IMG/VR virus record: IMGVR_UViG_3300045993_000598
Location: 1 to 35,413 of that record
Source: a virus
Direction: 5' to 3' (one strand)
Length of the DNA: 35,413 nt
Below the pieces are notes generated by a model. That model was not told where the DNA came from. It was given only the letters and a program-made list of their open reading frames with translations, and searched no databases. Both the position numbers and the translations under genes were made by a program. Of the stretch, positions 1-35,413 are shown piece after piece (positions within the stretch are counted from its first letter, which is position 1; each line of letters starts with the position of its first letter).

Positions 1-215
1 TGGTATAAGTAAGTGGCCAAATACGCTAGATATTACTGGAAAAAGACTTTATCTTAAAAGAATAATTGCAAGTAAGCGCGGCGGGCGTGTTGACCTCCAA
101 CAGCTCAAACAGCTCAAACAGCTCAAACAGCTCCAACAGCTCCAACAGCTCGAACAGCTCGAACGGCTCCAACAGCTCCAACAGCTCGAACGGCTCGTAT
201 CGTTTACAAATAAAT
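1..215. repeat. Terminal overlap, left copy (matches 35217-35413)
   Basis: Bases 1-215 match 35217-35413 except that two 9-bp AAACAGCTC units are present only on the left. The overlap joins the two parts of the methyltransferase into one continuous reading frame. It is therefore best read as the end overlap of a circular or circularly permuted assembly, giving a unique length of 35,216 bp with the left tract or 35,198 bp with the right tract. It is not evidence of a physical direct terminal repeat, since it lies inside a gene. Confidence 0.9.
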
Positions 216-511
216 CATACGAGCAAGTAGAGATAAATCCAAACTCAGTTATTTATTGCGATATTCCTTATCATGGAACCGCTGATTATGGATCTTCATT
301 TAGTCATGCTAAGTTTTTAGACTGGGCTGCAGAGCAATATAATCCGTTATTCATTTCTGAATATAATTTAATCGACACTAGGTTTTATTTGCTTAAAGAG
401 TTTTCGCATAGGACTACATTTTCAAATGGCGGAAATAGCGCTGTGGTTGAAAAATTATACTGCAATAAAATCGCTTTGGATATTATCCAAAAACATAAGG
501 CTGGTAAATAA
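1..511 (+). CDS. dam: Dam-like DNA N6-adenine methyltransferase, C-terminal part (continues from window end)
   Basis: This is the 3' part of the gene that begins at 34765; codons read from base 2. D12-class methyltransferases transfer a methyl group from S-adenosylmethionine to adenine N6 in a short DNA site. Visible here are a run of 11 three-residue leucine units (98-196), then motif IV as CDIPYHGT. Most family members have DPPY; the first proline is isoleucine here, and the catalytic Asp, second Pro and Tyr are kept. The protein ends in LDIIQKHKAGK with TAA at 509-511, which overlaps the next ATG by one base. The terminase genes follow at once, so methylation is encoded next to packaging. 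Joined length is about 387 residues, longer than the usual 260-290 because of the repeat and local insertions. Family assignment is secure; target specificity (probably GATC) is inferred. Confidence 0.9.
   Translation, partial: GISKWPNTLDITGKRLYLKRIIASKRGGRVDLQQLKQLKQLKQLQQLQQLEQLERLQQLQQLERLVSFTNKSYEQVEINPNSVIYCDIPYHGTADYGSSFSHAKFLDWAAEQYNPLFISEYNLIDTRFYLLKEFSHRTTFSNGGNSAVVEKLYCNKIALDIIQKHKAGK
98..196 (+). repeat. 11 tandem 9-bp units inside the methyltransferase (left copy)
   Basis: Eleven exact-length 9-bp units of the form (C/A/G)AACAGCTC or GAACGGCTC run without interruption. They encode, in order, QQL, KQL, KQL, KQL, QQL, QQL, EQL, ERL, QQL, QQL, ERL. Every unit keeps the reading frame, so gain or loss of units changes only the length of a leucine-every-third-residue segment. 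The corresponding tract at the other end of the window has nine units and lacks two KQL units. The tract sits just before motif IV, where Dam-type enzymes carry or adjoin the target-recognition region. Confidence 0.97.
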
Positions 512-579
512 TGACCAGGCCTATTAAGGAATCCAATAAATCTGACGATGCAACCACAAAGGTGGTGCTGAATGGCTAA
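511..579 (+). CDS. Possible 22-residue linker ORF between dam and small terminase
   Basis: A short frame starts at the ATG that overlaps the methyltransferase TAA (TAATG) and encodes MTRPIKESNKSDDATTKVVLNG. It ends at 577-579, just inside the small terminase start. The layout would allow ribosomes finishing the methyltransferase to restart and carry on to the terminase. No family is recognised and no separate ribosome-binding site is seen. It may only be a spacer; coding status is doubtful. Confidence 0.25.
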   Translation: MTRPIKESNKSDDATTKVVLNG

Positions 580-925
580 ACGTGGACCAAAGCCTATCAT
601 TATTGATTGGGCGGCTTTCGATAAGCTTTGCCATATTCAGTGCACAATTAAAGAGATTGCAGCTTGGTTTGAGTGCTCAGTTGATACGATAGAAAGAAAA
701 GTTACTGAAGAATTTGATATGAAATTTGCGGACTATTACGCAGAAAAGAAAGAGAAGGGTTTGATTTCACTCAGAAGATTGCAATATCAATCAGCTGAAA
801 AAGGCACTCCAGCAATACTTATCTGGCTTGGTAAACAGTACCTAGGTCAGAAGGATAAGTCTGAGACTGAGATCACTGGAGTACCTATTCAAATAAAGAT
901 TGATAACGACGACACAAAACTCTGA
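572..925 (+). CDS. Terminase small subunit (putative)
   Basis: A 117-residue protein that begins MAKRGPKPIIIDW. It has a helix-turn-helix-like stretch around residues 25-45 (CTIKEIAAWFECSVDTIERK) of the kind that small terminase subunits use to bind the packaging site. The middle is charged and helical (residues 50-75) and the tail is acidic. Small terminases recognise phage DNA and regulate the large subunit motor. The gene has an AAGGTGG ribosome-binding site at 559-565. Its stop overlaps the start of the large terminase (TGATG at 922-926), the usual coupling for this pair. Assignment rests mainly on position plus the N-terminal fold signal; the sequence itself is divergent. Confidence 0.8.
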   Translation: MAKRGPKPIIIDWAAFDKLCHIQCTIKEIAAWFECSVDTIERKVTEEFDMKFADYYAEKKEKGLISLRRLQYQSAEKGTPAILIWLGKQYLGQKDKSETEITGVPIQIKIDNDDTKL

Positions 926-2184
926 TGAGTGAGTTCAAAAAAACAGCATCACAGATACAGGCCACCAGGATTTTGTCTGGACCATCGAAGCATGTAGCAC
1001 TCTCTGGTGGGTCTAGATCTGGCAAATCATTCCTGCTCATGTATGCTGTTATCGTTCGAGCATCGAAAGAGAAGTCTCGGCACTGTGTGCTCAGGCTGAA
1101 TTTCAATCATGTAAAGAGATCCATCGTGCTTGAGACATTCCCAAAGGTGATGTCTGTGTGTTTTCCTTTGTTAAAATATGATCTTAATAAAACAGATTAC
1201 ATTGCATCACTGCCAAATGGATCACAGATATTCTTTGCTGGTCTTGATACTGGTGAGAGGGTTGAAAAGATATTAGGAACTGAGTTTAGCACTTTATGGT
1301 TTAACGAGGTTTCACAAATACCATACACAAGCATTCAGATGGCGCTTACTAGGTTGGCCGAAAGAAATACGTTAGCAAAAAAAGTTTATTATGATTTAAA
1401 CCCGAGCGTTAAATCACATTGGTCTTATCATTTGTTTATTAAAAAGCTAGATCCGATTGATAACGTGCCACTGTCAAATCCAGAACAGTATGAATATTTC
1501 CAGATGAATCCAGAGGGAAATCTTGAGAACATTGATCAGGATTATTTATCTATGCTCCAAGCTATGCCTGAGAAAGAGCGCAATAGATTTCTTCATGGTG
1601 AGTTTAATGATGAGTCTAATGGCCAGGTATATTATGCTTTCAAACGTGATAGCCACATTAAGCCAGTGACAAAAACTCATGGCACAACATTTATCGGGAT
1701 GGATTTTAACGTAAACCCGATGACCGCAATTATTGGCCAGTATGTGAATGATAAGTTTCATATCATTGATGAGATATATTTAGAGAATAGTGACACATAT
1801 AAAATGTGTGCAGAACTTAATTCTAAAGGATATAGCGGTTGTCGGATCATACCAGATAGCACATCTAGAAATAGAAAGACCTCTGGTATGAGTGATTTTA
1901 ATATACTCGAGCAATCTGGATTTGTGGTTGAATCAACTAGAAATCCATTTGTTACCGATAGAGTTAATAACGTGAACAGACTTCTGGCGGATGATAAAAT
2001 CATAATTGACCAGAGGTGTAAGAAATTAATAAATGATTTAGAAAAGGTTGTCTGGAAAAATAACGAGCTAGACCAGTCTGGCACGAACAAGCACTTGACG
2101 CATATTTCCGATGCTCTAGGCTATATGTGTTGGCGTCTAAATCCGATAGGCCACCGTCAGTTAACCGCTTCAGTGATTGGATAA
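925..2184 (+). CDS. terL: Terminase large subunit (DNA packaging ATPase and nuclease)
   Basis: A 419-residue protein that packages phage DNA into the prohead. The N-terminal ATPase has Walker A SGGSRSGKS (about residues 27-35) and Walker B LWFNE (about 124-128). The C-terminal RNase H-like nuclease has acidic residues in MDFNVNP (D260), IPDSTSRN (about D311) and HISDALGY (D396). Length and order are typical of the Terminase_3/6 type. The start overlaps the small terminase stop, and the portal gene follows within a few bases. No frameshift, intron or truncation is seen. This is the clearest phage hallmark gene in the window. Confidence 0.96.
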   Translation: MSEFKKTASQIQATRILSGPSKHVALSGGSRSGKSFLLMYAVIVRASKEKSRHCVLRLNFNHVKRSIVLETFPKVMSVCFPLLKYDLNKTDYIASLPNGSQIFFAGLDTGERVEKILGTEFSTLWFNEVSQIPYTSIQMALTRLAERNTLAKKVYYDLNPSVKSHWSYHLFIKKLDPIDNVPLSNPEQYEYFQMNPEGNLENIDQDYLSMLQAMPEKERNRFLHGEFNDESNGQVYYAFKRDSHIKPVTKTHGTTFIGMDFNVNPMTAIIGQYVNDKFHIIDEIYLENSDTYKMCAELNSKGYSGCRIIPDSTSRNRKTSGMSDFNILEQSGFVVESTRNPFVTDRVNNVNRLLADDKIIIDQRCKKLINDLEKVVWKNNELDQSGTNKHLTHISDALGYMCWRLNPIGHRQLTASVIG

Positions 2185-2188
2185 TAAA

Positions 2189-3682
2189 ATGGACTTATTA
2201 AGTCAAAAAGATAGAGAGCTATTTCTTAAAGATATTATTTCAAACGAGAATCGAATCAGGAAAGCATCATCACTGGCAGCATTCGAAGTCTATAACGATA
2301 GATTAGACCGCTATGTAAGAGACTATCTTCTCAGTCAATACTCAGAGCGCACAGTTCTAGAGATGCCAATCATCAGCTCGATGAATCTCTGTCGGCGGAT
2401 TGCCAATAAGGAAGCCAGCCTATACAAAGAAGCACCAGATCGTGAGTTTCATGGGACATTGTCTGATGATCAGAAAGATGAGCTCGAGAAGCTATATGAA
2501 GAATCAGAGGTAGATCAAAAGCTTTTTAAATCGAATGTTTATTTTAAAATCCAGGGACAGAACTTTATCAAGGTGCTAGTGAAACCGGATGAGCACAGTG
2601 GCAAGGGTGAGCTCTGTATTAAGACGCTCCTTCCGCATCACCTGGATGTGATCCCATCGGATGATGATCCAGAAAAGGCTCAGGCATATATTCAGTCAGC
2701 ATTTGATAAAAAGCAGTACATTAAAACAGATGGCACTAATCAGAGCATCGCTGATGCTGATGATTACCAGAAGTCGCTGAATAAATATTATGTCTGGACC
2801 AAAGAAAATAACTTCATGTTCAATGGTCGCGGTGAGATCGAGACTGAAGTGGTGCCGAATGAGCTTGGTTGTTTGCCATTCATTGATGTGAGTGGCGATA
2901 AGGACTATGAGTTTTTCGTTCGCATTGGTCAGGCACTGGTTGATTTCACGATCCAGTATAATGGAGCACTCTCAGACCTTGCTCAAGTTGTAAAGATGCA
3001 AGGCTGGGCTGTGGCATTTCTAAAAGCTCCTGCTGATATGGCAGGGCTTAAGAATTTATCAATCGGGCCGAATAAGATTTTGCATTTGCCTGTAGATCCA
3101 AACAACCCGATCGCTACTGAGTTTGGTTATGCATCGGCAAACCCTGATGTGGCTGGTAGCATTCAGCACGTCGAGAATTTGCTTAGTAATTTCTTAACTA
3201 GCCGTGGGCTTGATCCGAATATCGTAAACGGAAAGGCCCAGACGATAAAGTATAACTCAGGTATCGATCGCTTACTCGGTATGATGGAACAGTTTGAAAG
3301 CACAAAGCAGGACATGGCTGTTTATGAGTGCGTTGAGGATCAGCTTTTTGATCTCATCCGTGAGTGGTCACGAGTTACATTTGGTACTGACTCACAGTTT
3401 CTGTCCTTTGTGATCCCAGATGATGCTGAGGTTGAGATCGATTTCAAGCAACCAGCTATGGTGCAATCGCAGAATGATAAAATAGACTACATCCAAAAGA
3501 AAATCGAGTTAGGTCTTATGACTAAGCAGCAAGCACTTGAGGAGTTGGATGATCTAGATAAAGAGCAAGCTCAGGCGGTGCTCGATGCAGTCGATGCTGA
3601 AATGATGAGTCAGCCACTTCCTGATGTAGTGGCACCACCAGTTATTCCACCAGTGCAAGGCATGAATGAAGCCAAAGCGTAA
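2189..3682 (+). CDS. Portal protein
   Basis: About 497 residues, beginning MDLLSQKDRELFLKD. Portal proteins form the dodecameric ring at one head vertex through which DNA passes. Length, position right after the large terminase, an alpha-helical N-terminal part (SSMNLCRRIANKEASLYKE) and an acidic, proline-rich C-terminus (LPDVVAPPVIPPVQ) all fit. An in-frame TTG at 2177 would give four more residues and overlap the terminase stop. ATG at 2189 is preferred, although neither has a strong ribosome-binding site, suggesting coupling to the terminase. The 3' end overlaps the next gene by 17 bases. Confidence 0.85.
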   Translation: MDLLSQKDRELFLKDIISNENRIRKASSLAAFEVYNDRLDRYVRDYLLSQYSERTVLEMPIISSMNLCRRIANKEASLYKEAPDREFHGTLSDDQKDELEKLYEESEVDQKLFKSNVYFKIQGQNFIKVLVKPDEHSGKGELCIKTLLPHHLDVIPSDDDPEKAQAYIQSAFDKKQYIKTDGTNQSIADADDYQKSLNKYYVWTKENNFMFNGRGEIETEVVPNELGCLPFIDVSGDKDYEFFVRIGQALVDFTIQYNGALSDLAQVVKMQGWAVAFLKAPADMAGLKNLSIGPNKILHLPVDPNNPIATEFGYASANPDVAGSIQHVENLLSNFLTSRGLDPNIVNGKAQTIKYNSGIDRLLGMMEQFESTKQDMAVYECVEDQLFDLIREWSRVTFGTDSQFLSFVIPDDAEVEIDFKQPAMVQSQNDKIDYIQKKIELGLMTKQQALEELDDLDKEQAQAVLDAVDAEMMSQPLPDVVAPPVIPPVQGMNEAKA

Positions 3683-4223
3683 TCTATCGCAGGATAAAGT
3701 CAGTCTTGAGATTGATCTTGAGAAAATGTTCGGCAAGAAAATTGTCGATCCTGGCCTGCGTAGGAATATAGCTGAGAGTTTAATATCAAAGATTGAGGAG
3801 CGTACGGCTGATGGCAAAGGTGTTAATGGAAACGGATCTGAGGTAAAGCTACATAAATATTCAAAAGAATATATGGCTAGCCCTGAGTATAAAGCATTCA
3901 ATAAAGATGGCACCGTTAACATGAAGCTAACCGGATCAATGCTAGCATCAATCGATTTAATTGCTGATGATAAAAATAAAATAGAGATAGGGATCGACAA
4001 TGAAGAAGCGCCGAAAGCTTATAATCACATGGTCGGTGAGACGTTTAAATACCCTCGTCCATTCCTTGGGCTTACTGCTGGCGATATTGATGATGTGGCC
4101 AGTGAGTATGAGTCTGATGTAAACAAGGATTCAAAGATCACAGCCAAGGATATTTTTGATCGCACCAACCTGGCTACTATTGCAAGGATCGTAATGAACG
4201 CAAATAAGATCGGCGTTAAGTGA
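3666..4223 (+). CDS. Virion morphogenesis protein, gpG/tail-completion-like, with EF-hand-like loop
   Basis: 185 residues. The middle and C-terminal parts (LTGSMLASIDLI at 88-99, then HMVGETFKYPRPFLGLTAGD at 121-140) resemble phage virion morphogenesis proteins (Mu gpG / P2 gpS type). These act in head-tail joining, and members often carry an R-x-F-L-G-L/S-x-x-D motif near the end. Residues 151-162 read DVNKDSKITAKD, with oxygen-bearing side chains at loop positions 1, 3, 5, 9 and 12, as in EF-hand or dockerin-type calcium loops. The gene overlaps the portal by 17 bases and ends TGATG into the next gene. Its location before the scaffold, rather than after the capsid gene, is uncommon. Function is by similarity only. 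Confidence 0.6.
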   Translation: MKPKRNLSQDKVSLEIDLEKMFGKKIVDPGLRRNIAESLISKIEERTADGKGVNGNGSEVKLHKYSKEYMASPEYKAFNKDGTVNMKLTGSMLASIDLIADDKNKIEIGIDNEEAPKAYNHMVGETFKYPRPFLGLTAGDIDDVASEYESDVNKDSKITAKDIFDRTNLATIARIVMNANKIGVK

Positions 4224-4765
4224 TGGCAAAAACCAAGGTCAGCATCGAAGGGATCAGCAGGCTCAAAGGAAACATAAAAGAGCTATTTGATCAAACCAGG
4301 AAAGATGCTCAGATGCTGGTTGAGGTTGGTGAGAAAACTGTTGAGCTCACTAAGCAATTCAATCGTGCAGGCCATAGCCCATCAGGAAAAAAACATCCAA
4401 AGAATAGTGTAGCATGGGAAGAAAGAAAAAAGAAACTAACAAAGACAAACCAGCCATCAGAGTATTACCGAGCAGGCCTATCAAACGTAACATTCACGGG
4501 ACAATTAATCGACTCGATAAAACTGCTTCGGATAAACAAAGAGGACGGTTCGGTTACCATTGATGCAACAGGACAAAGAACTCCATATAAGAATCTAAAT
4601 GGAAAGCCAGTTAGCAAAAAGAATACTCCAACCAATCCAAAACTTGTCGAGTACCTAGCCGATAAAGGGCGAAAGGTGTTTGGAATAAATAAGCAGATGA
4701 CGAATGTGATAAATCGGATCGTCAGAAAATATCTCAACGAGAGAATAAAAAAGACTTTTAAATAG
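4223..4765 (+). CDS. Second small virion-morphogenesis (neck) protein
   Basis: About 180 residues, basic, beginning MAKTKVSIEGISRLKG. The layout (N-terminal helix, then SGKKHPKNSVAWEERKKKL, then LSNVTFTGQLIDSI, then a basic C-terminal helix) follows phage gpG/HK97 gp10-like connector proteins, whose members share an R-x-x-L...T-G-x-L-x-x-S-I pattern. The start is the ATG inside TGATG at 4221-4225; a GTG one codon earlier is possible. It is coupled to the preceding gene and may form an adjacent ring of the neck. The family is inferred from pattern and position. Confidence 0.55.
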   Translation: MAKTKVSIEGISRLKGNIKELFDQTRKDAQMLVEVGEKTVELTKQFNRAGHSPSGKKHPKNSVAWEERKKKLTKTNQPSEYYRAGLSNVTFTGQLIDSIKLLRINKEDGSVTIDATGQRTPYKNLNGKPVSKKNTPTNPKLVEYLADKGRKVFGINKQMTNVINRIVRKYLNERIKKTFK

Positions 4766-4813
4766 ACTTAAGTCAAGTACAGTTGACAACAACCAAAACA
4801 AGGGGACAAGATA

Positions 4814-5419
4814 ATGTCAGAGACGCAAATCGAAACCAGTGGTGTCGATAACACTCAAGAGCAAACTGCCAGTGGCGAAGCTCAAAAACAAGCAACAAAA
4901 GATACAGTAGCCTACGAGACTTATCGTAAAACTGTCGCGGCTGAGAAATCTGCCAAGGCAAGAGCCGATGAACTCGCTAAGAAGGTTAAAGAGTACGAAG
5001 AAAAGGAAATGGCCTCACAGGGTAAGAGCCAGGAACTAATCGAGTCACTCCGTAACCAGGTTAAAGAGCGCGATGATAAGATCAACAATGTTGTCGGGTC
5101 ATTTGCATATCGAGCTGTAGCTAGTCGTATCCGCGAGGAGGCGATCAAGCAAGGTTGTTTGGATGTTGATTTGTTGCTCAAGGCTGGGTCGGACGAGTTT
5201 GGAAAGATCGAAGTAAATGCAGAGGATGGTTTTTCTGTGAATAGCGACGATCTAAAAAGGTTTTTTGAGACTACGGTGCAAAGACATCCGATGCTCTTTA
5301 AGAAATCTGGTCCAAAGGTAGTAGATGGATCTCCAGCAAATGCGCCGATAGTAGTTGGGACTGACTTCAGTAAGATGAAACCAGATCAGTTGTTAGAGGC
5401 TTGGAAGAATTTAAAATAG
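4814..5419 (+). CDS. Capsid scaffolding protein (putative)
   Basis: 201 residues beginning MSETQIETSGVDN. The N-terminal third is polar and disordered-looking. A strongly charged, heptad-rich region (about residues 35-90, including SAKARADELAKKVKEYEEKE) follows, then a mixed C-terminal part ending MKPDQLLEAWKNLK. This composition, the length, and the position directly before the major capsid gene are typical of scaffolds that guide prohead assembly. An AAGGGGAC ribosome-binding site lies at 4800-4807. A 48-base gap upstream contains the 10-bp palindrome GACTTAAGTC (4765-4774) and a lone TTGACA (4783-4788) without a matching -10 box. Confidence 0.75.
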   Translation: MSETQIETSGVDNTQEQTASGEAQKQATKDTVAYETYRKTVAAEKSAKARADELAKKVKEYEEKEMASQGKSQELIESLRNQVKERDDKINNVVGSFAYRAVASRIREEAIKQGCLDVDLLLKAGSDEFGKIEVNAEDGFSVNSDDLKRFFETTVQRHPMLFKKSGPKVVDGSPANAPIVVGTDFSKMKPDQLLEAWKNLK

Positions 5420-5452
5420 GATCGAAACAAAACTTTTTACAAGGGGTAGACA

Positions 5453-6301
5453 ATGGCCGTCACAGGTAACACAGAATTATTAGCAACAAAAGCCGCGATT
5501 ATCAGCGCGATGGTTCAAAAAGAACTAGCAGCATCAAGCAAATTGCTTGGCACTGTTCAAGACGTATCTGCTTATGCAGGTCCTGGAATGAAATCAATCT
5601 CATTTCCTAAGTTCGGATCATTCACTGTTGAAGAGCGCGTTTCTGGTGCAGCATCAGTTCCACAAGCATTGACTGCAACTGTCGACACATTGTCACTCGA
5701 TGTTCGTGCAACAATCTCTTGGCAGGTCGATTCAATGGATGCATTGCAATCATCTGTTCAGGTTCAGTCTGAATACATCAAGCGTGCAGCACAAGCTCAC
5801 GGCGCTGCCGTTGATGCTAAGCTTATCGCTGCTGTAGAAGCAGGAGCTGGTTACAACCAAGGCGCTTTGACTACTGTTACTGAGGCAGTTCTTTTAGATA
5901 TGCTTGCATACCTAGAAGGCAACTACGCAAACATGAATGAGTTGTCATTGGTTGTTGGTGTTGATCAGAAGAAGGCAATGTTACAAATTGCTAACTTCAT
6001 CCGCGCTGATGCTATCGGTTTCAACGGTGCGACTCCGATTTCTACTGGCGTGTTCGGTATGATTTACGGTGTACCAGTTATCGTTAAGCCAGGTCTTGCT
6101 GCTGGAAAAGTTTATATGTATGACAAGTCAGCTGTTGCGATTGGTTTCCAACGTGCAGCTAGCTATGGCGAAGTTGCAAATCCACTTCTCGGAGTTGGCT
6201 CAGTGACTTCAGTAGTTGATCAGTTGTACGGCGTTAAAGTATTGCAAGACAATGCTCTATCTGCTGGTTCTGGTTTGTCTCCTTTGATTGCAAAGATGTA
6301 A
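5453..6301 (+). CDS. Major capsid protein (HK97-like fold expected)
   Basis: 282 residues beginning MAVTGNTELLATKAAIISAM. It follows the scaffold gene and has the composition of major capsid proteins: an alanine/valine/serine-rich body, a GSFTVEERVSGAASVPQA segment like an E-loop/N-arm, and the pattern FGMIYGVPVIVKPGLAAGKV near the C-terminus, which resembles the conserved end of phage coat proteins where a 'G.PV' strand precedes the last domain. It has a strong AAGGGG ribosome-binding site at 5441-5446, and codon use looks favoured, as expected for the most abundant virion protein. Confidence comes from position and length as well as pattern. Confidence 0.85.
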   Translation: MAVTGNTELLATKAAIISAMVQKELAASSKLLGTVQDVSAYAGPGMKSISFPKFGSFTVEERVSGAASVPQALTATVDTLSLDVRATISWQVDSMDALQSSVQVQSEYIKRAAQAHGAAVDAKLIAAVEAGAGYNQGALTTVTEAVLLDMLAYLEGNYANMNELSLVVGVDQKKAMLQIANFIRADAIGFNGATPISTGVFGMIYGVPVIVKPGLAAGKVYMYDKSAVAIGFQRAASYGEVANPLLGVGSVTSVVDQLYGVKVLQDNALSAGSGLSPLIAKM

Positions 6302-6305
6302 TTGA

Positions 6306-6515
6306 GTGGAGTCTAGCCCTGCATTGATTCCTAATTATGTGAAGGCGAAGTCTGATGTAGGGCTTCGCAGAGCTATGCTGATGGAAAATTTGCGGGCTAA
6401 GAAAATGCACCGATATTTTGATATTCAGAATGTCGGTGGATTTTGGTACGCTTGGTTTTATTCAGAAGTGGATCTTGCTCAGGAGCTATCTAATAAGATC
6501 AAAAATGGAGGATAG
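6306..6515 (+). CDS. Small virion-region protein, unknown
   Basis: A 69-residue frame with a GTG start five bases after the capsid stop; no ATG allows a reasonable full-length product. It has a basic middle (AMLMENLRAKKMHRYFDIQN) followed by an aromatic stretch (GGFWYAWFYSEVDLA). No family is recognised. It lies between the capsid and decoration-type genes and is followed by a good GGAGG site for the next gene, so it is probably translated as part of the late head operon. The GTG lacks a clear ribosome-binding site, so the true start is uncertain. Confidence 0.55.
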   Translation: MESSPALIPNYVKAKSDVGLRRAMLMENLRAKKMHRYFDIQNVGGFWYAWFYSEVDLAQELSNKIKNGG

Positions 6516-6520
6516 TTTAA

Positions 6521-6823
6521 ATGGCAATTTCTCCAGCTACACAAGACAACGAGAAAAGTAAATTTGTAGAATCACCGACGAGGGCCAATAGTGCAGCGAC
6601 AGAGATTGTTGATGGCACGAAGGGCCTTTTGTTTTTCTATGATGAAGTTGACGCAAGCACTACTTATCTAGGGTGGGCTCAGCCTGGAAGTCTTGAAAGT
6701 GGATCTGTGTGGCGAATAAGAAAGATCACGTTAGTTGATACTGTTAAGAAATTTCAATGGGCTAGTGGGACACCTGATTTTATAAATATCTGGGACAATC
6801 GCGCTAGTTTAACCTATAGTTAA
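6521..6823 (+). CDS. Virion structural protein (decoration/minor head type)
   Basis: 100 residues, beginning MAISPATQDNEKSKFVESPT. It includes a beta-rich segment TTYLGWAQPGSLESGSVWRI and ends WDNRASLTYS. The 'F-V-E-S-P-T-R' opening and the 'W.NR..L.Y' ending recur in small phage structural proteins encoded near capsid genes, but no precise role is established. It has a GGAGG ribosome-binding site at 6508-6512, with A-T-rich spacing. The gene belongs to a run of beta-rich proteins between the capsid and the neck genes and could sit on the capsid surface. Role is inferred. Confidence 0.6.
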   Translation: MAISPATQDNEKSKFVESPTRANSAATEIVDGTKGLLFFYDEVDASTTYLGWAQPGSLESGSVWRIRKITLVDTVKKFQWASGTPDFINIWDNRASLTYS

Positions 6824-6842
6824 AAAAATATAAGGGGATCAC

Positions 6843-7265
6843 ATGGCTACATTTAATAAGTTCAATCAGTTTGTTGAGGACCTGGCAAAAAAGAAGCACG
6901 ACTTATCAGCTGACACATTTAAAGTTATGCTTACAAATACAGCTCCGGTTGCAACCAACAGTATTAAATCAGATATTACTGACATTACTTCTGGTAATGG
7001 TTATGCGGCTGGCGGAACTGCAACAACAATCACATCATGCGTACAAACATCTGGTGTGCTGAAGGCAATTTTTACTGACGTTGTATTTACCGCAACAGGT
7101 GCAGTTGGACCTTTCAGATATGTCGTTCTTTATAATGACACTCAGACTGCTCCAGTGAAGCCATTGATTGGCTGGTTTGATTACGGTTCGAGCATTTCTC
7201 TGGCAAATCTTGAGACGTTCACCGTCGATTTTGATGCGACTGCCGGTGTTTTAACAATCACATAA
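6843..7265 (+). CDS. Phage structural protein, conserved beta-rich family
   Basis: 140 residues. The opening (MATFNKFNQFVEDLAKKKHD), then DTFKVMLTNTAPVA, then VGPFRYVVLYNDT and PLIGWFDYGSSISL, form a pattern seen in many tailed-phage virion proteins encoded among head genes. Its biochemical role is not known; a capsid decoration or fibre-base protein is plausible. The AAGGGGATCAC leader right before the ATG is almost the same as that of the tail tube gene at 11474, which suggests high expression. An overlapping 63-codon frame at 6871 is a shadow. Confidence 0.65.
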   Translation: MATFNKFNQFVEDLAKKKHDLSADTFKVMLTNTAPVATNSIKSDITDITSGNGYAAGGTATTITSCVQTSGVLKAIFTDVVFTATGAVGPFRYVVLYNDTQTAPVKPLIGWFDYGSSISLANLETFTVDFDATAGVLTIT

Positions 7266-7276
7266 TTGAGGTCTAG

Positions 7277-7564
7277 ATGGCTACCGTAGTTGGCACAGCG
7301 ACATTAGATTTCGGATCTACTCCAACAGACTCGGCATCGATAACGGTGACGGGTTTGTCTGGTTTAACTATTGGCACTCACAAAGAGGCCTTCGTTCAGT
7401 CCGATGATTCAACAGTTGACAACTCTGCTGGAGATCATCGGTTGCTTGGATACTGGGGAAGATTTACTTGTGAATATGTTAGCACAACTGACATGATAAT
7501 TAATTGTGATTTATTAATTGGCGAAGCGAAGGGGACCTTTGTTGTCCACTACGTCACTGCATAA
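7277..7564 (+). CDS. Small beta-rich virion protein, unknown
   Basis: 95 residues beginning MATVVGTATLDFGSTPTDSA. Alternating beta-strand pattern, with TVTGLSGLTIGTHKEAFV and DHRLLGYWGRFTCEY segments; no membrane segment or known motif. Such small sandwich-like proteins placed next to fibre or decoration genes often act as accessory virion proteins. A GAGG ribosome-binding site lies just upstream. It may form a unit with the two genes before it and the larger protein that follows. Family not firmly recognised. Confidence 0.55.
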   Translation: MATVVGTATLDFGSTPTDSASITVTGLSGLTIGTHKEAFVQSDDSTVDNSAGDHRLLGYWGRFTCEYVSTTDMIINCDLLIGEAKGTFVVHYVTA

Positions 7565-7577
7565 AGGGGAATAGAAT

Positions 7578-9008
7578 ATGAGTTTTAATTTAAAAGTCAC
7601 AGGCAGCGTTACTAATAATGTAGCCGAAGTTGATGTAAATAATAATTTGAAAGTTAATCTTCCAATTACAGAAGCGCAAGGTGGATTTGCATCTCTTACT
7701 TCAGAGATTGATGCAGGGACCGTGACAGGCACTCGTTATAATAAGGCACTTGAGGTGTCTGACGACTATAGACTCCGCATTGGCCAAGATAACATGATAT
7801 TCAATGAGTGTTTCCCTGGAACTGCTGTGAATACAGCTCTATGGTCAACAACACTTACGACCATGACAAATACTGTTGCATCTGGGTTTTCAAATCTAAA
7901 TGCCGGGGGTTCTATTGCCGCTGCTGCTGTAGCCAATCAGAGAACATATCGTCACTTTCCTTGCTACAAGCAATATTCTACATATTTTGAAATGGAAGTC
8001 CAACTATCTACAACACCACAAACTGGAAATAGATGTGAATGGGGAGCAATGCTTGTTGCTACTACTGCTATTCCTACTGATGGTGCTTTTTTCAGGCTCA
8101 CAGAGGGTGGTCTGTTTTATGGTGTTATGAATTACAATGGATCAGAGACTCAAACTGCGGCTTTAACTTTGCCAGCGGCTGGAACTACTCACTCTTACTT
8201 AATATATGTGCATAGCCAAGGCGTCGAGTTTTGGATTGATAATATTCTACATGGAGAGATCCAGTCACCATCAGCTCAAGGTGCATCACTAACATCAATG
8301 AACGTACCTGTTGCTTTCAGAAATTACAATGTGACTGCAGCGTCTACGGCTCAAGTAATGAAAATCGGAAACGTGAACGTAACTTGGGGTGATCAAGCGA
8401 TGAGTAAGCCTTGGGGGCATGTTATTTCTGGAACTGGCGGTCACTCGACTCAAGGCCAGACCGGAGGTACGATGGGATCAACAGCAATTATCACAAATGC
8501 GGCAACAGCTGCCGCTGCTGCGGTTGTGAACGTATCTGCTGCTGCTCAGTTTGTTGGTCTTGGCGGATACTTCAACGTACTACCAACTTTAACTGCTGGC
8601 TCAGACGGTATCTTGTGCTCTTACCAAGTTCCAGTTGGAACGGCGGCGCTTCCAGGTAAATCGCTTTATGTAACTGGTATTGTTATTGATGGTGTGGTTA
8701 CAACAATTCTTGCTGGTGGCCCTGTTATTTATGCAGTCGGAATTGCTTATGGATCAACAAACGTATCATTGGCAACAACAGAATCAGCAGTAGCAAAGGC
8801 ACCAAGACGTTTAGCGCTTGGTATACAATCATACGCTGCAACTGCTGCGGTTGGAGCTCAAGGACAACATTTACAGGATGACTACACTTGTGCACCGATA
8901 TGTGTTCAACCGGGTGAGTTCTTTCAAGTGACACTTAGAAACTTTGGAACTGTTACAACTACTGGAGCGATCACTTTCGCGGTAGGCATCACTGGTTACT
9001 GGGAATAA
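7578..9008 (+). CDS. Large beta-sandwich virion protein (capsid fibre/decoration candidate)
   Basis: 476 residues. The first ~80 residues are a repetitive beta start (MSFNLKVTGSVTNNVAEVDV). Residues ~85-275 look like a concanavalin/LamG-type jelly roll: MEVQLSTTPQTGNRCEWGAM, then FFRLTEGGLFYGVMNYNG, then YVHSQGVEFWIDN. A glycine/alanine-rich spacer (WGHVISGTGGHSTQGQTGGT) leads to a second beta domain (~330-476) ending VGITGYWE. Such folds bind carbohydrates or trim the capsid surface. The gene lies between capsid and neck genes with an AAAGGGG site at 7563-7569. Virion location is likely; ligand binding is inferred from fold pattern. Confidence 0.6.
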   Translation: MSFNLKVTGSVTNNVAEVDVNNNLKVNLPITEAQGGFASLTSEIDAGTVTGTRYNKALEVSDDYRLRIGQDNMIFNECFPGTAVNTALWSTTLTTMTNTVASGFSNLNAGGSIAAAAVANQRTYRHFPCYKQYSTYFEMEVQLSTTPQTGNRCEWGAMLVATTAIPTDGAFFRLTEGGLFYGVMNYNGSETQTAALTLPAAGTTHSYLIYVHSQGVEFWIDNILHGEIQSPSAQGASLTSMNVPVAFRNYNVTAASTAQVMKIGNVNVTWGDQAMSKPWGHVISGTGGHSTQGQTGGTMGSTAIITNAATAAAAAVVNVSAAAQFVGLGGYFNVLPTLTAGSDGILCSYQVPVGTAALPGKSLYVTGIVIDGVVTTILAGGPVIYAVGIAYGSTNVSLATTESAVAKAPRRLALGIQSYAATAAVGAQGQHLQDDYTCAPICVQPGEFFQVTLRNFGTVTTTGAITFAVGITGYWE

Positions 9009-9027
9009 TTAAAAAGGAATATGAGAA

Positions 9028-10302
9028 TTGAGTTTATTATTATCATCAGTTAGTAGTGGAGCAACGGCCTACACCATAGCGGTGGCGGTCGGTGCTTTTT
9101 CTTCTGCTGGTGTTAGTAACAATTTGATTAGATCAGCAGTCACTCAAGTTTCTGTTGGATCATATTCGATAAGTGGCCAGAGCAATAATATTTTTATTGG
9201 ATATGTTTCTCAGATATCAGCTGGATCATTTTCACTAACTGGAAATAATGCAAATCAACTTAAATCATCTCGATCGATAATATCGTCAGGATCATTTTCT
9301 GAAGTTGGAAACAGCGTAAACTTCTTAAGAAGCTACAATGTTCCAATATCATCTGGAACATATTTAGAATCTGGAAATGCTTCTATACTAAGGCGCGGTT
9401 ATAATTTACCAATAGCATCGGCAAGCTATTTAGAAACTGGCATACCAGCAAACTTAGTTAAAACATCTGCAATGACAGTTTATGTATCACCAGGCGGATA
9501 CTTGGCAGACGGGCAGCCCATTAACCTGGTTAAAACAACAAGACTTCCATTGTCGGTTGGTGTGTTTAGTGAGACTGGGAATAATTCAAATTTAATAAAA
9601 TCATTCAGGTTAGTAAATAATAATGGATCATTCTCAGAGAGTGGTCAGGCACTTAATTTAATTAAGTACTCTCGTGCGATATTAGCTGCTGGGGCATTTG
9701 CCGAGTCAGGTAGTCCAACAAACATATTAAAGGGCGCAGTCGCAATTGCATCTGTTGGAAGCTTTAACGAGACTGGAAATTCGGTTAACCTAAAAAAGAC
9801 AATAGCTATAACTGCTCTGAGTGGTTCATTCTCAGAGGTTGGTAATGCTGTAAATCTAGTTCGATCTATCAGGTTTGCAATATCAAATGGATCTTATTTA
9901 GCAGGTGCAATTCCAGCTAATCTGAAACATGACTATAGACAGCAGATATCAACAGCAAGTTATTCATCTTTGTTAAATGATGCAAATGCAATTAGGACAT
10001 CAAGTATTACGGCTGGATCTGGATCATTCTCTGTTACTGGTATAGATGCTGGGCAGATTAAATCTGCCAATATGTTTGCTGACGCTGGAACATTTGATGT
10101 TGCTGGAGCCGATGCGTTATTCAGTGGATCAAGGATAATTTATCCATCTGCTGGATCTTTTTCAATATCTAGAAAACCTGTGACGTTAACATACTCTGGT
10201 GCAAGTGGAACATATGTTACAATGGCAGAATTTATTGCCACGAGAGATGCATTGCAATCGGAGATAAATATGCTCAAAATGTTACTATACTCAATGCTTT
10301 AA
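9028..10302 (+). CDS. Tandem-repeat fibre-like virion protein
   Basis: 424 residues starting at TTG; an AAAGGA ribosome-binding site lies at 9013-9018, and an ATG at 9021 is in another frame and closes quickly. Nearly the whole protein is a tandem array of about 17 units of 22-24 residues built on (S/A)xGSFSxTGxxxNLxK. The C-terminus (AEFIATRDALQSEINMLKML) is a short heptad-patterned helix that could trimerise the chain. This suggests an elongated beta-solenoid or repeat fibre, probably on the head given its position before the neck genes. Similar 'GSYSLTG' arrays occur in other phage proteins of unknown role. Length may vary by gain or loss of repeats. Confidence 0.7.
   Translation: MSLLLSSVSSGATAYTIAVAVGAFSSAGVSNNLIRSAVTQVSVGSYSISGQSNNIFIGYVSQISAGSFSLTGNNANQLKSSRSIISSGSFSEVGNSVNFLRSYNVPISSGTYLESGNASILRRGYNLPIASASYLETGIPANLVKTSAMTVYVSPGGYLADGQPINLVKTTRLPLSVGVFSETGNNSNLIKSFRLVNNNGSFSESGQALNLIKYSRAILAAGAFAESGSPTNILKGAVAIASVGSFNETGNSVNLKKTIAITALSGSFSEVGNAVNLVRSIRFAISNGSYLAGAIPANLKHDYRQQISTASYSSLLNDANAIRTSSITAGSGSFSVTGIDAGQIKSANMFADAGTFDVAGADALFSGSRIIYPSAGSFSISRKPVTLTYSGASGTYVTMAEFIATRDALQSEINMLKMLLYSML
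9088..10215 (+). repeat. About 17 degenerate 66-72 bp coding repeats
   Basis: Successive units are recognised by the cores VGAFSSAG, VGSYSISG, AGSFSLTG, SGSFSEVG, SGTYLESG, SASYLETG, PGGYLADG, VGVFSETG, NGSFSESG, AGAFAESG, VGSFNETG, SGSFSEVG, NGSYLAGA and later weaker copies, spaced about 23 residues apart. At DNA level 'GGATCATTTTC' and 'GGATCATTCTC' variants recur. The units are diverged rather than identical, so this is an old array under protein-level selection. Confidence 0.85.
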
Positions 10303-10316
10303 TAAGGCGGTTTAGA

Positions 10317-11033
10317 TTGGCTATTTTTCCCAAATTAGAGATCGAAGCAAAGATTCAGATCGGTGAGAAGACCAGGATCAATGCTACAAAGTCTTATAAA
10401 ACTCAAGGTGAGGCTGCAATCACACTGGTTAGAATTAGACCTGACTCATTAGTGGCAACTTGGTTTACTGTGTCTGATGTTCTTGACGCATCTACCTACT
10501 GGCTGGATTGGGAATACTCGGCTGCTGGTGATTATATTTGTCAGATTGAAATCACCACAAATGGTGCAGCAGTTACAAACTCTGCAACAATAACCGTGGT
10601 GGCAGAAGCGACTGAGAATTTATTTTCTAAAGATGGAGACATCTCGACTCAGGAGCCAGATATTCTAAAGTTTGTTAAAGATGGTAAGACTGGTTTTAAT
10701 GATTTTCATCGGTTTGCACAGGCGAGCATTATGGATGAGATCTATAGGGCCAGGATCTTTAACACCGATGGTGGCAAGCTCACGGTGGCAGAAGTGCTAG
10801 ACGTTGAGGAGCTAAAGCCTTGGTCAGTTAACATGGTTTTAAGAAATATATTTCAGTCGATTTCGAATAAAGTTGATGACGTGTTTCAGAATAAATCTAA
10901 TTTCTATGCAGCCAAAGAAGTCGAGGATCGTAATCGGGCAATGAACCAGATGCGACTTGATTTCAATAAGGACGGTATTCTTAGCACAACAGAGCAGTAT
11001 GATATGCGCTCACTAGAGTTGGTGCGCAGATGA
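10317..11033 (+). CDS. Head-tail connector/completion protein with Ig-like and EF-hand-like parts
   Basis: 238 residues from a TTG start with an AAGGCGG site at 10304-10310. Residues ~20-98 form an Ig-like beta domain (LVATWFTVSDVLDAS, then GDYICQIEITTNGAAVTNSA). The C-terminal half is helical (FNDFHRFAQASIMDEIYRAR). Residues 215-226 read DFNKDGILSTTE, a near-canonical EF-hand calcium loop with D1, N3, D5, G6 and E12. It lies between the head accessory block and the tail terminator candidate and ends in an ATGA overlap with the next gene. Connector role is inferred from position. Confidence 0.55.
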   Translation: MAIFPKLEIEAKIQIGEKTRINATKSYKTQGEAAITLVRIRPDSLVATWFTVSDVLDASTYWLDWEYSAAGDYICQIEITTNGAAVTNSATITVVAEATENLFSKDGDISTQEPDILKFVKDGKTGFNDFHRFAQASIMDEIYRARIFNTDGGKLTVAEVLDVEELKPWSVNMVLRNIFQSISNKVDDVFQNKSNFYAAKEVEDRNRAMNQMRLDFNKDGILSTTEQYDMRSLELVRR

Positions 11034-11452
11034 GCATGACTGCTGTTCGATCTTATTTTAAAGCCAGATGCATTGCTCTGGGAATGAAAGAGCACGACGA
11101 TGGATTTAATGAGGATAATGTTGCGAGCACTGTTCTTGATAATTCTTTTCATGTCCTTCTTGGTAATTTTTCAGGACGTAAATTAAATCAGAGCGATCAG
11201 GAAATGGATTGCCCAGTGACGGTGACGTTCTGGGTAAAGGGATTTAGAAGGCCTGTCGAGGGGCTTGATAAAGCCATACTTAAGTCGGAGCTGCTAGTTA
11301 AAGAAACATTGAAAAATTCGAATAGACTGGGACAATCTATTAAGAATGTTACTCTTGGCAGCGTGAATTTTGCGGCCCTGAGTGACGATAACGACAATGC
11401 GGTTAAGGTCACATTGTCATTTACTGCGTTGATTAGTTTAGCAATTATTTAA
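11030..11452 (+). CDS. Tail terminator/tail completion protein (putative)
   Basis: 140 residues beginning MSMTAVRSYFKARCIALGMK. The alpha/beta pattern with CPVTVTFWVKGFRRPVEGLD in the middle and a beta C-terminus (VKVTLSFTALISLAII) resembles small tail terminator proteins (lambda gpU type), which cap the tail tube and contact the neck. The position directly upstream of the tail tube gene supports this. The start overlaps the previous stop (ATGA). Sequence similarity alone would not settle it. Confidence 0.55.
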   Translation: MSMTAVRSYFKARCIALGMKEHDDGFNEDNVASTVLDNSFHVLLGNFSGRKLNQSDQEMDCPVTVTFWVKGFRRPVEGLDKAILKSELLVKETLKNSNRLGQSIKNVTLGSVNFAALSDDNDNAVKVTLSFTALISLAII

Positions 11453-11473
11453 CTTAAAATAAAGGGGATCACA

Positions 11474-12388
11474 ATGGGTGTTGAGAATATTAAAATTGAA
11501 CCGATGGAAGTTTACTTGGGCGAGGACATTGCTCAGGTGCAAACAATTACTTGTGTCGGTGATACGGCTTTGCTGCCACTAAACAACAAGTATTTTTTCT
11601 TCTATGACTCTGCTGGCGCAAAGCACTACGCATGGTTTAACGTAGCAGCAGGTGGTGTTGATCCAGCTATCAGTGGCTACACAGCTCACGTTGTTGCTAT
11701 CTCTGCTCTTGCAAGTTCAACTACTGTAGCATCTGCACTTCGCACAGTGCTTGATTCTGTAACTGGATTTGATTCTACTGTGTCTGGTTATACAGTAACA
11801 TTGACTCACACAGTTACTGGGTATGCGACATTAGCGCATGATGCTCAGGCGACTGCTGGTAAGACTAACTTTGCATTTCATTTGATCACTGCTGGCGATC
11901 TTTATGAAATCATGGGCTACATTGATGGTGACATTTCAGTATCTGGTTTGGGTGCAGCTCCTGTTGACATCACAGCCCACCAGACTGGTGCGGATGTTCT
12001 TGGACAGATCAAGACCTCATCTGGATCACCTGAGATTTCTTTCTCTTTGAAAGAAGTAACTACTGCTAAATACAAAAAGATCCTGAGATACTCTGGCGCA
12101 TCTTATTTGCCAGTAGGTGGATCGAACGAAATGGTAGGTGGCGGAGCACTTGGAAAGTTCTCATCTATCCAGCAGGCTCGTTTGGTGCTACACCCTGTGC
12201 GCCTCGATACGGCCGACAAAACAAACGATTATGTTTTCTGGAAATGTAACATCGACATGACAGATGCATCTTTCTCTGGCGAGAAGATTTTGCTCCTGCC
12301 TGTTAAATGCAAAGCATTCCAGGATACTACGAAGCCAAAAGCCATCAACGTATGGGCTTATGGTGACTGGTCACAGAGCTTGACATAA
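11474..12388 (+). CDS. Major tail (tube) protein
   Basis: 304 residues with an AAAGGGGATCACA leader like other strongly expressed structural genes here. The N-terminus (MGVENIKIEPMEVYLGED) and the part from about residue 139 on (ITAGDLYEIMGYIDGDISVS through MTDASFSGEKILLLPVKC) fit a tail tube protein. Residues ~36-138 appear to be an inserted module (KYFFFYDSAGAKHYAWFNVA, then PAISGYTAHVVAI) that occurs in various phage structural proteins. Position before the frameshifted chaperones and tape measure supports the call. A 10-bp perfect hairpin follows the stop. Confidence 0.75.
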   Translation: MGVENIKIEPMEVYLGEDIAQVQTITCVGDTALLPLNNKYFFFYDSAGAKHYAWFNVAAGGVDPAISGYTAHVVAISALASSTTVASALRTVLDSVTGFDSTVSGYTVTLTHTVTGYATLAHDAQATAGKTNFAFHLITAGDLYEIMGYIDGDISVSGLGAAPVDITAHQTGADVLGQIKTSSGSPEISFSLKEVTTAKYKKILRYSGASYLPVGGSNEMVGGGALGKFSSIQQARLVLHPVRLDTADKTNDYVFWKCNIDMTDASFSGEKILLLPVKCKAFQDTTKPKAINVWAYGDWSQSLT

Positions 12389-12401
12389 TATATCTCTCTA
12401 G

Positions 12402-12429
12402 TGGACGGTAGTGATATAGCTACCGTCCA
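12402..12429 (+). terminator. Perfect 10-bp stem-loop after tail tube gene
   Basis: TGGACGGTAG (12402-12411), an 8-base loop TGATATAG, then CTACCGTCCA (12420-12429): ten uninterrupted pairs. No T-run follows, so a classic intrinsic terminator is unlikely. It could be an attenuator, an mRNA 3'-end stabiliser or a block that makes tube mRNA more abundant than the downstream chaperone and tape-measure message. It lies 13 bases after the tail tube stop and just before the GGAGG site of the next gene. Confidence 0.6.
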
Positions 12430-12437
12430 GTGGAGGA

Positions 12438-12451
12438 TGCATAATTATGCA
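12438..12451. repeat. 14-bp perfect palindrome TGCATAATTATGCA, copy 1
   Basis: A perfect palindrome containing the ATG (12447-12449) of the tail chaperone gene, placed one base after GGAGGA. The identical 14-mer occurs at 26968-26981, again covering an ATG preceded by AGGA but on the opposite strand. It could be a protein-binding site or a local RNA structure over the start codon; function is unknown. Confidence 0.8.
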
Positions 12452-12716
12452 ATTTAAAGTCAGCGATAGAAGACCGAAAGCAACAATTGAGATCGATGGT
12501 GTCGAGTACAAGGTATTCTCACCAACTCTAGGTCAATCTGATGCTTACTCTGATGCAGTTGAAAAGATTAAAGACGACCACAAGAAAATCTATTTCGCTA
12601 TGCGAGAGTATATCTCTCAGCTTGGAAATATCCCACGCGATAAAATGAATAAAATCCCAGATGATATGTTCTTTGATTTGTTCAAACATATCACTCAGCC
12701 AGAAAAAAAAAGCTAG
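12447..12716 (+). CDS. Tail assembly chaperone, short form (gpG-like)
   Basis: 89 residues, beginning MQFKVSDRRPKATIEIDGVE and ending HITQPEKKS. It lies between the tail tube and tape measure genes, the standard place for the chaperone that coats the tape measure protein before tube polymerisation. The gene ends in a run of nine A bases followed by GCTAG, the hallmark of a -1 programmed frameshift that extends it into the next frame. A GGAGG ribosome-binding site (12432-12436) lies upstream; the ATG lies within a palindrome. Confidence 0.8.
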   Translation: MQFKVSDRRPKATIEIDGVEYKVFSPTLGQSDAYSDAVEKIKDDHKKIYFAMREYISQLGNIPRDKMNKIPDDMFFDLFKHITQPEKKS

Positions 12717-13000
12717 ATCCATCATCATTTAGATATGCAAAGATGTGCAGCTTTTATGGCTGGACTTTGGATGAGGTTAAGAAATTATCCATTGATGATT
12801 TTGATCAGTTCTGGTTAGCAATATCAGTAATTGAGTCTAGGAAAATGTTAAATTTAATTACAGTTGGTGACTTTTCTCATATGAAACAATCAACCAGGGA
12901 TAAGGTTTTTAAGGACTTGTCCGATGATGCATTTCCATCTAGCATAATGCCTGTAAGGCAAGTCTCCACCAGTGAGCTTGCAAAAGTCTTAGGGGGATAA
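12447..13000 (+). CDS. Tail assembly chaperone, frameshifted long form (gpGT-like)
   Basis: A -1 slip in the A9 tract (12703-12711) joins the gpG-like frame to the frame that stays open from the slip site to the stop at 12998-13000. After the slip the product continues KLDPSSFRYAKMCSFYGWTL and ends STSELAKVLGG; total about 184 residues. The downstream part has an internal ATG at 12743 without a ribosome-binding site, supporting production by frameshift rather than separate initiation. This G/GT arrangement is conserved in long-tailed phages; the T part binds the tape measure or tail tube protein. Frame geometry (0 to -1) is exactly as required. Confidence 0.8.
12702..12711 (+). promoter_or_regulatory. 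Probable -1 ribosomal frameshift site
   Basis: Zero-frame codons are GAA AAA AAA AGC TAG. The A-AAA-AAA heptamer (12704-12710) lets both tRNAs re-pair after a one-base slip back, and the next codon becomes AAG. The zero-frame stop comes one codon later. No obvious strong stem-loop follows, as in several other A-tract sites. Confidence 0.75.
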
Positions 13001-15010
13001 TTGGCTGACGATAGCAACCTGACGGTAAAAATTGTCCTCGATGATGGATCTATTGCAACTGGTTTTGCAAAGATCGAAAAACAAGCCAAAGACACAGCAG
13101 AAAAAACAGGATCTCATTTTTCAGAGTTAGGTGATGAGATCGCCAAAGAGCTTCCATCATCTATTTCAGAAGGTATTAAGGCAATAGGACCTGTCATTGG
13201 TGGAGTATTGCTTGGGATTGGAGCAATTGGTATTGCTCTGAAAGAAGCATTTGATCTATCTGTTGAAGGCGAAAAGCTGAAGGCGGTTGATTTACAATTC
13301 AATGCGCTTGCGGCTGGTGCTGGCATTATAGGTGAGGATCTAAAGGCAGGGCTTGAAAAAGCAGCGGGTGGATTAGTATCGACAGATAATTTATTGCAGA
13401 TCGCAAATAAATCAATGATCAACCTTGGGTCTAGTGCTGCTAGGTTACCAGAGGTTTTAGACCTAGCAAGGACTGCTACACTTGCACTTGGCGGATCTAT
13501 TGAAGATAGATTTGCTGCAATATCTAGTGCGATTGAGACCGGAAATACAAGGGCACTAAAATCAGCTGGGATTATTGTCGATGCTGATAAAGCATACAAA
13601 GATTATGCAGAGACATTAAATGTTTCTGTTGGATCACTTAGCCAAGCACAAAAACAACAAGCTGTTTTAAATGCAGTTCTTGAGCAAGGTCGAGAGAAAT
13701 TTAAAAACGTAAGCAAAGATGTCCAACCAATTCAGACAAATATGCAACTCCTATCGGTTGCAATTCAGGACACAAAGGAAAATTTTGCTAGTCTTATAAA
13801 TGGAAGTATTGGCGCAGGTCTAGCAAAACTTGCTGGAGCAGCTGCTTCTGCTGTATCTGCATTTACAAACTTAACATCAGGAAAAACAGACTTAACTGCT
13901 GGCACTCAAGAGCAGGCAAATACATTTAAAGAGACTGTTGGGTTTTTAAATACACGACTTGAAAAATACAGATCTGAGTTGGCGTTATCTGAGGCAGCTG
14001 GTAACACAGCTTTTTCTGATCAGATCCGAAGCAACATAAAGTTAACAGAAGCTCGGATGTTTGATCTCAATTTTGAGATTGCTCAAATTGAAGGACAATA
14101 TAAAAATGCTGCTATTGCAAGCGATGAGAGCACTGCAAAACAGGTAGAAAATGCTTCAAAGATTGCTGAGCTAACGGTTCAACAAGTTGCCGAAAGAGAA
14201 CAGGCCAATCAAAAAATACAGGCCGATCAGATACAGGCACAGCTTGAATTTACTGCTGCACAGGAGCAGAAAATTGGATTGATTCAGAACTATGCCGATC
14301 AGGCCTCGATGACTCAAGCTGTGGCTAGACAAAATGAATTGTTATTAAATGAGCAATTCAATCTGCAGTCACAGCAATTAGATCAGAAATTTATTGATGA
14401 TGAATCAATGACTGCTGATCAGTATGCACAAGCACAAGTTAACCTTGAGATTCAAAAGCAATCAAAGTTAACAAGTCTTGCAACTAGTACAGCATCTAAA
14501 TTAAAAGCAATAGAAGATGCATCATTCAAGCAGCGTATTGCTGGATTTTCTTCATTCTTTGGTAATCTTGCCACATTATCTGATAGTGGTTCTAAAGAGC
14601 TAGCAGCGATTGGGAAAGCAGCTGCACTTGCTCAAGCAACCATCGATGGATATGCGGCTGTTGTTGGTGCTTATAAAAATGGAGCATCTATCGGAGGCCC
14701 TGCTCTCGGTGCTGCTTTTGCTGCGGCTGCTGGTATCGCAACCGCTGTACAGATTGCAAAGATAGCATCAGCTGGCGGTCCTGGTGGTTCATCCGGTGGA
14801 GGAGCTACATATTCACCAGATGCAGGTGGAGGTGGTGGAGTCACTCCATCTTTACAGCCAACTCCTGCTGCTCAGTTAAATCAGAGTGCTGCATCTGTGA
14901 GTGTAAATGTACAAGGTAATATTCTAAACAATAAAGACTCGGCACTTTACATTGCTGATATTTTGAATGAGCAGTTTAAATCTGGTGGCGTAATTTTCGG
15001 AGCAACATAA
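13001..15010 (+). CDS. Tape measure protein
   Basis: 669 residues from a TTG start right after the preceding TAA, with AGGGGGA at 12991-12997. Largest gene between the chaperones and the distal tail gene. It is alanine/glutamine-rich and helical, with hydrophobic segments near the N-terminus (AIGPVIGGVLLGIGAIGIAL) and near residues 545-590 (alanine/glycine-rich), then a Gly-rich linker (GGPGGSSGGGATYSPDAGGG). Tape measure length sets tail length; at the usual ~0.15 nm per residue this predicts a tail of roughly 100 nm. No lysozyme or peptidase domain was recognised. The C-terminus resembles a phage tail tip-binding segment. Confidence 0.85.
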   Translation: MADDSNLTVKIVLDDGSIATGFAKIEKQAKDTAEKTGSHFSELGDEIAKELPSSISEGIKAIGPVIGGVLLGIGAIGIALKEAFDLSVEGEKLKAVDLQFNALAAGAGIIGEDLKAGLEKAAGGLVSTDNLLQIANKSMINLGSSAARLPEVLDLARTATLALGGSIEDRFAAISSAIETGNTRALKSAGIIVDADKAYKDYAETLNVSVGSLSQAQKQQAVLNAVLEQGREKFKNVSKDVQPIQTNMQLLSVAIQDTKENFASLINGSIGAGLAKLAGAAASAVSAFTNLTSGKTDLTAGTQEQANTFKETVGFLNTRLEKYRSELALSEAAGNTAFSDQIRSNIKLTEARMFDLNFEIAQIEGQYKNAAIASDESTAKQVENASKIAELTVQQVAEREQANQKIQADQIQAQLEFTAAQEQKIGLIQNYADQASMTQAVARQNELLLNEQFNLQSQQLDQKFIDDESMTADQYAQAQVNLEIQKQSKLTSLATSTASKLKAIEDASFKQRIAGFSSFFGNLATLSDSGSKELAAIGKAAALAQATIDGYAAVVGAYKNGASIGGPALGAAFAAAAGIATAVQIAKIASAGGPGGSSGGGATYSPDAGGGGGVTPSLQPTPAAQLNQSAASVSVNVQGNILNNKDSALYIADILNEQFKSGGVIFGAT

Positions 15011-15011
15011 A

Positions 15012-15782
15012 ATGGCACTTACATTCTCTAAATTCTATGGTGGTTTTAATGTTAGTTCGAGCAACATCTACATCTCATTTAAAGAAGGTGCAGGACCTGA
15101 GCTAAATGCGACAGTGGCCATCGGATCATATTCGGCTGTGGATTTCTGTGCAGCTATTTCATCAGCACTTAATACGGCAGGATCATTTGCTTATGCAGTG
15201 ACTTTTGATAGGTCGACAAGATTTATCACCGTGACTGCGAGTGGCTCGTTTAAGTTGCTTGGTGCAACCGGATCAACCAATGGGCTTAGTTGTCTAGTGA
15301 CTATGGGATTCATGACAGACACGACTCTGGCTACCAGTGCAACTGGTTCTATAGTTTGTGGGTATGAGTTTAGACCTCAGTTTCCTGTTCAAGATTATCT
15401 GCCGAGTGCAAATAATGAGAGTGCTGTTGATGCCACTGTGAATAAGACCGCAAGTGGTCTTGTGCAAGTAGTGCGGTTTGGCTCTCAGAGGATGATAAAA
15501 TTCTCGATTCAATATGCAAACAATAACCCAAGCGACAGTCCTATCATTAGATATAACCAATCTGCTGTTAGCGAACTAAATGCTTTCATGTTGGATGCTA
15601 CGTCTAAAAACTATATTGAATTTATGTACGATGAAAATGATGTTGATACTTTCGAAGTCATGCTTTTAGAGTCTACAGAGAAGGACTCTAAGGGTATTGG
15701 GTATGAGCTAAAAGAGATGCTCTCTAAAAAGCTACCTGGATACTTCGAGACTGGAATCTTAACATTTAGAAAGATCGGGTAA
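15012..15782 (+). CDS. Distal tail protein candidate
   Basis: 256 residues, starting two bases after the tape measure stop. The N-terminal ~110 residues contain a module (GSYSAVDFCAAISSALNTAG, then YAVTFDRSTRFITVTASGSF, then LGATGSTNGL) that appears in diverse phage virion proteins. The C-terminal half is beta-rich and ends KKLPGYFETGILTFRKIG. Position after the tape measure and the strand-rich C-terminus suit a Dit-like or first baseplate protein that begins the tail tip. Function is inferred from gene order. Confidence 0.55.
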   Translation: MALTFSKFYGGFNVSSSNIYISFKEGAGPELNATVAIGSYSAVDFCAAISSALNTAGSFAYAVTFDRSTRFITVTASGSFKLLGATGSTNGLSCLVTMGFMTDTTLATSATGSIVCGYEFRPQFPVQDYLPSANNESAVDATVNKTASGLVQVVRFGSQRMIKFSIQYANNNPSDSPIIRYNQSAVSELNAFMLDATSKNYIEFMYDENDVDTFEVMLLESTEKDSKGIGYELKEMLSKKLPGYFETGILTFRKIG

Positions 15783-15785
15783 ACT

Positions 15786-18335
15786 GTGAGCGTATCAAAT
15801 GGACAGGCAGCTAATGCGACAACATTTAACAATGCATTTGCATCAAAGATTTCAGATAACACAATGCTTGGAGCACAGCTTTTAGAGGGCATGTTAAAGC
15901 TTGGCAGTAGCTCAGAGTCGTCTGCAACTGGCACTGGCGCAACTGTTACCAACAATAGTAAGGCAGCAATTATTCTAACAAATGGATCGCTTGTTAGTGT
16001 GAACGCAATTAGTTCACCAGTAGACGAGCAGGTTATTGTTTTGCTTAATGAGACTGGTGTCCAGATTGATATAAATAACGATACTGGTGCGACCGCAGCG
16101 GAGCGCATTTACACTGGCACAAATGCTGTCATGACGATAAAAAATCATGCGGCTATAATTCTATATTATGATGCTGCATCTGCAAGATGGCACGTTATCG
16201 GTGGAGCTGGAGGCGGTGGAGCACTTGCAAATAATACTTTTTATTACGGCAGAAACTCAACCAACACAGCTGATGTTGGGTTATTCAAGTTGTCAGCAAA
16301 TGATGAGCTTGAGATATATCGAAATGATGGAACGCTTGCGGTAAATATTAATCAAAATCTTCTGAAAGATGTGTCAGCAGTTGATGCGATCGACTGGAGT
16401 GCTAGAGAACTTTACAGCACAACAGGATCAACGCAATTTACATGGGGCACGACTGGTAATGTTGACGTTGTTGGAAATAAAATAACTTCTGTGGGCACTC
16501 CAACTGCCAGCACTGATGCTGCGACAAAGGGATATGTTGATGCAAATGGCGGAGGTGGAATTAATTATATACTAAACAAAAATGCTGAAGCTGATACATC
16601 TGGTTGGTTAACTTATGCTGATACAGCTGGAAGTTTGCCAGTTGATGGGACTGGTGGATCACCAACACTTATATTTACCAGGACTACATCTAGCCCACTT
16701 CGTGGCGGTGGTAGTTTTATAATAACAAAGGATGCAGCAAATCGCCAAGGCGAAGGCGCAAGTTATGACTTCGTTATCGATAGCGCAGATAAAGCCAAGG
16801 TCCTTCAGATCAATTTTGATTATGCGATTGATTCGGGTGCTTATGCCGACGGCGATCTTACTTGTTACATCTATGACGTTACTAATGCGCAAGTAATTCA
16901 ACCGGCTGGGTTTAGTATTCAAAATGCTTTAGTCAACATGAAGCAATCTTGCACATTTCAAACAGCTTCAAACTCAACAAGCTATCGGTTGTTACTGCAT
17001 TGTGCATCTACAAGTGCTGTTGCTTATTCAGTTAAAGTTGATAACTTAATACTTGGTCCACAGACTCTTAATACGGCGTCACCTGTTGTAGCGCTTCGAG
17101 CTAAGTCAACTACAGCAACAGCAGTTAGCAGCACAACTTTTGCAACAATGGTTTTTGATACTTTAGCCTTTTCTAAAGGGTTAAGCCTAAATACTACAAC
17201 TGGTATTGTGACTATTGAAGAGTCCGGTGTTTATCAAATTGAAGCAGATTTACAGATGTCTCCAGGTATCCTAGTCCCTGGGGCACTTTTATCAACTTGG
17301 GTTATGGTAAATGGCGTATCTGGCTATGCCTCAATTTCTAGAAATCAAATGACAGTATCTATTAATGACTACTTCCAGACTAACGGAAGTGTTCTTGTCG
17401 AGTTAAATTCTGGTGACCAGGTAGCGGTACAAGTGTATCACAATATTGGTTCTGGGTGGGCTGTATCTGGAGACCCATCTTGGAATAAAATAAATATTCA
17501 AAAACTCGGCGGCGCAAGCGTAGGAGCAAGCGGTGCGGTTGTGGCAGCGAGCTACAACATTAGCGTAGCTGTAGCATCGTCACTAACTCAGCCAATTGAT
17601 TTTTCGACTAAAAACTATGACCTGACAAGCTCGGTGACTACTGGGTCAGGTTGGAAATTTGTTGCTAGTACTCCTGGGGTTTACATAATTGACTCTAACC
17701 TAGCTCCGGCTACAAGCTCATGCGCTGTTATTCTTTACAAGAATGGATCAGCAACAAATCAGCTTAGTGATGTCTCGTCAACCGCACTAACTGCAAATAA
17801 TTTTTCTATTTACCTGCTTGCTGGAGAATACATTGATTTGAGATTCAACGTGTCTCAAAACACAAGTGGCTCTACAAATCAATTCATATCAGTCTATAGA
17901 CTCTCCGGCCCTTCGGTAATTGCTGCCAGTGAGAGTATCTCAGCAAACTATAGTTACACCGGAGTTCTTACTATAACTACAACTCCACAAGCTCTACCCT
18001 TTGATTTGAAAGAGTATGATTCGCATGGAGCATATAACCCAACTACTGGAGTTTTTACATCGCCCATTGCGTGTAAACTAAATGTGTCAGTTGGTTTGTT
18101 ACCAGGTAATACAGGCGGTCTTATGGTTTACCTAATGAAGGGGGCTTCTTATTACAAAAGAATTATCGAAAGCCCGACAGGTGTAACAGTTGGATTTTGT
18201 TCTGGCTCGACTGATATTCAATTACTAGCAGGTGAAACCATGCAAATAGTTGTATCGGCCATATCGGGTACAATGGCTTTAGGTAATGGCTCAGACTATG
18301 CGTGGCTATCAATTCACAAGGTCGGTAACTACTAA
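15786..18335 (+). CDS. Tail fibre / receptor-binding protein with three C1q-like modules
   Basis: 849 residues from a GTG start. Residues ~235-260 hold the common tail-fibre motif ASTDAATKGYVDANGGGG. Residues ~265-430 look like a carbohydrate-binding jelly roll (NYILNKNAEADTSGWLTYAD, then GGSFIITKDAA). Then come three successive C1q/TNF-like modules at about 433-575, 588-710 and 720-849, each with the G-x-Y (or equivalent) strand near its middle and ending in (I/V)xK/RL-S/G-like strands such as INIQKLGG, ISVYRLSG and LSIHKVGN. C1q-like tips commonly trimerise and bind receptors. Start lacks a strong ribosome-binding site; coupling to the preceding gene is likely. Confidence 0.75.
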   Translation: MSVSNGQAANATTFNNAFASKISDNTMLGAQLLEGMLKLGSSSESSATGTGATVTNNSKAAIILTNGSLVSVNAISSPVDEQVIVLLNETGVQIDINNDTGATAAERIYTGTNAVMTIKNHAAIILYYDAASARWHVIGGAGGGGALANNTFYYGRNSTNTADVGLFKLSANDELEIYRNDGTLAVNINQNLLKDVSAVDAIDWSARELYSTTGSTQFTWGTTGNVDVVGNKITSVGTPTASTDAATKGYVDANGGGGINYILNKNAEADTSGWLTYADTAGSLPVDGTGGSPTLIFTRTTSSPLRGGGSFIITKDAANRQGEGASYDFVIDSADKAKVLQINFDYAIDSGAYADGDLTCYIYDVTNAQVIQPAGFSIQNALVNMKQSCTFQTASNSTSYRLLLHCASTSAVAYSVKVDNLILGPQTLNTASPVVALRAKSTTATAVSSTTFATMVFDTLAFSKGLSLNTTTGIVTIEESGVYQIEADLQMSPGILVPGALLSTWVMVNGVSGYASISRNQMTVSINDYFQTNGSVLVELNSGDQVAVQVYHNIGSGWAVSGDPSWNKINIQKLGGASVGASGAVVAASYNISVAVASSLTQPIDFSTKNYDLTSSVTTGSGWKFVASTPGVYIIDSNLAPATSSCAVILYKNGSATNQLSDVSSTALTANNFSIYLLAGEYIDLRFNVSQNTSGSTNQFISVYRLSGPSVIAASESISANYSYTGVLTITTTPQALPFDLKEYDSHGAYNPTTGVFTSPIACKLNVSVGLLPGNTGGLMVYLMKGASYYKRIIESPTGVTVGFCSGSTDIQLLAGETMQIVVSAISGTMALGNGSDYAWLSIHKVGNY

Positions 18336-18709
18336 TGCAAATGCTCGAGACTCTCATAGGACCAATGATCTCATCACTCGGACTGCTCTGGACGGTTTAT
18401 ACTTTCTTCATAAAAAAGAATGAGGAGCGAGCACAGAAAGAGCGAGAGACTCTTATGGATAAAGTTAAAGACCTTAGCAATAAAACCACAGATGAGAACC
18501 GAGCACTTCGAGAACAGTTCGGGGCAATGCAAAAAGAGATCGAGAAGGTTAAAACAATGGCTTACAAAGCAACGTCTAGTATCGATGCTCAAAGTCAGCT
18601 ACTAATTTCTCAAGCGAATCTTTTCGATACCAAGCTAACGCTCATACAAAAGCAATTAGATCGACAAGAAACAAGATTAGAAAGTTACGGTTCAATCAAA
18701 GTTAAATAA
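18335..18709 (+). CDS. Membrane-anchored coiled-coil protein, lysis cassette
   Basis: 124 residues; start overlaps the fibre stop as TAATG. One membrane segment near the N-terminus (LIGPMISSLGLLWTVYTFFI, residues ~7-26) is followed by KKNEERAQKERET and a long charged coiled coil to the end. This resembles XhlA-like or other membrane accessory proteins in lysis modules, or a membrane-tethered tail factor. It directly precedes a small membrane protein and the endolysin, so a role in lysis control is the best guess. Two overlapping frames on other strands are shadows. Confidence 0.6.
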   Translation: MQMLETLIGPMISSLGLLWTVYTFFIKKNEERAQKERETLMDKVKDLSNKTTDENRALREQFGAMQKEIEKVKTMAYKATSSIDAQSQLLISQANLFDTKLTLIQKQLDRQETRLESYGSIKVK

Positions 18710-18723
18710 CCAAGGGGGATAAA

Positions 18724-18885
18724 ATGGAATTTATCATCGCGAACAAGGAAGTAATCTTAGCAGTCGCTGCGTTTATCGTGAGCGAAGTTATGGGCGCAAA
18801 TCCTAACTGGAAATATAATGGAATCCTTGATGCTATTCTTGGCTTGATTAAAAAGAATCAGGTAAAAGATGAAGCATCTAAATAA
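18724..18885 (+). CDS. Small holin-like membrane protein
   Basis: 53 residues, MEFIIANKEVILAVAAFIVS at the start, with an AAGGGGG ribosome-binding site (18712-18718). One hydrophobic segment (VILAVAAFIVSEVMG) is followed by NPNWKYNGILDAILGLIKKN, an arrangement found in tiny proteins next to phage endolysins, where an NWxxN/ANSxxQ-like helix follows one transmembrane helix. Likely a holin or a holin partner that permits endolysin release. Its 3' end overlaps the endolysin gene by 17 bases. It is short but has a very good ribosome-binding site and context. Confidence 0.7.
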   Translation: MEFIIANKEVILAVAAFIVSEVMGANPNWKYNGILDAILGLIKKNQVKDEASK

Positions 18886-19312
18886 TAAAAAATGTCCTGC
18901 GTGCGCAGAGATATTTGATAAATTTCCAAATTTTAACCAGCAATTGCGTGGTTGGTTTATTTCTCTACAGGCCAAATACCCAGAGTCTCATATATCTTGC
19001 GCTGGGCGTGGAGTTATAGACCAAGAAAGTAAAGTCAATGGCGGTAGATCGCGTGCGCACTATGGATTTAGTGCTCACAATTACAACTGTGCGATTGATT
19101 TGTTTGTGCAGCTTCCTGGTAAAGATATTTATGACTCTGCTTGGTTTAAAAATGTGCTTGCTCCAGAAATTCCATATTTTCTAGAGTGGTATGGGGCTCA
19201 TGGATCTAGTTATTATGAGCTTCCGCACGTTCAAATCAGAGAGTGGCGTGGCCTTAAAGTCACAGGAGCGGCATCATTAGTTGAGCCGATACCAGATGCA
19301 AAGATTGTTTGA
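18869..19312 (+). CDS. Endolysin, M15 (VanY/L-alanyl-D-glutamate) zinc peptidase
   Basis: 147 residues. It should cleave peptide crosslinks of peptidoglycan. Motif SAHNYNCAIDLF (residues 68-79) matches the M15 SxHxxGxAxD pattern, with His70 and Asp77 as zinc ligands but Asn in place of the usual Gly. LPHVQI (His120) gives the third ligand, and Glu106 in FLEWYG is a plausible catalytic base. It has no signal peptide, so it needs a holin. The N-terminal KKCPACAEIF has a lone CxxC. Start overlaps the holin-like gene. The protein is close to the family's usual single-domain size. Confidence 0.85.
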   Translation: MKHLNNKKCPACAEIFDKFPNFNQQLRGWFISLQAKYPESHISCAGRGVIDQESKVNGGRSRAHYGFSAHNYNCAIDLFVQLPGKDIYDSAWFKNVLAPEIPYFLEWYGAHGSSYYELPHVQIREWRGLKVTGAASLVEPIPDAKIV

Positions 19313-19541
19313 TATAATTCTATTATGTTTGCTTGTGCTTATCCCTGGCTGCCTGATTTACATTTATACGATTATGCAAAAGAAAATAATCAATGCAGAA
19401 AAGGATGCGGCTAGTGCTAAAATTAGGACAATCGAATTCGAGTCAGAAGCTAAAATTAAAACTATGTCTAGCAATGACCTTGCTCGCACTGCAAATTCTC
19501 TTTACGCAAATGGCAAGAGCGCAGAACGTAAGCGTAGTTAA
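19296..19541 (+). CDS. Rz-like inner-membrane spanin candidate
   Basis: 81 residues from ATG 19296 (an in-frame TTG at 19281 would add five). One N-terminal membrane helix (FDIILLCLLVLIPGCLIYIY) is followed by a charged coiled coil (KKIINAEKDAASAKIRTIEF). Position after the endolysin and the nested overlap with the next frame are classic for Rz/Rz1 pairs, which fuse inner and outer membranes at lysis in Gram-negative hosts. The start overlaps the endolysin end by 17 bases. No strong ribosome-binding site is seen. Confidence 0.6.
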   Translation: MQRLFDIILLCLLVLIPGCLIYIYTIMQKKIINAEKDAASAKIRTIEFESEAKIKTMSSNDLARTANSLYANGKSAERKRS

Positions 19542-19764
19542 TCAAGGCGAGCGCGCATCATTTGGTGGGTTTATTGTTAAAGATGAATACTTCAGAAAAA
19601 TGATGGTGGATATTGACCAGAAAAATCAATTCAAGTCTGAGCTTCAGTCTTGCCTTGAAAAGCCGCCACAAATTATCGACAATGGCAGACCAATCCAGTG
19701 GTATTCTTACGGGGCTCTCACTGGTCTTGTAGTCGGAGCATTAGTTGGCTACCATTTGAGGTAG
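19393..19764 (+). CDS. Exported protein overlapping the Rz-like gene (second spanin/lysis component?)
   Basis: Up to 123 residues; ATG 19393 overlaps the Rz-like frame, and ATG 19474 would give 97 residues beginning MTLLALQILFTQMARA. A signal-peptide-like hydrophobic run ends in ARA-QN, then NVSVVNQGERASFGGFIVKD. The C-terminus has a second hydrophobic helix (YGALTGLVVGALVGYHLR). No lipobox cysteine is placed correctly, so it is not a standard Rz1 lipoprotein. Two membrane contacts suggest a unimolecular-spanin-like or tethered periplasmic protein. 'Gx(A/S)xFxGxL/I' proteins are common in phage lysis modules of Gram-negative hosts, but their action is not established. Confidence 0.55.
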   Translation: MQKRMRLVLKLGQSNSSQKLKLKLCLAMTLLALQILFTQMARAQNVSVVNQGERASFGGFIVKDEYFRKMMVDIDQKNQFKSELQSCLEKPPQIIDNGRPIQWYSYGALTGLVVGALVGYHLR

Positions 19765-19818
19765 CTAAGGATGGGCTTTCTGGCTCAAGGATGAGCTACT
19801 TAATTTTTGAGGTTAAAT

Positions 19819-22059
19819 ATGGCTTTTGAAGTAACTGATAATGCTAAATATGCGACCACAAAAGGTAGTATCGAGCCACAAATTGTACTTGAGATCGATG
19901 GATATCCAAAGATCTATGGCTCAAGTGACATCTTAAAGCTCGTTCGAATAGGTGATGTTGATCTTTATATCGATGGAACTTGGACAATCGGCGGGTCTAA
20001 TCCGATTGAAAACCAAAGATCACTCATGTCTTTCGGATCTGGCGGAGCATCAAGCACCAGCACAAAGATAACTCAGCAATTAAATACAGATACAGGTGAG
20101 TCAAGTGGTATCAGTTCAATGCAAATTGTGTTGGTTGATAAAGATCTTGAGATCTCAAAGCTTATCACTCCAGGACTTGTGCTGTCTGATATGCTTGCGC
20201 GCAGGTGCAGAATCTGGCTTGGCTTTGTTGGAACCAATTATAAAGATGATTTCATCACCATTCACCGTGGTATCATTGATGATATTACAGCCGATGCTGG
20301 CAGTGTTACATTTAATATCTCGCATCCAGACCAGAAAAAACGCCAAGAGCTATTCACGCCAGAGCAGACTACTTTAAGTGGAGCTATCACAAGTTCTGCC
20401 ACTTCAATTGTGCTCACGAGTGCGGTGAATTTCCTGTCAACTATCGCTGGCCCAAGTGGTGCGATAGATACTGATCTTGAGACTCTAGTGCAGATTGATG
20501 ATGAGATAATTAAATACACTGGTATTTCAACCAATACTCTCACTGGTTGCACTAGGGGATATAATGCGACAGCAGCAGTAGCTCACTCAAGTGGAGTGAA
20601 TGTTGATCAGCGATTTATGCTTGCTGGAAATGCTGTAAAGATGGCTGAGAAAATAATGCTCTCAGGATGGAATGGCCCATGTATCGAGAACATTTCTACA
20701 CCTAAATTTGTACAAGTAGACAGCTTAACAAATGTTGCAAATTCTATTTTTATTGAGACCACATCAACCAATCGAGACTATGGTTTAATCATTGGTGATT
20801 ATGTGAGTGTGGCAGGTGCCACGAATGGTGCAAATAATTTTACCAATAGACGAGTGACATCTATCGAGGTCTCGTCTGAAGGAAGTTATGTAGTAGTGGA
20901 TGGTGCTGCACTTGTTGTCGAGAGTGACTCGGCAGCATTAATGTCGATCAGATCACAGTTTGATGTGTGGCCAGTTGGACTTGGCATGGCTACTGATGAA
21001 GTGGATGTGCTTGAGCACGAGCGGATTTATCGCACATTTCTTTCTAGCTTCTCTTATCGATTTTTAATTAAGGACTCGATCACTGGAAAAGAATTTATCG
21101 AGAAGCAGCTGTTTAGACCGGCATCGATGTTTACTATACCAAAGAATGCGCAGAGCTCAGTCGGCTACCATATAGGCCCTATCCCAAGCTCAAAGATAAA
21201 GACACTATCGGCTGATAATATAACCAATGCGAAAGACCTTCGCGTGCGCAGGGGCATAGGTAAGAATTTCTATAACACTGTTGTTTATAAATTTGATGCG
21301 ACAATTGCTGATGTCTATAAGGGTGGAGTAGTCTACACATCAGCGACAAGCCGAGATCGAATTGATGTTGGCACAAGACCGCTAGTGATTGAATCAAATG
21401 GGATGCGCTCTGATTTATTTGCGCAAAGTATTTCCTTGAATGCTTCACGCCGTAGGCTTAACAGATATAAATATGGTGCTGAATACATTGATGGTCTTAA
21501 GATCAAGTTTGCAGATGGATACTCTATTGATGTCGGTGACATTCTTCTTGCTGATTTCACTGGACTGAATGTTGTTAATACAACAGACGGCAATCGCTCG
21601 CCAGCTCTTAAGTTCTATGAAGTACAGAATAAATCTCTCGACATAAAAACAGGCGAGATTTCAATAAGTCTTACTGATACTAATTTCTCAACCGCTAGTC
21701 GGTATGGTTTAATTAGTCCATCGAGCCGAGTAAAGACTGTGATTTCAACTACTCAAATAGCAATCGAGTCGAGCTATGCATCTGTGTATGGCGAGAACGA
21801 GGGGCAGAAGTGGTCACGATATGCTGGTGAGAATATCCGCATGCGAGATAGTGCTTTCACTAGGAGTGAGCCAAACATAATAAAATCAGTGAGCGGAAAT
21901 GTGGTTACATTTAAAACTCCAATGGCATTATCTATGGCGGTTGGTGATTACTTGGAGCTTGGTGTTTACATAGAGGCATCATTAAAAATAAATTTGCTCT
22001 ATGCCTACATGAGAGATACAGATTTCACAGATGGCAAGACTCAATACAAAATGATTTAA
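19819..22059 (+). CDS. Tail hub/baseplate structural protein
   Basis: About 746 residues from ATG 19819, with GAGG at 19809-19812; a TTG four codons upstream is less likely. The N-terminus (MAFEVTDNAKYATTKGSIEP) and the block DDFITIHRGIIDDITADAGS followed by FNISHPDQKKRQELF resemble tail-hub proteins of siphoviruses that sit below the distal tail protein. A beta insertion around residues 190-270 (VQIDDEIIKYTGISTNTLTG) looks like another small module. Later RFLIKDSITGKEFIEKQLF fits hub-domain folds. It is separated from the rest of the tail genes by the lysis cassette. Specific hub role is inferred. Confidence 0.6.
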   Translation: MAFEVTDNAKYATTKGSIEPQIVLEIDGYPKIYGSSDILKLVRIGDVDLYIDGTWTIGGSNPIENQRSLMSFGSGGASSTSTKITQQLNTDTGESSGISSMQIVLVDKDLEISKLITPGLVLSDMLARRCRIWLGFVGTNYKDDFITIHRGIIDDITADAGSVTFNISHPDQKKRQELFTPEQTTLSGAITSSATSIVLTSAVNFLSTIAGPSGAIDTDLETLVQIDDEIIKYTGISTNTLTGCTRGYNATAAVAHSSGVNVDQRFMLAGNAVKMAEKIMLSGWNGPCIENISTPKFVQVDSLTNVANSIFIETTSTNRDYGLIIGDYVSVAGATNGANNFTNRRVTSIEVSSEGSYVVVDGAALVVESDSAALMSIRSQFDVWPVGLGMATDEVDVLEHERIYRTFLSSFSYRFLIKDSITGKEFIEKQLFRPASMFTIPKNAQSSVGYHIGPIPSSKIKTLSADNITNAKDLRVRRGIGKNFYNTVVYKFDATIADVYKGGVVYTSATSRDRIDVGTRPLVIESNGMRSDLFAQSISLNASRRRLNRYKYGAEYIDGLKIKFADGYSIDVGDILLADFTGLNVVNTTDGNRSPALKFYEVQNKSLDIKTGEISISLTDTNFSTASRYGLISPSSRVKTVISTTQIAIESSYASVYGENEGQKWSRYAGENIRMRDSAFTRSEPNIIKSVSGNVVTFKTPMALSMAVGDYLELGVYIEASLKINLLYAYMRDTDFTDGKTQYKMI

Positions 22060-22068
22060 GGGGATTTT

Positions 22069-22863
22069 ATGGCTGATATTGTAGGCGCTGCACAAAAAAT
22101 AAATGATGTCGAGGTTGCGCAGGATGCACCAATCACAGAAGCATTGATGACAAAGCTAGGTGGTAATATTAATTACCTACTAGATCTTGGCATCCAGGTT
22201 GTGACATTTACTTCGAGCGGCTCATGGACTGCACCAGCTGGGATAAATCACTCAATATTAATTGGTTGCGGTGGTGGCCAAGGTGGGAATATTGATGTAG
22301 GTGGTAGCTGGGTAGGAAACATTTATGGTGGCTGGGGCGCACGTGGATCGATCCAGTATTATCCGATTACACCAGGTGGATCATATTCTGTAGCAATCGG
22401 TGCTGGCGGGGCTGGTGCAAATGGATCTGGTTTTAGTCCCCACGTTGGTTTAACTGGTAGCAATTCAACTATCTCTGGGCCAAGTGGCACTGTTCTTTTT
22501 CCAGCTGGATATGGTGGCCATACGTTTGGAGCTTTTGAGTTTTATAGCTCATCTATTCTTGGAAAAACACAAGGCATTGCTCCCGGAATAGTTCAGATAC
22601 TTGGATCAGGAGTTACTTATGATGGGCCTATTGATGGTGGAGACCAAGGGGCTTATTCTAGCGGATACAATACATCACTTGGTTCAAGAATATACCTTGG
22701 TGGAGGTGCTGGATATTTTGGCGGTGGTGGTTATGCATCTGATGGATCTACTGCTGCTGGCAGTGGTGGAGCTAATACGGGCGCTGGTGGTGGTGCTGGT
22801 CGTGGCACATTCCCTGGTGGTGATGGTGGCTCTGGAAAAATCATTGCAATCTTATTTAAGTAA
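22069..22863 (+). CDS. Glycine-rich tail tip adhesin
   Basis: 264 residues. N-terminal helical linker, then VVTFTSSGSWTAPAGINHSI, a strand pattern ('F.SSG.WT.PAG') common in phage tail proteins. The rest is very glycine-rich (IGCGGGQGGN, GAGGAGANGSG, GGGAGYFGGGGY, GGANTGAGGGAGRG), as in polyglycine-II sandwich adhesins such as the S16 gp38 type. The loops between glycine strands determine receptor choice in those proteins. AAGGGGA lies before the ATG. It is the last rightward gene and is followed by a large hairpin. Adhesin role is inferred from composition and position. Confidence 0.7.
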   Translation: MADIVGAAQKINDVEVAQDAPITEALMTKLGGNINYLLDLGIQVVTFTSSGSWTAPAGINHSILIGCGGGQGGNIDVGGSWVGNIYGGWGARGSIQYYPITPGGSYSVAIGAGGAGANGSGFSPHVGLTGSNSTISGPSGTVLFPAGYGGHTFGAFEFYSSSILGKTQGIAPGIVQILGSGVTYDGPIDGGDQGAYSSGYNTSLGSRIYLGGGAGYFGGGGYASDGSTAAGSGGANTGAGGGAGRGTFPGGDGGSGKIIAILFK

Positions 22864-22892
22864 AGATATTTTTTGATCACATTTCCATTAGT

Positions 22893-22939
22893 CACGGCTG
22901 TTTTATCTGCTGAGTGAGTCGACAGATAACGACAGCCGT
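22893..22939. terminator. Long hairpin between convergent gene blocks
   Basis: CACGGCTG (22893-22900) pairs with CAGCCGTG (22932-22939), and TTATCTG pairs with CAGATAA inside it, leaving a 2/3-base internal bulge and a roughly 13-base loop. It lies between the end of the rightward tail genes and the end of the leftward block. The symmetric position suggests a bidirectional transcription end. No T-run flanks it on either strand, so Rho-independent termination is not shown. Confidence 0.65.
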
Positions 22940-22946
22940 GGCTGCC

Positions 22947-23840
22947 TTATTTCATAAAACTTAATTTAGGATACTTGCTGGCTGGCTTTCGATACTGCTC
23001 TAAATCTAGCTGCTTGAGAGCTTCGATTTTAGCATAATCGATTGAGCCCTTGCGCTCGACTTGAGTGATCCTTAGACCATTTCCGATCACATTTCTCTCG
23101 CCGATAACTTCTTTTATTCTTGCTTCAGATTTTTCGACCGCATCGTTAGCTAAAGCTTGTAGTTCTTTTGCTGATTTATAGGCTGCGACTAGCACTTCGA
23201 ATGATTTACTAGACACATCCTCATAATCTGCATCTGTCATCTCTGGCAGGATTTTATTTTGCAGATCACTCCAGAATTTAGTGACCTTCTCTAACATCAT
23301 TTCCTGATATTTCTTGTCTGGTTTTATTGGAACCATAAAGATCGGCTCTGGAAATGCTTGGTTATAGCTCACAAAATATATCACATCACATCCAGTGATC
23401 ATCAGGGCCCACTGAAGTTGTGGGATATAGTACGGCATAGGCTGGCTATTTTCAATCATCCACGTGTGGTTCTTTTCGCCAGGGCATTTGATCTCAATAA
23501 GTGAGTTTGTAGCCTTGCAAAATCCATCTGATGAGTATCTAGCAAATGGCCATGTGGTGCTCTGGAAGCTGCAAGGGATATACTCGTCACCAATGATCTG
23601 GTTTGTAATGTCTCTCGCCAGTGGCTCAAGCTGGTGGCCACGCTTGATGTTGAAATTATTTGATAGGTCTGGAGTCGGTATTATTCCAAGCCTAATTTGC
23701 GCAAATTGATATGCCGTCTGATATGGATTCTCGCCCATGATCGTAGCTACTTCACTTGCACCAATTCCTTTATTACGTTCTTCGCGCCAGCGATCTGATC
23801 CCTGTGGAAGCTCACTCTCTGATATAATTGTGTAATTCAT
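22947..23840 (-). CDS. YqaJ-type viral exonuclease
   Basis: 297 residues of the YqaJ/lambda-exonuclease (PD-(D/E)xK) family, which degrades one strand from double-stranded ends for single-strand annealing recombination. GIGASE at 25-30, the acidic residue in YSSDGF (D105), EIK (E116, K118) and Gln141 in YIPQLQW match the family's active site order. A C-terminal helical extension (VLVAAYKSAKELQALANDAV) is typical. It lies at the 3' end of the leftward block with ATGA coupling to the gene before it. It likely works with the Sak4-like ATPase and DUF669 protein of the same block. Confidence 0.9.
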   Translation of the reverse strand: MNYTIISESELPQGSDRWREERNKGIGASEVATIMGENPYQTAYQFAQIRLGIIPTPDLSNNFNIKRGHQLEPLARDITNQIIGDEYIPCSFQSTTWPFARYSSDGFCKATNSLIEIKCPGEKNHTWMIENSQPMPYYIPQLQWALMITGCDVIYFVSYNQAFPEPIFMVPIKPDKKYQEMMLEKVTKFWSDLQNKILPEMTDADYEDVSSKSFEVLVAAYKSAKELQALANDAVEKSEARIKEVIGERNVIGNGLRITQVERKGSIDYAKIEALKQLDLEQYRKPASKYPKLSFMK

Positions 23841-24049
23841 ATTGAACCATAGATCGTATTAGCTAGTGCACGGCCTTGCTTCTTTCGGCTATTATCGCAA
23901 TCAGCGCAGAGATCCTTTTCGATTTGCTTCCATGTAAATTCATGACTGCATTTCTTACAAGATCTGGTCCTACACTTTGCGCATATGCCAGATCGTGAAA
24001 TAATATGCCTTCCGCATCCACCTAAGCACCTGCCTGATGAGCCATCCAT
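23837..24049 (-). CDS. Small zinc-ribbon protein
   Basis: 70 residues from the ATG in TAATG at the previous stop (an in-frame ATG six codons upstream is also possible). Cysteine pairs CLGGC, CAKC, CKKC and CADC (residues ~8-50), with a basic tail SRKKQGRALANT, suggest two zinc-binding knuckles and nucleic-acid binding. Placed directly before the exonuclease with a 4-base overlap (ATGA). Possibly a recombination or transcription accessory factor; family not recognised. Confidence 0.65.
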   Translation of the reverse strand: MDGSSGRCLGGCGRHIISRSGICAKCRTRSCKKCSHEFTWKQIEKDLCADCDNSRKKQGRALANTIYGSI

Positions 24050-24240
24050 TATTCTGAAATTTCCCATTTCCTGCCCTCTAGTTCTAGTTTGTTTATCGTA
24101 TCTGTGAGTATTTTTATTTCTTGCTCTTGTTTATTTATAACTTCTAGTGCTGTGTATTTATCTCTGCGTGTGGTTGCTAGCTCTTTTGCTAGGTCATCTA
24201 TTTTAATTTTCATGTAAGCATTATCTAGAATTAAACTCAT
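24049..24240 (-). CDS. Small coiled-coil protein, unknown
   Basis: 63 residues, MSLILDNAYMKIKIDDLAKE at the start, then a charged helix with heptad spacing (EVINKQEQEIKILTDTINKL). No membrane or metal motif. It is coupled on both sides: its ATG overlaps the stop of a tiny membrane protein gene (ATGA) and its TAA overlaps the next start (TAATG). An internal ATG at 24213 is an alternative start. Function unknown. Confidence 0.6.
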   Translation of the reverse strand: MSLILDNAYMKIKIDDLAKELATTRRDKYTALEVINKQEQEIKILTDTINKLELEGRKWEISE

Positions 24241-24332
24241 TTACTTCCACCAGCTCCTATGAAAACAAATATTATCATTACAACAGCGATTGCAATTAAA
24301 GCATAAAGCATAAGCATTGTTTGTGGGCTCAT
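24237..24332 (-). CDS. 31-residue single-pass membrane protein
   Basis: Encodes MSPQTMLMLYALIAIAVVMI then IFVFIGAGGSK. Almost the whole protein is one hydrophobic helix. Both ends are coupled by ATGA overlaps: the start with the stop of the HNH gene, and the stop with the start of the coiled-coil gene. A GAAGGGC sequence ahead of the start could serve as ribosome-binding site. Too short for family assignment; may be a superinfection-exclusion or host-membrane factor, but that is a guess. Confidence 0.6.
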   Translation of the reverse strand: MSPQTMLMLYALIAIAVVMIIFVFIGAGGSK

Positions 24333-24841
24333 TCTTTGCCCTTCGTCGCAGCTTCGTAGGCGGCTTCTTTCCATAAAACTCCCAGCTTAATTTGTCTTAT
24401 TAAGCCTTCACTAACTTTATGTTTTCTTGCAATAGCGCAATTATTTTCTTTTGAAGATCTAATTTCTTTTACTTTTGCTTTGTTTAATTTTGATTGCCCA
24501 TTTCTTTCGCCTAAGATTGGCTTTTTTAAACCTAATTTAAATGCGTGAATTTGATTTTGTCTTCTTGTTACATATTCTAAATTATCAAGTCTATTGTCAG
24601 ATTTAATTCCATTTTTATGATTAACATCAAGTTTTGATTCACCAAAAAATGCGAGCATAATTAGCCTGTGAACTCTATAGTTTTTATTATTTATAATTTT
24701 ACAAAAATATCCATTACCTTGTTTTGTGCCAAAAGAAGTCGCCTTAGGCCCAGAAACTCTACCGTAGTTTGATACTTTATACTTTTTGTTAAATGGTAAT
24801 TCTCGCCATTCCTCTCTCGGCGTTTGTTTCTTGCTGGTCAT
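24329..24841 (-). CDS. HNH homing endonuclease (NUMOD4-HNH)
   Basis: About 170 residues from the ATG coupled to the previous stop (an ATG two codons earlier also exists). Residues ~10-30 carry a NUMOD4 motif (EEWRELPFNKKYKVSNYGRV). The HNH core is VHRLIMLAFFG, then LDVNHKNGIKSDNRLDNLEY. The C-terminus has SKLNKAKVKEIR and a helix-turn-helix-like part (CAIARKHKVSEGLIRQIKLG) for DNA targeting. Free-standing homing endonucleases cut intron- or gene-less sites and spread themselves. It is lower in GC than its neighbours and closely resembles the gene at 33771. Both ends overlap neighbours by ATGA. Confidence 0.88.
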   Translation of the reverse strand: MTSKKQTPREEWRELPFNKKYKVSNYGRVSGPKATSFGTKQGNGYFCKIINNKNYRVHRLIMLAFFGESKLDVNHKNGIKSDNRLDNLEYVTRRQNQIHAFKLGLKKPILGERNGQSKLNKAKVKEIRSSKENNCAIARKHKVSEGLIRQIKLGVLWKEAAYEAATKGKE

Positions 24842-25053
24842 GCGCAAAAGCCTTTCAGAAACTCAGCATGAGATTTAATTGCTGTGCAAAGCTGTCTCAT
24901 CTCTCTCTGGGTCTGCTCATTTTCATTAAATATTTTAGCCTCAAGTGTCTCTGCCAAAGTGATGATTGACATCATTTCACGATAGACCACTTGCTTGATT
25001 GACTCTAGGTCGCGCCTTTGTGCTTCCATTCGTCCAGATAGTTCACTACTCAT
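24838..25053 (-). CDS. Small helical protein, unknown
   Basis: 71 residues, MSSELSGRMEAQRRDLESIK at the start and KSHAEFLKGFCA at the end. Predicted almost wholly helical. An AAGGGGGAG ribosome-binding site precedes the ATG, which makes it likely to be translated well. The stop overlaps the HNH start (ATGA). No motif recognised; part of the leftward early block. Confidence 0.6.
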   Translation of the reverse strand: MSSELSGRMEAQRRDLESIKQVVYREMMSIITLAETLEAKIFNENEQTQREMRQLCTAIKSHAEFLKGFCA

Positions 25054-25112
25054 AACTCCCCCTTGCCTTGCATCTTGCGAATTTCTGCGAGCAATTCATT
25101 AGCGCAAATCAT
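25050..25112 (-). CDS. Possible 20-residue peptide, or tail of the gene upstream
   Basis: Encodes MICANELLAEIRKMQGKGEL and overlaps the next start by ATGA. The frame is open back to the TGA at 25146-25148, the stop of the 25146-25382 gene, so the two pieces lie in the same frame separated by one stop. The stretch between (YNGAEWKNEGQ) also reads like protein. It may be a separate tiny gene or the cut-off end of a longer one. Confidence 0.35.
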   Translation of the reverse strand: MICANELLAEIRKMQGKGEL

Positions 25113-25145
25113 CTGTCCTTCATTCTTCCATTCTGCGCCGTTGTA

Positions 25146-25382
25146 TCATACGCCTTCATACCAATCATAACTACTTCGCTTTGTTTTATGCTCTAGTAAT
25201 TCTACCGCTTTACTAAGAGCTTCATTCTCTTGCTTTTTTGCTAGGGCATAGCCAGCAGAGAAAGCGACTAAGAAGTTGTGCTCATCAATTTCTTGGCTAT
25301 TGGCAGAAATATCAGCAATTCTATTAGACTCTTGCTCCCATGCTTTTTTGCACTCTGCTTTTATATGCCTACTGTTGTGCAT
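25146..25382 (-). CDS. Small phage protein, unknown
   Basis: 78 residues: MHNSRHIKAECKKAWEQESN, then HNFLVAFSAGYALAKKQENE, ending YDWYEGV. The middle 'F.AGY.LA' followed by a helix is seen in many short phage proteins of unknown role. Its start lies inside the end of the preceding gene (overlap of 22 bases). The TGA stop is followed in frame by further codons that look coding (see the 25050 entry), so the protein may be shortened by a nonsense change. Confidence 0.6.
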   Translation of the reverse strand: MHNSRHIKAECKKAWEQESNRIADISANSQEIDEHNFLVAFSAGYALAKKQENEALSKAVELLEHKTKRSSYDWYEGV

Positions 25383-25531
25383 TCCGCACTCTCCTCATCT
25401 TGCTGATGTACTGGACAATTTCTAGCGTTGATGTCTCCGCAAATGCATTCGACTTCATGCTCAAGCTCTTTGCAGACTTCATACAAGTACCACTCGCCTA
25501 GGTTTTTATTTTTCTCTGGGAGTTGGGCCAT
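25361..25531 (-). CDS. Small cysteine/histidine protein
   Basis: 56 residues if started at the ATG in TGATG of the previous stop (eight more codons are open upstream). Begins MAQLPEKNKNLGEWYLYEVC and contains CICGDINARNCPVHQ, a C-x-C-x8-C-x2-H set that could bind a metal ion. Tail is acidic (QQDEESAECTT). No family recognised. It is tightly packed between two overlapping genes. Confidence 0.55.
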   Translation of the reverse strand: MAQLPEKNKNLGEWYLYEVCKELEHEVECICGDINARNCPVHQQDEESAECTTVGI

Positions 25532-25716
25532 CACAAAACTCCAATCACTATCCACGAGTAATATTTTAAAAATTCTAGCGGATAAGCATAGAATGGATTT
25601 ATCCCTTCATACTCATCGTCGAGAATTGTTAACAATGGTAAGCCTATACTCTCATCTGATATTGCAAGAAAATTTGATTTCTCATGCCATAGTAGCTTTA
25701 CAACTGATGCCATCAC
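25531..25716 (-). CDS. Small protein, unknown
   Basis: 61 residues beginning MMASVVKLLWHEKSNFLAIS and ending YSWIVIGVL. The centre (LDDEYEGINPFYAYPLEFLK) is acidic and aromatic; the C-terminus is hydrophobic but too short for a clear membrane helix. Start is in TGATG at the end of the HNH gene; its own TGA overlaps the next ATG. Hypothetical, supported mostly by coupling. Confidence 0.5.
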   Translation of the reverse strand: MMASVVKLLWHEKSNFLAISDESIGLPLLTILDDEYEGINPFYAYPLEFLKYYSWIVIGVL

Positions 25717-26252
25717 TTAAACTCCTCTCGATTAGCAATTCGATCAATGATCACTTTATAATCTTCTGGATAATGCTTAAGCATTGCATTCATATAAGCA
25801 TCGCCAGCTTCGCGTTCAGTGACATAGTTTCCAAGAAAAACATATTTACCATTTATTTGTATTGCTGCTGTCCACTTCCTCGCAATTGCAAGCTTTCTAA
25901 TAATAGTGCCTGGTAACTTTCCGTCTTTATGCATCTTTCTGTTAAGCATATTTACACGACTTGATACTGATCTTAGATTTGCAATTCTATTGTCTGTTTT
26001 TATTCCATTTATGTGATCAATTTGATTTGATGGAAATTCCCCATAGTACATTGCCCACGCAAGTCTATGGGCATAAAAAACTTTTCCTAAAATATGAATC
26101 TGAATATATCCCTTTAAATTAATTCCACCTACTTTAGGACCATATTTTTCAATTCTTAACTTGTTTTTCCTTTTGAATATTCCACTTTTACTGTTGTATG
26201 AAAGATGTTTTTTTAATTCATCTATGTCACATTCTCTAGTTTTATTTTTCAT
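25713..26252 (-). CDS. HNH endonuclease with AP2-like DNA-binding domain
   Basis: 179 residues. HNH_3-type core: FYAHRLAWAMYYGEFPSNQI, then DHINGIKTDNRIANLRSV. The C-terminal part (ARKWTAAIQINGKYVFLGNY, then EREAGDAYMNAM) matches AP2/ERF-like DNA-binding domains found in phage homing endonucleases. It overlaps a small membrane protein gene at its start and ends in TGATG, so it sits without a gap in the operon. AT-rich compared with neighbours. A mobile, probably site-specific nuclease. Confidence 0.88.
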   Translation of the reverse strand: MKNKTRECDIDELKKHLSYNSKSGIFKRKNKLRIEKYGPKVGGINLKGYIQIHILGKVFYAHRLAWAMYYGEFPSNQIDHINGIKTDNRIANLRSVSSRVNMLNRKMHKDGKLPGTIIRKLAIARKWTAAIQINGKYVFLGNYVTEREAGDAYMNAMLKHYPEDYKVIIDRIANREEFK

Positions 26253-26370
26253 TTTTAATCCTTATAAAAGACTCAACTAAAAGCATAATTACCAGTAACC
26301 AAATCAGAGGATTTAGTGGGATCAATATCCAGGCTAGAAATGTGATTACATAATTTTGTAACTTAGCCAT
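26242..26370 (-). CDS. 42-residue membrane protein
   Basis: Encodes MAKLQNYVITFLAWILIPLN then PLIWLLVIMLLVESFIRIKN and EK. One long or two short hydrophobic helices around an LNP turn. Start overlaps the preceding gene (ATGGCTAA), and its end overlaps the HNH start by 11 bases. No ribosome-binding site beyond coupling. Function unknown; small inner-membrane proteins of this type are common in phage early regions. Confidence 0.55.
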   Translation of the reverse strand: MAKLQNYVITFLAWILIPLNPLIWLLVIMLLVESFIRIKNEK

Positions 26371-26515
26371 TCTTATCCTCTTTGCAGATCATCTCAATTT
26401 CTTCGAGGCGGCTTTTTAGAAGTGCGTTTTCTTTTTCGAGGGCGTGTATCTTTGCGTCTTTATCAGCAAATAGATTGTGAATCATCTCAATGATATTTAT
26501 TAACTTTTGATCCAT
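26363..26515 (-). CDS. 50-residue coiled-coil protein
   Basis: MDQKLINIIEMIHNLFADKD at the start, then KIHALEKENALLKSRLEEIE, a leucine-zipper-like stretch, then MICKEDKNG. A GGAGAA ribosome-binding site precedes the ATG by six bases. It follows the membrane coiled-coil gene by one base and overlaps the next by eight bases. Probably a dimerising small regulator or adaptor; no family recognised. Confidence 0.6.
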   Translation of the reverse strand: MDQKLINIIEMIHNLFADKDAKIHALEKENALLKSRLEEIEMICKEDKNG

Positions 26516-26516
26516 C

Positions 26517-26951
26517 TTAGTTCTCCAATGCTTTCATCTGCTTTTTAATTGTCTCGAAATTCTTATCTGTTGTTGCTGGCCTTAGTGGTGACTGTTCAAC
26601 GATGCTTACCTGCACAGATCTTGGGGCTGATAATATGCCATTCATATAAGTCTGATTCTTTGAGATCCGGCGCTGTGAGGCTTCGATCATTTCACAGCGT
26701 TTGTTGACCTCGTTGAAGTCCTCCTCGAAGTTTGATTGATAGCTCATCAGTGTTGTGCGAAGCCTATCGATCGTATCATTTGCCATACCAAGCCTGTGTG
26801 TGAGCTCGTCGATTGCCCTCTGTGACTCGCTGATTTTTAGGCGGTTGCTTTTTGAGTAATTGATCGCAGTTTCCCATCTGGCATTATCTCGCTTTACCCA
26901 AAGATAAGCTATCGCCACACACAGTAAAAATATAAGTCCATATTCGATCAT
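26517..26951 (-). CDS. Membrane-anchored coiled-coil protein
   Basis: 144 residues starting MIEYGLIFLLCVAIAYLWVK, a single N-terminal membrane helix. A long charged helix follows (about residues 20-100, with SESQRAIDELTHRLGMANDT) and a flexible tail. GAGGGG six bases before ATG 26951 favours this start. An ATG at 26972, inside a palindrome and with AGGA upstream, would add seven residues. Topology is like Rz or phage membrane tethers, but it is far from the lysis cassette. Role unknown. Confidence 0.6.
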   Translation of the reverse strand: MIEYGLIFLLCVAIAYLWVKRDNARWETAINYSKSNRLKISESQRAIDELTHRLGMANDTIDRLRTTLMSYQSNFEEDFNEVNKRCEMIEASQRRISKNQTYMNGILSAPRSVQVSIVEQSPLRPATTDKNFETIKKQMKALEN

Positions 26952-26967
26952 CGTATTCCCCTCTCGT

Positions 26968-26981
26968 TGCATAATTATGCA
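26968..26981. repeat. 14-bp perfect palindrome TGCATAATTATGCA, copy 2
   Basis: The same 14-mer as at 12438-12451. On the minus strand it contains the stop TAA of the 26975 gene and the ATG at 26972, with AGGA ten bases before that ATG. Both copies thus have the layout AGGA, palindrome, ATG. This could be a shared regulatory site or a coincidence. Confidence 0.8.
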
Positions 26982-27289
26982 GTCCTAAATTTAGTCACAA
27001 GCTTTGATACAAACTCAGAGCCTCGTCTTTGGTAGGCATCTGATCTGATCTTTCCGTAGATCTTGTTTGTTTTTGCCATGTACTGCAAATAAACATTATA
27101 GAAAATCTCATCCTGTAGAATCATTTTCCTATTGTCTGCATAGCACCAGCTCACTCCAACATTCTTTGCAGCGAAGGCGACACTGTGGCCATCTAATATC
27201 ATATCCATCATGATATTTGTTTTATCTCTGATAATGCGCTCTCGCTCATCCCTTGGTTCGATAAAGAATTTGTGCTCTAGTTGATTCAT
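26975..27289 (-). CDS. Helix-turn-helix-like small protein, unknown
   Basis: 104 residues, MNQLEHKFFIEPRDERERII at the start. A segment SVAFAAKNVGVSWCYADNRK (residues ~36-55) fits a helix-turn-helix, followed by a basic C-terminus (YGKIRSDAYQRRGSEFVSKL). Could bind DNA. Its start codon overlaps, by two bases, the start of the opposite-strand nuclease gene, which is an unusual head-to-head arrangement with no room for two promoters. Family not recognised. Confidence 0.6.
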   Translation of the reverse strand: MNQLEHKFFIEPRDERERIIRDKTNIMMDMILDGHSVAFAAKNVGVSWCYADNRKMILQDEIFYNVYLQYMAKTNKIYGKIRSDAYQRRGSEFVSKLVTKFRTA

Positions 27290-27800
27290 GAATGATAACT
27301 CCGGTGTTAAAAATGCAATGGCTAAGTTTTATGAGCGCCAGCTGGTTAAAGAGAGTGGCCCAAAAAGAACGAATGAAAAGCCAGAAAGAGACACAGAGCG
27401 AGAAGTAGTGGCATGGCTAAGAGCTCAAGGTTTATTCCATAAAATTGTCGAATCAAAGGCTGTGCTCTCTTCTCAGTACTCAGGCTATCGGCGCGGACAA
27501 GCAGACGCAGGATTTCCTGACCTTGTAGGCTTAACTCGGAAAGGGTTTTTTCTTGCCGTTGAGTTGAAAGCTCGTGGGCGGAGGTCCAATCTCTCAGATC
27601 AGCAACGTGAATTTCTAATATCTGTAATCGACTCGAAAGGGTTTGCCTGTGTGACCGACTCGGCTGATCATCTATCTGCTTTGTTTTTCGCATGGGAAGC
27701 GGCTCCAGTTGAAACTAGATCTGAATTATTACTGGCTGATTTACCAAAGCAGCGGGTGGCCAAAGATGATGGTCGCCCACTGTTTGATGATAATGATTAG
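27288..27800 (+). CDS. VRR-NUC domain nuclease
   Basis: 170 residues (140 or so conserved). PD-(D/E)xK active site visible as FPDLVGL (Asp78), then VELKARGRRS (Glu92, Lys94), then NLSDQQREFL. This is the virus-type replication-repair nuclease family, thought to act on branched or structured DNA. An upstream acidic pair (TEREV, 36-40) is also typical. An alternative ATG at 27318 avoids the start overlap; neither has a good ribosome-binding site. It is the only rightward gene in the leftward block: it overlaps one neighbour head-to-head (2 bp) and the other tail-to-tail (4 bp). Confidence 0.88.
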   Translation: MNDNSGVKNAMAKFYERQLVKESGPKRTNEKPERDTEREVVAWLRAQGLFHKIVESKAVLSSQYSGYRRGQADAGFPDLVGLTRKGFFLAVELKARGRRSNLSDQQREFLISVIDSKGFACVTDSADHLSALFFAWEAAPVETRSELLLADLPKQRVAKDDGRPLFDDND

Positions 27801-28216
27801 AATGGTAGGATCATTTTATTTGTGTAGACCTGAGCGTAGGTCTTGCTCGGATCTTTAGTGCCTGGCTTGTAAGTAAGATCAATCTCACACACATTGCCTC
27901 TCGCATTTGTGAGAGTGTCCAGTGGGTTTCCGTTGGTGCTATCGACACCAGCCATCTTACAGATCTGACCCTTGATAAAACTAAATGCTTTATCTGTGGT
28001 CTGCTCAGATAGTGTTGTATTCCACCAAGTTTTTCTGCCTGTGAACTCACCATCATCGACAGTGAATTCAACAGAGATCTTTGTGGCCTCTGGGAAAGCC
28101 TGCTCTTTGATTTCAATATCGCTGATCTTTGCCTTATAAGTGCCCTCTGGAAGTCGCTCCATTGGCTCTGATTTCATTGCCTCTACGTTTTCAAATCGGT
28201 TCATGTAGTTTGTCAT
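27797..28216 (-). CDS. DUF669-like single-stranded DNA-binding candidate
   Basis: 139 residues. LPEGTYKAKISDIEIKEQ, then ISVEFTVDDGEFTGRKTWWN, then FSFIKGQICKMAGVD and AQVYTNKMILPF match DUF669 family proteins. These lie beside Sak4-like ATPases in phages and are believed to bind single-stranded DNA. AAAGGA lies upstream of ATG 28216; ATG 28204 is an alternative. Here it is separated from the ATPase by an HNH gene. Its tail overlaps the VRR-NUC gene on the other strand by four bases. Confidence 0.78.
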   Translation of the reverse strand: MTNYMNRFENVEAMKSEPMERLPEGTYKAKISDIEIKEQAFPEATKISVEFTVDDGEFTGRKTWWNTTLSEQTTDKAFSFIKGQICKMAGVDSTNGNPLDTLTNARGNVCEIDLTYKPGTKDPSKTYAQVYTNKMILPF

Positions 28217-28218
28217 TT

Positions 28219-28716
28219 TTATTTTTCCTTTTTTTGTAATCTTATCTTTTTTGCTCGTTTATTTTCATATTTTCTTGTGCAAATTTTACATCTTCTTCTT
28301 GTTATAATTATCCCCTTCATGTCTCGTTCTGTTGTAAAATAACATCCATCTTTATTTTGTCTGTGCCCATTTTGGCAAAAATCTTTTCTTTTTGCTCCTG
28401 ATCTTTGTCTGCCTTTTTTGCACATATCATCTATATTGTCCTGCCTCGTGCCGACAAAAAGGTGATCTGGATTTATACAACATTGGTTATCACATTTATG
28501 CAAAACCCACTTTTTTTCTATGTTAAATCCAATCAATCTCATCATTGATCTGTGGCATGATTTATCTTTTGAATAATGCCACATTGATTTACCATATCCT
28601 TGGGCATTTTTATACCCAGTCCACTCAATGCATCCGTTTTTATTTTCCTTTGACCTTAAGAACATATAATCAATTAATGCATTTTTTGGAATTGTGTTGG
28701 CGTTCATTTTAGCCAT
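28219..28716 (-). CDS. HNH endonuclease with C-terminal zinc segment
   Basis: 165 residues. HNH_3-like core: CIEWTGYKNAQGYGKSMWHY, then WVLHKCDNQCCINPDHLFVG followed by TRQDNIDDMCKKGR. The C-terminus has FCQNGHRQNKDG and RRRCKICTRKYE, which look like a further zinc-binding unit. AT-rich, lysine-rich codon use unlike the flanking recombination genes. It starts in the last codons of the ATPase gene and ends just before the DUF669 gene. It appears to have been inserted between partner genes. Confidence 0.88.
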   Translation of the reverse strand: MAKMNANTIPKNALIDYMFLRSKENKNGCIEWTGYKNAQGYGKSMWHYSKDKSCHRSMMRLIGFNIEKKWVLHKCDNQCCINPDHLFVGTRQDNIDDMCKKGRQRSGAKRKDFCQNGHRQNKDGCYFTTERDMKGIIITRRRCKICTRKYENKRAKKIRLQKKEK

Positions 28717-29383
28717 TTATTATCTCAATAACTTTTTTTGCATCAAGCTCCATCACCTCTGGAAGCTTATTGCTTCTATCTCCGCACGCGATGACGTACT
28801 TATTCGGCTTTGTCCTGGCCATTCTCTTTCCCGCTGAGTTCACATAGCAGTATAGGATCAGGTCCATCATTCCTAGCACCGACTCCTCATATGATCTTCC
28901 CATGCTGGTAGCCATCGCAGTAAAGCTAGTAGCCTCTTGCTTAAACTCTCGCTCCTTCGCGTGAGTAATGATTGTTAGTCCCAACTTATTATCTGTGATC
29001 TTCTGGAGCTCACCTAGTAGCAATCTTTTTGTGGCTGTGTATCCGGCTCCGAAACCAATGTCTTTGATAAACTGCACCTTATTTCTTGCGCAGATCTCTG
29101 CCTCTGCAAAGTCGATTAACTTATCGATCACATCAACGCAGACTGTTTTAAAATTATGTTTTGTGGTCGTGAGGTCAGTCACCATCTTAGAAAAATCCTG
29201 CCATGATTTGATGTCTACTTTAAAAACCTCTAAGAAATTATGACCATCTTCAGTGGCAGCAAAGATGACGCTATCTCCAAGCTGACTAGCAAACGTGCTC
29301 TTTCCTACCTTGGCGTTCCCAACTAAACATACTCTGGTCGTAAGAAAGTCTTTCTTAATTGTCGTTTTAGTTGTTGGTAGCAT
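28709..29383 (-). CDS. Sak4-like RecA/AAA-type ATPase (recombinase)
   Basis: 224 residues. Walker A GNAKVGKST (22-30) and Walker B TVCVDVID (80-87) define a RecA-fold nucleotide-binding protein. Phage Sak4-type proteins carry out single-strand annealing together with an ssDNA-binding protein and exonuclease. Other fitting elements are FGAGYTATKRLLLGELQKIT and LTIITHAKEREFK (a Thr/His sensor strand). GGAGG precedes the ATG. Start overlaps the preceding gene by 17 bases. Together with YqaJ and DUF669 it makes a recombination module. Confidence 0.85.
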   Translation of the reverse strand: MLPTTKTTIKKDFLTTRVCLVGNAKVGKSTFASQLGDSVIFAATEDGHNFLEVFKVDIKSWQDFSKMVTDLTTTKHNFKTVCVDVIDKLIDFAEAEICARNKVQFIKDIGFGAGYTATKRLLLGELQKITDNKLGLTIITHAKEREFKQEATSFTAMATSMGRSYEESVLGMMDLILYCYVNSAGKRMARTKPNKYVIACGDRSNKLPEVMELDAKKVIEIING

Positions 29384-29582
29384 CTATCCTCCTGGATAAA
29401 ATATCAATTCGTTGTGATAGCATCTCTATAGTTTTTCCAGTGGAATCGTTAATAGTGCACTGGCTCTCAAAAAACTCAGCGAGTATTTTAATTGCCTCTG
29501 CGTGTGAGATCTGTGCTGGTATTGTTTTTGGCTTTCCATTTGCTATGGCTTCGTCAATATTAAATGAGTCGATTATTGGCAT
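29367..29582 (-). CDS. First gene of leftward block, unknown
   Basis: 71 residues: MPIIDSFNIDEAIANGKPKT, then SHAEAIKILAEFFESQCTIN and a helical end with MLSQRIDILSRRIDATNN. AAAGGA (minus strand, near 29595) lies upstream. It is the first gene of the leftward operon, next to the divergent spacer, and overlaps the ATPase start. No family; the C-terminal helix may oligomerise. Confidence 0.6.
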   Translation of the reverse strand: MPIIDSFNIDEAIANGKPKTIPAQISHAEAIKILAEFFESQCTINDSTGKTIEMLSQRIDILSRRIDATNN

Positions 29583-29776
29583 TTACATGAGTCCTTTGTG
29601 TGTTGCGTTTGTGTTGTTGTTTTGTGGCAAGATGACTTATTTGTCGACTAAATTATTGTGTTTCGTCGCGCTGGGCCGTGGCTTTTTTCGGTCGACTTAT
29701 TCTGGCTTTTGTTGGCAGATAGTGAAACCTAACAATTAAACAAGTCCTGAGACTGAAAATCCAGGCAGGAGATATT
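29583..29776. promoter_or_regulatory. Divergent spacer between leftward and rightward early blocks
   Basis: Genes diverge from this 194-bp stretch, so promoters for both are expected. It is G/T-rich on the plus strand. Two GTCGACT sites lie at 29643-29649 and 29691-29697, the second followed directly by TATT and the first preceded by GACTTATTT; they may be operators. No convincing -35/-10 pair for the main sigma factor was found on either strand. An AGGAGA ribosome-binding site at 29767-29772 serves the rightward gene. A longer open frame across it looks noncoding. Confidence 0.45.
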
Positions 29777-30103
29777 ATGGATAACTTTTTTTCAGAAGAG
29801 CCAAGCAGTAGTGTAGCCGAGTACATCAGAAGATCCGAAGCAAAAATAATGAAGCAAGAAAACTGGCCGTCTATTTTAATAAAGGCTGTCAGCGATCATT
29901 GGAGATATTTGATGGTATTGAGGTCTGGAGAAGAGATGGTATTTACAGATGCCAAGTACATTAATAAAGATTGGGTTGAAATTGAATTAGAACAAGATTC
30001 AGAAAAAACAAAATTATTTCATGACAAGCACTCTTTTTACACTGGTCGTGGCGTGGAAATACGTGTCTCTGAAATACAAATGCTTGTCGATCAAGATTCA
30101 TAA
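29777..30103 (+). CDS. Hypothetical protein ahead of primase-helicase
   Basis: 108 residues beginning MDNFFSEEPSSSVAEYIRRS. A compact alpha/beta part (LIKAVSDHWRYLMVLRSGEE, then YINKDWVEIELEQDSEKTKL) ends in VSEIQMLVDQDS. No motif recognised. An AGGAGA ribosome-binding site and a 16-base gap to the primase gene place it as first gene of the rightward replication operon, so it may be a replication accessory or regulator. Confidence 0.6.
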   Translation: MDNFFSEEPSSSVAEYIRRSEAKIMKQENWPSILIKAVSDHWRYLMVLRSGEEMVFTDAKYINKDWVEIELEQDSEKTKLFHDKHSFYTGRGVEIRVSEIQMLVDQDS

Positions 30104-30119
30104 TTAAATAGAGGCAAAA

Positions 30120-32654
30120 ATGGATATGTATAATTATTGTGCATCGGCTTTAGATAGCAAGCTGAATTCTTCGATTTTAATTGAGTCTGAAAGTCTTGAG
30201 AATAAAATAATTTCACTGCCAGAAAATAGGGTACTTTATCATTGTTTTTATGATGTCGAGTATCGTGATTCGTTAGTTGGATATGATGGGTTTGTATTTC
30301 CTGTATTTGACACTGTCCATTTTGATTTTGATTCAAAGACAAATGATGGCATAGATGCATTTGATCAGACTAAAAATCTGTGCTCTGTATTGACTGATGA
30401 AGGCGTTGATTATCAAGTTTATTTTTCTGGTAACAAGGGATTTCATGTGGCCGTTAATGTTTCGGCTGTTGGTATTTATAATGATATGAGCGGCGATGCT
30501 GTTAAGTTTAGAGTTAGATCTTTATTTAATAGCCTTAATGAAAAGCTTCCGTGTGTAGATATTAAAATTCACGACTTCACTAGGAAATTCAGAGCATTCA
30601 GATCATTAAATGAGAAGTCAGGTCTCTACAAAGTGCGAATAACTGATATTGGTTTCAACATATTTACTGAACTTGATCTGGATAGGATAAGAAATATTGC
30701 AAAATACCAACAAGATCTTGAGTACGCCCATCCGAAGCCAGGGCCTGTTAGTAAATATCTAACTGCTGATCTTAGTACTATTAATGAATACAGGCCATCT
30801 GTTCGTAAGAATTTTGAGTCTCGCGTGAAAGAGATACCTGCTGGCTCGATGATTGATGACTCGGCAATGAAGTTCTCATCTTTTGCTGGTAAGAAATGTA
30901 TTAAGTCAATGCTTGGTGTAGCTAATGTTAATTTTAATCGACATGATATCGGAAATCGTATTGTAAATGACTTGCGACTCACTGGCGTGAGTAGATCTGA
31001 AGCATTTTCGATCATGTCTAAATGGGCTGATGGTGTATTCGGAGCTGATGAGATCGAGCGCAAGCGTGAGACCGAGCGGATATTGCTCGATACTTACGAT
31101 AAAAAAGCTTATCAATATGGCTGCTTTGATGAGATCAAGAAATCCTACTGCTCAGCAAAGTGCTCGATCTATAATTCGGTAAATCCGAAGCTTCGAGCCG
31201 AGCCATTTGATTGTACAAAATCACAAATGGCTTTGAATAATTCTCGGCGCGTGTCACTTTCAGGTGATGAATCAGAGCTTGCCGACTTTTCAGAAGGCGA
31301 GCTTGCTGATTACATCCTCGGACAGACGCCTGATTTATGTAAATCGAATGACCAATTCTTTCAGTGGAAGGGAACGCACTGGCACCGTATAGATCATGGC
31401 GTTTTTTATGATACGATCACGAAAGTTGCAATTAAGACCTATGAAAATAAGATGCCAATAGCTCGTGTTAGGGCATTGGTTGAGCACGTGATTTCAAAGA
31501 TCAGCATTGCTCCGCCTGACAACTCGTTCTTTTCGGCCTCTGGCAATAAATTCAATTTTATGGATTGCACTGTGCATGTGTCTTTTTCTGATGGAAAGAT
31601 AGTTCTTGATAAGCGGCCTCATAATAAGTCTGACTATCTGTCTTACTGCGCTCCGTTCGGGTTTGAGCGACGAGGGGATGAGAAGCGTGGGACTGAATTT
31701 GGAAAATATCTAGATAATAGACGAGCTGATATTGGCGAGGATGGCGTGCGTGTTATTAAACAAATGCTGGGTGCTGCACTTGTGCCATTCGTGCCAAGGA
31801 TATTCTTTGTCTGTGGTGATAGTAACTCAGGAAAATCGACTCTAGCAAAATTAATCACAAGCCTGCTTGGGCAGTCGAACGTGTCGTCAGTGCTGCCTGC
31901 GCTTCGGCGTGGATCGACCGATCGGTTTCTATGGGAGCCAGCTATTGGGCGCATAGCTAATATCGTGCTAGAGGTGCCACGCGATGCGGAGCTCGATGTT
32001 AATACACTGAAAATGGTAAGGGATAAGAGCTTGGTAAATATCGACAGGAAGGGGCGCAACCATGTAAACGCTACGCTGCCATTCCTGCACATCTACTGCT
32101 GTAATACGATGCCACTGAGTAACGAGGGAAACACTGGAGCACTCGATAATAGGGTATCGATCTTGTCTTTTAAGCGGCTTGAGACTCTGTCTGGAGCTAA
32201 GTTTTTAGACTATGCCGACACGATATGGGCTGATGATCCAGGCGGTGTTTTGGATGCTGCACGTGATGGGCTTGCTGATTTAATAAGCACAGGGTTCGAA
32301 TATCACCAGACATTAGATGCTAAAAAAGCCACCAAGGATTGGCAGAATATGTCTGATTCAGTGGCGTTATTTTTTGAGGATTTAGTCAGCGGTGAGGAGC
32401 CTCCGATAGCAGTTGCATCGGGTGACTGGGATAGTGGATGCATTTTGGGTAAATCTATCTATGAGCGTTATATGTCATGGTGCTTAGCTTCCGGCAGGAA
32501 AGCGAGAGGTAAACACGGTTTTTATAAAGACCTGTCGACCAGATTCGGAGTGCCAAGAAAGAATGACGCAAGGGGTGGAGAGCGGTTTTTTCTTAACGCG
32601 GTGTTCGATAATGTTGCAATAACACGAGAAGTTAATAAATTAGCGGCGCGTTAA
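30120..32654 (+). CDS. AEP primase fused to SF3 helicase (replication protein)
   Basis: 844 residues. The N-terminal archaeo-eukaryotic primase domain has catalytic HFDFDSK (Asp69, Asp71), GNKGFHV (Lys106, His109) and a third motif region (DFTRKFRAFRSLNEKSGLYK, ~152-171). A cysteine cluster (GCFDEIKKSYCSAKCSIY, ~340-357) may bind zinc or iron-sulphur. The C-terminal D5/P4-type SF3 helicase has Walker A GDSNSGKST (566-574), Walker B-like NIVLEVPRD and the sensor strand HIYCCNTMP. Such fusions both prime and unwind at the origin, and AEP proteins may also polymerise. No other replicase is in the window. Confidence 0.93.
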   Translation: MDMYNYCASALDSKLNSSILIESESLENKIISLPENRVLYHCFYDVEYRDSLVGYDGFVFPVFDTVHFDFDSKTNDGIDAFDQTKNLCSVLTDEGVDYQVYFSGNKGFHVAVNVSAVGIYNDMSGDAVKFRVRSLFNSLNEKLPCVDIKIHDFTRKFRAFRSLNEKSGLYKVRITDIGFNIFTELDLDRIRNIAKYQQDLEYAHPKPGPVSKYLTADLSTINEYRPSVRKNFESRVKEIPAGSMIDDSAMKFSSFAGKKCIKSMLGVANVNFNRHDIGNRIVNDLRLTGVSRSEAFSIMSKWADGVFGADEIERKRETERILLDTYDKKAYQYGCFDEIKKSYCSAKCSIYNSVNPKLRAEPFDCTKSQMALNNSRRVSLSGDESELADFSEGELADYILGQTPDLCKSNDQFFQWKGTHWHRIDHGVFYDTITKVAIKTYENKMPIARVRALVEHVISKISIAPPDNSFFSASGNKFNFMDCTVHVSFSDGKIVLDKRPHNKSDYLSYCAPFGFERRGDEKRGTEFGKYLDNRRADIGEDGVRVIKQMLGAALVPFVPRIFFVCGDSNSGKSTLAKLITSLLGQSNVSSVLPALRRGSTDRFLWEPAIGRIANIVLEVPRDAELDVNTLKMVRDKSLVNIDRKGRNHVNATLPFLHIYCCNTMPLSNEGNTGALDNRVSILSFKRLETLSGAKFLDYADTIWADDPGGVLDAARDGLADLISTGFEYHQTLDAKKATKDWQNMSDSVALFFEDLVSGEEPPIAVASGDWDSGCILGKSIYERYMSWCLASGRKARGKHGFYKDLSTRFGVPRKNDARGGERFFLNAVFDNVAITREVNKLAAR

Positions 32655-32677
32655 CTGTCGCTTTTCATTCGAAAAAC

Positions 32678-32754
32678 GATTTCCGACTGAAATCCGAACA
32701 CTCTAACTATTTGATACTATTCTCTTATTCTTTATTTTGTCGGATATCGGATTT
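32678..32754. repeat. Iteron-like TCCGA/TCGGA cluster, candidate origin or operator
   Basis: GATTTC-CGACT-GAAATC (32678-32694) is a perfect 6-bp palindrome. AAATCCGA (32690-32697) pairs with TCGGATTT (32747-32754). A further GTCGGAT (32739-32745) lies directly before the latter, and TTCCGAC (32681-32687) lies before the former. A fifth TTTCCGACA occurs at 32857-32865. The sites flank an AT-rich core just after the primase-helicase gene. Arrays of this kind often bind replication initiators or repressors; role is inferred. Confidence 0.5.
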
Positions 32755-32775
32755 AAAAACAGAAATAGGTAAAAG

Positions 32776-32803
32776 AAAAAAACTGTGTAGCAGTGGTGCT
32801 ACT
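32776..32803 (-). terminator. Weak minus-strand terminator-like hairpin
   Basis: GTAGCA (32787-32792), loop GTGG, TGCTAC (32797-32802). Read on the minus strand it is followed after four bases by seven T (A-run at 32776-32782). No minus-strand gene is known upstream, so it would end an antisense RNA if real. The stem is short. Confidence 0.3.
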
Positions 32804-32832
32804 AAGAAAATGTAAAATATATTGGAGGTAGT

Positions 32833-32904
32833 GTGAAAATAAAAACGACAAACGAGTTTCCGACAGTCTGGATTGTTTTATTGATGTTGGTCTTGCTGTT
32901 CTGA
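32833..32904 (+). CDS. Possible 23-residue membrane peptide
   Basis: A GTG start with GGAGG at 32824-32828 opens a frame encoding MKIKTTNEFPTVWIVLLMLV then LLF. A polar head followed by a single hydrophobic helix resembles other tiny phage membrane proteins in this genome. Spacing to the GTG is short (four bases). No family; coding status uncertain but supported by the good ribosome-binding site. Confidence 0.4.
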   Translation: MKIKTTNEFPTVWIVLLMLVLLF

Positions 32905-33134
32905 TCGGCTGATTTTCTTTCCAGGATTGGTGTGGCTGAAAGATAATATGTTTTTGATATTGGGTGTGGGGATAGATTTTTGATCGCGTGGTGGGCTTTT
33001 TAGGATGTTCTAGGATTGGTGGTTGATTGTGTTGGCTGGATCGCTGCGTTAGAATTTCAGATAATTTAAGAAAATGTTGTGTATGGTCTAGGTGTCTCAT
33101 TTTGGCACTGGTTGTTTGGTTCTATATTATTGTG
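32905..33134. other. Gene-free G/T-rich spacer
   Basis: No frame with a credible start was found on either strand. The plus strand is rich in G and T, with AGGATTGGTG twice (near 32923 and 33011) and runs such as TTTTTGAT. A 115-codon minus-strand frame here has low-complexity composition typical of a shadow. May be part of the replication origin region or a leader of the following genes. Confidence 0.5.
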
Positions 33135-33163
33135 TTGCACTATCTTGATTATCGTGCTACGAT
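33135..33163 (+). promoter_or_regulatory. Candidate sigma70-type extended -10 promoter
   Basis: TTGCAC (33135-33140), a 17-base spacer, then TACGAT (33158-33163) preceded by TGC, which makes an extended -10 (TGnTACGAT). The match to consensus is moderate at -35. The following gene starts 17 bases after the -10 box with AGAGGTG as ribosome-binding site. Confidence 0.4.
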
Positions 33164-33179
33164 ATATTCAGAGGTGATT

Positions 33180-33383
33180 ATGAATGCAAAAGAAATCCTG
33201 ATCAAAAAAATAGATAACAACAAACGAGCAGTCCTTGATCTGTTGGCTGAAATACAAACTGAGCTCATGAATCCAAATTGTGACCATACGCTTTTAGCTG
33301 ATTGGGCTCTATCGATTGCTGAGCGCAATAATATTATTGCTGAGATTGAAGATGCCATCGTTGTCTTAGAAAGGGCGTGGTAG
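33180..33383 (+). CDS. Small helical protein, unknown
   Basis: 67 residues from ATG 33180, chosen for AGAGGTG at 33170-33176; an upstream extension of the frame looks noncoding. Begins MNAKEILIKKIDNNKRAVLD, then CDHTLLADWALSIAERNNII and IEDAIVVLERAW. Predicted as two or three helices forming a hairpin. No family recognised. First gene of the short operon that leads to the HNH, ParB-like and methyltransferase genes. Confidence 0.6.
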   Translation: MNAKEILIKKIDNNKRAVLDLLAEIQTELMNPNCDHTLLADWALSIAERNNIIAEIEDAIVVLERAW

Positions 33384-33494
33384 ATGTTACAGGATAAAAT
33401 GTTTTTTAAAGTGCTTGGTATTTTATTGTTACTTCATGCTTTTGTTGTGTCGGTGTTAATGTGGTGTTGCGTTGGTGTGACTCGGATTTTTTAG
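33384..33494 (+). CDS. 36-residue membrane protein
   Basis: Starts on the base after the preceding TAG and encodes MLQDKMFFKVLGILLLLHAF then VVSVLMWCCVGVTRIF. One hydrophobic helix with a short basic-polar head; C-terminal CC pair. No separate ribosome-binding site, so coupling is required. Function unknown; it may act in the host membrane early in infection. Confidence 0.5.
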   Translation: MLQDKMFFKVLGILLLLHAFVVSVLMWCCVGVTRIF

Positions 33495-33529
33495 TTGGCA
33501 AGTGGTCTTTTTGTGATAGGTGGTGGCTC

Positions 33530-33709
33530 ATGAAAAAGAAAAAGACTTCTAAAAATAAAGTAGGACGTCCAGTCGGGGCCAGGCCTCCAAAAACTACGCG
33601 CTCTGTGCGCATCCACCAGACAGTCGTCGATCAGATAGTTGCTCGTTATGGCACATTCCAGGGCTGGTTTGATGGTGTTCTTGCGAATCAGGTTGACATC
33701 AAACTTTAG
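33530..33709 (+). CDS. Small basic ribbon-helix-helix-like protein
   Basis: 59 residues from ATG 33530 with AGGTGG about six bases before it; the frame is open further upstream but that part is not protein-like. MKKKKTSKNKVGRPVGARPP is a basic, AT-hook-like arm. TTRSVRIHQTVVDQIVARYG then FQGWFDGVLANQ resembles the strand-helix-helix of Arc/CopG-type regulators ('SVRI...VVxxIxxRYG'). Likely a DNA-binding regulator of phage genes; inferred from pattern. Confidence 0.55.
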   Translation: MKKKKTSKNKVGRPVGARPPKTTRSVRIHQTVVDQIVARYGTFQGWFDGVLANQVDIKL

Positions 33710-33770
33710 CATTATTTAGCCTCTAGATATATCGCTGGCCTGTGGCTAGCTCTTATCTGGAGGTTAGCCT

Positions 33771-34286
33771 GTGGCTGATTCTAAAAACATTCCTGGTCTA
33801 GATCTGTATTCCGCAACTTCTAGCGGAAAAATAATTTCAAAAAAAACTGGATTAGAAATAAAAGAGCTTTTCAGAAAAGATGGATACATAAACGTCCATG
33901 TTTTTGTTGGAAAAATAAATAACAAAAAAAAATATAGTTTAAAATTACAGCATAGACTTGTTGCTGCTGCATTTTTTGGTGAGTCTGCGCTTGATGTAAA
34001 CCATAAAAATGGGATCAAGGCAGACAACAGAATTGAAAATTTAGAATATTGCACGCGATCTCAAAACATCAGACATTCTATTGATGTGCTTGGCAATAAA
34101 CACTGGTCACTAGGGTCTGATAATTCAAACTCAAAAATAAATCTTGAGACTCATAAATTTATAAATAAATTTTATAAAAACAAAGTTGCAAATGCAGATG
34201 AAATTGCAAAACTTTTTGATATAAATAAAGCAACAGTGATGAATCATGTTCGTAATTCAAAAAGGATTGAAAAATGTCTGAGATAA
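33771..34286 (+). CDS. HNH homing endonuclease, paralogue of the one at 24329
   Basis: 171 residues from a GTG start with TGGAGG at 33758-33763. NUMOD-type opening (IPGLDLYSATSSGKIISKKT), HNH core LQHRLVAAAFFGESALDVNH then KNGIKADNRIENLEYCTRSQ, and a C-terminal helix-turn-helix-like segment (NADEIAKLFDINKATVMNHV). Core identity with the minus-strand gene at 24329 is high. AT-rich and lysine/asparagine-rich, unlike flanking genes. It overlaps the ParB-like gene by 13 bases. GCCTGTGGCT occurs twice just before it (33738 and 33767), possibly a trace of insertion. Confidence 0.88.
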   Translation: MADSKNIPGLDLYSATSSGKIISKKTGLEIKELFRKDGYINVHVFVGKINNKKKYSLKLQHRLVAAAFFGESALDVNHKNGIKADNRIENLEYCTRSQNIRHSIDVLGNKHWSLGSDNSNSKINLETHKFINKFYKNKVANADEIAKLFDINKATVMNHVRNSKRIEKCLR

Positions 34287-34765
34287 AAATTAATTGCCAA
34301 TATACATCTTTAGTCGATGTTTCCCACTTGGTAGAAAATCCTAAAAATGCAAATAAGCATACAAAAGAACAGATTGAACGACTTGCAAAAATAATGTCAT
34401 TCCAAGGGTGGAGACATCCTATTGTAGTTTCAAAAAGATCTGGTTTTATTTGCGCAGGTCATGGCCGATTACTAGCAGCAAAACTTCTTGGATTGGACAA
34501 GGTGCCAGTCGACTATCAAGAGTTTATCAGTGAAGCAATGGAGTTTGCTTTTTTGGTGGCTGACAACGAAATTGCTAGATGGGCTGAGTTTGATGAGGCT
34601 AAGTTTTTAGAGGATGTTAAGACAATTGACCTTGGCGACATTGACCTGCTTGGTATGAAAAACTTTGTAATGGATATTCCCAAAGTCGGAGCTGAGTTTG
34701 ATCCGTTCGCAGAAGACGTTGTCATTGAACAGCGCAAATGTCCGCATTGTGACGGTATATTGTAA
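34274..34765 (+). CDS. ParB/Srx-fold protein (DNA modification partner)
   Basis: 163 residues. LVENPKNANKHTKEQIERLA, then FQGWRHPIVVSKRSGFICAG and HGRLLAAKLLGLDKVPVDY give the ParB N-terminal/Srx fold, with GHGR as the nucleotide-binding signature. The helical middle (FLVADNEIARWAEFDEAKFL) follows. The C-terminus ends in KCPHCDGIL, half of a zinc ribbon. ParB-like proteins are often fused to, or next to, phage DNA methyltransferases. Here the next gene is the Dam-like enzyme with a one-base TAATG overlap. Could guide or regulate modification, or act as a nuclease. Confidence 0.82.
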   Translation: MSEIKINCQYTSLVDVSHLVENPKNANKHTKEQIERLAKIMSFQGWRHPIVVSKRSGFICAGHGRLLAAKLLGLDKVPVDYQEFISEAMEFAFLVADNEIARWAEFDEAKFLEDVKTIDLGDIDLLGMKNFVMDIPKVGAEFDPFAEDVVIEQRKCPHCDGIL

Positions 34766-35413
34766 TGGCTTTTCTTACTGCTGGCTCTGTTGTTAAATAC
34801 GGAATCCCTTACCAGGGATCTAAGACTAAATTAGTAGAAAAGATTTGCAGGTTTTTCCCAAATGCAGATAATTTCTACGATTTATTTGGAGGCGGTTTCT
34901 CTGTATCTCATTACATGATTGAGAATAGATCAAAATCATTTAAGCAATTTCACTACAATGAAATTAGGACAGGACTTTGCGAACTAATTAAAGATGCAAT
35001 GCTTGGTAAATATAATTACAAGGCGTTTGAGCCGGAATGGATTTCACGCGAACGGTTCTTTGCCGAAAAAGAATCAAATGCTTATATAAAAATAATCTGG
35101 TCATTTGGTAATAATGGAGAGGGCTACATTTTCGGAAAAGACCGAGAAGATAATGTTCGAAGTATGCATATGGCCGTGGTTTACGATGAGTTTGATTCTT
35201 TTATGCAAGAAATTTTTGGTATAAGTAAGTGGCCAAATACGCTAGATATTACTGGAAAAAGACTTTATCTTAAAAGAATAATTGCAAGTAAGCGCGGCGG
35301 GCGTGTTGACCTCCAACAGCTCAAACAGCTCCAACAGCTCCAACAGCTCGAACAGCTCGAACGGCTCCAACAGCTCCAACAGCTCGAACGGCTCGTATCG
35401 TTTACAAATAAAT
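34765..35413 (+). CDS. dam: Dam-like DNA N6-adenine methyltransferase, N-terminal part (runs off the window)
   Basis: First 216 codons of the methyltransferase that continues at base 1. Motif X-like YGIPYQGSKTKL (residues 12-23) and motif I FYDLFGGGFSV (37-47) bind S-adenosylmethionine. HYNEIRTGLCELIKDAMLGK (63-82) follows the family order. ESNAYIKIIWSFGNNGEGYI (103-122) matches the 'SFGN' strand common in phage Dam-like enzymes. From residue 184 the three-residue leucine repeat begins, with nine units here versus eleven at the other window end. Start overlaps the ParB-like stop. Confidence 0.92.
   Translation, partial: MAFLTAGSVVKYGIPYQGSKTKLVEKICRFFPNADNFYDLFGGGFSVSHYMIENRSKSFKQFHYNEIRTGLCELIKDAMLGKYNYKAFEPEWISRERFFAEKESNAYIKIIWSFGNNGEGYIFGKDREDNVRSMHMAVVYDEFDSFMQEIFGISKWPNTLDITGKRLYLKRIIASKRGGRVDLQQLKQLQQLQQLEQLERLQQLQQLERLVSFTNK
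35217..35413. repeat. Terminal overlap, right copy (matches 1-215)
   Basis: Matches the left window end apart from two missing 9-bp units. See the entry at 1-215. The difference between the copies means that at least two repeat-length versions exist in the data, or that the repeat was misassembled. Confidence 0.9.
35314..35394 (+). repeat. 9 tandem 9-bp units inside the methyltransferase (right copy)
   Basis: Nine units encode QQL, KQL, QQL, QQL, EQL, ERL, QQL, QQL, ERL. The left copy (98-196) has two more KQL units directly after the first; all other units and both flanks are identical. The difference is exactly 18 bp and keeps the frame. Confidence 0.97.

Follow-up and report, generated by a model that had tools for sequence, protein, structure and literature searches.

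A length-variable, in-frame leucine-triplet tract in a predicted D12-class adenine methyltransferase of phages

The two ends of the virus record IMGVR_UViG_3300045993_000598 (35,413 bp; the whole of this stretch was analysed and is referred to below as the window) overlap inside one and the same D12-class adenine methyltransferase gene, and within the overlap a 9-bp tandem array is present in two lengths, i.e. with 9 units at one end and 11 units at the other. Whole-unit length variation of such arrays is real in relatives, as established from sequenced isolate genomes. A segment that nearly all members of a widespread group of phage enzymes keep, yet that varies in length between otherwise identical genes, is both constrained and hypervariable, which is unusual for part of a catalytic protein. 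With moderate confidence, we regard the segment as a selected, phase-locked structural insertion of leucine triplets in the recognition region, the unit number of which drifts through fast in-frame turnover. The features concerned are the following.

1-215, + strand: terminal overlap at the left end, 215 nt long
2-511, + strand: C-terminal part of the methyltransferase, with the 11-unit tract, motif IV DIPY and the C-terminus (PHROG_56, E 1.6e-18; Pfam D12, E 0.0017, below cut-off)
95-193, + strand: 11-unit copy of the array, at the other record end from the 9-unit copy (units CTC-NAA-CRG in codon register)
572-925, + strand: small HTH-like ORF between methyltransferase and terminase
925-2184, + strand: terminase large subunit (profile matches), with the packaging genes just downstream of the methyltransferase
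34274-34765, + strand: ParB-N-like protein (profile searches), directly upstream of the methyltransferase
34765-35412, + strand: N-terminal part of the methyltransferase, with the motif X/I region, the recognition region and the 9-unit tract, running off the record end (Pfam MethyltransfD12, E 1.8e-7; PHROG_56)
35217-35413, + strand: terminal overlap at the right end, 197 nt long (two CTCAAACAG units, or 18 bp, fewer than at the left end)
35311-35391, + strand: 9-unit copy of the array (CTC-NAA-CRG; L-[QKE]-[QR])

The N-terminal part of the gene scores 31.6 bits against PF02086, above the curated cut-off of 22 for the D12-class profile, and PHROG_56 (DNA methyltransferase) matches both gene parts. 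Motif I (DLFGGG) lies in the N-terminal part and motif IV, which reads DIPY (not DPPY), in the C-terminal part; this is the alpha-group order, it is conserved across relatives, and the gene product is predicted from sequence to be a D12-class (alpha-group) N6-adenine methyltransferase. Judged by position alone, the ORF at 572-925 is probably the small terminase. At 33771-34286, just upstream of the ParB-like gene, an HNH endonuclease with a NUMOD4-like motif is encoded, possibly a homing element beside the packaging region.

When positions 1-215 and 35217-35413 are aligned there are zero mismatches, and the sole difference is a clean 18-bp indel inside the 9-bp array. The extra sequence consists of CTCAAACAG (Lys-Gln-Leu) twice over and adjoins an identical unit, which is the pattern expected from slippage. 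TRF reports the array twice, at 95-196 (11.3 copies, score 148) and at 35311-35394 (9.3 copies, score 126), and no other tandem repeat in the 35,413-bp record comes near it in strength; in both partial ORFs (34765-35412 and 2-511) the array is in frame. A preliminary description of this DNA had noted the same gene segment at both ends with 9 and 11 in-frame units, which is borne out by the end alignment and by TRF. Its coordinates for the array (35314-35394) denote the same array shifted one codon later, its unit of (Q/K/E)(Q/R)L is correct by translation in codon register, and its placement of the tract between the recognition region and motif IV agrees with a tract end that lies about 18 residues before motif IV. 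Read off the assembly, the 9- and 11-unit forms would coexist in one sample, i.e. the difference most likely represents two length variants in the sampled population, the assembler having opened a circular or permuted genome at this point.

Between isolates, the clearest picture comes from the Lactococcus phages BM9 and GL4, the methyltransferase genes of which are identical over the first 508 and the last 316 bases, with the difference confined to the tract (one unit and several substitutions). The 5' part of the BM9 tract is common to AL30, a sharing that suggests recombination. One-unit differences also separate L057 from L064 and L056 from L060, each with 3-5 flank substitutions, and between L004 and L005 a degenerate tract has changed by 24 bp with the frame preserved. 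In some pairs substitutions, too, are concentrated in the tract, and diversifying selection could account for this in place of unit exchange. All tract length differences in near-identical pairs are multiples of three and the unit measures 9 bp, so that the gene cannot be switched off by unit gain or loss; the preliminary description had argued this for the window, and the behaviour recurs in unrelated phages. Where the flanks of a pair are 99% or more identical, the gaps that a script listed in those flanks (not each checked by eye) look like start-codon choice and tract-boundary effects. There are counter-examples, however, in which the flanks differ and the tract is the same (L170/L171, L019/L021 and L141/L142). 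The gene occurs in several lengths among sixty Lactococcus records that match one query, most commonly 879, 885 and 888 nt, and the 3-bp gap between the 885- and 888-nt genes lies outside the tract. The near-identical genes L004:2619-3641 and L005:2995-4041, which come from two samples and encode 340 versus 348 aa, carry a different, 35-residue duplicated repeat at the tract site.

Relatives were sought in viral contigs, bacterial and archaeal genomes and phage records, and were found in Lactococcus, Leuconostoc and Streptococcus phages, a cyanophage, Lauvirus and many environmental viruses. In a set of 80 viral relatives, collected with search patterns from the motif I and motif II regions (i.e. 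outside the tract), a period-3 leucine tract score of at least 6 was reached by 78, compared to 4.9% of shuffled segments, and a score of at least 10 by 71, compared to 0.05%. Comparison with related phages had been proposed beforehand as a check, and the tract proves to be kept at the same place in these 78, instead of being absent or random, with the consensus L-[QE]-[QR]. Among the phages examined, those of Bacteroides, Vibrio, Klebsiella and Cellulophaga have short D12 enzymes that lack the tract. Over 163 tracts, not all of them independent, Leu occupies position 1 in 87%, Gln or Glu occupies position 2 in 79% and Gln or Arg position 3 in 75%, and the unit number ranges from about 4 to 22 (counts that follow the scoring rule used, with an uncertainty of one or two units at the tract edges). 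In 116 of these partly dependent 163 tracts exactly 18 residues separate the end of the tract from motif IV, and many of the remaining ones are off by multiples of three. A pattern scan of viral contigs for the tract itself gave at least 118 stretches among the matches listed. Among those listed, 91 matches were classed, 59 of which lie in frames with methyltransferase motifs, the remainder being mostly simple repeats in short or unrelated frames, together with L193, a truncated probable methyltransferase; on this basis a general phage motif was rejected. Enzyme and tract also occur in L174, a contig assigned to a Thermoplasmatales archaeon MAG, possibly a provirus or a binning error.

The codons give a view of how the tract is maintained. 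Two Leu codons of one tract are identical with a probability of 0.74, versus 0.24 for Leu codons outside the tract in the same genes, yet CTT, CTC, TTG, TTA, CTA and CTG are each the major tract Leu codon in 11 to 41 phages. From this codon sameness within tracts and diversity between phages, we infer that the units in one phage share recent descent and that selection across phages acts on the protein pattern, protein-level constraint being combined with fast unit turnover at the DNA level. A function of the array as DNA or RNA was rejected, since all six Leu codons dominate in some phage. Glu-Arg salt bridges from i to i+4, looked for as a sign of an alpha-helix, show no excess (150 versus 146 +- 7.5). 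LER within single units does show one (253 versus 161), which may simply reflect shared unit descent.

An AlphaFold2 model was made of the near relative L082 (not of the split window gene), with a mean pLDDT of 89.9 and a Dam/T4Dam-like fold, its best PDB matches being E. coli Dam and T4 Dam (TM about 0.42-0.59, with large rmsd). In this model the tract immediately precedes the strand leading to motif IV, and in both AlphaFold2 models obtained it is mostly helix, at a pLDDT of about 54-77. A strict period of three does not place leucines on one face of an alpha-helix, and the helix, drawn at such low pLDDT, is therefore a tentative fold for the tract. The consensus of a leucine-rich repeat (LRR) is LxxLxLxxN, over 20-30 residues. 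An LRR domain was rejected because the tract has a pure 3-residue period and no Pfam LRR match (at E 0.01), the PDB giving just a weak LRR match (E 0.1).

Taken together, the array is best read as a coding minisatellite in an orphan phage D12-class N6-adenine methyltransferase, and the L-[Q/E/K]-[Q/R] segment that it encodes is inserted between the target-recognition region and the motif-IV strand. Comparison of the relatives shows that selection retains the segment together with its polar/leucine pattern and the 3-residue phase in which it stands to motif IV. In phage populations the number and order of units probably change, with the frame intact, through replication slippage and through recombination among the units, the variation having been observed and the mechanism being deduced from it. 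The segment itself is probably a structural element that protrudes from the enzyme and can be of very different lengths. Its length would have at most a modest, and an unproven, influence on activity or stringency, and the near-universal retention of the tract suggests a function that the term "tolerated insertion" fails to name.

It is possible, though we rate it well short of probable, that unit number or sequence shifts the recognition region on the DNA, that length variants differ in stringency or activity, and that the population thereby hedges against host restriction through overlapping motif sets. The position of the tract between recognition region and motif IV is in line with this, as is the fast, in-frame length variation. 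The published data on Lactococcus 936 phages bear on it most directly: M.Phi15I has been assigned CCAG, and M.Phi93II and M.Phi145II have been assigned CYAG (Murphy 2014, PMC4190342). Comparison of the genes gives a tract of about 8 units for M.Phi15I and of 20 or more for M.Phi93II and M.Phi145II. The short-tract phage, phi15, shows CCAG only, whereas phi145 and phi93 show CYAG as well as GTAG and CCCA, the latter two without a named enzyme (PMC4190342). By annotation and Pfam searches with three methyltransferase families, phi145 (record L297) has only two DNA methyltransferase genes, one of which is tied to GGWGA; since this leaves only one free, a relaxed M.Phi145II would explain the set of CYAG, GTAG and CCCA. 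The motif sets of phi15 and phi145 are thus compatible with a more relaxed long-tract enzyme, which is a lead and not evidence of cause. In fact, the motif evidence comes down to a single comparison, in which the M.Phi15I-type and M.Phi145II-type enzymes share only about 85% identity outside the tract and have unlike putative recognition hairpins as well, in which the phages were grown on different hosts (SM M/SM E versus SM 13/SM 11), and in which CYAG was assigned to M.Phi145II by similarity, not by cloning. Moreover, the motif remains 4 bp. We consider it rather unlikely that the full form of this idea holds, i.e. that unit number and sequence make up an in-frame contingency locus setting the stringency of a single-chain adenine methyltransferase, so that one population carries enzymes whose sets of methylated 4-bp motifs overlap, and thereby evades different restriction systems of its hosts. 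A modular code in which one unit reads one base is unlikely as well, with about 8 and 20 or more units both going with 4-bp motifs.

It is doubtful that the tract is a surface for protein interaction (self-association, or binding of a phage protein such as the adjacent ParB-like one, or of a host factor), with turnover reflecting escape or loose requirements on copy number. A leucine-rich amphipathic pattern that is held in phase and retained nearly universally would suit such a surface, and a ParB-N-like gene lies upstream in the window and, as read from the ORFs, similar ones lie upstream of the methyltransferase in several relatives (L003, L081 and L082). No partner is known, however, and the neighbours differ in many relatives (Lactococcus 936 phages).

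That there is a single true unit number, with a short tandem array mis-resolved at two ends by the assembler, is very improbable, for although the record ends at the array and other contigs break there too, each end spans the entire array plus unique flanks with no other mismatch, and whole-unit variation of the same kind occurs between sequenced isolates. The other contigs ending inside the tract, which also speak for the reading as an insertion of drifting unit number, are L003 (3530-3604), L075 and L229, and among contigs available in full length 3 ends near the tract were observed versus 1.0 expected, an excess that is suggestive only. L219 and L235 begin inside the tract, at what is the end of the available stretch and not necessarily that of the contig. 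It seems that the tract breaks short-read assemblies, and it may explain why some such assemblies of these phages break in the methyltransferase gene.

The natural pair BM9/GL4 and the published phi15 and phi145 enzymes make an effect of tract length directly testable. If length were to alter stringency, it would provide phages with a graded, never-off route to diversify DNA modification.

Among known systems, the Type IC HsdS proteins (EcoR124I/EcoR124II) resemble the present case in that the number of repeats in a DNA-modification protein changes in frame. In EcoR124I/II, an extra TAEL repeat separates the two specificity domains and alters the gap of the bipartite target (PMC3874165). The HsdS units are of 4 residues (TAEL) and lie between two recognition domains, whereas those of the phage enzyme are of 3 residues in a single methyltransferase protein with one recognition region. 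The analogy to the HsdS/TAEL ruler drawn in the preliminary description is therefore weak for a single Dam-like D12 protein whose relatives are assigned contiguous 4-bp motifs: as CCAG and CYAG are contiguous, the characterised relatives would contain no spacer to tune, and with contiguous 4-bp motifs at both tract lengths, unit number in these relatives would set no gap and add no bases. The phase-variable mod (phasevarion) methyltransferases likewise change repeat number within a methyltransferase gene, but their repeats toggle the frame on and off, as units that are not a multiple of three can, whereas the 9-bp units here preserve it.

The closest counterparts are M.Phi15I, M.Phi93II and M.Phi145II, orphan phage adenine methyltransferases of the same family with the tract at the same place, though longer or shorter than in the window enzyme. 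The alignment figure in PMC4190342 leaves out 55 and 15 aa, probably the tract region, and we noticed no comment there on a repeat; in the open-access literature searched no description of the leucine-triplet tract was found. By family, the enzyme belongs with the D12 class of E. coli Dam and T4 Dam (PF02086, PHROG_56), and these two are also the best solved structures for the L082 model. What sets the window enzyme apart from them is the variable leucine-triplet insertion, which interrupts the match to the Pfam profile (in phi145 at positions 107/119 of the profile), together with a motif IV that reads DIPY.
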